Made by a program: the position numbers and the translations under genes. Shown here in pieces: positions 1-64,000 of a DNA stretch of 64,000 nt (position 1 is the stretch's first letter; the number at the start of each line of letters is the position of its first letter). Under the pieces are notes generated by a model. That model was not told the origin of the DNA. It saw only the letters and a program-made list of their open reading frames with translations, and searched no databases. Source of the DNA: Pseudisothecium myosuroides (lineage: Eukaryota > Streptophyta > Bryopsida > Hypnales > Lembophyllaceae); contig OX637296.1 of assembly GCA_951799445.1 (NCBI GenBank), forward strand, positions 21,762,001 through 21,826,000, in the 5' to 3' direction.

Positions 1-665
1 TTAAACTTTAGTGTCCTATTACAATGGTCAATTGATTTTCTATTTATAATTAGAAACAAAATTTTGATTACACCATATTTTTTTGCAATCAAATATACAC
101 TAGTAGAAAATACCACGTCCAAATCAACATCCTAATCAACTGGTTTAGGTTCAAATATCCAGTTGGTTAGGAGAGCTTGATTCGGACATGTTTAGCAGGT
201 TCCTGTTGATTTTTGCCACGTAAGATTACTTCCAAGTACCTTTGCCACGTTGGCAAGCCATAAAGGCTGTGACCTGGCAATTACTAACGTCAACATTTAC
301 AAGCCAGTGAAATTCTATTTTTGAAGTTATCTTCGCCTTTTTTGCTTTTGTTATTTTTGGTACGCTATTTTCAGTGCACAGTTCCGAAAATAAAAATCCA
401 GTTACATTATGGTAGGACATGTGTCATAGTTTTATTGCTCATGCATTGCAGGGGATATGTTGGACACCTGGCATATTCTTACAAGTTAATTTTTTCTGGT
501 TCCAAGCGAGGAAAACCCACTAGATACCATCACCGGAAATCGTTCATTTAGGATTCTGAGATGTCAATGCATAGAAGAATTCATAATCCCATTCATCTCA
601 TTTTTATAATGGAGAGTGTGCATACCGGCATCTTCTTGCGAATCATAGATGGACAAGGGACTCAT
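1..665. other. Intergenic DNA, no gene seen
   Basis: AT-rich sequence. The short open frames at 226-420 and 321-551 overlap on opposite strands, have no recognisable domain and no supporting splice structure, so they are treated as chance. Nothing else is visible. Confidence 0.6.
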
Positions 666-1006
666 CATTAGAGAAAATTTGGGGCCTCCGCAGGGCTGCT
701 CCACGGCCCTCCGAGGTACCTTGAAATTTGCTTTTTATTTGCTGAAAAATTCATTTTTTCCCTATTTCCATCCACCCTGAAACTACAGTGGCAGTGGCGT
801 GGGAACCAAGATTTACGAGTTTTTTATTTTTATTTTATTTTATTTTTTTAAATCTTAAAAAAAATATTATAAATAAAAATAAAAATAAAATTCACAAAAA
901 CTGATTGTTTCGGCGAGCAATCAGCTGGAGTAACAGACCAAGCTTTTTAATAGCTTGGTTTGTCACTCCGGAGCAGCCCTCCGGAGGGCTGAAAATTCCT
1001 CTAATG
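666..1006. mobile_element. CACTA-type foldback MITE, 341 bp
   Basis: The two ends are imperfect inverted repeats of about 40 bp. The left end begins CATTAGAGAAAATTT and the right end, read on the minus strand, begins CATTAGAGGAATTTT; both then run into a GC-rich GGGCTGCTCC block. A 3-bp direct repeat CAT flanks both ends (663-665 and 1007-1009), the duplication size made by CACTA/EnSpm transposases. There is no coding capacity. The interior is AT-rich with a small hairpin near 940-965. The superfamily is inferred from ends and duplication size only. Confidence 0.75.
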
Positions 1007-1009
1007 CAT

Positions 1010-2445
1010 ATTTGCTAAAATCAGAATTCCAACACAATGTAGGCAACTGAATTCTGCTGAACATCAGGAGCTCTTCCTGAACAATAGAGAATCACACGAT
1101 ATAACCACATACCAAAAATGACCAATGAAAATATCCTTTAGTTCTCCGTACCCAAAGCTTTTCAATAACTTCCATGTAGTCCACAAAAGTCAAAAAATCA
1201 ATTTCAACATGTGCGCTCTACACAATAACTGCTCAGTGTTTCGGCCCACTCCAAATTCACTTCCCAATTCCACTATTCCTTGACAACCCAGATCACTAGT
1301 CACCAACGTTTTTGTTTTGGACTGTAGCAGTCACCATGCGAGGAATACAGGGTGGTCCCTCCAAAATTACACCTCTCTAAATGAGCCATGACACTAGAAT
1401 CTGGCACTTAAACGCCCCCAAAAAACACCCTGCTAGTCACCCTTTTAAAAACAAACCTCCATAATGCAAGTAATCTCACTGTAAACTCTAAAACACCACC
1501 ATTTATGGACTATGTGGTCCAAAAAAAAGCAAATGTGTGTGGTTACTTGAACTCTAAGGTTTTGCCACTTCCACCGCACTTGAAATTGACCAACGATGTC
1601 GCTTCAACTCCTTCCACTAACTCCTGCAAAAACAAATTTATGTGTACGTCAGTCACTGCTCACATAGAATCTCAAAGATCGTCTGCACTTGAAACAAGGC
1701 CTACTGCTCTCTTGTCCTCTTGGACTCTAATTATCTCAAATGTGTCCTAATCTATCATAAAATAATGCAATAATTTTAGCCTTTCTTCAACTTCTTATTC
1801 AAATCAAGTGTGGTTGCACATGCATGATGTTGATTTTAATACTCGGGTTTGTTATCTAGGGTTTCTTACCAGCAGGCTAAAGTATGAAGCCCGAATCACA
1901 CTCCCGGTTACAAGGCTTGGAGCTCCACAAGACAACAAACTCAAACTGAGAGAATGAAAAGAGGAAAGCAGTGAAGAGGACCTAGAGTCCTAGATAGTAC
2001 CGAAGGATAAGGCTAGTGCGAGTGGAGGTTAAACCAGTCCTTCAAGATGCGTCGAGCTGAATCGGAAAGCTTCCCTTTCTTCAGTTCTTGCGCACCTGAT
2101 TGAACTCCACCTTCAGAATCCCGATGTGTTGACCTTATTTCTGCTTGAGTGCTTTCTTGAGCTCTTCCTTCGAGGCGTTGATGATGCTTCTGTGGATGTA
2201 TGTCGCCCATCACTTTCTCTCTTTCCTTCTCTAAACTATTTAATTGTCATTTTTAAGATACCTGAAACATTGCAGGCTTCCAGTCCACAACATTTGAAGT
2301 GGACTCCATTCCTCCTCACTGACAACTGAATGGGAAAACAAATCGACCTGATTCCACGTACAAGATACTAGGAAATTGATAGACTAACTCCACCGTAGTA
2401 ACAGACTCACAGCACATTGGCGTTCACTTCTAAAGGGAAGAGTGT
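1010..2445. other. Intergenic DNA, no gene supported
   Basis: Moderately AT-rich. The open frames at 1505-1750, 2013-2213 (-) and 2126-2329 (+) overlap or lack any family signature. The stretch 1850-2340 is closer to genic base composition than its surroundings but shows no recognisable exon. Nothing can be named here. Confidence 0.5.
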
Positions 2446-4160
2446 GAGCTCCCAATTTGTCACTTGGGACTCGTAGAATTATTTTTCTGGAAATTTGCAA
2501 TTTAAAGTTGATAAAAGTATACAAAAATCCATAAAAAGAGTGTAGAACCGGAATAGGGTTGTGTCATACCCATTATAGTATTTGGTCTAGATTTGTGTTT
2601 TTACTTAGAATCCCCCAAACCTTGCCTAAAAATGGTATAAAAATAACGAAAAGGTTAGATTTAGAGGATTCGAGTCACACAGCCCCAAAAGGGCTGAATC
2701 CCACCATGAATGTGGCAATTCATGGCTAGGTCGGTCCGAAGGATCCACAGCGAGGCCACTAGGTCGGGTCCTAGAGTTAGATTTAGAATTCCCCATTAGA
2801 TCGACGAATTCCCAAAGTCCCGATTGTTAGCATGCAGGAGCCACTCACGCAAGACCGGGCCCGTGGAGGAATCTACGGCCCAAGGATGGTGTTCTAGGGT
2901 GAATCCCATGCCAGGAGTCCAACGGCGAAATCGGTTCGCCAAGATTCCTCCACCTGCAGAAGATTCCCGCACCGTCGCTAATTCAAGGAGATGTCCAGTT
3001 TAAATCTCCATTGACCAATCGTGCCAGGTACGGAAACACACCCGCACGTCTTTCATGCGACTCCCTGAGAGGTCACGTGAAAAATCCCGGCATCTTCCGA
3101 CTTGCAGAAGAACCTTTTTCTGGGTGGTCAACCCTCCTAACCTCCAACGGGAATTTCATGGAAATTAACCAGGTTACAATAAAATCTCACTAAAAATTAG
3201 AATAGCTTGTTTTATGTTAATAATGCGCTCCGTGAAGTTTCACAACATTCCGATAGCGGCAAGTACCCGAACCGGCGAGATTCCTCGGGAATTAACCACG
3301 TGGCGAGGTCCCCGCCACGTTGACCGGCATTCCGGGACCATACAATGGCGAAACGAAGTCAACCAAAAGTCCTTCCCGACTCTCTCGCACCTACCGGAGA
3401 CCCTAGGCTATTCACATTTCTCAAAATAGGAGACCCCCAAGATCTAGGATTTTACCACGATTTGGTTTTTAAACTAAATTAGCCTACGATGGGTTTTTGG
3501 CCTCGGTACGGGGGGTACAGGGGTTTAGAACTAAACACGGCGTTCTGGATCCAACGGCGCAATCCGTTCGGCGATTGGAGCTAATCTCCCAAAGTTAGGA
3601 TGTTGGTCCAGCATAGATGGTAGAAGTAGAAATTTAGGATGTAGGATGAAAATCTTTGAGGATGAGGATGAAAATCCCCGTTGATAAGGTTACCTTAGAA
3701 CTCTAGAGGGAGGGGTGAGCCCTTGAAAACCTATATAAGGGCCCCATTTCTCTCTCTAGAACACCCCCAATTCTTGTTTTGGGTCCGTGGGTCCAAGTTA
3801 TTTTGGATATTTTGGCGTTTCAAGCCAAAAACCTCTACGGTGTTTTCGGAGCACTTTTGGCTCCATTGTTGCTTATTTTCAAGCTTTGAAGGTCCTTGGG
3901 GGTCCTTCTACCTTGCTTTGTGTACTCTTTTGTGCAGTTTTTTTGTACTTTGTTGTAAGTGGAGAGCCTCTCTCTCTCTCTTGTACGTGTTGTGATCTAA
4001 CTTGCGAAGTTAAGAGTCTTTTGTTTTGTATCTTGCACTAATCCTACAGTCACCCCCCACCGTACCTTGGCGATGCCGCTTTGGGGGGCCTTTAGCATGT
4101 GAGCGTTGAGTTGCCACGTGATCTAACTTGCCAGTTTTTTCCCTTTGTAGTTTTTCTTAC
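2446..4160 (+). mobile_element. Possible LTR-like promoter region of a retroelement relic
   Basis: The region starts with TGTGAGCTCCC, a possible TG start of a long terminal repeat. It is more GC-rich than its flanks and carries a good TATA box (TATATAAGG, 3733-3741) about 25-30 bp before a pyrimidine-rich tract, as in the U3/R boundary of plant LTRs. No second copy, primer-binding site or gag/pol frame was found, so only a solo or non-autonomous relic could be claimed. An ordinary promoter of an unrecognised non-coding transcript is the alternative. Confidence 0.3.
3733..3741 (+). promoter_or_regulatory. TATA-box-like motif
   Basis: TATATAAGG is followed by a C/T-rich leader (CCCCATTTCTCTCTC). 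The position and context match a core promoter, but no coding sequence follows within several hundred bases. Confidence 0.45.
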
Positions 4161-4163
4161 ACC

Positions 4164-4540
4164 CTCTTCTAATCTTCTCCTTGTTGAGTGGACCCCCCTC
4201 CGGGACGGCGAAGCTTTGGACCTCTTTATACATGTTTTGTGAAGTTTTCTTCAAACCCTCTTCTAATCTTCTACTTGTTGAGTGGACCCCCCTCCGGGAC
4301 GGCGAAGCTTTGACCCTGTGTGTATGTTTTTTCCTTTAAAAGTTTAGTCTTCCCTCTTCTAAAGTCTCTCTTCTTGTGTGGACCCCCCTTGGAAGCGGCG
4401 AAGCTTTGAACTAGTGACAAGGTAGAAGTCCTAAAGCGTGTGTTAAAAGTGTAGACGGCGGAGCTTTGAACCCCCGGGGTGTCAAAAAGTCCTAAAGTTG
4501 GTGTTAAAACCAATTTGACGGCAAAGCTTTGCACCTACCC
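4164..4540 (+). repeat. Diverging ~94-bp tandem repeat, about 5 copies
   Basis: The block GTTGAGTGGACCCCCCTCC followed by GGGACGGCGAAGCTTTG occurs at 4183 and again at 4277, a 94-bp period. More degenerate copies of the GACGGCGAAGCTTTG core lie near 4394, 4454 and 4516. The first two copies are nearly identical and the others decay rightward. Confidence 0.85.
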
Positions 4541-4716
4541 CGTGTTTAGTTCCAAAGTCTAGTTTCCAAGACCTTTGTGGAAACCTCCAGAGTTTAGCTT
4601 CCAAGATATGTAGGTTCCTCTGCATTTGTCTAGTGTAGTGTCTTCCAAAGTTTTATTTAGTTTAATTGTCTCCAATGTCTTAGTAAGTTTAGTACCCCCG
4701 AAGGTTTATCCCCCCC

Positions 4717-4945
4717 TAGCCTTAGCAAAAATCCAGTCTTAAATTAGCCTTAGCAAAAAATCCAGTCTTTTTAGCCTAGCCGGAAATCCTAAAATAGCCT
4801 TAGCAAAAAACCCAGTCTTAAATTAGCCTTAGCAAAAATCCAGTCTTAAAATAGCCTTGCAAAAAATCCTAAAATAGCCTTAGCAAAAAATCTAGTCTTA
4901 GATAGCCTTAGCAAAAAATTCAATCTTTTTAGCCTAGCCGGAGCC
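4717..4945 (+). repeat. Short tandem array, AGCCTTAGCAAAAAATCC unit
   Basis: About eight copies of a 24-30-bp unit built from AGCCTTAGCAAAAAATCC plus AGTCTTAAAAT, with variable spacing. It continues directly into the next array and has no coding signal. Confidence 0.85.
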
Positions 4946-5050
4946 AGCCAGCAGCAGCAACATCGGAGCCAGCCAGCAGCAACAACATCGGAGCCAGCCA
5001 GCGGCAGCAACATCGGGAGCCAGCAGCAGCAACAACATCGGGAGCCAGCC
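4936..5050 (+). repeat. Minisatellite, GGAGCCAGCCAGCAGCAGC unit
   Basis: Four to five copies of a ~23-27-bp GC-rich unit ending CAACATC. Its minus-strand translation (4846-5052) is rich in Cys and Leu only because of the repeat, so no gene is called. Confidence 0.85.
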
Positions 5051-5980
5051 AAACAAAAAAAAACATTTAAAAAATTAATTAATTAAATTAAATTCTGACC
5101 AGCCCCCAGCCAGCCAGCCGGGAGACCGGTGGGCAGGCTCGGTGGTCCAGCACCCTCCTCAGCATGGTTGCTCTTTTTTGAACTCAATTTTTTTTGGTCT
5201 TTTGGGTTCTGGTTTTTTGGGTTCTCTCAAACTAACGCAAAAATCAGACCTAAAACACAACAAAGATGTGGGACTAACCTATTACTAGCTAGGGAAGGAG
5301 TAGGATTAGGGTCTAACCCAAAAAGGGAGAAGGGAGAAAAGAGCGGAGCACCACCGTACCTGCACACAAAATTGTTCCACCACTCACACCTACACACAAT
5401 GGAAGGAAATTAGGGGGGAGGAGGTGTTATAGAAGTGGAGAGGAGAGAGACGATAAATAGTGCCTAGCTAGGAGATTAGGTAGGAAATCTAGAAGAACTC
5501 CTTGCAACCGTTGGGAGGAGGATTAGGATGACACAAAGCAAAGTTGCGTAAGAGGGTAGGAGGCTCAATTAAAACTTCACGAAGTTTGAGACTAGAAGCG
5601 TAAGACCACCATCACCACGGTTGGTGGAATAGTTCAAGAGTAGAAGGAGAGGAGGAGAGAAAGAAAAGGAGAAGGAAATGGGGGGAAAGGGTTAGAACAT
5701 CATACGTGTAACGTTTCCTTTTACAAATTAAGCCGTGGGCCTTGGAAAAAAAATAAAATAAATAAATAAAAACCGTAACGCAAAAATAAAAGAAGACAAT
5801 CACGAGTGGCCACCATGGAGCACGAGGATGCGCATGTGGACGGGGATGACGTCATTTCCGACACCAGCAGTAACGAGGTGGGTCATTAAACTAATCCTAG
5901 TCGTTTCTCCCTAATTAGCATTTGTTTTCCTAATCAGCCCTTAGAGCGTGATTAGCATCCGAGATTAGTGTAAATTAGAA
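5051..5980. other. Non-coding stretch with simple-sequence tracts
   Basis: Contains an AATTAATTAAATT tract, a T-rich tract and GA-rich stretches. The open frames at 5129-5413 (+) and 5612-5803 (-) have biased composition and no domain. It may be the interior of the retroelement relic suspected to the left, but nothing proves this. Confidence 0.4.
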
Positions 5981-7040
5981 GTTTAGATTCAAAAGTTGAT
6001 AGATTAGGAATAGAGGTTTCCGAAAACATCTTATAATTAAGATTTGACCGTAAACTGACCGCGTTAGGCTAAGTTAAGCGGTAGGGGGTAGAACGGGGGA
6101 ATTTTAATTAAAATTGAACCACAAGAAACAATGGACGGGAATTAGGATTAGATTAGAGGGAGGATTTAGGATTAAAATTAAAGATCAAATAGCAAGTTAA
6201 AAACCTAGGATTAAATTAAGATTTTAATTAGGGAAGTTAAAATTCAAAGGTCGAAAGTTGGAGTTAACTTTGGGAAGTAAAAAGTAGAGTAGGAAATAGA
6301 GGTCAAAAGTAGAATCCACTTAGGAAGTAGATTGTTGAGTTAAAAATAGAGTTAAAATTAGAAGTCAAAGCCCTAGAGTTAAAAGTTGGAATTAAATTTA
6401 AGAGGATAACATTTAGAGCTAATCTAGGATTAAAACGATAGGATTAAATTTGGAAGTAGAAGTCAAAAGTCAAAAGTCAAAAGTTTAGATTAAATTAAAA
6501 GGTTAAATTTTAGTCAATTGGGGAGTAAAAAGTGAGAGTGAAAAGCTAAAAGTAGAAGTTAAAAGTTAGAAGTAGAAGTAAAATTTTAGAGTTAGTAGAA
6601 AAATCTAGAGTCAAAGTGAAAACGTAGAGTCAAACCTAGAGGTTAAAATTGGGGATTAATTTTAGAAGTAAAAATTTAGAGTTAAAAGTCAAAAACCTAG
6701 AGTTAAATTAGGAGTAAAAATCTACAATAAAAAGTGAAAAGTTAGAGTTAACTTTAGAGGGTAAATCTTAGAGTAGTTTAGAAATAATGACATAGAATTA
6801 GAAGTGAAACTTAGAATTACCCTAGAAGGTTAAAACTTGGAAGTTAGGAGTCGAAGTTGATTTAGAAGTAAAAACCTAGAGTTAAAAGTCAAAACCGTTG
6901 AGCTGAATTTAGAAGGGGTAAATTTAGAATAGAATAGAGAGTAAAAATCTAGAGTTTCATTTAGAGGTTGAAGATTAGAGTAAGGGTCGAACTTTAGAGT
7001 TAGTCTTTGGAAGTAGAACTTCTAAGTGGAGTCTTAGAAA
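5980..7040 (+). repeat. C-poor low-complexity array with TTAGAGTTAAAAGT-like words
   Basis: About 1 kb in which the plus strand is strongly depleted in C and dominated by the words TAGAGTTAAAA, AAAAGTCAAAAGT and GGATTAGGATTAAA. Spacing is irregular and no clean period is seen. Some words resemble degenerate plant telomere repeat (TTTAGGG), but no intact run of that heptamer occurs. It has no open frame of note. Confidence 0.7.
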
Positions 7041-9385
7041 CCCACGATAGTCTTAGAGGTTCATGGAAGGAACATAGGGGTTCCCCTTTTTACGTAGTCA
7101 GGGACGTTAGAAATGACGCCAACTACCCAGTCTACCCTCGACATAGGATAGATAGTTAGGGAGTTAGAATTTCACCATCACCCTGAACATCGCAGTTAAC
7201 TTGTGAGTTACTACATGCATTACTAATTATTCGCTGCCATCCACGACCCTTAGGAAACGTTAGCAAAAAAGATCCATTGCTTGGAAGGCACAGTGGACCG
7301 CGCTCACAACACCCCCATATATTAAAAAAGTGGATAAAGGCATAGAACCTGGTCGGTGTTCGCTCTATTACCAAGGGTGGGTAATCTAGCGCCCACAAAG
7401 AGCAATACTTTCGGCTGCATTTCCGTCATGCCATCGTAGAAACTTATAGAAGGATATGTACAAAAATGAGTTAGCAAACAAGCTGGGGACAACTCACTAG
7501 GAAAGCAAAACCAATAGAAAGATGTCAGGAATCCCGTTTATAGCATCGCATGGTTGGAAACTGGTCCAAAACAGGGATTGCGGAAAAGAAGCCCCTCATT
7601 TTTGTTGACAGGCCACAATTCTCCAAGAATTAGTAGGAATTTCATTAAGAACCTACACCTAGAATATTGTGCCTTGTGGTCCACCATGCAAGACAATCAT
7701 AATTAGGTAGCAATATTTTTGACTCGACACTCTCCTTTTTGACTCAACAATACAGTACATGAATTATTGTTCTCGTGTAGCATCGATACAAAGTTTGCAA
7801 CCTAGATTTGAGAAATGTGCGGTATTTTTTTTACACAAATGAAAAAAAATTTCATTGCAAAGAAATGTGCAGTATTATCCATTATGAGTTCTGTAGACAA
7901 AGGATGGCAACAATTTGCAGAACTAAAGATGGCAGTTCACAAAGAGTTTCACAAACCAGACACGTGTCTGTAGTAAGAGTGGAGGAAGTCATAATCACTT
8001 TGTGGGTCGTTGCAAGAAACACCGTCAGTTTTTGTTCCACTTCGGTGTTTTTGGCTAGTACTCCCAGTACTATGAGCTTTTTGCATATTAATTTTTAAAA
8101 ATTAAATAAAATAAGGATAATTAGTATAGTACTATAAATAGCATATCACCAAAATTTCAGACCTAAAAAAAATCTGAGTCAAAAGTTATTCACAAAAGAA
8201 AAAAGCTGAAAATTTGAAGAAAATACATACTCTGACGTTTAAATTTGTAAAAAATAGGAAAAACCATTTTCAAAGAAACTAAAAATAGGCCATTTGGGAA
8301 GACTTTATAATGAAGAGATTTGAATAAAAAAAGTTATCTTGAAACCATCTTTATTGTTCAGAACTGCGCGCGCAAGGGAGCCCTCTTTGCAAGGACGTGG
8401 AGGACATAAAATAAATTATTTTTTAATGCCCCTTGGTAGAAACATGAGTTCCTACTATGAAAATAGATCATAGAAATTTCATCTCTAAATCATTAAATTT
8501 GGGGACTCCATAGTACTCAAAACCCCTAAAACGCAAAACGTGACATATTAGTTTAATTGATTTTTAAATATAAGATGATTTTTTTTAATTTCTGAAAAAT
8601 ATGAGATATAAATACACTGAAGATATACATCTCAAATAAAAATCTCAAATTCATGCGAGTTATTGCAAAAGAAAGATTCGAAACTACATTTGTGACACAT
8701 AGCTAGTACCGGTGTTTCTTGCAATGACCCTTGTATCCCATGTCAACGACCTTCCAATTTTTGTTCATAATTTAATGGAATCCCAGGCTTAGTTCCACCT
8801 GTTCTATAGGCTATAGTAAGTTTCAGTTCTTTCAATTTCTTTATAAATGCTGTGGAAGCTGTTTTTGTCATTAAGGGGAAGGTGACTTGAAATTTCAGTA
8901 CCGTATGTCTAAATTCAGGTAGCTTTGGTCCAGGATCGCTGCATGAATGTTTCATTTATTGGAATATGAAGTCCAAAAATCATGTTGGTGACTCGCTACT
9001 TGCCACATTTGCATTCCACATATTCTAAAAACGCTGAGAAGCCCAGGGTGTTGATTCGGGATGTTGTGATATGCCAAATCAAGAGAGCAAATTTGAAATA
9101 TTGCCGAATCAACAAAAATTTGTAGGTTCTCTATCGATTAGGGTAGGACATTCTAGTAGTAATACAAATACAATAAAAAAATTACAATCTTTAAGCATAT
9201 ATTGTATTTGATATGAATTTGTTCTTCTAGTTTCAAAAATTCATGGTAATTTCAAATTTCAAAAAATTAAAGATCAATAATTATTAAAATAAATATGAGG
9301 TTATATATTCGAAAGTAAAATAAAATAAATTAAATTCATATTGAAAAAAAAGTTGAAAAATACAAAGGAAATATTATAAGTACAA
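7041..9385. other. Intergenic DNA, no gene supported
   Basis: Mixed composition, becoming very AT-rich after 8090. Frames at 7156-7398 (-), 7808-8098 (+) and 8743-8955 (-) show no recognisable family and no splice-consistent neighbours. Confidence 0.5.
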
Positions 9386-9388
9386 TAT

Positions 9389-9610
9389 CACTACAAGAGA
9401 AAGGGGTGTTTTAAGTGAGTTTTTAAGTAGTGTCCTAGACACATGATTTTAAGTAATGACCTCTAAGGAGATTTTTTAGCAAAATTTGACTTAAAACACA
9501 TGTTTTTAAGTCAAATTTTGCTAAAAATCTCCTTAAAGGCCATTACTTAAAATCATGTGTCTAGGACTATACTTAAAAACTCACTTAAAATACCCCTTTC
9601 TCTTGTAGTG
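9389..9610. mobile_element. Near-perfect palindromic CACTA-type MITE, 222 bp
   Basis: Starts CACTACAAGAGAAAGG and ends with the reverse complement CCTTTCTCTTGTAGTG. The two arms, each about 105 bp, are almost perfectly complementary around a centre near 9500. A TAT duplication lies on both sides (9386-9388 and 9611-9613). CACTACAAGA termini with 3-bp duplications are the hallmark of plant CACTA/EnSpm elements. It has no coding capacity. A transcript across it would fold into a long hairpin. Confidence 0.9.
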
Positions 9611-9613
9611 TAT

Positions 9614-10238
9614 GCACAATTAAAATGGAAAATAGAGAATGATCTACAAAATGACTCTAATTTCATAAAATATAAAACTTGCATGTATGAAATTGTCAAA
9701 ATTAATAATGTCATTTTTAGAATACTATATTATTCAATCTCTAATATCATTTCAGTGTTGAACAATATAATATTACAAAAAAATGTCATTCCATATTGTC
9801 CCATTACTCAAATATCTTTTGCTTTTGTTCAAGTCCTCATAGCCTTGCAAGTTAAATCTTTCACTATTTGTTCTCTAATCCTAATCCAATGATTTTGTTG
9901 ACAAATGGTGTATCAAAGCTCTCAATTTCCTTTTGACCTCATCAATTGTAGCAGAAAACTAGTAGCAGTTGGGACCACTCTCTAGAAGGAGGAGGTGGCA
10001 CCACTTGTGTAGGAAGAGAAGGAGGATGAAGGAGGAGTAGGAATAAATTCCTATTATACAGAATAGAAAAAATAGGATTTGGGACAATACAAATTAGTAG
10101 AGCAATTTTGTAGATAGTCTTATTGTGAAACCATAAATTTTGTGGATGTATCGTGATCTGGTGCAATATCCAACAGTTGCATCATCCATCCAATCTTGTA
10201 TAGAAACACTCAATGTACTCCAATTGAAGTTGTGCATA
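9614..10238. other. Short intergenic gap between two MITEs
   Basis: AT-rich. The open frames at 9557-9892 (+) and 9942-10166 (-) are unsupported; the first begins inside the adjacent MITE. Confidence 0.5.
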
Positions 10239-10241
10239 CTA

Positions 10242-10460
10242 CACTAGATAAAAAAACTGCATTTTAGATGACAAGCCATAATTATTTTAAATGGATTTTA
10301 GATAATGTCCAATGCAAGAAACCTATGTTTTTATGTCAATATTGATGTTACATCGGACATTTTTGTTAACATAAAAACATGGGTTTGTTGCATTCAACAT
10401 CACCTAAATCCGTTTGAAGAAATTAGGACTTGTCACCTAAAATGTGGATTTCTTATAGTA
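10242..10460. mobile_element. CACTA-type MITE, 219 bp, older copy of the 49-kb family
   Basis: The left end CACTAGATAAAAAAACTGC and the right end TTTCTTATAGTA are degenerate inverted repeats that continue into TTTTAGRTGACAAG on each arm. The flanking 3-bp duplication is CTA (10239-10241 and 10461-10463). The internal word TTGATGTTACATCGGAC also occurs, slightly changed, in the element at 49028-49296, so the two belong to one family. The last base of the right end has mutated from G to A. Confidence 0.75.
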
Positions 10461-10463
10461 CTA

Positions 10464-13280
10464 ACATATGCTCTTTCAAAACAATTAATACTATTTAATT
10501 ATTCTTTGTTGAAAGCACTACCACTTGTGGTACCATAAGTTTTTCTCCTGGCTTTATTGTTCTAACCTATTCTAATGATTGTATCATAGCTTCTATGTCT
10601 GTTGTTGTGGCACCAAATCAATGACATGTATGATTCTAACAACATTAGTAATAATCAACCATGTTGCCATGGATCTTTTTCCATGTGGTCTTATAAAGAC
10701 TCCAAATCTTGTCTAATGAATTTTAGAGTTTTGAATCAACTACTTTGTTGTGTTTTTGTGATGAACATTAAATTTTTATTGTCATCTCAATTATAAACTC
10801 AAAAGTAGAAGTTGTGTGCAATTTCAAGTTTAAATGTCTTTATTTATTAAAAAATATTTTTTGATCTGCATAAGCAATGTTTGGTTATGTTCCAACAACA
10901 TGTGTATATTGTACAATACAACAATAGGTAAGGTCAAAAACTATCACTTTGTTAGTTGTTTTCAATTCTCACCAATCTTTTATATTTCATTCTAACTTTA
11001 ATATATAAAAATTGATATAAGCAAGGATGGAATTGTAGCGAGGTGTTTTCATTGACACTTTGAGAGTGAAATAAGATTAGGGACAAAATTAGAAAAAGAT
11101 GATTTCTATTTCTACCGTAATAGAAATCAAACACCACATCTTATAACCAAAATTACAAAAGATGATGGAGCCCTAGTGCATTATATTTATTGATTTATAT
11201 TGATATAAAATATAAACAAATATTAAAGCCTTATTATATTTTATATATTAATGTGAAGTAAAACCTTTACTTGTAAAGTTACAACAACTCCTTTTGTATT
11301 TCGGAATTAATTTTGGATACAAAATATAAAAATTACATAGAATGCAATTTTGATTTATTTTTTACATTGGTCAACAATAAGATCAACAATCACATACATT
11401 TAAATTCTTTAAAGAGTGTTAAGAATAAATTTGAAATTATTATTATATCAAATATTTATATTTAATTCTTACTAACATTTTATAGGAGACATTTTTTTTT
11501 ATAAATTATACAATTATGTATTGCAATTTGTCAAGATAATGGAAAAGAATCTTGAACCTCTAAGAGTCAATTTTTGAGGTTAATCCACCCAAAAAATTTG
11601 AAACAATTGTTTATTCTATTCAAAGACTTGAAATTTTACATATTCACAAATAATTATAAAACCATAATTATCTTAAAACAAATTTATATCAATTAAAATG
11701 AAATATTTTAAAATAAATAATCTTATGTCTTTCCAAAAGCATAAAAATATTTCTACAATTTATCACATTTTTTTATTTTTTCAATTTTTATTTCAATAAA
11801 AAATTAATGTTAGAGTTGGTATACACATTTAATTTTATGCATTGATACACATTAGAATTTTATGTGGCTAAAATGAATTCTATAAAAAAAAAAATGAAAT
11901 TTTGAAGCCAAATAAAGGTATGGTCGCACTATCTTGTTGATGTTTGCAATGTGAATCTAGTTATGAAGTAAGCCTAAATTTGTTCCTAAGACCTTCAATA
12001 ACAACACTCTTAACACCAAGTGCAAACATACCTTAACTTAAGATGTACCGATTGAAGCTACTATTTTTTAAACATTTATTTTGTCTATCTTTTTAACTAT
12101 TTCAAGTTTAGATTTGTTGCCGTCAATTTGGCTCATTTTTTACATATTTCACATTTTCACCTATCTTTACGTTGGTTATTCATTTATTCTATTTTGTTTT
12201 TGTCTTTCAAAATATCTCTTTTTGTTTTGAAGAAAAACTTTTAAAACCCTTGAGAGACCTTGCATCTTTGAACCTTTAATTGATGGAACTATGAGCAGGT
12301 TAAACACCATTTTAAAGTTGATTGATTTATGCATCCATGGATGGTATGTGTTCAATTTTTGTTCAATTTCTTTTTTAATTTTGTGTTCTGCAAAATATTG
12401 TTTTAATTCTAGATTTAGCCATAGTAAACATTCTATTGGTATAAATACATTGGTTTAGACATTATTTTTCATAGGATATGCAATTGTACCAATAATTTTG
12501 ATATTATATCCGCTTATAATTTGTTTTAAATTTGATGTAGTCAATTCCAATGGTTGTCATCAATCAATCAATTAGTGTAATTCAATTGCTTATTTGTCTA
12601 CAAGTGAAATTTCTAATGTCTTCCCGTTTGTGATTGAATCAATAGTTGTGCTAGTCTATGGTGTTTTAAGTTCGAATTTTGTGATGATAACTATGGGCCA
12701 CCTTTTTGTGTTGATGTCTTCTTCATTTGTATCCATTGTTGTCCAATGCACCACATTTCCATCAAGCCATTGGTATCCTTCCGAGTTGAAATACACATTA
12801 TTTTGTTTGACTATTGCATTTATGTATATGTTTTGGTTGGATCTAATTTGGATTTGGGATCATTCCAACATTGATCTCCATGTTGTTTGTCACAAATTTT
12901 ATAGGGTACTAAACAAGTAATAGGCTAGTTGTTCTATCCATGACTTTGGTTGGTGTGACTCCAATTTAGTGTTTCATTTTTGAGCAATATTGTTTATCAT
13001 ATCTAGGATCTTATAAGTATCTTGGCTCTCATGTAAATGTCTTACATGTATATGAGAGGTAATCCTTGAAAAGCCCTTGGGGCCCTTATGTATGACCTGA
13101 ATTTAGCCTTATAAATCTTCAATTGTGGTTTAATATATCAATTGTGATACATTGTTATTTATATTCTATCATGATCATTAATTTATTTTGAATTGAAAAG
13201 TATTTGGTCAATGTTTTTGTGATCAAATACCATAAAATGCAAAAGGCCTTCAAGCCCTTCATAGGAATAATAATGTTATT
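10464..13280. other. AT-rich intergenic DNA
   Basis: No recognisable gene. The longest frame (12594-12920, +) encodes a hydrophobic 108-residue product with no identifiable family and no supporting splice structure, and is judged a by-product of decayed transposon sequence. Confidence 0.5.
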
Positions 13281-13410
13281 TTGAACTATATGTAGAGAAT
13301 TGATTCATTTGGGCAAATTTTGAGTTTACTTGTTATTTGTGTAAGTTTATCATGAAACCAATTCACAAGTTTAATTTGTCTTTGCTTCAATGCCTAAAGA
13401 TTTGTTAGTA
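13280..13410 (-). pseudogene. Possible decayed Copia reverse-transcriptase fragment
   Basis: Read on the minus strand, this stretch gives a broken frame containing ALKQ, then about 30 residues on ICPNESILYI. That matches the order and spacing of the Copia reverse-transcriptase words GLKQ and (C)xxDPNLYI. Stop codons interrupt both sides. The similarity is weak and rests on two short words, so an unrelated sequence is quite possible. Confidence 0.25.
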
Positions 13411-13689
13411 TTTCTGCAAAAACCTTGTTCTATGCTATCTTAGTGCCTATCATCATGCTTTGTCTTAGACACTCTATATACCAATTAATTGGCTCTATTT
13501 TCATAGTTGTTCAAATAGTCTTATTTGCTCCCCCATGTTTGTGACTTTGTTTATCTATGCAACTAATTTAAAGGCTTCTACATTAAATTTGGATCTTATT
13601 AATTGTCAAACATAGAATATAGTATCATTGGTGTTTTAGGAATGATTACTAATTGTATTATTGTTCTTTCATGTATACATTTTTCATTT

Positions 13690-13945
13690 GTATGTCTACA
13701 ATTTGACTTAGCAGGCTCGAGATTTTTTTGCAGAATTATGTTTCTTGCTCTTGTGCTTATCTTGCAATCTATTTGATCAAAGATTTTGAAATTTCTTCCA
13801 GATATTTTCATGCAAATGTAGTGCAAGATCCTATGGTTGGATATGAAAAAAAACATATCTTTAGAAATTTTGCTTTTTCCATTGAAAATAATAATTTTGA
13901 GTGTGTTTTGATGGGAAAATGGCCTTGGGGCTTTATTGGTGTAGC
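13690..13945 (-). mobile_element. Fragment of a TTAA-type element
   Basis: This segment resembles the right end of the element at 61248-62293. Shared words include GAAATTTCTTCCA, then GCAAGATC, a TATGG/TATAG block, and GATGGRAAWAWGGCCTT close to the end. The outer end (GGGCTTTATT) no longer shows the TTAA flank, and the rest of the element is missing or beyond recognition. Confidence 0.6.
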
Positions 13946-16069
13946 ATGTGGAGTTGTTATTTTTTTAAATTGATTGTAGGTTGAATATTTGTAATTTTCA
14001 CACCAAAATGCTGAATATTTATAGCTTTGTATGATAATTTTCACACCGTAACATTTTCAACTTGTAAATGTAAACCTTTAATTGGACGTCATTGATAGCA
14101 TGGAGATGCTAAAATATTGATGTATTGATAGCAAGCAAGCAATCAAGCAACACATCTTCAATATGCTTTCAAATTCCAAACCTAAAAAAACAAACTATAT
14201 TAAACCAAAGAGAATTTATTTTCAGAATTAATGAGTGGTAGAGATGTCACAAGGATTTGTTTGTATTCACCAAAGGTGTGGTGCTGACTTAGCATTTTAA
14301 AACAATAAAGTACAAAATAAAATAATGTTTTAATTTATATTATAAATTTTTATATGAAATAATAATTCTTCAATTTTTAATGGCCAATTTTTTTATTTAT
14401 TAAAATTATTATAGAATTGCGGATGGACACACAAATTAATTTGAAGCAATAGCTAGTTGTGGCTTCACTCATATGGTTTTATTTCATGGTTTTTGTTGTG
14501 TGGAATCACAATTCCATGACCTAGTTTGAGACTTCATTTCACGGCTATAGTTGTATGACTATAAAATTCCATGGTCAAGTTGTGGCTTCATTTCATGATT
14601 GTGGTCTTGTGTTGATGTGTCTCTTGCACCTAGTGCACCCCATGTTTGTCAATACAAAAATATATATTATCAAATATTGGTTGGATCAATTTTGATATGA
14701 TGATCATCACTCAAATTATTTAGCTTGTAAAAATTACCTTTGAGCTCCTAAATAATTGATGGAGACAAAAAGTGCCGAGAACTTCAATTCTTAATGGATT
14801 GCCTCTTGAGAGATCTAAACGACAATGCCTCTACAAAATGATTGCACATTTAATTCCAAGAGTATGACTAAGGCATATAAGGCATTGATTGCAATGAACA
14901 ATAATACTTGATACAACATTTTTAGAATTCAGGTTTCTACATTTGGTCATTGTATACAAAATATAGACTAAACATACAATAGAAGAAACTTTAATGTACT
15001 ATATCAAACAAATTGAATGACCATTTTTATATTATATTCTCAAATGAAATTCTCTAATTTATCTGTCACTTGTTTAGGGTGACCAAGAATAAAATTGCAA
15101 TGCTAAAGTGACAGACAACTATGAAAATGTTGATGCCTTCACTTTCTATAAGTGAGGAAGGATATATAAAAAATGAAATTATTTGTTTGAATTTCAAATT
15201 TACTTCAAGCCTCTCACTACCAGATAGGATCTTTGTTATATACAATCACTAGTACAAATCTACCAAAGGTTGAATTCGTTTTGTATGAATTCTATGTTAG
15301 ATTCAACAATATTTGAATAGGAAGGTGCTAGCATATGATCGCATGAGTATAGAATCTATGAGCCCATGAGTCTAAAAGTCTATATTATAGACACCATCTA
15401 TGATTTAGGTGTCTATATTAGAGGTATCTATGTTATATAATATTTTCATGTTATAATGTACCTATATTATAGGTACAAATGTTATAAACACCTTCAAATG
15501 ATTGTAGGTACATATCTACAACCAAGTTCAAGGCCCATAGGCTCATACCTCTACGCTCACGTACTAGCATCGTTAGAATTTGTATTAGCTTTAATCTAGA
15601 TTTAGCACAAACCATTTCAGTCCATGACGGATTTGTACTATTGAATTTTTCCACCTTTTCTACTTTGCAATGCTCAAGATATAGTATAGTCTAAGTAAAA
15701 AATAGAAATATTGTAAAATAAATTCATAAATCCACATTATCCTTTTGAGCCATAGATGTAAGTATTCAAAATGTATAACCACATGGCTTTGTCATATGAA
15801 AGGCAACAATTGCTTTGTAAGTTAATCTTTATTTATTCTACAAAATACCTTTAGGCATTTAAAAATTTCTACAAATTCTTGTGTACTTCCAGCTTTCTAA
15901 TAAACCAATACATGTTTGCATAAGTAGCATCCAATTTTGTGTCAAAAAACATAATTCATACATGTTGCACCAAAAAAATGGATGGATGAAAATTGGTTAC
16001 AATTTGTAGGTGACTAGAAGTCCATTCTATACATCATCCACAATGTGGTCAATAGAGCCTTTAGGGCCA
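13946..16069. other. AT-rich intergenic DNA downstream of the AP2-like gene
   Basis: No gene seen. Short words such as GTCTATATTATAGACACC repeat locally around 15360-15500. The plus-strand TTTATTTATT at 15828-15837 gives two overlapping AATAAA signals on the minus strand, about 235 bp beyond the stop codon of the gene at 16070, and is a plausible polyadenylation region for it. Confidence 0.5.
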
Positions 16070-19000
16070 TTAAGGTGTTGCATTCCATCTTGGTTCATAA
16101 ACCCCTGGGATTAATCTCCATGCTTTAGTATTAGAAAGTTTTTTAATAGGCTCCGTATATGGAAAATAAGTATAATTCCATTTTTGATCTTTGACATTGT
16201 ATAAAACAATGAGAGGATCATGTCCAATAACCTTTATGGCTATATGTTCAACACTTGCCATTACTTCCCATGGAGGCAACTTTAATTTTTCTCCTCTTTT
16301 ATTGTTCTTTTTAAATAATAATGTATACATATCTTTAGGCATGATACCTTCAGTTAAGACATTGTAAGAACCTGTGGGGGTACCATCTTCATTAACAACA
16401 ACTTCAATAATAAATAAAATTTCTGAATTTTTTCTAAATTGGGTTTGTCGAGATACAGCATATATTTTAGTATTAAATCCAATTTGAACAAGCTTTGGTG
16501 GTTCAACAACCTTAATAAAATATATATCTCCAGCCTTAGTAAAATCAATAATTAATTGTTGCCTTTTAGAATTATTTATATTAAAATAGAATATGACAGG
16601 TTTGGGACGGTGTTTTTTTTTTAGAGAAATTTGTGAAAAAATTTGTAGGCCACCATAATAAATAGAGCATCCACAAACAACAATATTAGAATATCCTAAT
16701 TTTATAAATGATGGAGCTGCATTTAAAATATGTTCAAAATGAACCCAAGATTCTTTAATAGAGCAATATACTACCAATGAAATTTGTGTACTTCCAAAAA
16801 TTTGAATATCATCATCATGTATTGTTTCTTTACAATGGGATACTCCTATAACAATCAAACGATATGTCGTTCTTGTACTATCGTAAAAAACTAAACGAGC
16901 TATCTTACGTTGTAATATTTTGTATGGTATTGGAGGTAAAAACTTTATATCATAAGTAAGAGGATTTGTTATTATTATTGTCGATTTATTTTTGTCTTGA
17001 TCACTCAAATTTTGTTCATTCCTTTCTCTTTTCACAACAATAAGTCCACCATCACAAGCAATTATATTGTCGAAGTCTAATTCTAAATATCTAATGTTGG
17101 GAAGATTTACCCATTGTTTTTGATAATATTCTATAGTACAAGTATCAGGTGCATTAATTAAGTATTGATAATAATCCAAGCCCAAAATTCGTCTTTGTAT
17201 GTTAACTTCAGCAAAATTTGTTGCTATGACACAAGGAAAATAAAATTTGTATTTTTTACGTTCTATACTATGTAATTTTACATTAGACGGTGACCAATTT
17301 GAAGCTTTGAACATATGAATAATTGTATCTTCAAATTCCAAATCGCAATTATCACTAGGTTTTTTGTATAATGCCCATGATTCATCAAGTTGAATCCAAG
17401 GACATTCTATAAAATGTTTTGCCATGTCTTTAGGTTCGAGGATTTTTTGGGAACTTTCATTCAAATTATTTTTTGCCATGCATGCATTTTCATCATTGAT
17501 AGGGTTAGGTTCAATGATTTTTTGGGAACTTTGCTTGTAAATATTGAAAGGAAGAGGTTCATTTAATATTTGTTTTATTAGATCCCATGCATACGCTTCA
17601 CTAACTTTTTTTTCTTCAAGAAGAAGGATAAATTTTTGAACATCGTCTACAGTGTAATGTCCACGACGAAAATTAGTCACATATTCCCATCCATTTACAT
17701 GTAAATTTACAAGGTCTGTGAAAATTCCAAGTATTTCTTTCTCAGGATTATGGTCAATAACAATAAATTTATCAAATCCTTTTATTGTTTTATTTCCTAT
17801 ATAGTTAATAACTTGTCCTTGCCACATTTCACCTCCAGAAGGATTTTTTCGCTTACTACGCTGAACACATTTCAAACCAGATTTAGAATGTGTAAATCCT
17901 AAAGCTTGTCTCTTCATTGACCATATATAATCATCATTGCTCCAATTTTTCATTTCTTCAAAGTCGTCTTTATAATTAGATAAAGGAAAATTAAAATTAA
18001 AATTTTTAAACTGCATTTCTAATTTAAGAGCCAATAAATCTTGCACCCTAGCAGCTCTCTCACAAGTGGCATAAAGTCCAATTTTCCAATTTTCATTTTT
18101 AAGACCTAACTTAGGTAGTGTTGCTTGCCAACCGCCCTTAACCTTATAAATACCTCTGTATCCATCTAGTATATAATACTTTCTTACTCGTTTTTGTTTA
18201 TTTTTTTTTGTATTGCTATCTATTGATCCAAGAAGAGGTTCTCCTTGAATTTCATTCAGTTCTTCAATAGGCTCTTGAAAACCATCTTTCATCATTTCAG
18301 CAAAGGGTTCTTGGCAACAAAGTTCATTAGTTTCTTCATTAGGTGCGTCAATAGGTTCTTGAAAATCATCTTTCATCATTTCAACAAAGGATTCTTGGCA
18401 ACAAAGTTCATTAGTTTCTTCATTAGGTGCATCAATAGGTTTTTGAAAATCATCTTTCATCATTTCAACAACGGATTCTTGGCAACAAAGTTCATTAGTT
18501 TCTTCATTAGGTGCGTCAATAGGTTCTTGAAAATCGTCTTTCATCATTTCAACAAAGGATTTATGGCAACAAAGTTCATTTACTTCATTAGTTTCTTCAT
18601 TAGGTTCGTCAATAGGTTCTTGAAAATCATCTTTCATCATTTCAACAAAGGATTCTTGGCAACAAAGTTCATTAGTTTCTTCATTAGGTGCATCGATAGC
18701 ATCATTCATCATTTCAACAAAGGATTCCTTTTGAAGTTCATTAGTTTTTTCACTTATTTTTCTTAATAATTCTTTTGTGTTATGGCTTATCAAGTCAGCA
18801 GACACTAAAGAGGTTTTGTCCTTATTAAGTACATAAGTACATTTCACGTTAACATCTTGAGCATCAGATAAAATAGACGCTTCATTAGAACCTTGAGAAC
18901 ATGCTTTAAAGTTTGTATTTTTGTCATCAATAGCCTTTAAAGCCATTTCATTTGGATTTTTTTCAAGGTTACTTTTATCATTTATATGAATCATATCTTC

Positions 19001-21075
19001 ATTGTTTGCTAACTGTGTAATTTGTTCTATTAATAGAGGAGCAATTGTATGGGAGGTACTGCTACATTGATTGTCTAGATTTTTAGCATCAGAATTTATT
19101 AGATTGGATATATCTGGTAGGTCAAAGTTATTGGTACTAGGAAATTCTTTTGGAACTTCAAAATTTAAAGACATATCATTTGTAATAATAGAATTAGGTA
19201 TATCTACAAAGTGAGTATTTTGATCGCTAGGAAATTCATCGGGAATGTCAAATTGCAAGATTGCATCTTGTATATTTATATTATCACCAATGTGATAATC
19301 ATTTAATATGGGTGTATCAAAGGGTAGATCTGTAATGTCAATGTCTAAACTTGGGGGCATATCATTTATATTTATTACATCTTCATTTTGATTAGTAGCA
19401 GAGATAAATGAAAATGCATTACTTTGTATGGCAAATTCATTCTTATAGTTAAATTGAAATTCATGTGGAATTGGTATAATTGAAGGTGCATAAGTATCTA
19501 GAGGTGATGGCATGAGTAGAGGTAATGACATAGGAATTTTTGGAGGTACTTGCTCATGAGTCTTTAGAGGTGATGGTGCACGGCTATTTGCAAGTGATTG
19601 ATGGGAAGTTGATGTTGGAGAGTTAAAACAAGGAGTTCTTATTCTTTTGGTTGCAGGGCCTTCATTGAAAAGGGATTTATTTAAGCTATTAGTTATATAT
19701 AAGGCTTTTTGGTTGTGAATTTTTCTTTTTAATTTTTGTTGAGAGTATGGTCCTGAAGGAGTACGATGTGCTATGTCTTCTAAATACTTTGTTGCATTTT
19801 CTGAATCAATCTTTGCCATTTCATTTAATAATGAATCCAAAGTTACGTGATATAATTGATCAAGGTTTATATTTGTAGCATTAAATAAGTGATCTTCAAC
19901 ACTATGCAAGATTGTGTCTTCATGATCCTCACTTACATGACTAGGTGCTTGCATGGCTTGTTCCGTAGGCAGTAGGAAAGTAGACAATGACGGTACTTCT
20001 AAATGATTTTCAGTATTTTGATCGTGAATGTTTTGATTTTCTAATATTAACTAACATAAAATAGATTGATATATTAGATGCAATCTACTTATTTCTAATA
20101 ATTTGAATTTATATTTAAATATATCATATTTTGCATTATAATTCAATATTGTTACTAACAATCATATTTTGATTTGAACCTCTTGATTTGATTTTTGTAT
20201 GAGATTTGCATTTGAAAAATCAAAATGTATTAAAAAAATTATGTACAAACTTTCTTTGCAAGTAATTGTCATTGATAACAAAATATTATTTTGTTGAAAA
20301 CATTGCATTCAATACACATTGCAAGCTAATTATAATACTAAAGTGCTAAGTGCTACAAAAAGCTTACTCAATTCTTATTGATTTTTCTATTCATTAATAT
20401 TTATCAAAATATATAATGAAATTATGAATTATTTATTAAAACAATAAAACTTTAAAATAAAATAATATAAATAAGATATATAAAATTTTCACAAATTATA
20501 TGTGATATATCAATTATAATTCAAATGTAAAATATAAAACATTATAAATTATGATATTTAGCAATATTTGAATTAAATAGCTTTTTATACACTATCATAT
20601 TGGAATGACTAGTCACAATAATAAATTATTCCAAGCTATTATTTACAGTACAAAATCTGTTAATAAATCTTTTATAAAATTATTATTGTTCAAACATGAA
20701 AAAACAAATGTCGACCATTCATCACTATTTATCATTTCATCTTTTATTTTTATAAAATATTTAAGTATTTCTAATTCTAAATTCTAAATAAATTCTAAAA
20801 ATAAATTACTTGATTTTAAATCATTTTATATATTTTTAATTAATATGATCAATAATACAATTAAATAATGAATTATTTAATTTTGTTTAATATATGTAAA
20901 CCTGTCTTTCTAAAATATTAATTTTTTTGTGGTAATTTGAAGCTATTTCTTGCACAAAATCAAAATTTTCAATTTCATCGTATACAACGTTGTTAATGTA
21001 ATCTTGATAAATATCATTTTCATGATTTGAATGTCTAATATTAGAATCTTTTGAATTTTGAAATTCAGACTCCAT
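16070..21075 (-). CDS. Double-AP2 (ANT-type) protein with C-terminal F-box-associated/kelch-like domain
   Basis: Exon 1 is 20902-21075 (58 codons from ATG) and exon 2 is 16070-20050; the join is in phase and gives 1384 residues. The second exon has no ATG near its 5' end. The 5' exon is inferred from donor ACAG|GTTTAC and acceptor ATGTTAG, and it creates a continuous coiled-coil-like stretch (INILERQLILENQ). Residues ~90-490 are acidic, Ser/Asn-rich low complexity. Residues ~494-659 are six 28-residue repeats. Residues ~681-747 match an AP2 domain (GYRGIYKVKGGW...ERAARVQDLLALK). The linker NFPLSNYKDDFEEMKNW and a second, degenerate AP2 unit (~781-850) follow, the order seen in AINTEGUMENTA/PLETHORA factors. 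Residues ~935-1384 resemble the propeller of plant F-box proteins (DGGLIVV, then ITNPLTYDIKFLPPI). No F-box is visible. DNA binding is inferred and may be lost. The long frame without stops argues for selection. Confidence 0.8.
18245..18745 (-). repeat. 84-bp in-frame tandem repeat inside the AP2-like gene, 6 units
   Basis: Each unit encodes about 28 residues with the pattern ESFVEMMKDDFQEP, IDAPNEETNELCCQ. Units two to five are nearly identical at the DNA level, one carries a short NEV insertion, and the two outer units are shortened or diverged. This indicates recent expansion by slippage or unequal exchange. A 173-codon frame on the opposite strand (18245-18766) is a mirror product of the repeat, not a gene. 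Confidence 0.95.
20051..20901 (-). other. Inferred intron of the AP2-like gene
   Basis: 851 bp and very AT-rich. The donor on the minus strand is CAG|GTTTAC and the acceptor is ATTTTATGTTAG|TTA with a T-rich lead. Both fit plant consensus and phase is kept, but no transcript evidence is available. Confidence 0.55.
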
Positions 21076-24000
21076 TTTTTTAAATATTGAAAAAAAAATT
21101 GTCTTATAATTTTTTTGGTTTTATTGTGTTTTAAAAAATTAAACCTTAAAAACTAATAGATACTAAAGAATGTTAAATATATTTAAATTTAAATTTTTCA
21201 ATAAATATATCAATACAAATATACTAAATACAAAAATTAGATATACCAAAAGATAAATTCTAGAATATTTTCAAAATACATCTGATAATGAATTTAATAG
21301 TTGAAATATGTATTCAAATTTTTCTCAATTCATCATTTATATATCTAAAAAATCAAATTTGTTCAGTTCTCTTCATTCAATACTAATAAAACTAGTATTT
21401 AAAAATCTCTATAATTATGTAGCTAACTATTTATGTGCTATTTCTAATTTTTTGGAATATTGTATAACTCACAAAACTTCAAAGCTATATATTTGAGGTT
21501 TACAATTCATATATTATATCATGCCTCAAATAAATATTGTTTCCATAAGAAATAAAATTTCAAATTATTCTTTAATTATTGAAATAAAAAAATTGTTCTT
21601 AAAATTATTTATTTATTTATTTATTTTGAATTAAATAAAATCCTACCAATGCTTATATTGTCAGAAAATTAATGTATCAATGTCTTTAAGGAAAATAGAT
21701 TAATTACTAAAATAACTTATAAAATGAATTCTAAAAGATTTATATGATTTTTTCATAAATCATACATTTAAGTCATGAATCAAATACATAAATACTTAAA
21801 TTATGTAATTCTATCTCATATATATATAAAATATCATTAAAAAAATTTAGTCTGGCTACATTTTTAGTAAATGAAGTCACCAAAGTTCTAGTCAATTGTT
21901 TCATTTTTTTATTAAATGCTTTGACTTATATTTTGAAATAGATTTACGTTAAATTTTGAGGTTCAAAATGAGATAAATAAGCATAAATTGATGAATTGAT
22001 AAATTAATTTATACTCATACAAAAATATTGAAAATTTAATTAATGGATTATAATTAGTACATGTTTTTAATTTGCATTGATTTAGAAGAAATTGAAATTT
22101 TCATATTAAATGAAGTTTTAATAAATTTAAAAACATTAGATATAATTATTAGCACAATTTTAAAAATTATAATTATAATTATATTTTGTAAGTCTACAAT
22201 ACAATAATATTGTCAAAAATTTAAAATATAGACCGTAAAAGATGTAACATGATTTTTATTAATTATTTAATACATTTTATATATTATAAATATATGCCTA
22301 TATAAACATTGATTTATTTTTTAAATTTAAAGCATTGAATATATGTAAGTAGAAAATATATGTATTGATAAAAATTGATTAAAGTTTTAAGAAATCAACA
22401 ATGTCATTTTTATTTTTACTAGATACCAATTAGTATATCTCACTATAGTTTTTTTAATTTCTTAAGGTATTATATATTATTTTTTTTATAAAAAGCTTAT
22501 TTATATTGATATTTTGAAAATGATAATTCAACATTTACATAACCATAATCCAATTTTTTTATTACTTATAAACTAAACCTATATCAACTTCATAGTCTAA
22601 ATAATATAAATGTTAATAAAAAAAATTATCCAAATTACTTAAAAAATTTCAATCTTATGATTAATCTATTATGAATATTGTGCCACTAATAGTTTTAAAG
22701 CTAAAAAACAAACCAAATCTTGACATCATATAAGATAAATTTAGATATTTAAAATCATTGAAACATTGTGACTTTTTATTGATTATTTTATATTAGATTA
22801 TACTCCATAATCTACTACATTGGACTAAAGCTATGATTATTTAATTATTTGTTAAAAAATATAGAATTGTATTATACCATCAAATGTAACAATAGTTAAA
22901 ATTTCAACTTGTGATCTATAAAACAAAATAAAGGCCATGATAGTACATCATTGAAGAAAAAACTGTTGAACATATTTTGGCATCACTGTATTCATTAAAG
23001 AATATAAACTTTTATATATAGCTCTTTCCATCTTCAATGCTTCTAAAATGAAGATTTTGTAAATTTTTTTTTTAATAATTTGAAAAACAAAGAATATTAA
23101 GATTGTATTTTTTTAAAGCATTGATATACTAAATTTAATTTATTATAATACTACTAGGATACTACTGCTTTTGTTGTTGTAAGTGATGACCAATTGAAGA
23201 TTGAAGACTTTTAAAATGTTCAAACACGTAATTTCATCAATTGAGCTAAACTTCACATTAAATTTATAAAGAAAAATTTATAAAGAAATTGTGCTTAAAA
23301 AAACTCTTCAACTCTTATCAATTGTTCTTAAAACCTCTAAAACTAGAATACCGGAATAATGATGCCTCAAAATTCCATGGATTCATATCATGGACCTTAG
23401 AATTGGATCTTATATTCATCAATAATTTTTTTTTATTATTAATACAAAAAGATCAATTAAACTAATTCCAACTAGGAAGTCATCACTAGGATCCAACCTA
23501 AAAGTCACCACTTAAATCAATCAACGATACTAAAATGTATGTGAAAGTTTATATGTAAAATAGGTAATTAATTTACTAATGTAGATTATGTAGGATAGAG
23601 TTGTTGAATAAGACCATTGGTAACCAATGTTTGACATCCTTTCAATGTAAATATTATAGTGCATAACTCTATATATTAAAATATCTCCTTCCTTGTTCAA
23701 TTTAAAATTTAAAATTCACCCTTGTTTGAATTTTTTTGAATTTTTTTACAATATTTGATAGAATTTAGTAAGATTTAGCAATAACTTCTAACAAATATTG
23801 AACATCGAGACTTTGTCTTATTTAAAAAGTTACTTTTAAACATTGTTGAATGCTTTGATATAAGAACAACTCAAAAATTTCTTTTAAAATGGATTTGAAA
23901 TCTACTATTATATAAGTATAGTAAAACAAATAGTTTCCAAAAAATTAGCACCACTTTATTTAAGGGACCCTATCTTTGAACTTACATAGTTTCTAAGACT

Positions 24001-27000
24001 TCTAAATGCTCAAAGTGCCCTTTTACTACTATATAAGATGAAGATTTTACTATTTTAGCCTCTAAATACCAAATCAATTTGACAAAAAATAAGGATGAAA
24101 ATTATTTATGACTTATATAACATTTGTACATTGAAGTTTTAATCCTTTAGATACCGTGCAACAATTGTAGATGGTGGAAGCAATTTTGAGGGAATTCTAC
24201 TAATGGGTGGTTCTACATAATCAAAGCTTTAGGATTTTAGAAGTCTAACTATTGAAAAGTAGAGGTGCAATTATAATATGTATTGCCAAAATTGAGCACA
24301 AAATGACTATGGATTTTGTGAAATCACTAAAGATTCAAAACATTGTGGTCAAAGATATACTGCTTCTACTTGCTAAATTTTAGGCAAATACTACATCCAA
24401 GTCTTGGAAATGGTTTTAAAACGTGAACACACTCTTAGGAACTATAGGTCCTCCATAATCTATTCCAAACATTTTTTCCTTAAGCATTGTAGTCCGGACT
24501 CTACTTATTGCAAGATGCAAGAAACACGGATTTTTCATATAATAGGAACAAAAATTTAGAAGTGGCATAGACAACAAGGTCACAACAATTTAGAAATTTT
24601 ATTAGATTGTGATGCAAACTTCATGTGCTTTGATGCAACTGCATTTGAGGTTAATAGATTGATTGGCGAATAATGTTGGCTTGACTCCAAATATGAGAGC
24701 ACCTGCTATCACATATGGTGCCTCAATTTTTTTGCATATGTGTACATCTTTTTCTGTTGATTTCTTACAATTGTGACTTCTTTCCAAGTGCATGGTGGGC
24801 TTTCTTCACATTCTCTTGTACATATCATTAGGGGTTAGGCAGTTCCTACTTCTTTTGATCCCATTGTGATAAATTGTCAAGAACAATGAAAACCCAAAAT
24901 AATTTTATAACACATGCACGTGTCATTTTTTTATTGACAGAATTTTTAAAAATAAATTATAAAAGGAATACATTAGTCTTTTGTTTGTAATTTCAAACTT
25001 TTTATTTAGACAAAACAGTGAGGAGAAAAACTCCAAGGTAATGTTGACTTCAAAGACAAGAGATTGTTATTACTTCACTTATGGCCTCAGCCCTCAAGTC
25101 TACAATATATAAGAAGAAAAATACTCTTTTGTAGCAATTTCATTTCAAGGGCAAAATAATGTTATTTCTTGACCTATGTTCAGCCTTAAGCCTATAGTAC
25201 AAGGATACGCTTCTGTAGTGATTTCAATTGAAGGACATGTATGAACTTGCCATTTTTCTTGACCTACAACAGATGTGCTTGTGAAGACATTGTCAAGAAG
25301 GAAAAGTCTTCTAACCTTGTTGTGGAGGACAAAAAACAACAGTAAGTATTCTATCCAGTGTTCTATATTACATTATTAAAGCAAAAAACTAATTCAATTA
25401 GATTGCAATTGTCCATTAGACAATTCCATTGAAATTCTTATGTTCAACACAAGCAATGAACCTTGAGCCAAATTGAGCTTTCAAGAATGTCTTTCGGTTA
25501 GTAATGTCATGTTACTCAATGGAATTCAAATCTTGCATCAAGCCCACGAAGAATAGCAAGACACAAGTAGCAATCAACAAACACACCAAAACTGATTCTA
25601 AACAAGAGAAGAACCAACTGATTCTAAACAATAGAAGATCCTACTAGAAAAAAACCAATTGATTCTAAACAAGACACCAAATCAAAAACCAAACACATAG
25701 TTTAGCAGATCCAACGTACCTTCAGACTTGCAAAGCTCCACACAAAATATGCGCCAAATGAAATTGACAACAAACAAAAAAATCCACACCAACCCATGCA
25801 ACCCATGCACAAGTAAAATGAAGAAGCCAAACCCTACAAACAAAAAACCCTGAATCCTAAAGCCAAATGAACAACAAAGATCTTTCGACAAAGCGATGGA
25901 GATCAACGGTTACAATAATATAACTCTATTTTCAAATCAACGACATTGGGAGGGGGGGGGGGCGGTTTATTCACTATCAACATCCACGGCTCTTGTTTTT
26001 TCACTTGAAGGGAGGAGGAGGAAATTGCAAGGGCGGGGGTTGTTTGCCTCTTTTGGGTACATTGTGTTCCTTGCAATGCTCCAATAAACTACTACTGTAG
26101 GGGCTGAATCTGGATGAATTGAAGTTGTGGTAGTTACCTTCATGCCTCAATACCATACTCACAATGTTCTTTCCTAACATAGGTTTGATATTTTGGTAAT
26201 TCAAAAAATATATTTGCCTTTTATTATAATAATAAATAAGTCCATCACCACCAAAAAAACAAAATCTCAAATAGGATCATGCATAAGCATGCCCCTCTAT
26301 ACAAAGGTCCAGTGCTTCACTTTTTGCCTTTCAAGACTAAATTACCTTACATATCATAATGACTCATGTCGCAGGTCCCAAAATTACAAGATTTTTGGCA
26401 ATCTTGGGTAGAATAGTATGTATAAGTCTTAAGAACAACTTGAGTGTGAAAGAAGGGGTCTATTAATTCCAAAATTTATAAATAATGGACTACTTACAAA
26501 GACTAGTAGTTCTAAAATATCCCTCATGTATCATACAAGTAAAGTTTATAAATAATAAATCCCATTTTTTTTTAATGATGTTGCAAAATTATTAAGAAAT
26601 AATAAAGGATTTAATGTAAGGATCTTGGATGCCAGATATACTTCCATATCTGCAAAGGATTTTAAAATTCAAACATCTGTACATGAGCACGTTTTGGAGT
26701 GAATTGCTAGTTCCAAGTGGATTTATTACCCATAGTGCATTCTATTTAGAGGTTGCTTCTTTCTTTGGTTTCTATGCCTTTGTGTTATTAGCAAAAGAAC
26801 TTGTCCTATGCAACCACATCACAAATGACTAATTGTCCTTAGCAACTCAAAATTGATTGAATGAACAAAATCCAATTGGAGATTTTAGGTGGATTTCTTT
26901 TTACTTGTTTGTAAGTGATTAAAGCAAGAAGATAGTCTTGAATTCATCCAAATTCAAATTGGGCTGACTACATCAAGAAATTCTCAACCACTAATTATAG

Positions 27001-28050
27001 ATTATCATTAAAAAAGATATTCGTAATTAATGAGGACTGCCTATACTCGCAATAGTATAAATGCAAAACAACTACAATAAATAGTAAAATTAGATTGCCT
27101 TCACTAAAAAAGTGACCTCATCACTCACTACTTGTCCACATGGAAGAGTATGCAATTCTCTAAACCCAAGCCATGAATCAGTGCACCAATCTATGCATCA
27201 CACATGGTTCCTACATTACTGCATCTTTCAACAATAACTGTACATATTTATATTGTGTAGAATGTAGAGAAATTAGTATGGGACAATGTAATTTCACTAT
27301 TTAGTGTAGTGATAAAGACTTGAATGTGACTAATGCGTGCATACTTGTCATATCCCTTTTATTGGGGGAAATTTTACCAAGCCATTTTACTTAGACCATA
27401 TTGGAAAGTTGTTCTAGGACTTTTGACATGACTCCAACGCTTGAAATTCAATCTCATTGTAGTCATTTAGAAGGTCTCTTACACTTAAACTTTCTAACCT
27501 TAATTTTATAATGAATTTTAGTAACTACATCAAAAATATTAAATGACATTGTAGAAAGTATGGTATAGATAATGACTCCAATTTCAAGGGTTATATTAGT
27601 ATATAGTGAAAGCAAGATGATCCACAGAATAACATTTTTGTAATGTCTTTTTTTCAATCTTATTGTCTACTTTGGCTTCAAATCTTCTATACTTTGAGCA
27701 TCTTTTTTTTTGATAGAATCCCTTTTAAAGACCTTGTATATATTTTTTTAATTTTTAGTGACAAAACATTTGTAATTTGACTATTGTTACTTAGAAGTAA
27801 CATCTATTAATATAAGACAAATATTTTGGCTAAACTCAATAAGATGGAATACCACCATTCACCATGTTTTTTTTTGATTGGCCTAACTTTATATTAGGGA
27901 TGAACATCCCTTGTCTAAAAGAAAAAAAATTGGTAGAAGCCATGACAAAAAGTTCAAAGTCTTTAAGGGTCTCCTTGTTTAGAGCCCTTGTAAATTCAAA
28001 TATTAATTGGATCTCTATATCTTAACTTCAATAGAGTGTTACCTACTACT
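21076..28050. other. AT-rich intergenic DNA, gene-free
   Basis: About 7 kb, extremely AT-rich up to about 24 kb. No frame over 90 codons and no recognisable protein family or RNA gene on either strand. There is a G-run at 25950-25961. A short block near 25.6-26.1 kb is less AT-rich, but its frames (25682-25906, 26001-26270) are unsupported. Confidence 0.6.
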
Positions 28051-28054
28051 TTAA

Positions 28055-29027
28055 CCCTTCATCGCCGAAGGGGACAAAAAGTGTCCTCACACACTGTAAC
28101 AATCCAATTTGAAGTGCTCTAACTTTTGCATTAAATGTCTAAATTTAATAAAAATTTGTTGTAAAAGTTGCGCATACTAATCTAGTTTGTGTGGTAAAAT
28201 TTTCAGATCAATCCAAGACGAATTGAGTTTGTGAAAGCCATTCAAAGTTCACAAGTTCAATTTGAGTTCAGCACATTGCATTGTCATGGCTGCAACTTTG
28301 GGGGCTTGTATCTTTTTCATCAAATGTTTATTTTCAATAAAATTTGTTGGGTTTTTTCCCCTTAAGGTCTAGTTATTGAGGTAAAATTTTCATGTCAATC
28401 CAAGCTATTTTGAATCTTTGAGAGCAATTTGAAGTTCAAAATCCAGACATTTTTGTATTGTAGTGAACTTCGGCGGCTCATAACTTCTTCATACATGGTC
28501 CGTTTTCAATAATTTTTGTTGTAAAAGTTGCGCATACTAGTTTAGTTTTTGTGGTTAAAATTTCATATTGATCCAAGAAATTATGAGTGACTGAGAAGCA
28601 TTTTAGTAGAAGGAGGTTCAACTATAGATGTGATTTTTTGCTACTCCTTTCACTATTTTTTAACATTTCAAATTCATTTTGCAAACACAATGAGTCATTT
28701 AAATGATATTTTTTTTCACCAAAGAGTTTACATTCTGTTTTTGAATCACTTGGCAGTTTGATGTTTTTTTCATTTGAGTAGGTATAGAAATCGAATTTCC
28801 CCTCCAATGTGTTTTTAAGAAAATTTCATCACCTTTTTCCAACACTAAAACATTATAATCTTTCAATCTATACGGTCAAATGATCCCAAATTTGTTCCAC
28901 ACCATCTACAACATGCACACAACAAGATTGTATGGTTGAGATTTTCATATCTTACTGAAATTTAGACATTTAACACTTGCAAAGGCAGGATGGTTTTAAG
29001 CATGTTTGGACCTTAGGCGATGAAGGG
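28055..29027 (+). mobile_element. TTAA-flanked (piggyBac-like) non-autonomous element, 973 bp
   Basis: Begins CCCTTCATCGCCGAAGG and ends CTTAGGCGATGAAGGG, near-perfect inverted ends. It is flanked on both sides by TTAA (28051-28054 and 29028-29031), the target site duplicated by piggyBac transposases, whose ends also start with CCC. It has no transposase frame. The interior is built from diverged ~150-bp repeats around the words CAATCCAAG, GTTGTAAAAGTTGCGCATACT and CTAGTTTGTGTGG. A near-complete copy in the opposite orientation lies at 59238-60213. Assignment to piggyBac rests on target site and end sequence only. Confidence 0.8.
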
Positions 29028-29031
29028 TTAA

Positions 29032-29495
29032 TGCCCTACGGAAAAAAATTAATTGTTATATTTGTCATCCCTTCAGTTATAGACACGTATAGGTTATCAC
29101 CTAGGATTTAAGCCAAAAAATAAATATATCCTAAGAGAGTGGTTATCATAGCTTGAATGGATTAGTTTTAGAAAAAAATGGAAAGAAAAATAGATTATAA
29201 ATTATATATTAACCACAATGCAAGGGGCCCAATTGGGTCAAAAAAAAGGAGGTTGTAAGGTTCGAAAGGGGGTGCTTGGTGTTTAGAATGGATCAAAGTG
29301 GGGTTCTATAGGTTCACACATTGAAGCATTAAAAAAGGGTGATAGTATCTTCTACAAGTAAAAAATGTGGTCTTTAGGCACCAATGATTAATGCTAGAGC
29401 ATGGTATCCAAGGCCTATATTAATACTAGCTTGGTGCCAATATGGACCTTGGGCATTACCTTTTAACAATATTCCTTTGTGCCCAAATACCACCA
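29032..29495. other. Intergenic spacer between two transposable elements
   Basis: AT-rich; nothing recognisable. Confidence 0.5.
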
Positions 29496-29498
29496 TTT

Positions 29499-29803
29499 TG
29501 CTACATCACAAAGTTTAAAACTTGCGGTTTGTCAACACTTATCATGTGGTTATTGTTATTTCATGGATTCGCACGTAATATACAATTTAGCGCATCATTA
29601 TGATGCATTACTTTACAAGTTATGGCATTGTTACGATGCATTACTTTCAGTTGCAAGTGATGCATTGTAACGATGCAATAAATTGTAAAGTAATGCATTG
29701 TAATGATGCGCTAAATTGTATAAAAACATGTGAACCCATGAAACAACAATAATCATATGATAATTGTTAATAAACCGCAGGTTCAAAACTTTGTGATGTA
29801 GTG
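29499..29803. mobile_element. Long-armed foldback MITE, 305 bp, 3-bp duplication
   Basis: The left arm reads TGCTACATCACAAAG and the right arm, reverse-complemented, reads CACTACATCACAAAG. The arms stay complementary for about 140 bp, including ACAATTTAGCGCATCATTA on both sides. A TTT duplication flanks it (29496-29498 and 29804-29806). The CACTA start is intact at only one end. The open frames at 29479-29670 and 29631-29840 are products of the palindrome. Confidence 0.8.
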
Positions 29804-29806
29804 TTT

Positions 29807-31440
29807 TGTCATAGACTTGTCCCAATTTTTGAAATTCCAACTTTCATATTGTTCAATTAACGAGCATTGGCCAAATCATAGGCCTCCACAATAAACAAAA
29901 AATATGTGAATGGATTTCCAATTTGAAATCACTTATTAATTACAAACCTTTGAATTCTAGATAGTTGCAATGATTATGAAATAATTTTTATTGCCAAAGA
30001 TATTTGTGGAATAGAATTTTTTTAGCAATCAAAGAAGGACAAACTTCAATACTTTCTATTCCATTATTTAAAATGATTTAGTTCTACATTTAAAGTATGG
30101 AAGCCACCTTATTTGTGTCTCTTTGTACGGATTGCATTATTCTAATGCTACATACCTTTATAAGGGTGTGAGATAAGAAGAGAATAATTTTCTCACACTT
30201 GAAGAAAGAAGTAAAAACTTACCCTTGACTTTGGATTGCTCACTTTCTATTTCATAACCTCACCTTCCAAATTCAAGGTCAAATGAATTCAAAATTTTTA
30301 AATTTCATCCAAAAAATTTACATTTTTTTCCATAAAAATTGGGAGGTCCACGTTTTAGCCTTCCAATGAAGATTCAAAACATCCATATCTTAAGTCTGGT
30401 TGTTTTGTTTTGTTTTTATTATTTGTTTCTTATGGTGAGATTTTCTAGACCATTGATCACGTTTTTGGTACCGTTAAGAAGCTCTTTGGAAGCACAAACT
30501 TCGTTTTGTAGCGTTTTGACTCATGACAAAAGAGATATTGAATATTGAATTTCTAATGAATTCATAAATTAAAAAATTACTTTTACTTTTCTTTTGACTA
30601 TGGCAACAATACAGGGCACAATAGTTAGTATAATGGAATCTCTTTGCTATTGAGGTAATTATACCTAATTTCAACTACTTTCTAAAACCGCCAATAGTCT
30701 AGATTCTTGCCTAAATTGTACTTCCACTATTTATGAAAGTCTTTGGTTGGTTGCCCTAAATCCTATTTTCAACACATTGAGAATTTTCTAGTTTATTCAC
30801 AAGGAATCCCAAAAATGCATTCTAAAAGTATTCATAATCTCCTTTTGACTACCAACAAGACTCCACCAAAAAATTCCAATATAATAATGGAAACCATGCT
30901 AAATTGCTTATTTGTGTGATTTTAGGTGTAGTTACATTGCATTAGTTATATTTGATTCAAAACTTAAAACATACACTACTACTCCATAATGACACAAATA
31001 GAAAAATAAATATATATAGGATGTTTTTCTTCAACTCTCTCTCCAACCTCCAACCAATGATCCCAGACTAGTTTATAGAATTTAGTGCAATATGCTACCT
31101 TCAAGATAGAGAAGCATCAGCTTTGGCTACCTTGAGAGTGAGTAGTATCAAAGAAAAAAATAGAAAAGAAAGGATTTTGCAAGTTGTCAAGGATTATTGG
31201 GAGTCCTATGATACAAAATTGACTAAATAGATGCTAATTTCATCGTGGAAGAAGTTACAAATTGACTATCAAATTCTATTGTTTGTTGCAGTTTCGGCTA
31301 AAATGTCTCCATTAAATACCCTTTATTACAATGCACTAGCAGCGCAAGAATTTTCTTGGTAGAAACTCAGCTAATTTTAGGGATCTCTGCCTCCAACAAT
31401 TGATAGAGTTTCATCATTCCCTTCAATAACACTCCAACAA
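29807..31440. other. Intergenic DNA, no gene seen
   Basis: AT-rich, with frames at 30339-30548 and 30474-30674 on opposite strands and without recognisable content. Base composition shifts towards genic values after about 31.4 kb. Confidence 0.5.
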
Positions 31441-33114
31441 CGCCGTCTTCTTCTTCTTCACCAATTATTTGCAAATTCTTATCCTCGTCTCGTCATCTCC
31501 GCCTTCAGAATTGCGTCGACTTTGTTTGTGCCTGTCGGTGCTACAGTTGTTATTTGGAGGAGAATCACATGGAAAAGAAGCGGCGATGGTGATGAGTTTG
31601 AGCAAATCTATTTTTAGAGGGCTGGATTTTGCTTGGCGTGGAGTATAGTTGGAGGTTTTCCCGCAAGGCTCTGACGATGGCGTTTTCCATGGTGCGATAT
31701 CTTTGCTTGGTTGCGTGCAGTAGTGTTGCGGGACTGAATGGAATTAATTAGTTTGCTGTAAGCTTGTGGCAGAGGGACTAAATGTTATGGTTTGAGATCA
31801 TGCGCACTGTATGCTTGAATTGGTCTGTCGGTCTGGGGGAACTAAACCCTAAAGGTTGCAACGACAATTGCGACGTAAATTAGGGTTATGAATTTGGTAC
31901 CCGTGAATAGTTCCATGCCGAATGCTTTTGGTCGCAGCTTGTGGCGGTGTGGGGAAGTGTTCCGCTGCGAATTATGGATTGCGGTAAATCCTAATGGTTG
32001 AAATTAGGGTGCTCTGGATTTTAATTTTTGGATTTTTTCTGGGTTTTTTGCGTCGTCGACTTTGTGGTTTTTGTGGTGTGAATTGCTTCCCTTTGATTTC
32101 AACTCGAATCAGTTCATTTTGTTATCCTTAGAAAACTGGAAATTGGGCCTCTTTTTTTTCTTAGCAGTTTTGGGTAGGTTACACGGAAGCTTTCTTTTGT
32201 TCAGTTTAATTCATTTTTTTCCAGCATGTGCAATGGTCTTCGCTGATTCTGGGGATATGACATTTGACTCTATCTGAATTCTATTATATTCGCAATATAA
32301 TCATTCAGAATTTTTGTCCTTTAAGGGTTATGGCGTGAACAGAAATGTGGACTGCAAGTTCTGAGCGTCGTCGTGCTTGCTGCAGTTGGCGTTTGTTGAG
32401 GCCTGGTTTTGAGATTTCGAGGATGTTGCCCTGGGAGGTGATCTGTGTTGCGAAAATTTCACAGTCAGAGCTTTGTTCATGAATTTTCGACCATCAGGTG
32501 CGTTACTCTGCGCATGTCGTGTGATGCAATTTGATTCTCAGCTTGTACAGAAGAGATTTGTGAGTTCGGTAAGTCGTTGTTTCGTTCACTGATGTTTTTC
32601 TGCTGATTTGCTGACAGCGGCTCTAGAATTTTGATACAACTGGTCCGATTCTCTGTAAGGAATTTCTTGTGTAATTTGAAATACATCAGGTGGACCAATA
32701 CAAGTGACAATGGACAACCCCATTTCCATTCAAAGATCAGTGGCGATCTGTGACCATTTTCTTAGGGGCCAAGTCGCGCTTCCATCCTACTTGCCAATCG
32801 AAGGCCAACCTGATGTAGTAAAAGAGTTGAATTGCTGGTGATAACGGGGGCCAGTCATTAGGAGATGGGATCAAGTCCCCTAACGGTTTAGTATCCGCTA
32901 CGTTATAAGGTAGTTGGCGCAATTAGTATTTGGAAGAGTGACTGTAACTGTGCTGTAGACCTGAACTGATCGGTGATTAGAGGGTTCATGATTTTTCATC
33001 CAAATTCATAGTACTAAATAGTTTCTTCTCTTTATTAGGTTTGAGAAACTGACTCTGCTCACTCTTGTGAATCTGTAAGCAGGGACGTACGAGAGCAGTT
33101 ATCGTGTGGTCAAC
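31441..33114 (+). promoter_or_regulatory. Probable promoter and spliced 5' leader of the Mpo1-like gene
   Basis: The region is markedly more GC-rich than the DNA to its left, with a CT-rich leader-like tract at 31448-31510 (CTTCTTCTTCTTC). A telo-box AAACCCTAA lies near 31845. A 3' splice site GTAAGCAG|GGACG lies near 33080, 35 bp before the ATG, suggesting an intron in the 5' UTR. No coding exon could be recognised in this stretch, but one cannot be excluded. Confidence 0.45.
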
Positions 33115-33453
33115 ATGCATTTCAGGAATTTTGAAGAGTTTTGGCCGTTCTATGTCAACCAACACTCAAAAGCGTCAACACGGAGATGGCATTTCTGTGC
33201 AACCGGATGCGCAACCCTGTTTTTTATAGCCGCGATTGCGATCAAATGGTGGCTGTTGTTTTGTGCTCCTCTCTTTGGGTACGGGCTTGCCTGGTACAGC
33301 CATTTCTTCATCGAAGGAAACACGCCGGCCGCTTTCGGCCATCCAATCTGGTCCTTCATTTGCGACTATAAGATGTTCATCTTGATGCTGACTGGGCGGA
33401 TGGATCGTGAGATAAAGCGGCTGGGGAAAAGGCCCATGCTTCAGGTTTCATAA
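33115..33453 (+). CDS. Mpo1-like / DUF962 small membrane protein
   Basis: 112 residues from the ATG in AACATGCATTTC; the frame is also open upstream of it, but without an ATG. The family includes yeast Mpo1, an Fe(II)-dependent ER dioxygenase that shortens 2-hydroxy fatty acids in phytosphingosine breakdown (alpha-oxidation). Visible family features are FWPFYVNQHSKASTRRWHF near the N terminus (His17, His26), two hydrophobic segments (about 30-43 and 45-60), YSHFFIEGN (His63) and FGHPIW (His76); these His residues are candidate metal ligands. The length fits the short plant DUF962 group. The tail KRLGKRPMLQ is typical of that group. The stop comes right after a possible donor (CAG|GTTTC), so the last two residues may differ. 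A polyadenylation signal lies at 33936-33941. Confidence 0.88.
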   Translation: MHFRNFEEFWPFYVNQHSKASTRRWHFCATGCATLFFIAAIAIKWWLLFCAPLFGYGLAWYSHFFIEGNTPAAFGHPIWSFICDYKMFILMLTGRMDREIKRLGKRPMLQVS

Positions 33454-33935
33454 CCAATTTCTTGTCTATTGAAGATCTTTCTGACGCTTTTGTACATAAG
33501 TGGCATAGAATTCGCCAGTGTACTCTTGTTTTATAACCTCGTTTGTTTCTTTCATCGCCACATGGTTAGGAGGAAGGTCTAGAGTCATATACCCCATTCT
33601 CCCTTGCACTCTCAGAGAGTTGTAGATCTCCGAGATCTGAAAGTCCAAATTTATTTGAGAGGAGAGGGTCATGTATGATGACCACTTTAGCCTTCCGACC
33701 CTCGATTGGGGTATCTAGTTCGTAGTGAACAATCAGATTCAGTCGTCAGAATCGGGATTTGTATTCTGTGTTGTTATTCTGTAGAAAAGTGGTTCAGTAC
33801 TGAGCCAACCTTGTATGTGTAACAAGAAGCCTGCATGCAGACTTCTCGACTGTGATATTGGTTTCCAGACGCATATTATTTATTCCTAGAATGTAGATTC
33901 ACTCACTGATTAGGTGTTCCGTGGTTCATGATTGC

Positions 33936-33941
33936 AATAAA
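33936..33941 (+). terminator. AATAAA polyadenylation signal for the Mpo1-like gene
   Basis: AATAAA lies 480 bp downstream of the stop in an otherwise open 3' region. It is a good match but unproven. Confidence 0.5.
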
Positions 33942-36530
33942 GAGCGTCAGGGACTTGCGCTTCCCATGAGCGCTGCCAAGTTCTTATCCTATGTATGTTA
34001 CCATGGATGTGAAAAATTCTAACAGCTCTTGAATGTCTTGTTACTGTTGATGTAAGTGGGACTTTTTACCAATAGACTGCCAAAAATCCCTTTTTCCATC
34101 TCAGAAAATCCAGTCGTTTTACACCTTGCCGATGGTAATGCCATTTAAGGCAGTTTCTAGTGTAAACGTTGCCAATTGTAACATGGCATGGTTTTCTAGA
34201 AAATCTTTAGGGATGGGTTCTCTACTAGTGCAGGTTTAATAGTATATAAATAATATATCTTACAAGATGTACGTTTTTTGTTCGAGTGGTGGGGTTGATC
34301 CAGGAAGATGAATATATGGTTGGAAGGAGATACTTTGATACGAAGCAGGAAACTAGGGTTGTTTTACGGCGACAAGCTCCATGGGCACGCTGATACCTTT
34401 GTTTGTAGGTTGCTGGATGAGTTATGGAACTTGCACAACAGACGTGAGCGATTTTCCATTTGTATATATGCCCTCAGTGGGCATATATTTAGACCAACAC
34501 TAAAATCTGAGATTCTTATGATGCCAGCAGGTAACTTTCGGCTGTGGTGGCCTTTATAAAATGTAAATTTTATGTGTTTGACAGTAGACCAAGACTTTGC
34601 TCTGGACGATGTGTTTGAAAAGTGCCGACACTGCTGTGTCGTTCACAAGAGACTGGAACTTTCGAGTCAATTTACAGGTGCGTCTGCCCTCCCTTTTTTC
34701 TCTCGTTTTCCGATTCTCTTGTTCTGAAAGGAAATTTTTACATCTCGATGGATGGGCAATCTTGAAGGTCTTGAAAATTTATAGGAGTTACTGAATAGGT
34801 AGCATTCCTTCAAGTTTAAGGAACATTTTTAACAGGTCTAACAACCTCTCTTTGGGCCTCATCAAGTTCCTAGTCGTCACAAATCTCAGGGTGATCACTA
34901 AAGGTTGTGAACCTCAATTATATTCCCTCCTAGTATCCTGGGGAGGCACATTCAGGATAAAGACCATGTGTATTAGGGACCCTAAGTATGGTCTTCATCT
35001 TATCGTCCCTAATATAGTATCAGTCAATCCAGAGTACAATTGCTTCCAGTTGACTTAAGTTTATTGTCTCACTTGAAAAGGAGGTCAATACAATTTTGCA
35101 TTTTAAATCTTCAAGATCAACGAGCTTACCTCGGAGTGCGATGTGGTTTTCAGGTCAGGTGCGGGACGCATGTTTGACCCCATTTAAGATTCAAAGCTAT
35201 ATCATTTTATCAGATCAATTGACACACTCCGGATTGAAGAGTGCTCAGGTGATTGTAACTCTAATGATATCACGAATTTTGTCAGCTGAAAAAATTGAGG
35301 TTAGAAATTTTGTTCTTTGCGAAAGCATCAATAGAAAGGAAGGAAATGTTCGCTTCCAGTAAGTTCTAGTATGGACCAGTACAGTACCTGTATTCCACCT
35401 ATTCATTTGTATATACATAAGCCCTAGTCTACCACCAATCTTGGCTAGAATGATACCCAATTCAAACTTGGAGGCCAACCAAACCGCCTTTGACCAAAGG
35501 AATTGCGGGTGTGCAGTGCGTGGGTGTGCGGAGCATATACTGCTGCACGTACCTTATCGTACCGACGCGGAGCGCACTTGCAGAAGATAACCTCCTTTTT
35601 GACGCTATCGTACTTAAGCAGAGCGCATTGCAGAAGATAACGTAGGTGCATTTTAAGACAATCATTAGCTGCAAATGGTGTAGTTGCTCTAGTCAAGGGT
35701 CACCAAATGAAGTAACTACAGCTTTCTTTCAAATCGAGACCAAGGTAACCGCACCAAAGAATCATTCAAATTTCAAAACGACGGATGAACGCAAACCGTG
35801 CATTTCGACTGAGTCGCCGTGATACCACAATCTTGTCTTCAAGAAGGGCGTACTCGCAACAGATCAATTTTATATCGACTGACCTGGGCAGAAGACCACC
35901 CGTTCGAGAATCGCGTCAGGAACACGCTCTTCGCCAACTTTGCGCACGCAATGATCAAGATGAGCAAAAACCTCACCTCCTTTAGGAAACCAAGGGGAAA
36001 TTCGTCTACGGTGAGGAGCGGTTATCAAGAAGACTTACTCTTACTAGACATTGTTAGGCATTACTTTCTTACCTGTCTGTCATTAATTTTGTTTATCATT
36101 ATATTATTTTGTCCTCAAACTATTTATAGTACGGAGACTGACCTCTACAGTACTCAGCGGAGATGAAGTTTCACATAAGTGAATTGCCATTACGTCGGAT
36201 GTCGAGACCACCATCTGCAATAAAATGAAGACCTGAGACTCGGAGAATTGTTGAATACGGAGAATCGCTTGATGATGCTTGTAGAATAGCAGGTGTCAGA
36301 CCTCGCGATTCCAGCTGTGATTAGCAGGTTTATGTCCACATTGGCCACATATCTATTCTTCTTTCTCTAAAGAACTAGTCTCCTCGTAAAGTTTTGGAGC
36401 GTAATATTGAATTCAGCTTCTTCTGCAGACCAGTATCTCTGACACCCCATAGTATGTCGCTAGATTGTGACGGACGGACGCACTCTCTCGTTGACGAAGT
36501 TGGAGTTTTCAGCTTCGGTTTGAGTAGTCT
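33942..36530. other. Spacer between the converging Mpo1-like and IFT54 genes
   Basis: It contains several short frames, none of a recognisable family. 34465-34490 forms a small hairpin (TATATGCCCTCAGTGGGCATATA-like). 35546-35645 holds a two-copy repeat. 35880-35990 has coding-like composition (see findings). No complete gene is supported. Confidence 0.45.
35546..35645. repeat. Two-copy ~56-bp direct repeat
   Basis: TATCGTACCGACGCGGAGCG and then CACTTGCAGAAGATAAC in the first copy match TATCGTACTTAAGCAGAGCG and CATTGCAGAAGATAAC in the second. The minus-strand open frames at 35445-35696 and 35462-35674 run through the repeat and are not considered genes. Confidence 0.8.
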
Positions 36531-39500
36531 TCATTTTAGCTGCCGAGTGGTCACCATGCGTAGTAAAGTCATGATGGTGTCGTCATTTCTTAAAATCTGC
36601 ACACGTACAATGATGAAAGAGACATAATTCAAAGGACACATTTACAAGCTCAAATTCTCATAAATGAATGGCCAAGAGAAAATGTCTGGATTTGGTGCGG
36701 CCCCAATTTGGAAATATGTCGCATGAGGTGTAGTCTCCATCAGGGAGGATCGCAAAGTTTCAGAGATCATACCTAAAGTCTCACAATTAGAGCTTGATAA
36801 AGTACTTGCCTGAGCTTTAGCTGAGGTTATCTTATGTTGATAATGGTGAACCTCCTCGTCCAGTTCAAGAATGCGGCCTGTCTCAGCTTGTAAAATCTCG
36901 TCCGTGATTCTGGCCCATTACGGTTTACAATCTCAAAATCTTAATGATGGTTATCTTGGGTAGTTAGTATCAGAATGAGAATACCTGTGGCGGTTTACGC
37001 ATGTCTTGTTTTCAGCAGATCTGAGTGGACTCGAGGGTTCCATTTTTAAGTTATCAAGTTATCACAAGCACCATCAGAGAAAGAAGGCCTAGATGATGTG
37101 GTAGAATGCTGGACCATACGATAATACCTCTTCTCTTCATCGAGACGAACGCTGTAAACGTCCCGCTCTTTGATCCAAAATTGGTGCTCTTTGTTCATGG
37201 CTTCCTCATCCTCCTGCCCACCTGTCATAAACCCCTTTCTTCATCTTGCACCAGCCCTCTTTTGTGAAAACTTGAAATTAATGATAAGAAATTACATATA
37301 TGCTATGTTCATTTGAATTTGATTGCACACCTAATCTTTCCAGTGTAGAACACAGAATCAGAGTAGGATGAGGATGTGGTAAGAGGGAATACCTGGAGGT
37401 AGTCCATGGCCTTCCCCAAGGGATTTGTGGCCTGACACAGAGACTGCACCATCACTCGTAGCTTCTGAACCTGGATAAATGAAGCAGAATAGCATTATCC
37501 CTCACTCAATATGACTTCAAACAGAATCATAGAGAAAAGCACAATACCAACATGAAAACGTCCAACCAGAGTATGCGGCTCACTAGAGCAGCATGAATAG
37601 ATTTTGGAGGTACCTCCTCCCTGGTTTGGGCTTCCTCGTCGGATGTCTCGATAGGTATATCCTGCTCCTCAACTGAATCATTATACGCCCTTCCAACCTG
37701 AATACCAGCCGATCGATACTAGAGAACTCGTTTACCCACGATCTTAAACAGAGCAGAATACCAATAGATATGATTCGATTAATCTTTCGGAAGAGATGTG
37801 CGACTAACCGGCCTCTCTCCATCTTCACTTGATCCTGGACTGCTTTGAGTGACTTTCCCAGATCCTAACGATGCAACCATGTTCTGACATCACCACAAAT
37901 TGGTTGTTGTCAGTTAATACAAGGACCACGAAAGAGTTAATTTTCGTGTCATTTTGGAGTATGTCATGTTCGGACATTTTTCTCATGCATCTGTTTTACT
38001 AGAGAGTATCAATGACGTTTGATCCACCCTTCACGAGATATTTGCTGAAACATATAGGAATATGGTAGAACCTCTGAAGGCAAATGTTGTTGGGCCGGGA
38101 TCAAGGCAGGCAGAGAATCGGATTCATCTTCTTCTTCCAATTCTTGGTCAAGCAAAATGCTCGGCCGTCTTACGCCGGAGATGTCCTTTTCAACCCCGCC
38201 CAGTCTGCAGTTTAAATCACATATAAGGTAGTGTATGTCAGGTGGCTCTCCCAACGGCTAAAAGGCTTTTGGTATAAAGACCTACTCGCTCTAAATATTG
38301 GGCTCCGATCCGACTTGTTTCCGGAAAGGAATCCGTGCCTTCGCAACGTTTCTTCAGAAAATGGTACGGGATGGCGTACGCCCTTCCATTCCATACCAAT
38401 GAAAGGAATCTGACTTTAAAACTAACAAATGAAAAGCTTCTCTAGCCCTTAAACGACCATTCTTCCTAGGCTGGAACTCACAAAGATGAGTGCATGTCTG
38501 GCTGAGCTGTTGCTGACTTCTTGGTTGGAGCCTGTCATGGAACACACTTCAAAAGCCAATCTTTCAGCCATCGAACCGTGGGAGTCTAAATTATTTTTAG
38601 CCCATAAAAGTATGCACAAGAGGAGGCAAAACAAATCTAACTTGATATATTCCACAGTTGTATTAAATACCTTCGCAGCGTTCACAACACTGTTGTGAAT
38701 CTTGGGTGGCCCTTTACGTGCAGATTGAGGCCTAGCTGCAAAGGATGGAAATCCACCCAGTGTGTCCAAGCGAGCAGTCCACGCATTGAAGTTTGCCCTC
38801 CCATATCCTCCTGCAGAAGCTTTTCAATTAGCGACATTTCAATCCAAGAATAATAACAACGCTGAGTATGACTTCTACAAACTCTTAAACAAGTATACTA
38901 GATATTCTAATGCAACGTTCCCTTCAATTGCTTTGAAAAAACGCACCAAACTGAGAAGTCGGTTGGATCATATTGTGGGGTATTTAAGGTTAAGCCAACA
39001 TGGAAATACCTACGGTCATGGGTCGAGCAGCTGATGATAAAGTTTCAGTTCGAGCTGTTGAAGGGGGTGCGTCCAACGAGTGCTCATGAGGTGTGTCGCA
39101 GTTCCTTATATTTGCATCTGAGCTCCAATTCAAAGCAGAATCATGCCTGGCTTATGCATCGCGAGAGAAACTTCGAGGGCAAGAAATAGGATCGTCCATA
39201 TTTCGAGGTATATTCATAATTCAACAGACCAAATCATGTTTCTCAAGTACGGGAAGTGAATTACCAGAGAGGGATTGCACAAGTGGTGGCCAAGCTTCCT
39301 CTGTCGTAGATACCGTAATCAACGGCTCGACAGCTTCCTCTTCAACGAGCTTCTCGTCTGCCCTTCTACTCACACCCGTTGGTGTCACTGCCCCACTTGA
39401 GATAATCGTCGAGGGCTGCTGAGGGTATGGTATGGATGCCGTATTTCCCACATGATGAGGCTTTTGGAACTTTCTATCCATCTCGTTCCTCCCCGTCTTC

Positions 39501-41265
39501 ATCGCGCACATCAACCATAATCAGAGAGCATTTAGTACTTTCGATGTGTCGAGATAATGGATATTTGCATCAATTAGGTACTAAGGACTTCGAATGAGGC
39601 AAGTGCAGAATCTTCACTTTCGTACCTTCAAGTCCAGATTCTCGTTTGCTGAAGCTGGATGTTGAGAGGCGATGCCCAACAGGCTAGCCGCTATGGTTTC
39701 CTCTGCATTACGATGTGCACTTGCTCCACCACCTTCCTTCATGCTAGGCAGTACGCATCCTGTTTTCATACCCATACACGGGAAATGAGAATCAAACTCT
39801 TGTTTCGGATTCTGCTCGCCTTGAGAGGTGAGCCAATTCAACCGATAATGAGGCCCAGAATCACGTCCCAATCATTGTCAAATTAGCCCTTCAATTTTCC
39901 AGACAGTTACAGTGAACATTAAAGATCTAAATCACATGGTAGGATGGCTTTTGACGAAATCTGTGTATGGGATGATGGCAAGACCTGACAAAAGAAAGTA
40001 ACGGTGAGCCCAATCCATTGTGCCTTGCTCGAGAGAGGGCATCTTCTCTCCTAATAACACCCTACTCACGGCTCGTTGTCGCACTGGACTATCTACTGTT
40101 GTCGCTGCTGCCAGCATCTGCAAAAGTCTCTGCTTAGTTGTGTCATGCAAGGATAAAATAGTCCTTTATGATAGTCAAAATACAACATCTAAGCACTATT
40201 TGTCCTAACATGGAAACTACGAAATAGAGACGAATGCCCAGCGGCTTGCCTGAAGGAAAATGTTCGTTTGCTCTGGCTCCATTCCTGAAACTATCTGAAA
40301 AATGCACAATAACCAGGATAAATGGGAAGACAGACAATATCAATCACACTGAATACCAGGTTATTCTGTGTGAGAAAGTAACGCACCTTCAGCGGCCGAG
40401 TCGGTACATGAGCATTCAGGGTGATGCCAACGCAGTTGATGATCTTGACCAAGTATGCAACTTTGCTCTCTTTATCCTACAACATCAGGTAGAAATCTCT
40501 TCAAATAAAAATTGAGCATTAGAAATCCATGACAGTGACATCGTGACAGTCGACTTTCTAGATCAAGATGCTCCAGGGCAGGCGCTCTATAGAACAAGCT
40601 GGTACACACAAATGCCTTTCAAGCCCTGTATGGGTTGCCCACAATAGCTACCATTCTCTACGTATCCCTACTCAATCAATGAGATCAAATTTCTTGAAAC
40701 AATACTCTAACTGATACTCCGAATAAGAATCGATTAATTGCAATTTGCGGAGAGAAACATTGCCAATTGCTTCATGCTGATACCTTCATGTTTGATGATA
40801 TCTGCTCTTCTGGACTAAATAGTCCTCCTGCAAATCCAGTTTGGCGGCAAACCTGCGTCCACATATCACTCTTGCATTCAAAAGCTGTTCCAAGTTACGA
40901 GCAGTGCATACATACAGTTCCCGAAAAATTCCTCTCTTAGCCTCCAAGCAACTCTAAACTTTCATAGAGCAACTCTAACCTTCCACGTCCTTCGTTCCCA
41001 GGCTTCAAGCATTTAGCAGCACAAATTAGCTCTCATTGACAGAGCTCCCTCAAACAACGTGTTCATCAGGTGTTTGATCGTCTTTTTAACATGAGCGAGA
41101 GTATGTTACCTCGGTGACTATGTCATGGAGGAAGCGGAAGGGAGGCTTCTTGAGGAGAGCTTCAGTAAGGCGTGGCCTCCGCACTATCGGAGTGTCTCCT
41201 TGCAAAACCTTCTGCGTGGCTTCCCAGTACTCCAAAGCAGGCTGTCCTTGATACATTTTAGCCAT
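36531..41265 (-). CDS. IFT54: Intraflagellar transport protein 54 (TRAF3IP1/MIP-T3 homologue)
   Basis: Seventeen exons join in phase to 643 residues: 41110-41265, 40784-40852, 40387-40476, 40250-40294, 40003-40117, 39626-39819, 39265-39496, 39010-39150, 38671-38810, 38282-38409, 38072-38204, 37809-37883, 37614-37697, 37393-37470, 37128-37213, 36810-36909, 36531-36596. IFT54 is an IFT-B subunit that binds tubulin and IFT20 and carries cargo for cilium assembly. The N-terminal calponin-homology-like domain is clear ([53 protein letters not shown]). The middle is acidic and disordered. The conserved C-terminal coiled coil has [17 protein letters not shown] and [19 protein letters not shown]. Human IFT54 is 691 residues. 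Two introns use GC donors (CAG|GC after 40250 and 36810). The exon 5 donor and the acceptors of exons 7 and 8 are the least certain. Restriction to ciliated lineages points to swimming sperm. Confidence 0.93.
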
Positions 41266-41384
41266 ACAGATCCTCCTTCAAATTCTTCTTTAACGACTGT
41301 GAAAACGCATTGACAGAAGCCAGTGGCTCTAACAGTGCTCCGAATAATACATTTTTCCGTAAGTTTTTGCACATCTAGTATCCC

Positions 41385-42240
41385 AAGAGCAGGCGACTTC
41401 GAAATTTCATGTCAAACAAAAACATCCTCGAATTCTTAAACTCTCTCGATGCTCATCGGGACCAATAACAGGCACGGTAGACCGAGAAGCGAATGCGAAA
41501 TTCGTCCGCAAGTTTCTTCGGTTCACACTAAACTTTCCTCTTCCTTAAGCGCTGCTTTCAGCATTGGTTCCAGTTGCTGCAAAAACTAACATCGCAAGAG
41601 GAGGCAATTTCGAGTCGAATTATACTCTTCAAAAACAGCCTCGATTTCTCACTCTTTCCACAGCTCATGGGGAGCTTTTGACAGACACCGATGACTGAAG
41701 AGCGGACGTGAAATTTGTTCACAACAAGTTTCTTCGCTTCACCCGAAATAACTTTCCTCTGTCCCTCTAAACTTTCCTCTTCTTCGGCAGCATCATATAT
41801 CACCGACTAGACTAGGCAAATTTCGAAATGTCATGCCGATTTAACACTCCAAATACAGTCTCGATCACTTAATCTCATTTCAATACCTCGTCAGGAGCAA
41901 CACACAAGGTTCGGATGCTAAATTCGTCCACAAAAATTCTTCAAAAATTCTTCGAAATCACACATTTTCCCCCGTCCTTAGGAACAACAGAAGCGCTGAA
42001 GCGACAGCTGCGGCAGGATCTAGTACCGCAAGGGTAAGCCATTTTGAAATTTCATGTCCAATAATAAGTTACTCTTCAAAAACAGTCTCGATTTCCTGAA
42101 CCATTCTATAGCTCATCGGGAGCAGCGCATTTGGTAGCACAAGCGAAATTCTTCGAAACAACTCTCTTTCCTTCCTTTGGCAAGACAGAAGCTCTCGTTC
42201 CGGCAATGGCGGCCGTTGCGGCAGGACAGCAAGCCCTTGT
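41385..42240. repeat. Four diverged ~220-bp tandem repeats 5' of IFT54
   Basis: Anchor words recur with periods of about 212, 222 and 226 bp. CATCGGGACC near 41455, CATGGGGAGC near 41667, CGTCAGGAGC near 41889 and CATCGGGAGC near 42115 are each preceded by a CTCGAT-type word and followed by AAATTCGTCCRCAA and TTTCCTC-like words. The array fills most of the spacer between IFT54 and VDAC. It could hold duplicated promoter elements or a 5' UTR. The small frames inside it are not supported as genes. Confidence 0.8.
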
Positions 42241-42507
42241 TACAGAGAATAACAGGCCTTCGCTGTGTGTGAACTGATCGCTGCACTATCTTTGGTATTT
42301 TGCAGCTGGGACCACGCCCGGACCAGCACCGTTTGCCGTTGCGGTTGCAGTTGTGCTCCATGCACCAAGGCAGACAATCTACCAAACCCAAGACTCCAGA
42401 TCTTCAACCGAGAATCTAAAATGTCGCTACGGCTTAGTTTCTTGTGGACCAGCAAAGGGAACATGGGATGACCAGAGAACATGGGATGAATGAGCAACGG
42501 GTGCGGC

Positions 42508-42577
42508 GCGGGCCCAGCCCGTGAAACCAAGGGCGGAAAGCCCTCCAACGCAACTTCCAGCCACACCGAACCCTAAC
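42508..42577 (+). promoter_or_regulatory. Site II-like and telo-box motifs before VDAC
   Basis: GGGCCCAGCCC (TGGGCC on the other strand, a plant site II element) lies near 42509, and AACCCTAA (telo-box) near 42569. This pair is common in promoters of plant genes for mitochondrial and translation proteins and fits the porin gene directly downstream. The function is inferred. Confidence 0.5.
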
Positions 42578-42579
42578 AT

Positions 42580-43577
42580 CCGACACTACCCGTCGTTGCC
42601 CTTCCTCTTCCTATTTGGTTGCCTCGCCTCGTTCGAGCGCGCTACTCTTTCCCACGTTGATTGCCGTGCTGCTGATTGCGTGCTCTCCCGCAGGTGAGTC
42701 CTCCATAGCCAGGGCCGTCGTGTTTCCGCCGCTGTTCTCTTGTGCGTCCCTGCGGCGGTAGAGGATACATCCAGGTCTCGCTTACGTGTTTACATTATTT
42801 TCTCCGTCCGGCCGCCTTGGGGCGTGCGTCTTCTTCTCTTTGCTTGTTTCTTCTCTTATTTTTCTTCTTCCGTTCTCCTCGTTTTTTCCGATCCGTTTTG
42901 TGCTAAAGTGATCGTTTTCTATTGTCGCGGTTTTTTCTTGGTTTTTATGTAGTACGAGTTGCGCTTAGGCCTGGTCGACTGTGTTCGAGGTCGGGATATT
43001 TTTGCACTGGCTCGTCTTTTTTGTTTGCCCTATTTAGGTATGTCGTCTCGTGATCGTGTTTCTTCTCGGTGGTGTGATCTTGATCGATTTGAGGTAAAAA
43101 CTAAGTATCTTTAGCGCGGGCTACGAGAGTAGCGGGGTTCTTTACCTTTTATTAGTGGAATTATTGATCAGTGTGTATGGGAGATGATCTCGAGTTTTCT
43201 TTGACGCATTAGGTAGGGTATTAGTTGTCATGCCGCTACTCTCGAGCGATCTATTTGCATCATTGAGTGGTGGTCATCAGCGTGGCTGACACCCTATGTT
43301 GCGTTGCGGTTGTTTGCTAATGCGGATCGCACCCGTTAACTTTAAAATGATGCGCATGACTGCTGGTAACCTCACTGAGGAAAATGAACGACTCCGATGG
43401 CATGATTAAGATTTTCAAATATGTCAAGGAGACCTGAAATCGCACATCCGAGTTCGATTTTTTCGAGATTCCTTTTGTTTGTACTTTCTTACTCACATTT
43501 TTATGTCTTTTTCTGCAGCGAAAGGTTTGCCGATTTGCTTTCTTCCTCGGTTCAAGAGGTTGATAAAGCAGGTCACC
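42580..43577 (+). promoter_or_regulatory. VDAC 5' leader with an intron
   Basis: A CT-rich leader (CTTCCTCTTCC) ends at donor CCCGCAG|GTGAGTCC near 42694. An acceptor TTTTCTGCAG|CGAAAGG near 43519 brings the leader to 59 bp before the ATG. An ~825-bp 5' UTR intron is therefore likely; leader introns often raise expression in plants. The small frames within it are not genes. Confidence 0.6.
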
Positions 43578-45461
43578 ATGGGCAAGGGACCAGGAATGTA
43601 CTCCGACATTGGCAAGAAGACCAAAGGTGTGATATGCTAGTATTCTCTTATGTTTGTTCAACCTTGTTCGCCTACTCCTCTTATTGCTTCCTCTTGCTTC
43701 TTGTTTACGTCGCCCTCAAATTACTTGTACATTACATCTTGCCTTACTAGTGATTATCAACATTTTATTAGGTGCGTCTGTTTTATGTAGCATCAGTGGC
43801 ATCGAAAGAAAATTCTGTAGTCATTTATTCAGGATTCCTTGTAGATTTAATCATGCTAATATCATATGAGCAGTAATGAGCATTTCAGCCGTTCTGATCA
43901 GTTTATCTCCTCTACTGTTTCAAACCGGGTAGTTACGCCCTTCCATTTAGCTGTCTCCTATTCCATTTTATTATATACTAGGTGTTTCTTTGATAACCGA
44001 GTACCCTTTGTAGTCAGGTTTTACACGCTGATGATTATATGGGGTTTGAATTTCGATCCTTCGATTTTCTTATTATCTTATTTCTGTACAGATCTTCTTA
44101 ACAAGGACTACACCTATGACCAGAAATTTGTGATCACCACAAACACTCAGTCTGGATTGGTAAGCCATTTTTGGTCACACTGCTCAGTTGAGGGCATCAT
44201 TTGGTCCATATCGTTTGTAATTGGTATCTCCGTTGTAAATGGCCTTCTAATTTCTCAGGAGGTGCTTCGAAAGTAAGGGTGGGCGAAGACGATCTTCATA
44301 TTTCTTGCTCAGCCGCCTTTATTTCTGATTTTTATGTTATTTTTGTTACTGAGAAATTATTCAATCACTTCTGCAGGCTTTCACCTCCACTGGTGTGAAG
44401 AGAGGGGAGGGATTCTCTGGTGATGTCAATACATCTTTCGTAAACAAGAACATCACGGCTGATGTGAAAGTTGACACCAAGTCAAACGTAGGTCTCAAAT
44501 CACTCGACTTGACAGGAAATACCTTCTTATACTCTTCTATGGAGACTAATGATATTGATCTCTGTTCTGGAAGTACCTGTCACTAACGTTCTCTTTTACG
44601 ATTTTTTTTACAGATTTTTGCTACCGTCACCGTCGACGAATTCGCACCAGGAGCCAAGAGTGTGTTCACCTTCACGATTCCCGATCACAAGTCTGGCAAG
44701 GTAATACGAAACTAGTGTTTGCGTACAGTGATCATTGGAATTAAATTTCTCTTCGAGGGCTGAGAACAGGCGTGTAAGAGTGCTACTGTAACCTTTGTAT
44801 GATGTGTGTGCAGCTTGAGCTTTTGTACAAGCAAGACTTCTGTGGAATTAGTGGCAGTATCGGTTTGACGCCCACACCTATTGTGGAGGCTACCGGAGCT
44901 CTCGGAAGCGAGGGATTTTCTGTTGGTGGCGAGCTTGCTTTTGACACTGCATCGGGATCTCTTATTAAATACAACGCTGGTCTTGGATTCGTGAAGCCCG
45001 ACTTCAATGCCTCTTTGATCTTGTACGCTATCTTACTTCATGAATGATCATTTGTAGCATGTTTAACCTTCGGTTTTATATATTTCGCCCTCTGGCATGG
45101 CGTATTCTGCGTCTCAACTCCTCCCGTGACGGCTGTTGCACTTGGACAATGCAGGGCTGAGAAAGGTGACCTTCTCAAGGCTTCATACCTGCACACTGTG
45201 AGCCCAGTATCCAGGACAACTGTGGCCGCCGAGATTGCACACAGGTTTTCAAAGAATGAGAACACTTTCACCGTTGGAGGCCTTTACGAGTTGGACGCTT
45301 TGACTACAGTGAAGGCACGGTTGAACAACCATGGAAAGTTGGCATCTCTTCTTCAGCATGAGTGGAGGCCCAAGTCTCTGATTACCTTCTCCGGGGAAGT
45401 GGACACCAAGTCTTTGGATAAGACAGCGAAGATTGGTTTGGCGTTGGCTCTGAAGCCTTGA
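43578..45461 (+). CDS. VDAC: Mitochondrial outer-membrane porin VDAC
   Basis: Six exons (43578-43626, 44092-44159, 44377-44487, 44614-44700, 44814-45022, 45155-45461) join in phase to 276 residues, exactly the usual plant length. VDAC is the 19-strand beta-barrel through which ATP, ADP and small metabolites cross the outer mitochondrial membrane. The N-terminal pore helix and first strand are visible (MGKGPGMYSDIGKKTKDLLN), as is the GLAFTSTGVKRG segment. The eukaryotic porin signature lies near the C terminus (YELDALTTVKARLNNHG), and the tail KIGLALALKP is typical. All introns are GT-AG. The ATG lies in CACCATGG, a strong context. The gene is divergent from IFT54. An inverted copy of part of the signature exon lies in the likely 3' UTR. 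Confidence 0.97.
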
Positions 45462-45733
45462 GAGAGCAACTTGTGATTCTCATTCTGTCAGATCCCCTGG
45501 GTGGTGTAGGGGTATTGGTATGCTGCGTTGTGATTTTTGCCTTGGAAGTTGTGAGTGCAATCCCTGCGTCCATTATTCTCTCGCAGGAGTAGCAAGGTCT
45601 CACCTAGAAGAGAATAAGCATTTCTGATATGCTGCACAATTTTAATGGAAGGAAAGGTTTCACGTCTTTTCTGGAAAGAGTTTATAAACAGTTCGGAGAT
45701 GTTCACGCTAGTTCTGGAATCTGCTTTGAAAGC

Positions 45734-45774
45734 TCCATGGTTGTTCAACCGTGCCTTCACTGTAGTCAAAGCGT
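45734..45774 (-). repeat. 41-bp inverted copy of VDAC exon 6 in its probable 3' UTR
   Basis: The minus strand is identical over 41 bp to the coding sequence at 45295-45335, which encodes LTTVKARLNNHG of the porin signature. Similarity stops sharply at both ends. It lies 273 bp past the stop and before the AATAAA at 46054, so the mature mRNA could contain both arms and form a perfect 41-bp stem with a ~400-nt loop. Confidence 0.9.
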
Positions 45775-46053
45775 TTGGTTTAGATTTACACTATCCCTTG
45801 GGTCTGTTCATGGCTCTCCTGTCCCTTCCTCCCAATGACAATGTCTCTGAGCCTTTTACTTCCGAGTCTCAAGTTTCTTACCATCCAAATATTTCAGTGC
45901 AACCATTTTCTTTTCAGGTCGTATGTCCTCGGTTAGCCAGTTTTGGCAGGAAGGACCACTCAGAAGTTATGTAGAGTAGCGCTAATCATCCTGTGTGGGA
46001 TGTCTGGTAATTGTTCTTCTGTTCTCTCAAGCATGTTAGACAATTTGTAATCG

Positions 46054-46059
46054 AATAAA
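46054..46059 (+). terminator. AATAAA polyadenylation signal, probably for VDAC
   Basis: AATAAA lies 593 bp after the stop codon and just before the pogo-like element at 46254. No closer AATAAA was noticed; a variant signal nearer the stop could be used instead. Confidence 0.45.
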
Positions 46060-46617
46060 TCTCCACATTTTGAATCACACATTCCAGTATGCATGGAACC
46101 CCAAATACATGGATTACCCTCGTTTAAACTCGATTGTAGCTTATGTCATTTGAACTACGAAATTAGCACGTTCTGTTTCTACTCCGTTATGTTAATTCCA
46201 ACAGCTGTAACCTAGCTCCATGTCTTACAATGCAGATAGAGGTAGACAATATACAGTCAGACCTCGATAAGTGTTACCTCGATAAGTGTTAAAACTCTAT
46301 ATGTGTTATGGAGATTTCCGCTCCCTTAAAATTAAGACTAGTAAGTGTTATGTGTTAAGTGTTATGCAATGTTCCGCTCCCGATTTTGTTAATTTTACCT
46401 CGGTAAGTGATAAGTTTCCAAAAAAAGGCTTTTCATAAGAGCCATTGCTTTGGGGGAGATAATTTTGAGGTAAAGTAATAGTTTCTAGTTGCAAAGTGAC
46501 TCTAGATGTCCATTCTAGAAACAAACTGATAGGTAGATGTATTTTTAAGTTCATAAACTAAAAGATCATATATTTTTAAGCTCATAAAGTAAAACATGAA
46601 TGTTCAAGAGTATTTAA

Positions 46618-47549
46618 CCCCTAAAGGCCCAAGGCTTTTTTTCTGCCAAAAACCCATAAAATCTGCCATTTCTATAGCAAGGAGTAAAAAAAAATGAAAA
46701 ATGTTTTTTTTCCACATCTAACCGTAGGATCTTACACCTAACTAGTATGAGAATGTGTGGAAAAAATTTCAGAATTTTTGACCGCTTAGATTGCAAGATA
46801 TCTGCGTTTAAAGTGGAAAAAACAAGTATTTCAGCACATTGCGGGACTAGATTTTTTGACTTTAAACATTTTTAACTTAAAATTTTTGCACTACAAAGAT
46901 TTGTGCTTCAAATCTTTATAGTGGAGAATTGAGTTGAGAGTCTAGGGAAAAAAAAATATTCAAAAAAACTTAATTATCATTCCTAAAAATTTTATTAAGT
47001 ACAAGTAGGTACGAGATAGAAGGAAAATCTAAAACATTAATATATTTTAGATGGAATTAAAATACACTAATCCCAATGGTGAGATTGTTCTAGCAAGTAA
47101 ACTAAACCATGAGATTTTTTTTTTTTTTTAAATTGCAAAAATAGCCTTCAGAAATGAATCCTACAAGTTATTTTTTTCAAGAAGATGCTCTAACTGCCCG
47201 AAAAACAAGAATGTCCATAACTTTTTCATAACAAATCCAAATGAAATGAATCAAAGCTTTTTAGATAGACAAAAATATAATCTACAAGAAAAAAAATATA
47301 TTAAAAAAAAATCAAATTTTTGCCAAATTTTTCTTGCTGCCCGAATTGCCCAGTTACGAAAAAAAGTAACATATTTAGCCATAACTTTTGACTCCTATTT
47401 CCAAATGTCCTGAAATTTAGTGCATATGAAAGATATTCCTCGCGCCCACCTTCTATTAAAATTTCAGCTTAAAATATGGAAATCTCTAGTCACACGGACC
47501 TGCCCAAAATTTCTATACGGCCAAAAAACGCATGCCGGTCCTTTAGGGG
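46618..47549 (+). mobile_element. TTAA-flanked element, 932 bp, inside the pogo-like element
   Basis: Starts CCCCTAAAGGCCCAAGGC and ends GGTCCTTTAGGGG, flanked by TTAA on both sides (46614-46617 and 47550-47553). It shares internal words with the elements at 48465, 49419 and 61248, for example a GATTGCAAGATATC-like word and GAATGAATCAAAGCTTT. It has no transposase. This is the CCCCTAAAGG subfamily, distinct at its ends from the CCCTTCATCG pair. Confidence 0.85.
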
Positions 47550-47553
47550 TTAA

Positions 47554-47876
47554 ATTATGAGCTCGAGTTTGATTTGAATAACCCTTATCAGTCCACTGAT
47601 GAAGAAATTATTGAAATGCTTCCATCTCAACAACAAGGTAGTGAACACGAAGATAGTGATCCTGATGAAGCTAATCCTTACGATATAGTAGAAGAAGTTG
47701 TAGGCTTTAAAGATGTAGGTAGTGTTTTTCAAACTTTGAAGAAGTTTTTGGAGCAAAGACCTAATGACACCATGTTATCTATTAGGAATATTGAAGCACT
47801 AGAAAAGGAAGTAGAATCTTGGCGTGTAGCAAAAACTCGCCAAAGTACTATTGATTCATTCTTTCGACGGACTTAG
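47554..47876 (+). pseudogene. C-terminal remnant of a pogo/Tigger-type transposase
   Basis: The frame continues directly from the right TTAA of the nested element and ends at the stop at 47874-47876. Its acidic start (STDEEIIEMLPSQQQ) leads to SIRNIEALEKEVESW and the tail TRQSTIDSFFRR. A QxTIxxFF-type tail is characteristic of transposases and domesticated proteins of the Tigger/JRK group. The catalytic DDE core and the CENP-B-like DNA-binding part are absent, removed by internal deletion rather than hidden by the insert, so the copy cannot move itself. Confidence 0.7.
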
Positions 47877-48464
47877 ATGAATAATGAATCAATATTTTGT
47901 AATTTCATCCATTTTTTCTATAAATGTTATGTATTTACCTTTTTAATTCTTCTAAGTGTTATTTTTTATAAGTGTTACAAATCATCGGCATCACCCTCTA
48001 TAAGTGTTATGTGTTACTAGTGTCTAAGTGTTAACTAAAAGTATGCTCCCAACCCCTAACACTTATTGAGGTCTGACTGTAGTTAATTGTAAAATCATGC
48101 GAAAGCTCCGGATTGTGTGGTTTTAATGCTTGTTCCACAGTATTTGAATTGTAGTGCAATTGTAGTTTTATTGGATTGAGAAGAAGGTATGGTGTAGTCA
48201 CTTGTTTGATTTTTGTTTCTTTTAGAACAAGTAAAGAATAAGGCATGGTAGCATGCAATCATTGCTTCAATTTAGTATACATATTTATACAAATCGAGCA
48301 TTCAAATAATGCCAACCCTAGCATTTGGTTCCATGTTAAATGCTTGTATAGTAGAACCTCCGTTAGTGCATAGTGTTGGGAGAGGTTTTATCCACTATTT
48401 TCTAGATTAAATACTTGAAATTGGCCCCACCCATGAACCTCTCTTATTGCATATTATGCATTAA

Positions 48465-49311
48465 CTCGTGAAGTCCCAAAGCCATTTTTCTATCAAAAAC
48501 CACTTAAAATTGCCATTTTTGTTACATTCACCCATGAAAGCAAAAAAAATGGTGTTTTTAGAATCTAACCTTAGGATCTTGTACTTTACTTATCTGAGAT
48601 CATATGGTAAAAATTTCATCAAATTTGACCGTACGGATTGGAAGATATTAGCATTCAAAGTTCGACAAAAAGTTTTTTTTCAAGAACATGCTTAGATTGC
48701 CCGAAAGATTGTTCATAATTTTTTCTTCACTAGTCCAAATAGAATGAATCAATGTTTCACATGTAGACAAAAATATAATATTTTAGGAAGAAAAAATTTT
48801 AATTTTTTTTTTTACTTTTTGTGAATTTTTTTAGGTTGCCCGCCAACCTCCGTTTTCAGCTTTTTGTGCCATAACTTTAGCTTCCGGGCACCGATTGAAA
48901 TAAAAATTATATTCCCAAGAAACTTATGTATTTTTCTAGCTTCACAAAAAGTTTTAGAAGATTATGATGAATATTGAGACCGTATGAGCCTACCCAAAGT
49001 CGCATTTTGGCCCCCGTAGGACCAATGTACTATAAGAAACCCCCGTTTTAGGTGACAAACCCTAATTTTTTATAACAAATTTTAGGTGATGTTAATGTTA
49101 ACAACCCAAAATTTTTATGTCAACAAAAATGTCCAACATAACATCAATGTGACATAAAAACATTGGATTGTCAATATTGATGTTACGTTGTACATTTTTG
49201 TTGACATAAAAATTTTGGATTGTTAACATTAACATCACGTAAAATCCGTCATAAAAAATTAGGGCTCGTCACCTAAAACAGGGGGTTCTTATAGTGATGG
49301 AACTTTAGGGA
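48465..49311 (+). mobile_element. TTAA-flanked element carrying a nested CACTA-type MITE
   Basis: TTAA at 48461-48464 and 49312-49315. The left end (CTCGTGAAGTCCC) is diverged. The right end reads GTAGGACCAATG, then the MITE, then ATGGAACTTTAGGGA. Its interior matches 61248-62293 in inverse orientation (GATGAATATTGAGACCGTAT). It is older than its nested guest. Confidence 0.75.
49028..49296. mobile_element. CACTA-type palindromic MITE, 269 bp
   Basis: Arms begin ACTATAAGAAACCCCCG and, on the minus strand, CACTATAAGAACCCCCTG, and remain complementary for about 120 bp. An ATG duplication flanks it (49025-49027 and 49297-49299). It interrupts the right end of the TTAA element. It is of the same family as 10242-10460, and better preserved. 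Confidence 0.88.
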
Positions 49312-49418
49312 TTAAGAGAGTTTATTGTAGTATTAATGCATATGTAGCATGGATTCAACACCATGAGTAAGTTTTCTAATCCATCCCAAAAATTGTAACA
49401 GCCACTTAGTTCTTTTAA

Positions 49419-50409
49419 CCCCTAAAAGCCTAAGGCCTTTTGGGGTTCAAAAACATCATTGCTTTTGAAGTGTTGTAGATCTAAATGTCACTAAGTTACA
49501 GAGATCTCGACCATACAATCTTGTAATGTACGTGTTGTAGATGACGTGAATCAAATTTGGAATCATTTGGCCTCATAGATTGCAAAATTATAATGCTTTA
49601 TTGTTGAAAAAGGATGTTGAATTTTTTTATTTTTTTATTTTCTTGAAACTTATAGATGTTGAAAGTTTCCTAGCAAGACATTTGGAGGAGATATTTGATT
49701 TCAAAACAGCTACTCAAATGAAAAAACTTTAAATTATAGTCATTCAAAACCAACATACAAACACATTGGTGAAAGTAAATATCATTCAATTGACTCATTG
49801 TGTTTGCAAAATGACTTTGAAATGTCAAAAAATAACAAGAAAAATTGCAACACACACATCTAAGGTTGAGCTTCCTTCTACTAAAATGCTTCTCAATCAT
49901 TCATAACTACTTGGATTGATATGAAATTTTAGCCACACAAACTAGACTAGTATGCACAACCTTTCTTAAAAACAATATTGAAAATGGACGCTGTATGAAG
50001 AAGAAAAAGGTGCTAAAGTTCATTGTAATTCAAAAATGTCGGGATTTTGAACTTTGAATTGCTCCTTAATATTCAGAACAACTTATATTGACATGAAAAT
50101 CTTACCACAATAACTAGACTTCAAGGGGAACATAACCCAACAAATTTTATTGAAAATAAATATTGGATGAAGGAGATACAAGCCCTTGAAGTTGCAACCA
50201 TCAAATGCAGTTTGGTGAATTCAAATTGAATCTGTGAGCTTCAATTGGCTTCCAAGAAATCAGCACATCTTGGATTGATCTAAAAATCTTACCACACAAA
50301 CTAGAATAAAGAACGCAAAGTTTCTAACAAGTTTGATTGAATTTGGACATCGGATGCAAAAATTACAACACTTTGAATTGGACTCAAACTATGTGTGGTC
50401 CCTAGGGGG
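49419..50409 (+). mobile_element. TTAA-type element, 991 bp, right flank decayed
   Basis: TTAA (49415-49418) then CCCCTAAAAGCC at the left; GGTCCCTAGGGGG at the right, where the expected TTAA reads TATT. The interior carries the same ~150-bp repeated block as 59238-60213 (ACTAGACTAGTATGCACAAC, CCTTCTACTAAAATGCTTCTC). It thus links the CCCCTAAAGG ends with the interior of the CCCTTCATCG subfamily. Confidence 0.75.
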
Positions 50410-52800
50410 TATTTAGGGCGTTTAGCTTGAAATGCTTAAGAGGATGTTTTGTGTCCTTTGGATGATTTCAAATATATATATAGCTGCAAAATGGGAGTAT
50501 ATAAAGACATGAAGTTTTCATCCGTATGAAGTTAAAGTTCAAAAATAAGTTACAGAGTATAACGTAGAAGGTACTAATTCTGTACATGCTTCAAGAATTG
50601 CCCCTATAATTAGACTATGAAATGTTACTATAAGAATGAAAATTTGTCTAGTGATGAATTGATACTAATTTGGGATTATTGTTGTACAATCTTATTAGTG
50701 GTTGGAGAATGAGTTTGATTTGGAAGTACACAAAATTTCAATGTAAATAATGTGGAGTTATGAGTGGTGGAATACTTTGTGCCATCCTAGGCAATTACAT
50801 GTACCATGTTGTTCTAATTTAAGGTTTGCATGTCTTCATTTGGAGAAGCCATTTGCACCATTGATGGACAACTTTTTGACATTTAATGGTAGTATCTATG
50901 GCCTTGAATGGCATCCTATTGCTATGAGCTTTAAGAAATCATATCTAATTCAATTTAGGTCTAAAATTTACAAATCAAATTGTAATGGATGTGTCTCCCT
51001 CTCTTCTTTCCCTGAAAGATTTGTTAGAAAATGATTTGATCAACATAGAAGAGATTCTAAACCAATATGCTCTTAAATGAACAATTTATACCCCTCCTAT
51101 CTTAAGCTTGTCCATTAATCTTAGAATGCCCTAGGGATCAAAATCAAAGCCTATTAGAGGATGTAAAACAATAAAATTTTCATCTTTTTTTTGGTGATGG
51201 TCAACTTGCTTTGTCTTGTGGTCATACTTTAATATAATCAACTTTTAGCTCCTTGCTCTAAATCTATTTTTTACCAATGAAAGTTATCATTTTTGAATTT
51301 GACTCCAACTATTGAATTGAAATTAATCAAGTCTAGTTTCTATTTTAATTTGAAAACTTCTAAAATTAAATATTTTTATTGCAATTTGAATTTGGGGCCA
51401 ATTACCATAGTATACTAATTTTCTATCTCTGGAATTACACAAGATTTTTATTACACCAAGATATTCTTCACTACCATACACACCCATGGTGAAATTTTCA
51501 GATTTTTTTAGATAACTTTATACTTGATATGAATTTTCTTTACTAAATTCCAAAACTTCATGGTTATTTCACAAAAAATCTAAAAAATTTCATAACTAAT
51601 AGAAGACATGTGATTTCATTTTTGAAAAATAAAAATAAAAATTTCACTCATAGGCTCCATCCTCCAAGGTTAAACTATCCTAAGCAATTCTTGTAGCACT
51701 TTGCAAAATTTTAATCTGTATTGGAAGGTACTTGTATGTTGAAATTGAAAAAACTCCTAGAAACCACTTCCTCATCTTTTCCTACCTGCATGCTCAAAAA
51801 TTTGACAACCAAACAAATTATGAGCAATTGCACATTAGAAGGCATGGATTAAGAAGGTCAAACAGTGTTGTTCAAGAACAAATCCCATCTAATGGACAAC
51901 CAAGATCGTCTAAAGGAGTTCATCATTAAAAAAATTGCTAAATAAAAATTCACATTGGACGATCAAGGCAAACACCTTGCACCAACCAATGGTAATACTT
52001 GCTAGACACCTTGCACCAATGGCATCCAAGGTAGACACCAAGAAGACAAAAGCCCAACCGTCCACCTTGGAACCAATAGCATCCAAGTCAAACATTAAGG
52101 AAGTAGATGGCCCACTGTCCATCCACAAAGTCACCCAAAGCCTCCACCAATGGCAACACTCAACCAACAAAATTGACTAATGGAGACCTAGGTGGAAACC
52201 AATTATCCTAGGTTAAATTGACAAATCTCAATGTCAAACCATCCAAGGATATCAAACCCATCTGTCTCACCATCTTTTTGTCCAAACATCCTAGATGTGG
52301 GTGCATATTACCCTTGTGTGCAAATGTCAAAAAATGGTTGCTTAGGTGTTGGAATTAATCACTTCAAGTGATGTACAAAATGTACTAATAGAAAAAAAGA
52401 ATCAAACCCTACACTTTGAAAGATAGAATTGTGTTTTCCAAGTTATTATAATTGATTGTTAGTGTCAAAAGGGAACTTCATATTTTGAGAGTGGGCACTT
52501 AAAAAGTTGTGCACCATGCATTGCACAGGGAAATAAGAAACTACGCACCCAAAATTACATGCGCACCTTGTGTCCCACATGTCCCATGTCCCACATACGA
52601 TATACAGTACGATATACAGTACCTACCATGTATGAAAAGCTTTGGATCTGTCCCGTCATGTATAAGTTTATAATTTGTAATGCAACTGTCGCGTGCAGCT
52701 GCAGTTCAGATCCGGTAAGCATTTTTTTTCATGAGGCCGGATCTGCTAATGTTTCCGAAATAGGACAGGGGACATGTGCGCAACTTGACACTACGCGCAC
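50410..52800. other. Intergenic DNA, no gene supported
   Basis: AT-rich to about 51.9 kb. 51930-52150 holds loosely repeated CACCTTGCACCAATGG / GCATCCAAGG words that create frames on both strands. A short duplication ACGATATACAGT occurs twice near 52597. The 94-codon frame at 50750-51034 has no recognisable family. Confidence 0.5.
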
Positions 52801-52804
52801 CAGA

Positions 52805-55800
52805 CTAAAACACCAATACGAAAATATTGCCAAGAGACTTACCCTTTTGCAAGTTAGACTTCGGTAAGGTCTTCTGATTTGCGTTAGCACTGGAATTCGC
52901 ACCAGCAATATAACCCCAGGAGCCAAGCAGCGACCGTGCTGCGTTGTTGATGTGCTTGAACCTGTCAGGACCCAATTGAATTCCTCCATACCATCGAGAC
53001 ACAACTACGACCTGGAGCAACATATGGTTTTCATTAGGAAAAGGGACAAGTCAATTCTGTTTGCAATAGAAAGTCATAAAATCTCCTGATCCGCACCCTA
53101 AAGTACTAGAATCCAAAGGCAGCAGAATTAATCTTCAATTACAGCTCAAGGAGTAGAAAGGGGGAATGAACAACGAAGTGAAGGATATATACTACGGTAG
53201 AGGATACTCTTTGCGTCACTTTAAACATTTAAACCAATATGTCGTAGTTTCAATATTGGGACCAGAAAAAGTTGTAGAAAGATCTTTGGGAAGAGCCAAA
53301 TCTGTTTGAGATCTTATTATTAGAACTACAAATTTATTTCTTATGCAACTTCGAAGTGGGAGGCTGCAGACCACTCTAAATGACAGTGAACAGGCCGGAG
53401 ACATTTAGCCAAGTCATGCTTACACCACTTGCCAATCAAGTGTATGAAAAGACGAAATCCTGTTGGTAAAAGGTTCAGTAAAGGAGACAGAGTCAGGTGC
53501 CCAACAATATTTGCAATATTGACCTTACGGTCTAAATTACTACTCGAGAATGTCATGATTGGTCTACATAGGCTTTCTAAACTGACACAAAGTACAGCTG
53601 CTTGTAAAGGCTTACCACATCAAGTGCATCCACAATCTGAAGCAAATGGAGCAGACGCCCACCAGCGGCAGTTTCCCCATCATCGTCATGATCTTGTAAT
53701 ACCTGCAGGTAATCCACAAGAGAGCCAAGAGTATTGACAGTCAATGACTAAAACACATAATCTCGCTTCAAACTCCACCACTGATGCAACAAACAGCCTG
53801 AAAAAAGTATGAAAGAATGCGAAGAAAATTACTGATCAGAGGGGTATGATTATTACAGTATTCTTTATTGGCATAGAAATTCGGTAAGCCATGATGTTAT
53901 GAGTTGCTGCAGCAATTTTCCGGTTCCTAAGTAAAGCATCCATAACTACTTCTACATCGTCTGCATTCTTCACTGGTGCAAGATGCGCTTGAAACGTGCC
54001 TGATTAAGGAAGTGGGTCAGGTCAGGACATGAAGGCAGCACACACATTTTCCTTCCATGCTTCCGATAAATAAATAAGTAAAAAGAAGAAAATTTGGACT
54101 CTAATCAGAAAACAAAGAGGGTCTAGAAGTGACTATGGAACTGACTTCTTTTCTCAGTGAAGGGCTCTCCATGGACTATGCCGATAATCTTATCCAGCTC
54201 TTCTAATCCCTTCTCATCGAGGGTTCTCTCTGAGCTTTGCAAACTTGTGTCCAGCACTACCTCCTCCTCTGGCCTGCAGACACGAGTAGACCTCAGTCTC
54301 ATGCTTGCGAGCTGAGGAGAAGAAGATCAACTATTTCTTAATAAACTAAGATGAGCTTCTACTTCTGCACACCAAGCCATAACATAAAGAAGAGATCAGC
54401 GCATGGCGTACTTATGAGAGTCTATTGACGCTGTAGAAGCACCTTTTTGATCTGCATGTCCCAATAAAAACTTGTTAGGGGTTTCCTCGTGCATTATCTT
54501 CATCATTATCCCAGCTCCTGCTTGGCACGCTCTCCTCTATCAGTCAAAGGAAATGACGGAAAAGGATCTAGAATAATTCCCATGTACTGATAACTGGCTC
54601 TCGTAAAGTTAACAAATGGGTTAATCCCCAAGTATAGATCAGTGTGGTAAGGGGTGCAAAATATGTGACGAACATCATTCTGCTCCTTTCAAGAAGCTTG
54701 AACCAAACTCATTTGTATTGACAAATGGACTCTTGATGAAGTTGAGACAAAATGAGGATCATCTGAGGGTACAATTGCGTATCCAAAAGAACAGGAGGGG
54801 ATCTAGTAATGTTCATTAAGAATTCATAAGAGAATAAGCACAATTATTCATTATTCTTGCTCCACTCTACGGTCCAGATTTAGAACACACCACTTCCCCT
54901 TCCAAAACTCACAAATAATTGTCAAAGTGTTAAAAACTTTTGATTCAAAGTGCACTGTCCACCATTTGTATTTTTTCAATCCATGAAAATCCAAATAAAT
55001 TGTTTTTGATACACCCCAAATATCCGCAGCCCTGAAGTGAGCAGTTTATTCACACGTTACCTTAGTATGGAACCACAGCTTTGACCAAAATGTGGAAACG
55101 CTAGTACCTGTAAGTTCAACCGGGGGAGGAGCATGCTCCCGCATCCAACTCCTGGCTTCGTCCCACAACCAATCCTGTTCCTGTTAAAAGAGTTGATTGA
55201 GCACGAAGCTGAAGAGCATTCTCGTGAGAAGACCGGAACTGACTCCATAATTTCACCGTGATCAATAAGCGGAATGCATATAAAAGCAGGGGTTCCATTA
55301 AAATTGGACTGTTTTGAGACCTTTTAGAAAACTCCATAGAGAGAATCTCGCTATGATCACTATAATCATAAGGAGAACTCCCGATGGAAAAGATTCTCAT
55401 TACAATGTTGTCTAAAAGTTCTCGAAGCAATCTAATTATCCGCATACCATGTTTAAATATTACTAATTTGCCTGTGAAATCAGGAAATGAGGTAGAACCT
55501 TCAGCCATTCCACCCATCTGAAAACCACCACTTCTCCAACAGTTTCCTCGTACAAGCTTCTGAACATTTCCACCACTCGTCGCAGAGAATTCTCAGAGAG
55601 CCACGGAGCATGTAGCTCCGCCACAGGACACGAAGCAGAAGGATAAGACTCTGGTAAGTGGACTCCCAGTCTCAATTGCAATTCCCCGTTAATGCTCCCA
55701 TCGGCTGGATATACCTGAACCTGTATAAAATCCATTCATCCCTCCGTTGAGAACGGATGAGCTCCTTTCAAGCAAATTTCACTTACAAACATGACCGAGT

Positions 55801-56521
55801 GCGATATAACATTCTTGAGCAGCTGCCTTTTACACGCTAGCCAAGAAAATCTAGATTTTTCTTAGCAGCAGCGGCACTCATAGAAAAGAAATCAAGCAAG
55901 TCACTAAGCAACATGCATGCTCCATACCAATAATGTCAAGCTTTTCAGTCCTTTTTTTCTGTCTGCAGTGGAGAAAAGGTTGAGTTCGCACAACTTCTTT
56001 TAAAATGTTATGAAGCGAGGTTGCATATTTTTATCATAGGTAGACAAGTTGAGGCTCAGCACAAGTGAAGTGTAGGGATGATCTTTGAATACCGTATGCA
56101 AGAGTAAACACTATAAAAGTGCAGAAGTAAGCAAAGCAAAGTTCAATTGATAGAGATTTCCTAAGTCTGTGCCCTAATCTGATGCCCTTGACTTATACAT
56201 TCAGCAACAATTATCTACTTATACATTGTCTAGATTTATTACACACATTATCTAGGTTTATTAGGGCACACTCTTGGTTAGGATATTGATTTCAGCTTCA
56301 TCCAACCTTAGACCAGATCCACGCAAACAGCTTGACAAAACAAGGGAGTGCGACAATTGGTTAATGGTAAAGAAGAAACCCTAACTGCGTTACTGCCACA
56401 TTTACGCTTCGCAGTGCTAGAAACATACCTCACAAAATTGGTTCGTGGAGGAAATCCGGCAATCCTCTTCCCCATATATTGATCTTAGGACTTCCAGTTC
56501 CTCAGCTTGGGCGATTCTATT
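52805..56521 (-). CDS. IMPACT/YIH1 family protein with N-terminal RWD domain (5' exon missing)
   Basis: Eight exons join in phase to 352 residues: 56429-56521, 55499-55720, 55108-55180, 54412-54517, 54146-54273, 53857-53999, 53616-53702, 52805-53011. No ATG precedes the first in its exon, so a short 5' exon between about 56.55 and 56.95 kb is missing from the model. IMPACT proteins bind GCN1 and restrain GCN2, which phosphorylates eIF2alpha in amino-acid starvation. The RWD domain, the GCN1-binding module, spans about residues 1-110 (EELEVLRSIYGEED, LPESYPS, VEWLKEQDWLWDEA). The Impact domain is highly conserved (GEPFTEKRSTFQAHLAPV, ATHNIMAYRI, QDHDDDGETAAGGRL, SRWYGGIQLGPDRFKHI). The length suits the family (human about 320). 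The last exon may instead splice at AAAAGG|GTAAGT near 52848, changing the C-terminal ~14 residues. Confidence 0.9.
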
Positions 56522-57039
56522 CTCTACACAATAAAAAGTTTCAGAAGATTATGAACTGAGGACATGACGATTTACTAGGTCACAACAAATGGAATGCAAC
56601 TCACAGCTATTCGCACTTAATCAGAAATTGGCTTCAGCTGCTCCACATTGACATATTGCATTTGATCGCCAGCTCGTTCTGCTCACATCGCAGCACTCGA
56701 TAGAAAAGAATTCGCAATAAGAATGAAAAAAGAAAATTCTTAAAAAGAACAAAAGGCAGAGGAGATATGCAGCTCGCCTTCAACTTCCATGTTGAAAAAT
56801 GCCGAGGAAGCTTAGAGAATAAAACTTTGAAGTAGCCTAGATCCAATGCTCGCTACCTTACGATTCAAAAACCAGCACCTGCACCTCGTTCAGAAATCCA
56901 TTCAATTCGGAAGCAGAAGACCGCGCAAAGTCGAGTCCCGCTCACCGCAAACAGCAATCAAAAGAAAACGAAAGAACGTGAAAGGAGTTCTCCTTATTAT
57001 CACATTTGTATGCAATAATTTATTACAGAACCAGTAGAA

Positions 57040-59233
57040 GAGTTTGATAGTGAGAGTAGTAAGGATTTATTTTATCAAAGTCACTATATTTTAGATTAGT
57101 GCCGGTCGGAATGTTATTGTGTTGTATTGATGTTCATAAATTTTGACTTTGTAGTTTGTAGTGACATTAGTTATATTGGAGATATGCAAGTACAAAATTT
57201 GTGCCCTTGGTAATAAGATAAAGTCATGCAATTAGATAATAAAAGGAATTTTTTGAAATAGACGCATTTGATTATTAGGAAATGGAGGATGTGATATTGA
57301 AGAAAAGATGATATTAAAGACGTACTAGAATTAAACAACTAACAATTGGCACCTAATGAAAGCATTTTGATAGATTTACATTTTTTAACCCCTAAACGAC
57401 TATATGGATCAAAGTGCCTATATTTCAAATTGTATTAGCCAAATATAAGTAATCTTGAATGTTCATATAAGTTGACATCAATGGTTTTGGAAAGTAGATA
57501 ACCATGTCATGGTAGGGCATGGTTGCTTCAACAAAAAGCCTAAAGATAAAAGAGTAATTTATAATAACTCGACATGCCCCAAATGCAATCAAAGTTGCCC
57601 TTTGGCACAGGCAAACTCAAAATACTTTGGTTGAAATCCCTTCTCACTCACAAGACAACATTTTCTATGATGTGGTTGCAAAATTCTTGGAGGGGGGTAT
57701 TTCATATTCCTTTGCAATACCAAAAAATAAGTAAAAATAAAAAATAAAAATCTTTAAATACTCTATTGTAGAAAATTTTGGGTTTGAATAACATTTTTTC
57801 CTTGGGATAGCTCATTTGACAATTTTAATAAATTGTAATGACTATAATCTTAAAGATTGTATCTTTAGATCTCGATGAAACTCTATGAAGTCATGTGCAA
57901 TTGTATCTTCTTCAAGATCCTTGACTACTTATAAAGTTAAAAACAAAATTGAATTTGGAGGTTATTTTTGGATTGTGGATGGCAAAAAAGGCACAAGTAT
58001 ATATGGATGAAGAATTTGCATCAAGCTACTACCTCGAGGCTACTACAATATGATATGACTATAAAACATATTTTTCATGGTTGAAATAAACATCTAATTG
58101 TAGATTATATCATTAGAATAAATAAATTTGTTACTAGACCCTGAAAAAAATTGAAAAAAAAATTCAATGCACTTTAGCCTGTATTTTTTGAAATAATGTG
58201 AACAAATTAAGAATTCTCAAAGTTTAGACTATAATTGTATTTTAAATTGATTCTAATGTTCAAATTGTTTGATTTCTATTATTAATATCTAACTTTCAAT
58301 TGATATTTTCTAAGGATCCTTTTATAGTAAGGATTGCAATTGTTTTTTTTAATTTAATAGGGAAAACAATTTAGTCATGTGTTTATGTTTCTGAAGATTA
58401 GATAACCAATTCAAACTCAAAGGCTCAACTCGTACAATATTGTACTTAAGTAAGTGTTCTTAATACTTGCAATTGTAGCGATTGATATCAAACACTTTGG
58501 TTGATAAGAACGACCACAAGAGTTGGCCACATAATATCATATTGTCTTCTTCTACTTGGCAAATTGAGAAATTCTATGTTCATTGAGCATGCCAAGCAAC
58601 TGTTTATTTGTACATACCATTAGGTTCCATAGTATAAATTTGTCTATTCTTTTGCGGTAGTAATGGCTTCCAATTTCCAATGACAAAAAAATTTATACTA
58701 ATGTTTATAGATAATATTTATGTAAAAAAATACTTGGGTAAAAAATTCACCACATATTATCAATGGAAAATTCATTTAATTACATCAATATATACAAAAA
58801 TTTACATGTAGGAAAGTCACCTCATCCTCCAATAAATAAGCCATTTATATTTATGTATATAAAATGTATAAACATAATGTAGTAAGACCTTATTCATTTC
58901 ACATATCCAAGTTTTTTCCACAAAAATCAACCTGAATTGCCTCCTTTTAAATTACTTTTCAACTTTGAATATAAATATATTGACTGAATAAATTATTCTT
59001 TTTGAATCATATTTTGACTACTGTAAGGTTAATTGAGAAGTTCAATTCTAGATACCAAATCAAATTGGTTGTTTGCATATTTTTAAAAATAAAAGTGTTT
59101 GTAAGCTATAGTGTACCAATTCTTTTTTCACTATGCATTGATTTTTATCAAAGTTCAAAACTCTGAAAATTCATCTTGATTTGCGGAAATTAATTTTGGA
59201 TAAGACCATAAATTTATTGCACAAGCTATGCAC
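57040..59233. other. AT-rich intergenic DNA
   Basis: No gene seen. TTAA followed by CCCCTAAACGAC at 57385-57400 looks like a lone left end of a TTAA-type element, but no matching right end was found before 59.2 kb. Confidence 0.5.
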
Positions 59234-59237
59234 TTAA

Positions 59238-60213
59238 CCCTTCATCGCCGAAGGTCCAAACATGCTTAAAAGCAACCTGCCTTTGCAAGTGTTAAAAGTC
59301 TAAATTTCAGTAAGGTATGAAAATCTCAACCGTACAATCTTGTTGTGTGCATGTTGTAGATGGTGTGGAACAAATTTGGGGTCATTTGACCGTATAGATT
59401 GAAAGATTATAATGTTTTAGTGTTGGAAAAAGGTGCTGAAATTTTCTGAAAAACACATTTGGAGGTGAATTTCGATTTCTAAACCTACTCAAATGAAAAA
59501 ACATCAAACTACCAAGTGATTCAAAAACAGAATGTAAACTCTTTGGTGAAAAAAAATATCATTTAAATGACTCATTGTGTTTGCAAAATGGATTTGAAAT
59601 GTTAAAAAACAGTGAAAAAAGTAGCAAAAAATCACATCTATAGCTGAACCTCCTTCTACTAAAATGCTTCTCAGTCACTCATAACTTCTTGGATCAATAT
59701 GAATTTTTAACCACAAAAACTAGACTAGTATGCGCAACTTTGACAACAAAAATTATTGAAAACAGACCATGTATGAAGAAATTACAACCGCCGAAGTTCA
59801 CTATAGTACAAAAATGTCTGGATTTTGAACTTCGAATTGCTCTCAAACATTCAAAATAGCTTGGATTGACATGAAAATTTTACTTCAATAACTAGACCTT
59901 AAGGGGAACAAAACCCAACAAATTTTATTGAAAATGAACTTTTGATGATAAAGATACAAGCCCCCAAAGTTGCAGCCATGACAATGCAGTGTGCTGAACT
60001 CAAATTGAACCTGTGAACTTCGAATGGCTTTCACAAACTCAATCCGTCTTGGATTGATCTGAAAATTTTACGTACCACACAAACTAGACTAGTATGCGCA
60101 ACTTTTACAACAAGTTTTATTCAATTTGGACATCAGATGCAAAAGTTAGAGCACTTCAAATTGGACTATTACAGTGTGTGAGGACACTTTTCGTCCCCTT
60201 CGGCGATGAAGGG
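59238..60213 (-). mobile_element. TTAA-flanked (piggyBac-like) element, 976 bp, inverse copy of the 28-kb element
   Basis: Ends CCCTTCATCGCCGAAGG and CCTTCGGCGATGAAGGG are intact, with perfect TTAA on both sides (59234-59237 and 60214-60217). Read on the minus strand it follows the element at 28055-29027 over its whole length with scattered substitutions. The better-kept ends suggest the younger of the two or a less mutated copy. It has no coding capacity. Confidence 0.85.
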
Positions 60214-60217
60214 TTAA

Positions 60218-61243
60218 AGTACCACTGAACTGTCATGAAAAAATCACTCTAAATTCAATTTCCACATATCAACGTGAATTTTCAAAGTTTTGACTATGTT
60301 ACTCATCAGTGCATTTGACCCAAAAAGTTGGTACACTGTAACATTCAAATGTCCATAATCTTTTTTTCAATTTTTTATTTATAAAAAAACCATCAGTCCT
60401 AACTCCCTATAACTTTCAAATTTAGTACAACAATTTTTATGGCAAAATACTCTTACATAATGAAAATAATGTCATTCTATCTAAGAAAAGTTTTTCTCAT
60501 TGTCTCACACTTACAATGTTGAATCTGTCATTTCCACACTAAGTTAGAAGTACTTGATTCAATCCCCCCTCCCAAATTTGAAATGTTACCAATATGACCT
60601 TAAACTTTCTTTAAGAATGTCTCCAACTTTATATGCAAGTAAATATTTTAGTGAATTAATAGATTCTATAATAAATGATTTTGCATCTTTCTAAAGGTAC
60701 TTCAAAGATGTACACCTAAAATAACTTAAGATTTCTTCAATTTTTGACTCTAAAAATTATTAAAAATTATAAAATCCCCCCCAAAGTCTAATTTTTTTTA
60801 CAAAATGTATAAACTTCATTCACCTAAAAGTTGAAAATAATCCCAAATTGTAATTTTGACTCTATCTATACACCTCAACTTAAATCACCCAACCGTTACT
60901 ATAGTAGGAAGTAAGGTAGAAATACCTAATTGCAACATTTTTTGTTCTCCAATGCCTAAAAAATGGTCTTGAATGAGCTCTTCCATGACTTACAATCACT
61001 AGCTCCCACAATTTTTCAAAAGCAACCAAACAGAAGTGAGGTGTTTTTTGAAGCAACCAATGAAAATTGAGACATTTTATACTTCAAATGTATTCATTCA
61101 ATGTGAATGTAGGGTTATGTGGGCTATCCTAGATTTTCAACTTTGAAAATTTGTAAAACATTTTTAGAACTTTGAAAAATTACTAAAACGCGTTTGGGTT
61201 CATTTTTCTTGAGTTTGCTAACAATCTCATTACATTTTTTGGA
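60218..61243. other. Intergenic spacer between two TTAA-type elements
   Basis: AT-rich; no gene or repeat recognised. Confidence 0.5.
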
Positions 61244-61247
61244 TTAA

Positions 61248-62293
61248 TCCCTAAAGTCCCATTGTCCCTTTAGGAAACAAAAGGGGTTTTGGGCAAGCTC
61301 CTATGGTCTCAATATTCATCATAATTTTTTGAAATATTTTGAAGATAAAAAAATACATTAGCTTTCTGGGAATATAATTTTTATTTCAATCAATGCTTGG
61401 GAACAAAAGTTATGGCACAAAAAGCCCTTTTTTAGGTATGGCAAGTAGAAAAAGCCCACATGAACAAAAAAATTAATTTTTATTTTTATTCCTCATAGTT
61501 TGTAATTTTATCTATATGGGAAGCTTTGATTCATTTCATTTGGATTTGTTATGTGAAAGTCATGGACAATCTTATTGTTTGGGCAGTCAGAGTATCATTT
61601 TGAAAAAAATAACTTGTAGGATTAATTTCTCTATTCAATTTTCACAATTTAAAAAAAAAAATTTACAAGGTTAAAATCTCTTGCTATAACAATCTCATTT
61701 ATGAGATTAGTCTATTCCAATTCCATCTAAGAGCTATTAATGATTTAGATTCACTAGAAGAAATTTGCGTTGAACTCAACAAAAACTACCCCACATGTAT
61801 GTTGTGTCCAATACAAAATCTGTGTTTTTCAACAGACATGTGGGGTAGTTTTTTGTTGAGTTCAACGCAAATTTCTTCCAGTGATTTTCCTTCAATCTTG
61901 AGCATACTTCTACTTAACAATTTTTTAATGAGTGAAAATTAAGTGTGTTTTCTTTTTAAGAAAATTCCTAGACTGTCAACTCGATTCTTCCAACATAAAA
62001 ATTAGAAATTCAAAATCAGTAGTGCAAAAATTTTAAGTTAAAATGATTCTATGCCAGAAAAGCTAGTTGAACAAGGTGCAAAAAAAAATTTACCTTCATT
62101 TTAAATGCAAATATCTTGCAATCTATGCAGTCAAAGTTTCTGAAATTTCTTCCACACATTATATACTAGTCTAGCGCAAGATCTTATAGTTAGATATGCA
62201 AAAAAAACAAATTTTAAATTTTTTTGCACTTTGCAGTAGAAATGGTTGTTTTGAGTGTTTTTTTGATGGAAATAAGGCCTTAGGACTTTGAGG
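61248..62293 (-). mobile_element. TTAA-type element, about 911 bp plus nested MITE
   Basis: TTAA (61244-61247) then TCCCTAAAGTCCC at one end; GGACTTTGAGG then TTAG at the other, a decayed TTAA. The interior matches 48465-49311 in inverse orientation and 46618-47549. A 132-bp CACTA-type MITE interrupts it. Confidence 0.75.
61752..61883. mobile_element. CACTA-type MITE, 132 bp
   Basis: Starts CACTAGAAGAAATTTGCG and ends with the complement of CACTGGAAGAAATTTGCG; arms are complementary for about 48 bp. ATT duplication on both sides (61749-61751 and 61884-61886). Its interior is unrelated to the other MITEs here, so it represents a separate family using the same kind of ends. Confidence 0.88.
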
Positions 62294-63930
62294 TTAGTGT
62301 AGTCTACTTTTAACCCAGTAAGGATGCCGCGGACCATAATTGTCCGATGAATGACAAGGGATTCTCCAATGTAGGACAAAACTACAACTATTCATCCTTG
62401 GAATTTTTTTGTAGAAAGTGGAGAACATCTACAATAGCTTGACTTCCAATGAGTACTTTTGGATTTTTTTATTCCAATGACTCTCACGGTTATACAATGC
62501 ATGATTTCCAGGGTCACCCCCCGCGTCTTTACAAGGTTAAAGCGACTATTTAAGAAGTGATTGCATTTGGGGGGAAGCGAAACTCCTTGAAACAATTTTT
62601 GTTCAATATTTGTAGGAAGAAAAATGGAATTGTCGATCTAACCCAAGTCTTTTCATATTTTTTGGACCTTTGCAAAATTAGTTACGAATTTTTGAAGTTG
62701 AAACGAAGTGAGCACAAAAAAGCGTCCCCCTCCTGAAATGTATACTATTAGTGCATTGAAGAAAGCAAAATATACCTCTGCATTAGAGAATGCTTTGAGA
62801 ACAGGGTCTCTTTTAGGACCTTTTAAACCTTTGAGATAACTTAGTGGGACCAGAAAAAGTGTTCTTTTTTTGTTGTTTCTGTCTTGCTTCACACCTTCTA
62901 AAAAACAGTGGAAGTAATGTAGGACTACCTATATTTGATCAAATAAGCAATTACAGAACATATCAGCAGTAGAGTGAGGCAATGGAAATTTTTCTCATGT
63001 AGACAAATAAGAAATATTAGGACTTTGAATTTTACGTAATTTTATTGTCAAAATTGAAATTACTATGAATTTTGGGAGGCAAAAAGTGCTCGGAATCCAT
63101 TGCCAGTGTCTAGAGTTTTCCAATTCCGATCATAGCCAAACTACTTTTCCACTCACTATTTCCTATTATCTTGCTCATTGTTTTTTGTGCACTTTGGGAC
63201 ATGTGTCATGACCTTAATCGTCCCAACCTTTGAAAAGGAGAAAAACGCACATTTCAAGGAGAAAAAAACCTATTCCAAGTTTGGGCACCCTCCTTGGTCC
63301 AAAATAGTACATCCTAAGTTACATGGCTCCTTGATCTGGAATGGGTGGTTCTACCTTAACTTAACTCCGGATTTCAGGGTTAGGCAAGTACTGACATTTT
63401 CAGCGCTTGACTGACGGAAGTCCTGATTCTTATTGTGTAGCGGTAGCAACTTGGCAATCCGTCTGATTCCAGGTTCGGAAGCAACTTTCAAGGCCTTTGT
63501 CTTCAACCAATTTCTAGTCGGCTTGGCTTTCGTGCTTCACTGAACAACTTGCCCAAGAATCTAGCCCGACGACCCCAACTGGACTTACGCCGTTTCGAGG
63601 ATGTTTCACGTGACCAGTTTCAGTTTTTCCAAGTTGCATATTTGAAATGATAAATGTAGGAAACTCTCGATAAGTGCTTCAAAAAAATTACATTTTCAAG
63701 TAAAAATGCAAGGAATAATCGAAGTATGTCTTGCACAATTGATGCATTCGGTCAAGAGTCCATTAATATACTCCGGAGTATAACAAGTAGCTCGCTACAA
63801 TAGACTTTGGCTTACTTCTCAAGTAAGGTAGCTACTCAAACCTCATCAGGATACGTACCTCTCTTCTGTCGACGCAAAAGCCTCCTTCCCTTCGATCTAG
63901 AGAGTGAGTCTCGCACTGGAATTGGGTACT
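62294..63930. other. Intergenic DNA leading into a probable promoter
   Basis: AT-rich until about 63.1 kb, then rising in GC. The frames at 62392-62595 (-), 62653-62892 (-) and 63178-63414 (+) have no recognisable family. 63820-63930 is CT-rich and promoter-like. Confidence 0.5.
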
Positions 63931-63933
63931 CTG

Positions 63934-63942
63934 AAACCCTAA
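63934..63942 (+). promoter_or_regulatory. Telo-box AAACCCTAA
   Basis: AAACCCTAA lies 50 bp before the ATG at 63984. This box is frequent close to transcription starts of plant housekeeping genes; it supports a gene start here but does not identify it. Confidence 0.45.
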
Positions 63943-63983
63943 TGCTGTCATAGCAGCAGACGCGCATCGTGCTGTAGACAGCC

Positions 63984-64000
63984 ATGGATCAGCAACAAGC
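63984..64000 (+). CDS. Possible start of a gene cut by the window edge
   Basis: ATG in the strong context GCCATGG begins MDQQQ and runs to the window end. It follows a GC-enriched, CT-rich, promoter-like stretch with a telo-box. Only five codons are available, so the product is unknown, and the ATG could also be a chance one in a leader. Confidence 0.35.

What the first reader, a model, noticed from the sequence alone, without database searches (positions are those of the whole stretch)
16070..21075. Fusion of an AINTEGUMENTA-type double-AP2 region to an F-box-associated/kelch-like domain
The long minus-strand frame contains an AP2 unit, the characteristic linker (NFPLSNY...EEMK, then ...RQALGF) and a degenerate second AP2 unit in the ANT/PLETHORA order. 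These are followed by ~450 residues resembling the propeller that plant F-box proteins use to hold substrates. No F-box is present. I know of no described protein with this layout. It could be a DNA-bound adaptor or a former transcription factor turned substrate receptor. Domain calls are by eye.
Basis: partly seen in the sequence, partly recalled or inferred. Interest (0 to 1): 0.85.

Follow-up and report, generated by a model that had tools for sequence, protein, structure and literature searches.

The report
Plant double-AP2 plus propeller fusion protein
A plant, probably a moss, carries a small family of large proteins that join a worn transcription-factor DNA-binding pair to a propeller-like protein-binding domain; the joined form appears to be kept by selection and I found no report of it.

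Summary
Window 16070-21075 (-) is best read as one two-exon gene (1384 aa; intron 20901-20051). AP2 repeat 1, the ANT/WRI linker, a degenerate AP2 repeat 2 and a C-terminal module lie in one 1326-codon open exon. A profile of fused genes of this genome alone finds WRINKLED1 (7wq5) at E=2.2e-18. The C-terminal module matches some F-box-protein propellers of the same genome (sets: prob 93.0-98.7; single proteins 0.2-97.9; reversed single controls at most 0.6). Neither module passes a Pfam cut-off. No F-box was detected.

It is not a stray chimera. Three paralogues on other chromosomes have the layout, one with two AP2 pairs. Two unnamed ENA proteins have it whole; two JGI pieces pair with the C5 and C1 copies. 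dN/dS against the nearest paralogue is 0.375 (AP2) and 0.309 (C-terminal).

Residues that contact DNA in ERF1 (list recalled) are kept in 2 of 56 and 9 of 56 cells, but the module stays basic. Most likely a nuclear adaptor descended from a transcription factor. Both structure models are poor, there are no expression data, and function is inferred.

The parts
20902..21075 (-). Exon 1, 58 codons from ATG, ending at a GT donor
   Evidence: ATG, length (174 b) and donor shared with C7 paralogue L009
20051..20901 (-). Intron, 851 b, GT...AG, phase 0
   Evidence: same place in L009; no transcript seen
16070..20050 (-). Exon 2: 1326 codons plus stop, holds every domain
19958..19975 (-). Conserved N-terminal motif LLPxEQ
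   Evidence: In window, L009, L011, P0001, P0002
19616..19729 (-). Conserved stretch KRK...LYITNSLNKSLFNEGPATKRxRTPxFNSP: basic, NLS-like, with SP/TP sites (NLS reading by eye)
   Evidence: In whole or part in window, L009, L010, L011, P0001, P0002
18264..18699 (-). 84-b in-frame tandem repeat, 5.1 copies (28-codon unit)
   Evidence: C7 and C1 show single similar units, C5 a different in-frame repeat (by eye)
17975..18166 (-). AP2 repeat 1 (residues about 687-750)
   Evidence: modelled as three strands and a helix at low confidence
17894..17992 (-). ANT/WRI-type linker NFPLSNY...RQALGF (residues 745-777; its first residues also close repeat 1)
17654..17881 (-). AP2 repeat 2, degenerate (residues about 782-857), ends VTNFRRGHY
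17546..17653 (-). Conserved tail ...WDLIKQILNEPLPF (residues 858-893)
17273..17440 (-). Segment before the propeller (residues 929-984), helical in a low-confidence model; lies where F-box proteins carry the F-box, no significant F-box similarity
16073..17245 (-). Kelch/F-box-associated type propeller domain (residues about 994-1384)
   Evidence: weakly 64

Best explanation
What it is (from sequence): a conserved small family of single-gene fusions of an ANT/WRI-type AP2-linker-AP2 module with an F-box-associated, kelch-like propeller that has no recognisable F-box, behind a long, fast-evolving N-terminal region. How it works (inferred): a nuclear adaptor descended from a transcription factor. 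The propeller holds a partner protein. The AP2 pair, with an eroded DNA-contact face but a partly kept core and a well kept linker, serves mainly as a protein- or chromatin-docking module, so the protein brings its client to transcription or chromatin complexes. It is not itself an SCF subunit. My odds: identity and architecture about 0.9; nuclear adaptor mechanism about 0.45.
For: Architecture: WRI1 2.7e-8 and 2.2e-18; fused-only profile against the set L071, L076-L078: prob 93.0, wider family 98.7; against the set L071-L075: 94.9 and 97.5; one exon. Conservation: four fused loci found by two queries; P0001 and P0002 whole; P0003 joins the end of repeat 2 to the module in one frame. Trees of the two halves each set the fused rows apart and pair W with C7 and P0001 with P0002. 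Selection: W/C7 dN/dS 0.375 for AP2, 0.309 for the C-terminal module. DNA face: 2 of 56 and 9 of 56 ERF1-contact cells kept, against 55 of 91 and 41 of 91 core cells. NLS-like motif, by eye.
Against: Localisation, partners and expression are untested. The AP2 module is still basic (net +5 to +13, pI 9.3-9.7), and the canonical-looking pair L017 is no more so (net +4). The ERF1 contact list is recalled and is a poor yardstick for ANT-type pairs: L017 keeps 3 of 8 positions in repeat 1 and 2 of 8 in repeat 2. For W/C5 the AP2 repeats show dN/dS of 1.0, at dS 0.73-0.78. Repeat 2 has weaker support than repeat 1. Four of eight single F-box proteins match the wider module profile at prob under 50, and seven of eight match the fused-only profile at 53 or less. 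Both AlphaFold models are of low confidence (mean pLDDT 42.6 and 40.0).
Confidence: 0.5

Rival explanations
1. A working transcription regulator: the AP2 pair still binds DNA (a changed site) and the propeller is a co-factor or signal-sensing arm, in the manner of RAV proteins that pair AP2 with B3 (recalled).
For: Basic AP2 module; AP2 region under purifying selection in W/C7, 0.375; the linker has the lowest dN/dS of the parts compared in four of five fused pairs (0.21-0.37; not in W/C7, 0.369).
Against: 2 of 56 and 9 of 56 ERF1-contact cells kept; the TRHRWTGR stretch of L017 repeat 1 is absent from all seven fused pairs.
Confidence: 0.3
2. An SCF substrate receptor with an F-box too diverged to be called, in residues 929-984.
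For: The segment is helical in the low-confidence model, sits directly before the propeller, and in one full-length profile alignment falls on the F-box of L071. With AP2-less relatives added, only 11 of 200 column shuffles score as well.
Against: No Pfam F-box model hits the members scanned. With the fused segments alone, 139 of 200 column shuffles score as well; the profile probabilities are 0.13 and 0.90 percent. None of the 149 F-box places listed lies in the four fused loci (150 of 468 candidates scored).
Confidence: 0.12
3. A chance read-through, a mis-joined model, a pseudogene or a gene piece caught by a transposon.
For: AT-rich surroundings (GC 0.18-0.21 at 20-24 kb), fast N-terminal change, in-frame repeats.
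Against: Longest open frame of 300 random sequences 178 codons against 1326; exon-intron layout shared with C7 and similarity that runs past both gene ends, as in an ordinary duplication; W/C7 dN/dS about 0.3-0.4 in both halves; same layout in P0001 and P0002.
Confidence: 0.03

Closest known systems
AP2 family of AP2/ERF transcription factors, ANT/WRI type (WRINKLED1, PDB 7wq5; AINTEGUMENTA/PLETHORA recalled)
   Same: Two AP2 repeats in order with the linker NFPxSxYxxDhxEM...RRQSxxF; WRI1 is the only PDB chain found with the fused-only profile at E<=1
   Different: Most ERF1-type DNA-contact residues lost, repeat 2 degenerate, below Pfam's AP2 cut-off, and a large propeller follows
Plant F-box proteins with a kelch/F-box-associated or KIB1-4-type propeller (own-genome L071, L076, L077, L078)
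   Same: Propeller signatures (NPLTxxxKxLPPIP...YRLIVxG...YxSxxxSW...YxGG); profile match prob 93.0-98.7 as a set
   Different: No detectable F-box; carried behind AP2 repeats; below every Pfam kelch/KIB cut-off
AP2-less relatives of the propeller module in the same genome (L012, L013, L014, L018, L053, L054, L062, L063)
   Same: Same C-terminal module, 20-33% identical to the window's
   Different: No AP2 and no F-box in the open frames of L012, L018, L053, L054, L062, L063 or in the module exon of L013 and L014; their further exons were not scanned
RAV proteins (AP2 + B3), recalled
   Same: An AP2 domain joined to a second large module
   Different: One AP2 domain and a second DNA-binding domain, not a propeller (recalled)

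Membership tests
AP2 family (double AP2, ANT/WRI type) | Two AP2 repeats joined by the conserved linker | tested here: met
   Repeat 1 and linker; repeat 2, weaker:
AP2 family (double AP2, ANT/WRI type) | Passes the curated AP2 model PF00847 | tested here: not met
   No hit in window protein; C1 paralogue E=1.5e-4, 22.5 bits against a 33.3 cut-off
AP2 family (double AP2, ANT/WRI type) | DNA-contact residues (ERF1 list, recalled) | tested here: not met
   2 of 56 cells in repeat 1 and 9 of 56 in repeat 2, seven fused pairs; the domains of the 30 best of 87 AP2 hits keep them. Yardstick imperfect: L017, a canonical-looking pair, keeps 3 of 8 and 2 of 8
AP2 family (double AP2, ANT/WRI type) | Sequence-specific DNA binding | not testable with these tools
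   needs SELEX/DAP-seq
F-box protein (SCF substrate receptor) | F-box | tested here: not met
F-box protein (SCF substrate receptor) | SKP1 binding | not testable with these tools
   needs a binding assay
Kelch/F-box-associated propeller | Profile similarity to such propellers | tested here: met
   reversed single-protein controls at most prob 0.6. Not all F-box proteins tested match
Kelch/F-box-associated propeller | Passes a Pfam kelch/FBA/KIB model | tested here: not met
   best among eight members: KIB1-4 E=0.023, kelch models E=0.035 and 0.037
Kelch/F-box-associated propeller | Six-bladed fold | tested here: inconclusive
   Model pLDDT 42.6; Foldseek's best PDB rows are mostly propellers by description, TM at most 0.23 in the top four

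The most novel reading that the evidence does not exclude
A plant lineage turned a double-AP2 transcription factor into a chromatin-tethered protein receptor: the AP2 pair aims the propeller, and the client it holds, at nuclear sites without a ubiquitin-ligase box. This would be a new kind of transcription-linked adaptor, elaborated once more by a second AP2 pair (C1 copy).
Probability: 0.25. Interest if true: 0.8.

Novelty: new variant of a known kind. Interest (0 to 1): 0.58.

Why it matters
A fusion of a DNA-binding pair with a propeller that has spread to four chromosomes, with both halves constrained between the two nearest copies, gives a testable case of a transcription-factor domain changing job. 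Neither half passes a Pfam cut-off, so domain-based annotation could leave the gene as unknown, and the family may be overlooked in other genomes (inference).

Tried and rejected
Pfam on whole and cut window proteins: only a spurious Galaxin_repeat hit (E=6.6e-4, under its cut-off) on the tandem repeat, and AF0941-like and BamE noise. PDB sequence searches with the C-terminal profiles gave nothing relevant. AlphaFold with 5 and 3 sequences gave poor models; Foldseek on them is a hint only: TEM1 AP2 at prob 0.85 but E=0.09, kelch-like propellers at low TM. The segment 929-984 as a hidden F-box: not significant with the fused set. The divergent double-AP2 genes on the same chromosome, about 43-177 kb away, as donor of the fused AP2: a clade of the seven fused rows with one of them (L079) is rejected, p-AU 0.00085, long branches present. 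Where the fused AP2 pair roots among AP2 genes is not resolved: one long outgroup. The third protein search found again P0001 and P0003 and nothing new. F-box proteins L072-L075 and L077 match the module weakly or not at all (prob 0.1-58.3), so the likeness is to some F-box propellers, not all. C6 (L012) against W gives dN/dS 0.585 in the C-terminal module; its other aligned parts are not homologous AP2 and were not used.
Full report
Setting. The window is G000:C10:21762001-21826000 of an unnamed 388 Mb assembly in 222 contigs. Contigs C1 to C11 are 55.0 to 16.9 Mb and sum to 380.5 Mb; the other three whose length I saw (C12, C13, C20) are 15-28 kb. Plant gene families are present: 87 AP2 places and 149 F-box places, lower bounds. 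Size and chromosome number fit a pleurocarpous moss: passages of PMC13120521 list Hypnales genomes such as Entodon seductrix (348.4 Mb) and Fontinalis antipyretica (385.2 Mb); n=11 in that order is recalled. The organism is an inference and was not tested.

Gene. Exon 1 21075-20902, intron 20901-20051, exon 2 20050-16070, 1384 residues. The C7 copy shares ATG, exon 1 length (174 b), donor and acceptor. The C5 copy differs: its N-terminal part is split over at least two open frames. The open frame of 1326 codons is far beyond chance. No transcript data were available.

AP2 half. Single-sequence phmmer against PDB gives WRINKLED1 at 2.7e-8, through both repeats. A profile that includes own-genome AP2-only genes gives 4.2e-47, which is partly circular; the profile of the five fused pairs alone gives 2.2e-18, on repeat 1, linker and the start of repeat 2. 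Repeat 2 is supported, by two-way matches with own-genome double-AP2 genes and by the alignment, and is weaker. Pfam does not see AP2 in the window protein. In the model repeat 1 is three strands and a helix, at low confidence. In seven fused pairs (five here, P0001, P0002) the ERF1 DNA-contact positions (recalled) are kept in 2 of 56 cells in repeat 1 and 9 of 56 in repeat 2; core positions in 55 of 91 and 41 of 91. The canonical-looking pair L017 keeps 3 of 8 and 2 of 8, so this is evidence of erosion and not proof of lost binding. The module stays basic.

C-terminal half. A 456-residue module is shared by the four fused genes and by AP2-less relatives. Against single F-box proteins of the genome the wider family profile gives prob 97.9 (L071), 92.0 (L076), 97.7 (L078), 30.3 (L077), and 41.7, 0.3, 58.3 and 20.7 for L072 to L075; the fused-only profile gives 94.8 for L071 and 0.2 to 53.1 for the other seven. 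Against the set L071, L076-L078 the fused-only profile gives 93.0 and the wider one 98.7; against the set L071-L075, 94.9 and 97.5. Reversed single sequences reach at most 0.6; no reversed control was run for the sets. L071, L076, L077 and L078 are among 13 places that match the KIB1-4 propeller model (12 over its cut-off); L071, L076 and L077 are also among the F-box places, L078 shows an F-box by eye. Strand-rich secondary structure and Foldseek's preference for propellers agree, but the model is poor.

F-box. None by Pfam in the fused proteins or in the open frames of the AP2-less relatives scanned; upstream exons of those relatives were not scanned. The segment 929-984 aligns over the F-box of L071 in one full-length profile alignment. 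In a test of its own 139 of 200 column shuffles score as well for the fused set, and 11 of 200 with relatives added.

Family and selection. Fused loci in this genome: C10 (window), C7, C5, C1; found by the window protein and by the C5 protein, counts being lower bounds. The C1 copy carries two AP2 pairs in one 1396-codon frame. C6 (L012) has the module, a long N-terminal region and no Pfam AP2. In a 5.8-billion-protein collection three searches gave four relatives: P0001 and P0002 with the whole layout, and the pieces P0003 and P0004, which pair with the C5 and C1 copies at 100/100 support. Trees of the two halves, drawn with midpoint roots, each set the fused rows apart (AP2 94/94, C-terminal 97/99) and agree on W+C7 and P0001+P0002; the deeper order among fused rows is not resolved. 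NG86 dN/dS, AP2 pair / C-terminal: W-C7 0.375 / 0.309; W-C1 0.544 / 0.365; W-C5 0.834 / 0.584; C7-C1 0.324 / 0.308; C5-C1 0.511 / 0.497. N-terminal part: 0.53, 0.739, 0.983, 0.738, 0.695; exon 1 W-C7 0.714. The linker is lowest in four of these five pairs, 0.21-0.37. So both halves are constrained, the AP2 repeats less clearly in W-C1 and W-C5.

Mechanism. The kept pieces (linker, part of the AP2 core, propeller, a basic SP/TP-bearing N-terminal motif) and the lost ones (most DNA-contact residues, a recognisable F-box) fit a nuclear adaptor best. This step is inference. Literature: six searches of an open-access library (listed/found: 2/2, 10/44, 9/9, 1/1, 8/39, 8/176) listed no paper whose title or abstract start describes AP2 joined to a kelch or F-box-associated domain. 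PMC4759884, on fusions of plant immune receptors, lists Kelch and F-box among the joined domains in the passages seen; it does not concern AP2 proteins. Subscription journals and preprints were not searched.

Noticed in passing
window 18264-18699: 84-b in-frame tandem repeat in the N-terminal region, 5.1 copies; its other strand makes a spurious 179-codon open frame, 18227-18766 +.
   Followed up: partly
L011 3615-5051 (C1): The C1 fused gene carries two AP2-linker-AP2 blocks in one frame.
   Followed up: partly
L012 1299-4430 (C6): Relative with the C-terminal module behind a long N-terminal region but no Pfam AP2; could be the state before the fusion or a later loss.
   Followed up: partly
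G000:C10 21600651, 21705592, 21734482: Divergent double-AP2 genes (one with stops in frame) about 43-177 kb from the window gene; a clade of the fused rows with L079 is rejected.
   Followed up: yes
G000:C1 6614381/6618743 and C3 6128462/6156964: Pairs of divergent double-AP2 genes in opposite orientation with equal scores; the C1 pair is identical over 422 residues.
   Followed up: no
window 33079-33453 +: Open frame of an Mpo1-like (2-hydroxy-palmitic acid dioxygenase) gene, Pfam E=1.8e-30.
   Followed up: no
window 45048-45461 +: Exon of a mitochondrial-type porin (VDAC) gene, the C-terminal part of Pfam Porin_3, E=5e-27.
   Followed up: no
window 20001-24000: Very AT-rich stretch (GC 0.18-0.21) over exon 1, the intron and upstream of the gene.
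   Followed up: no
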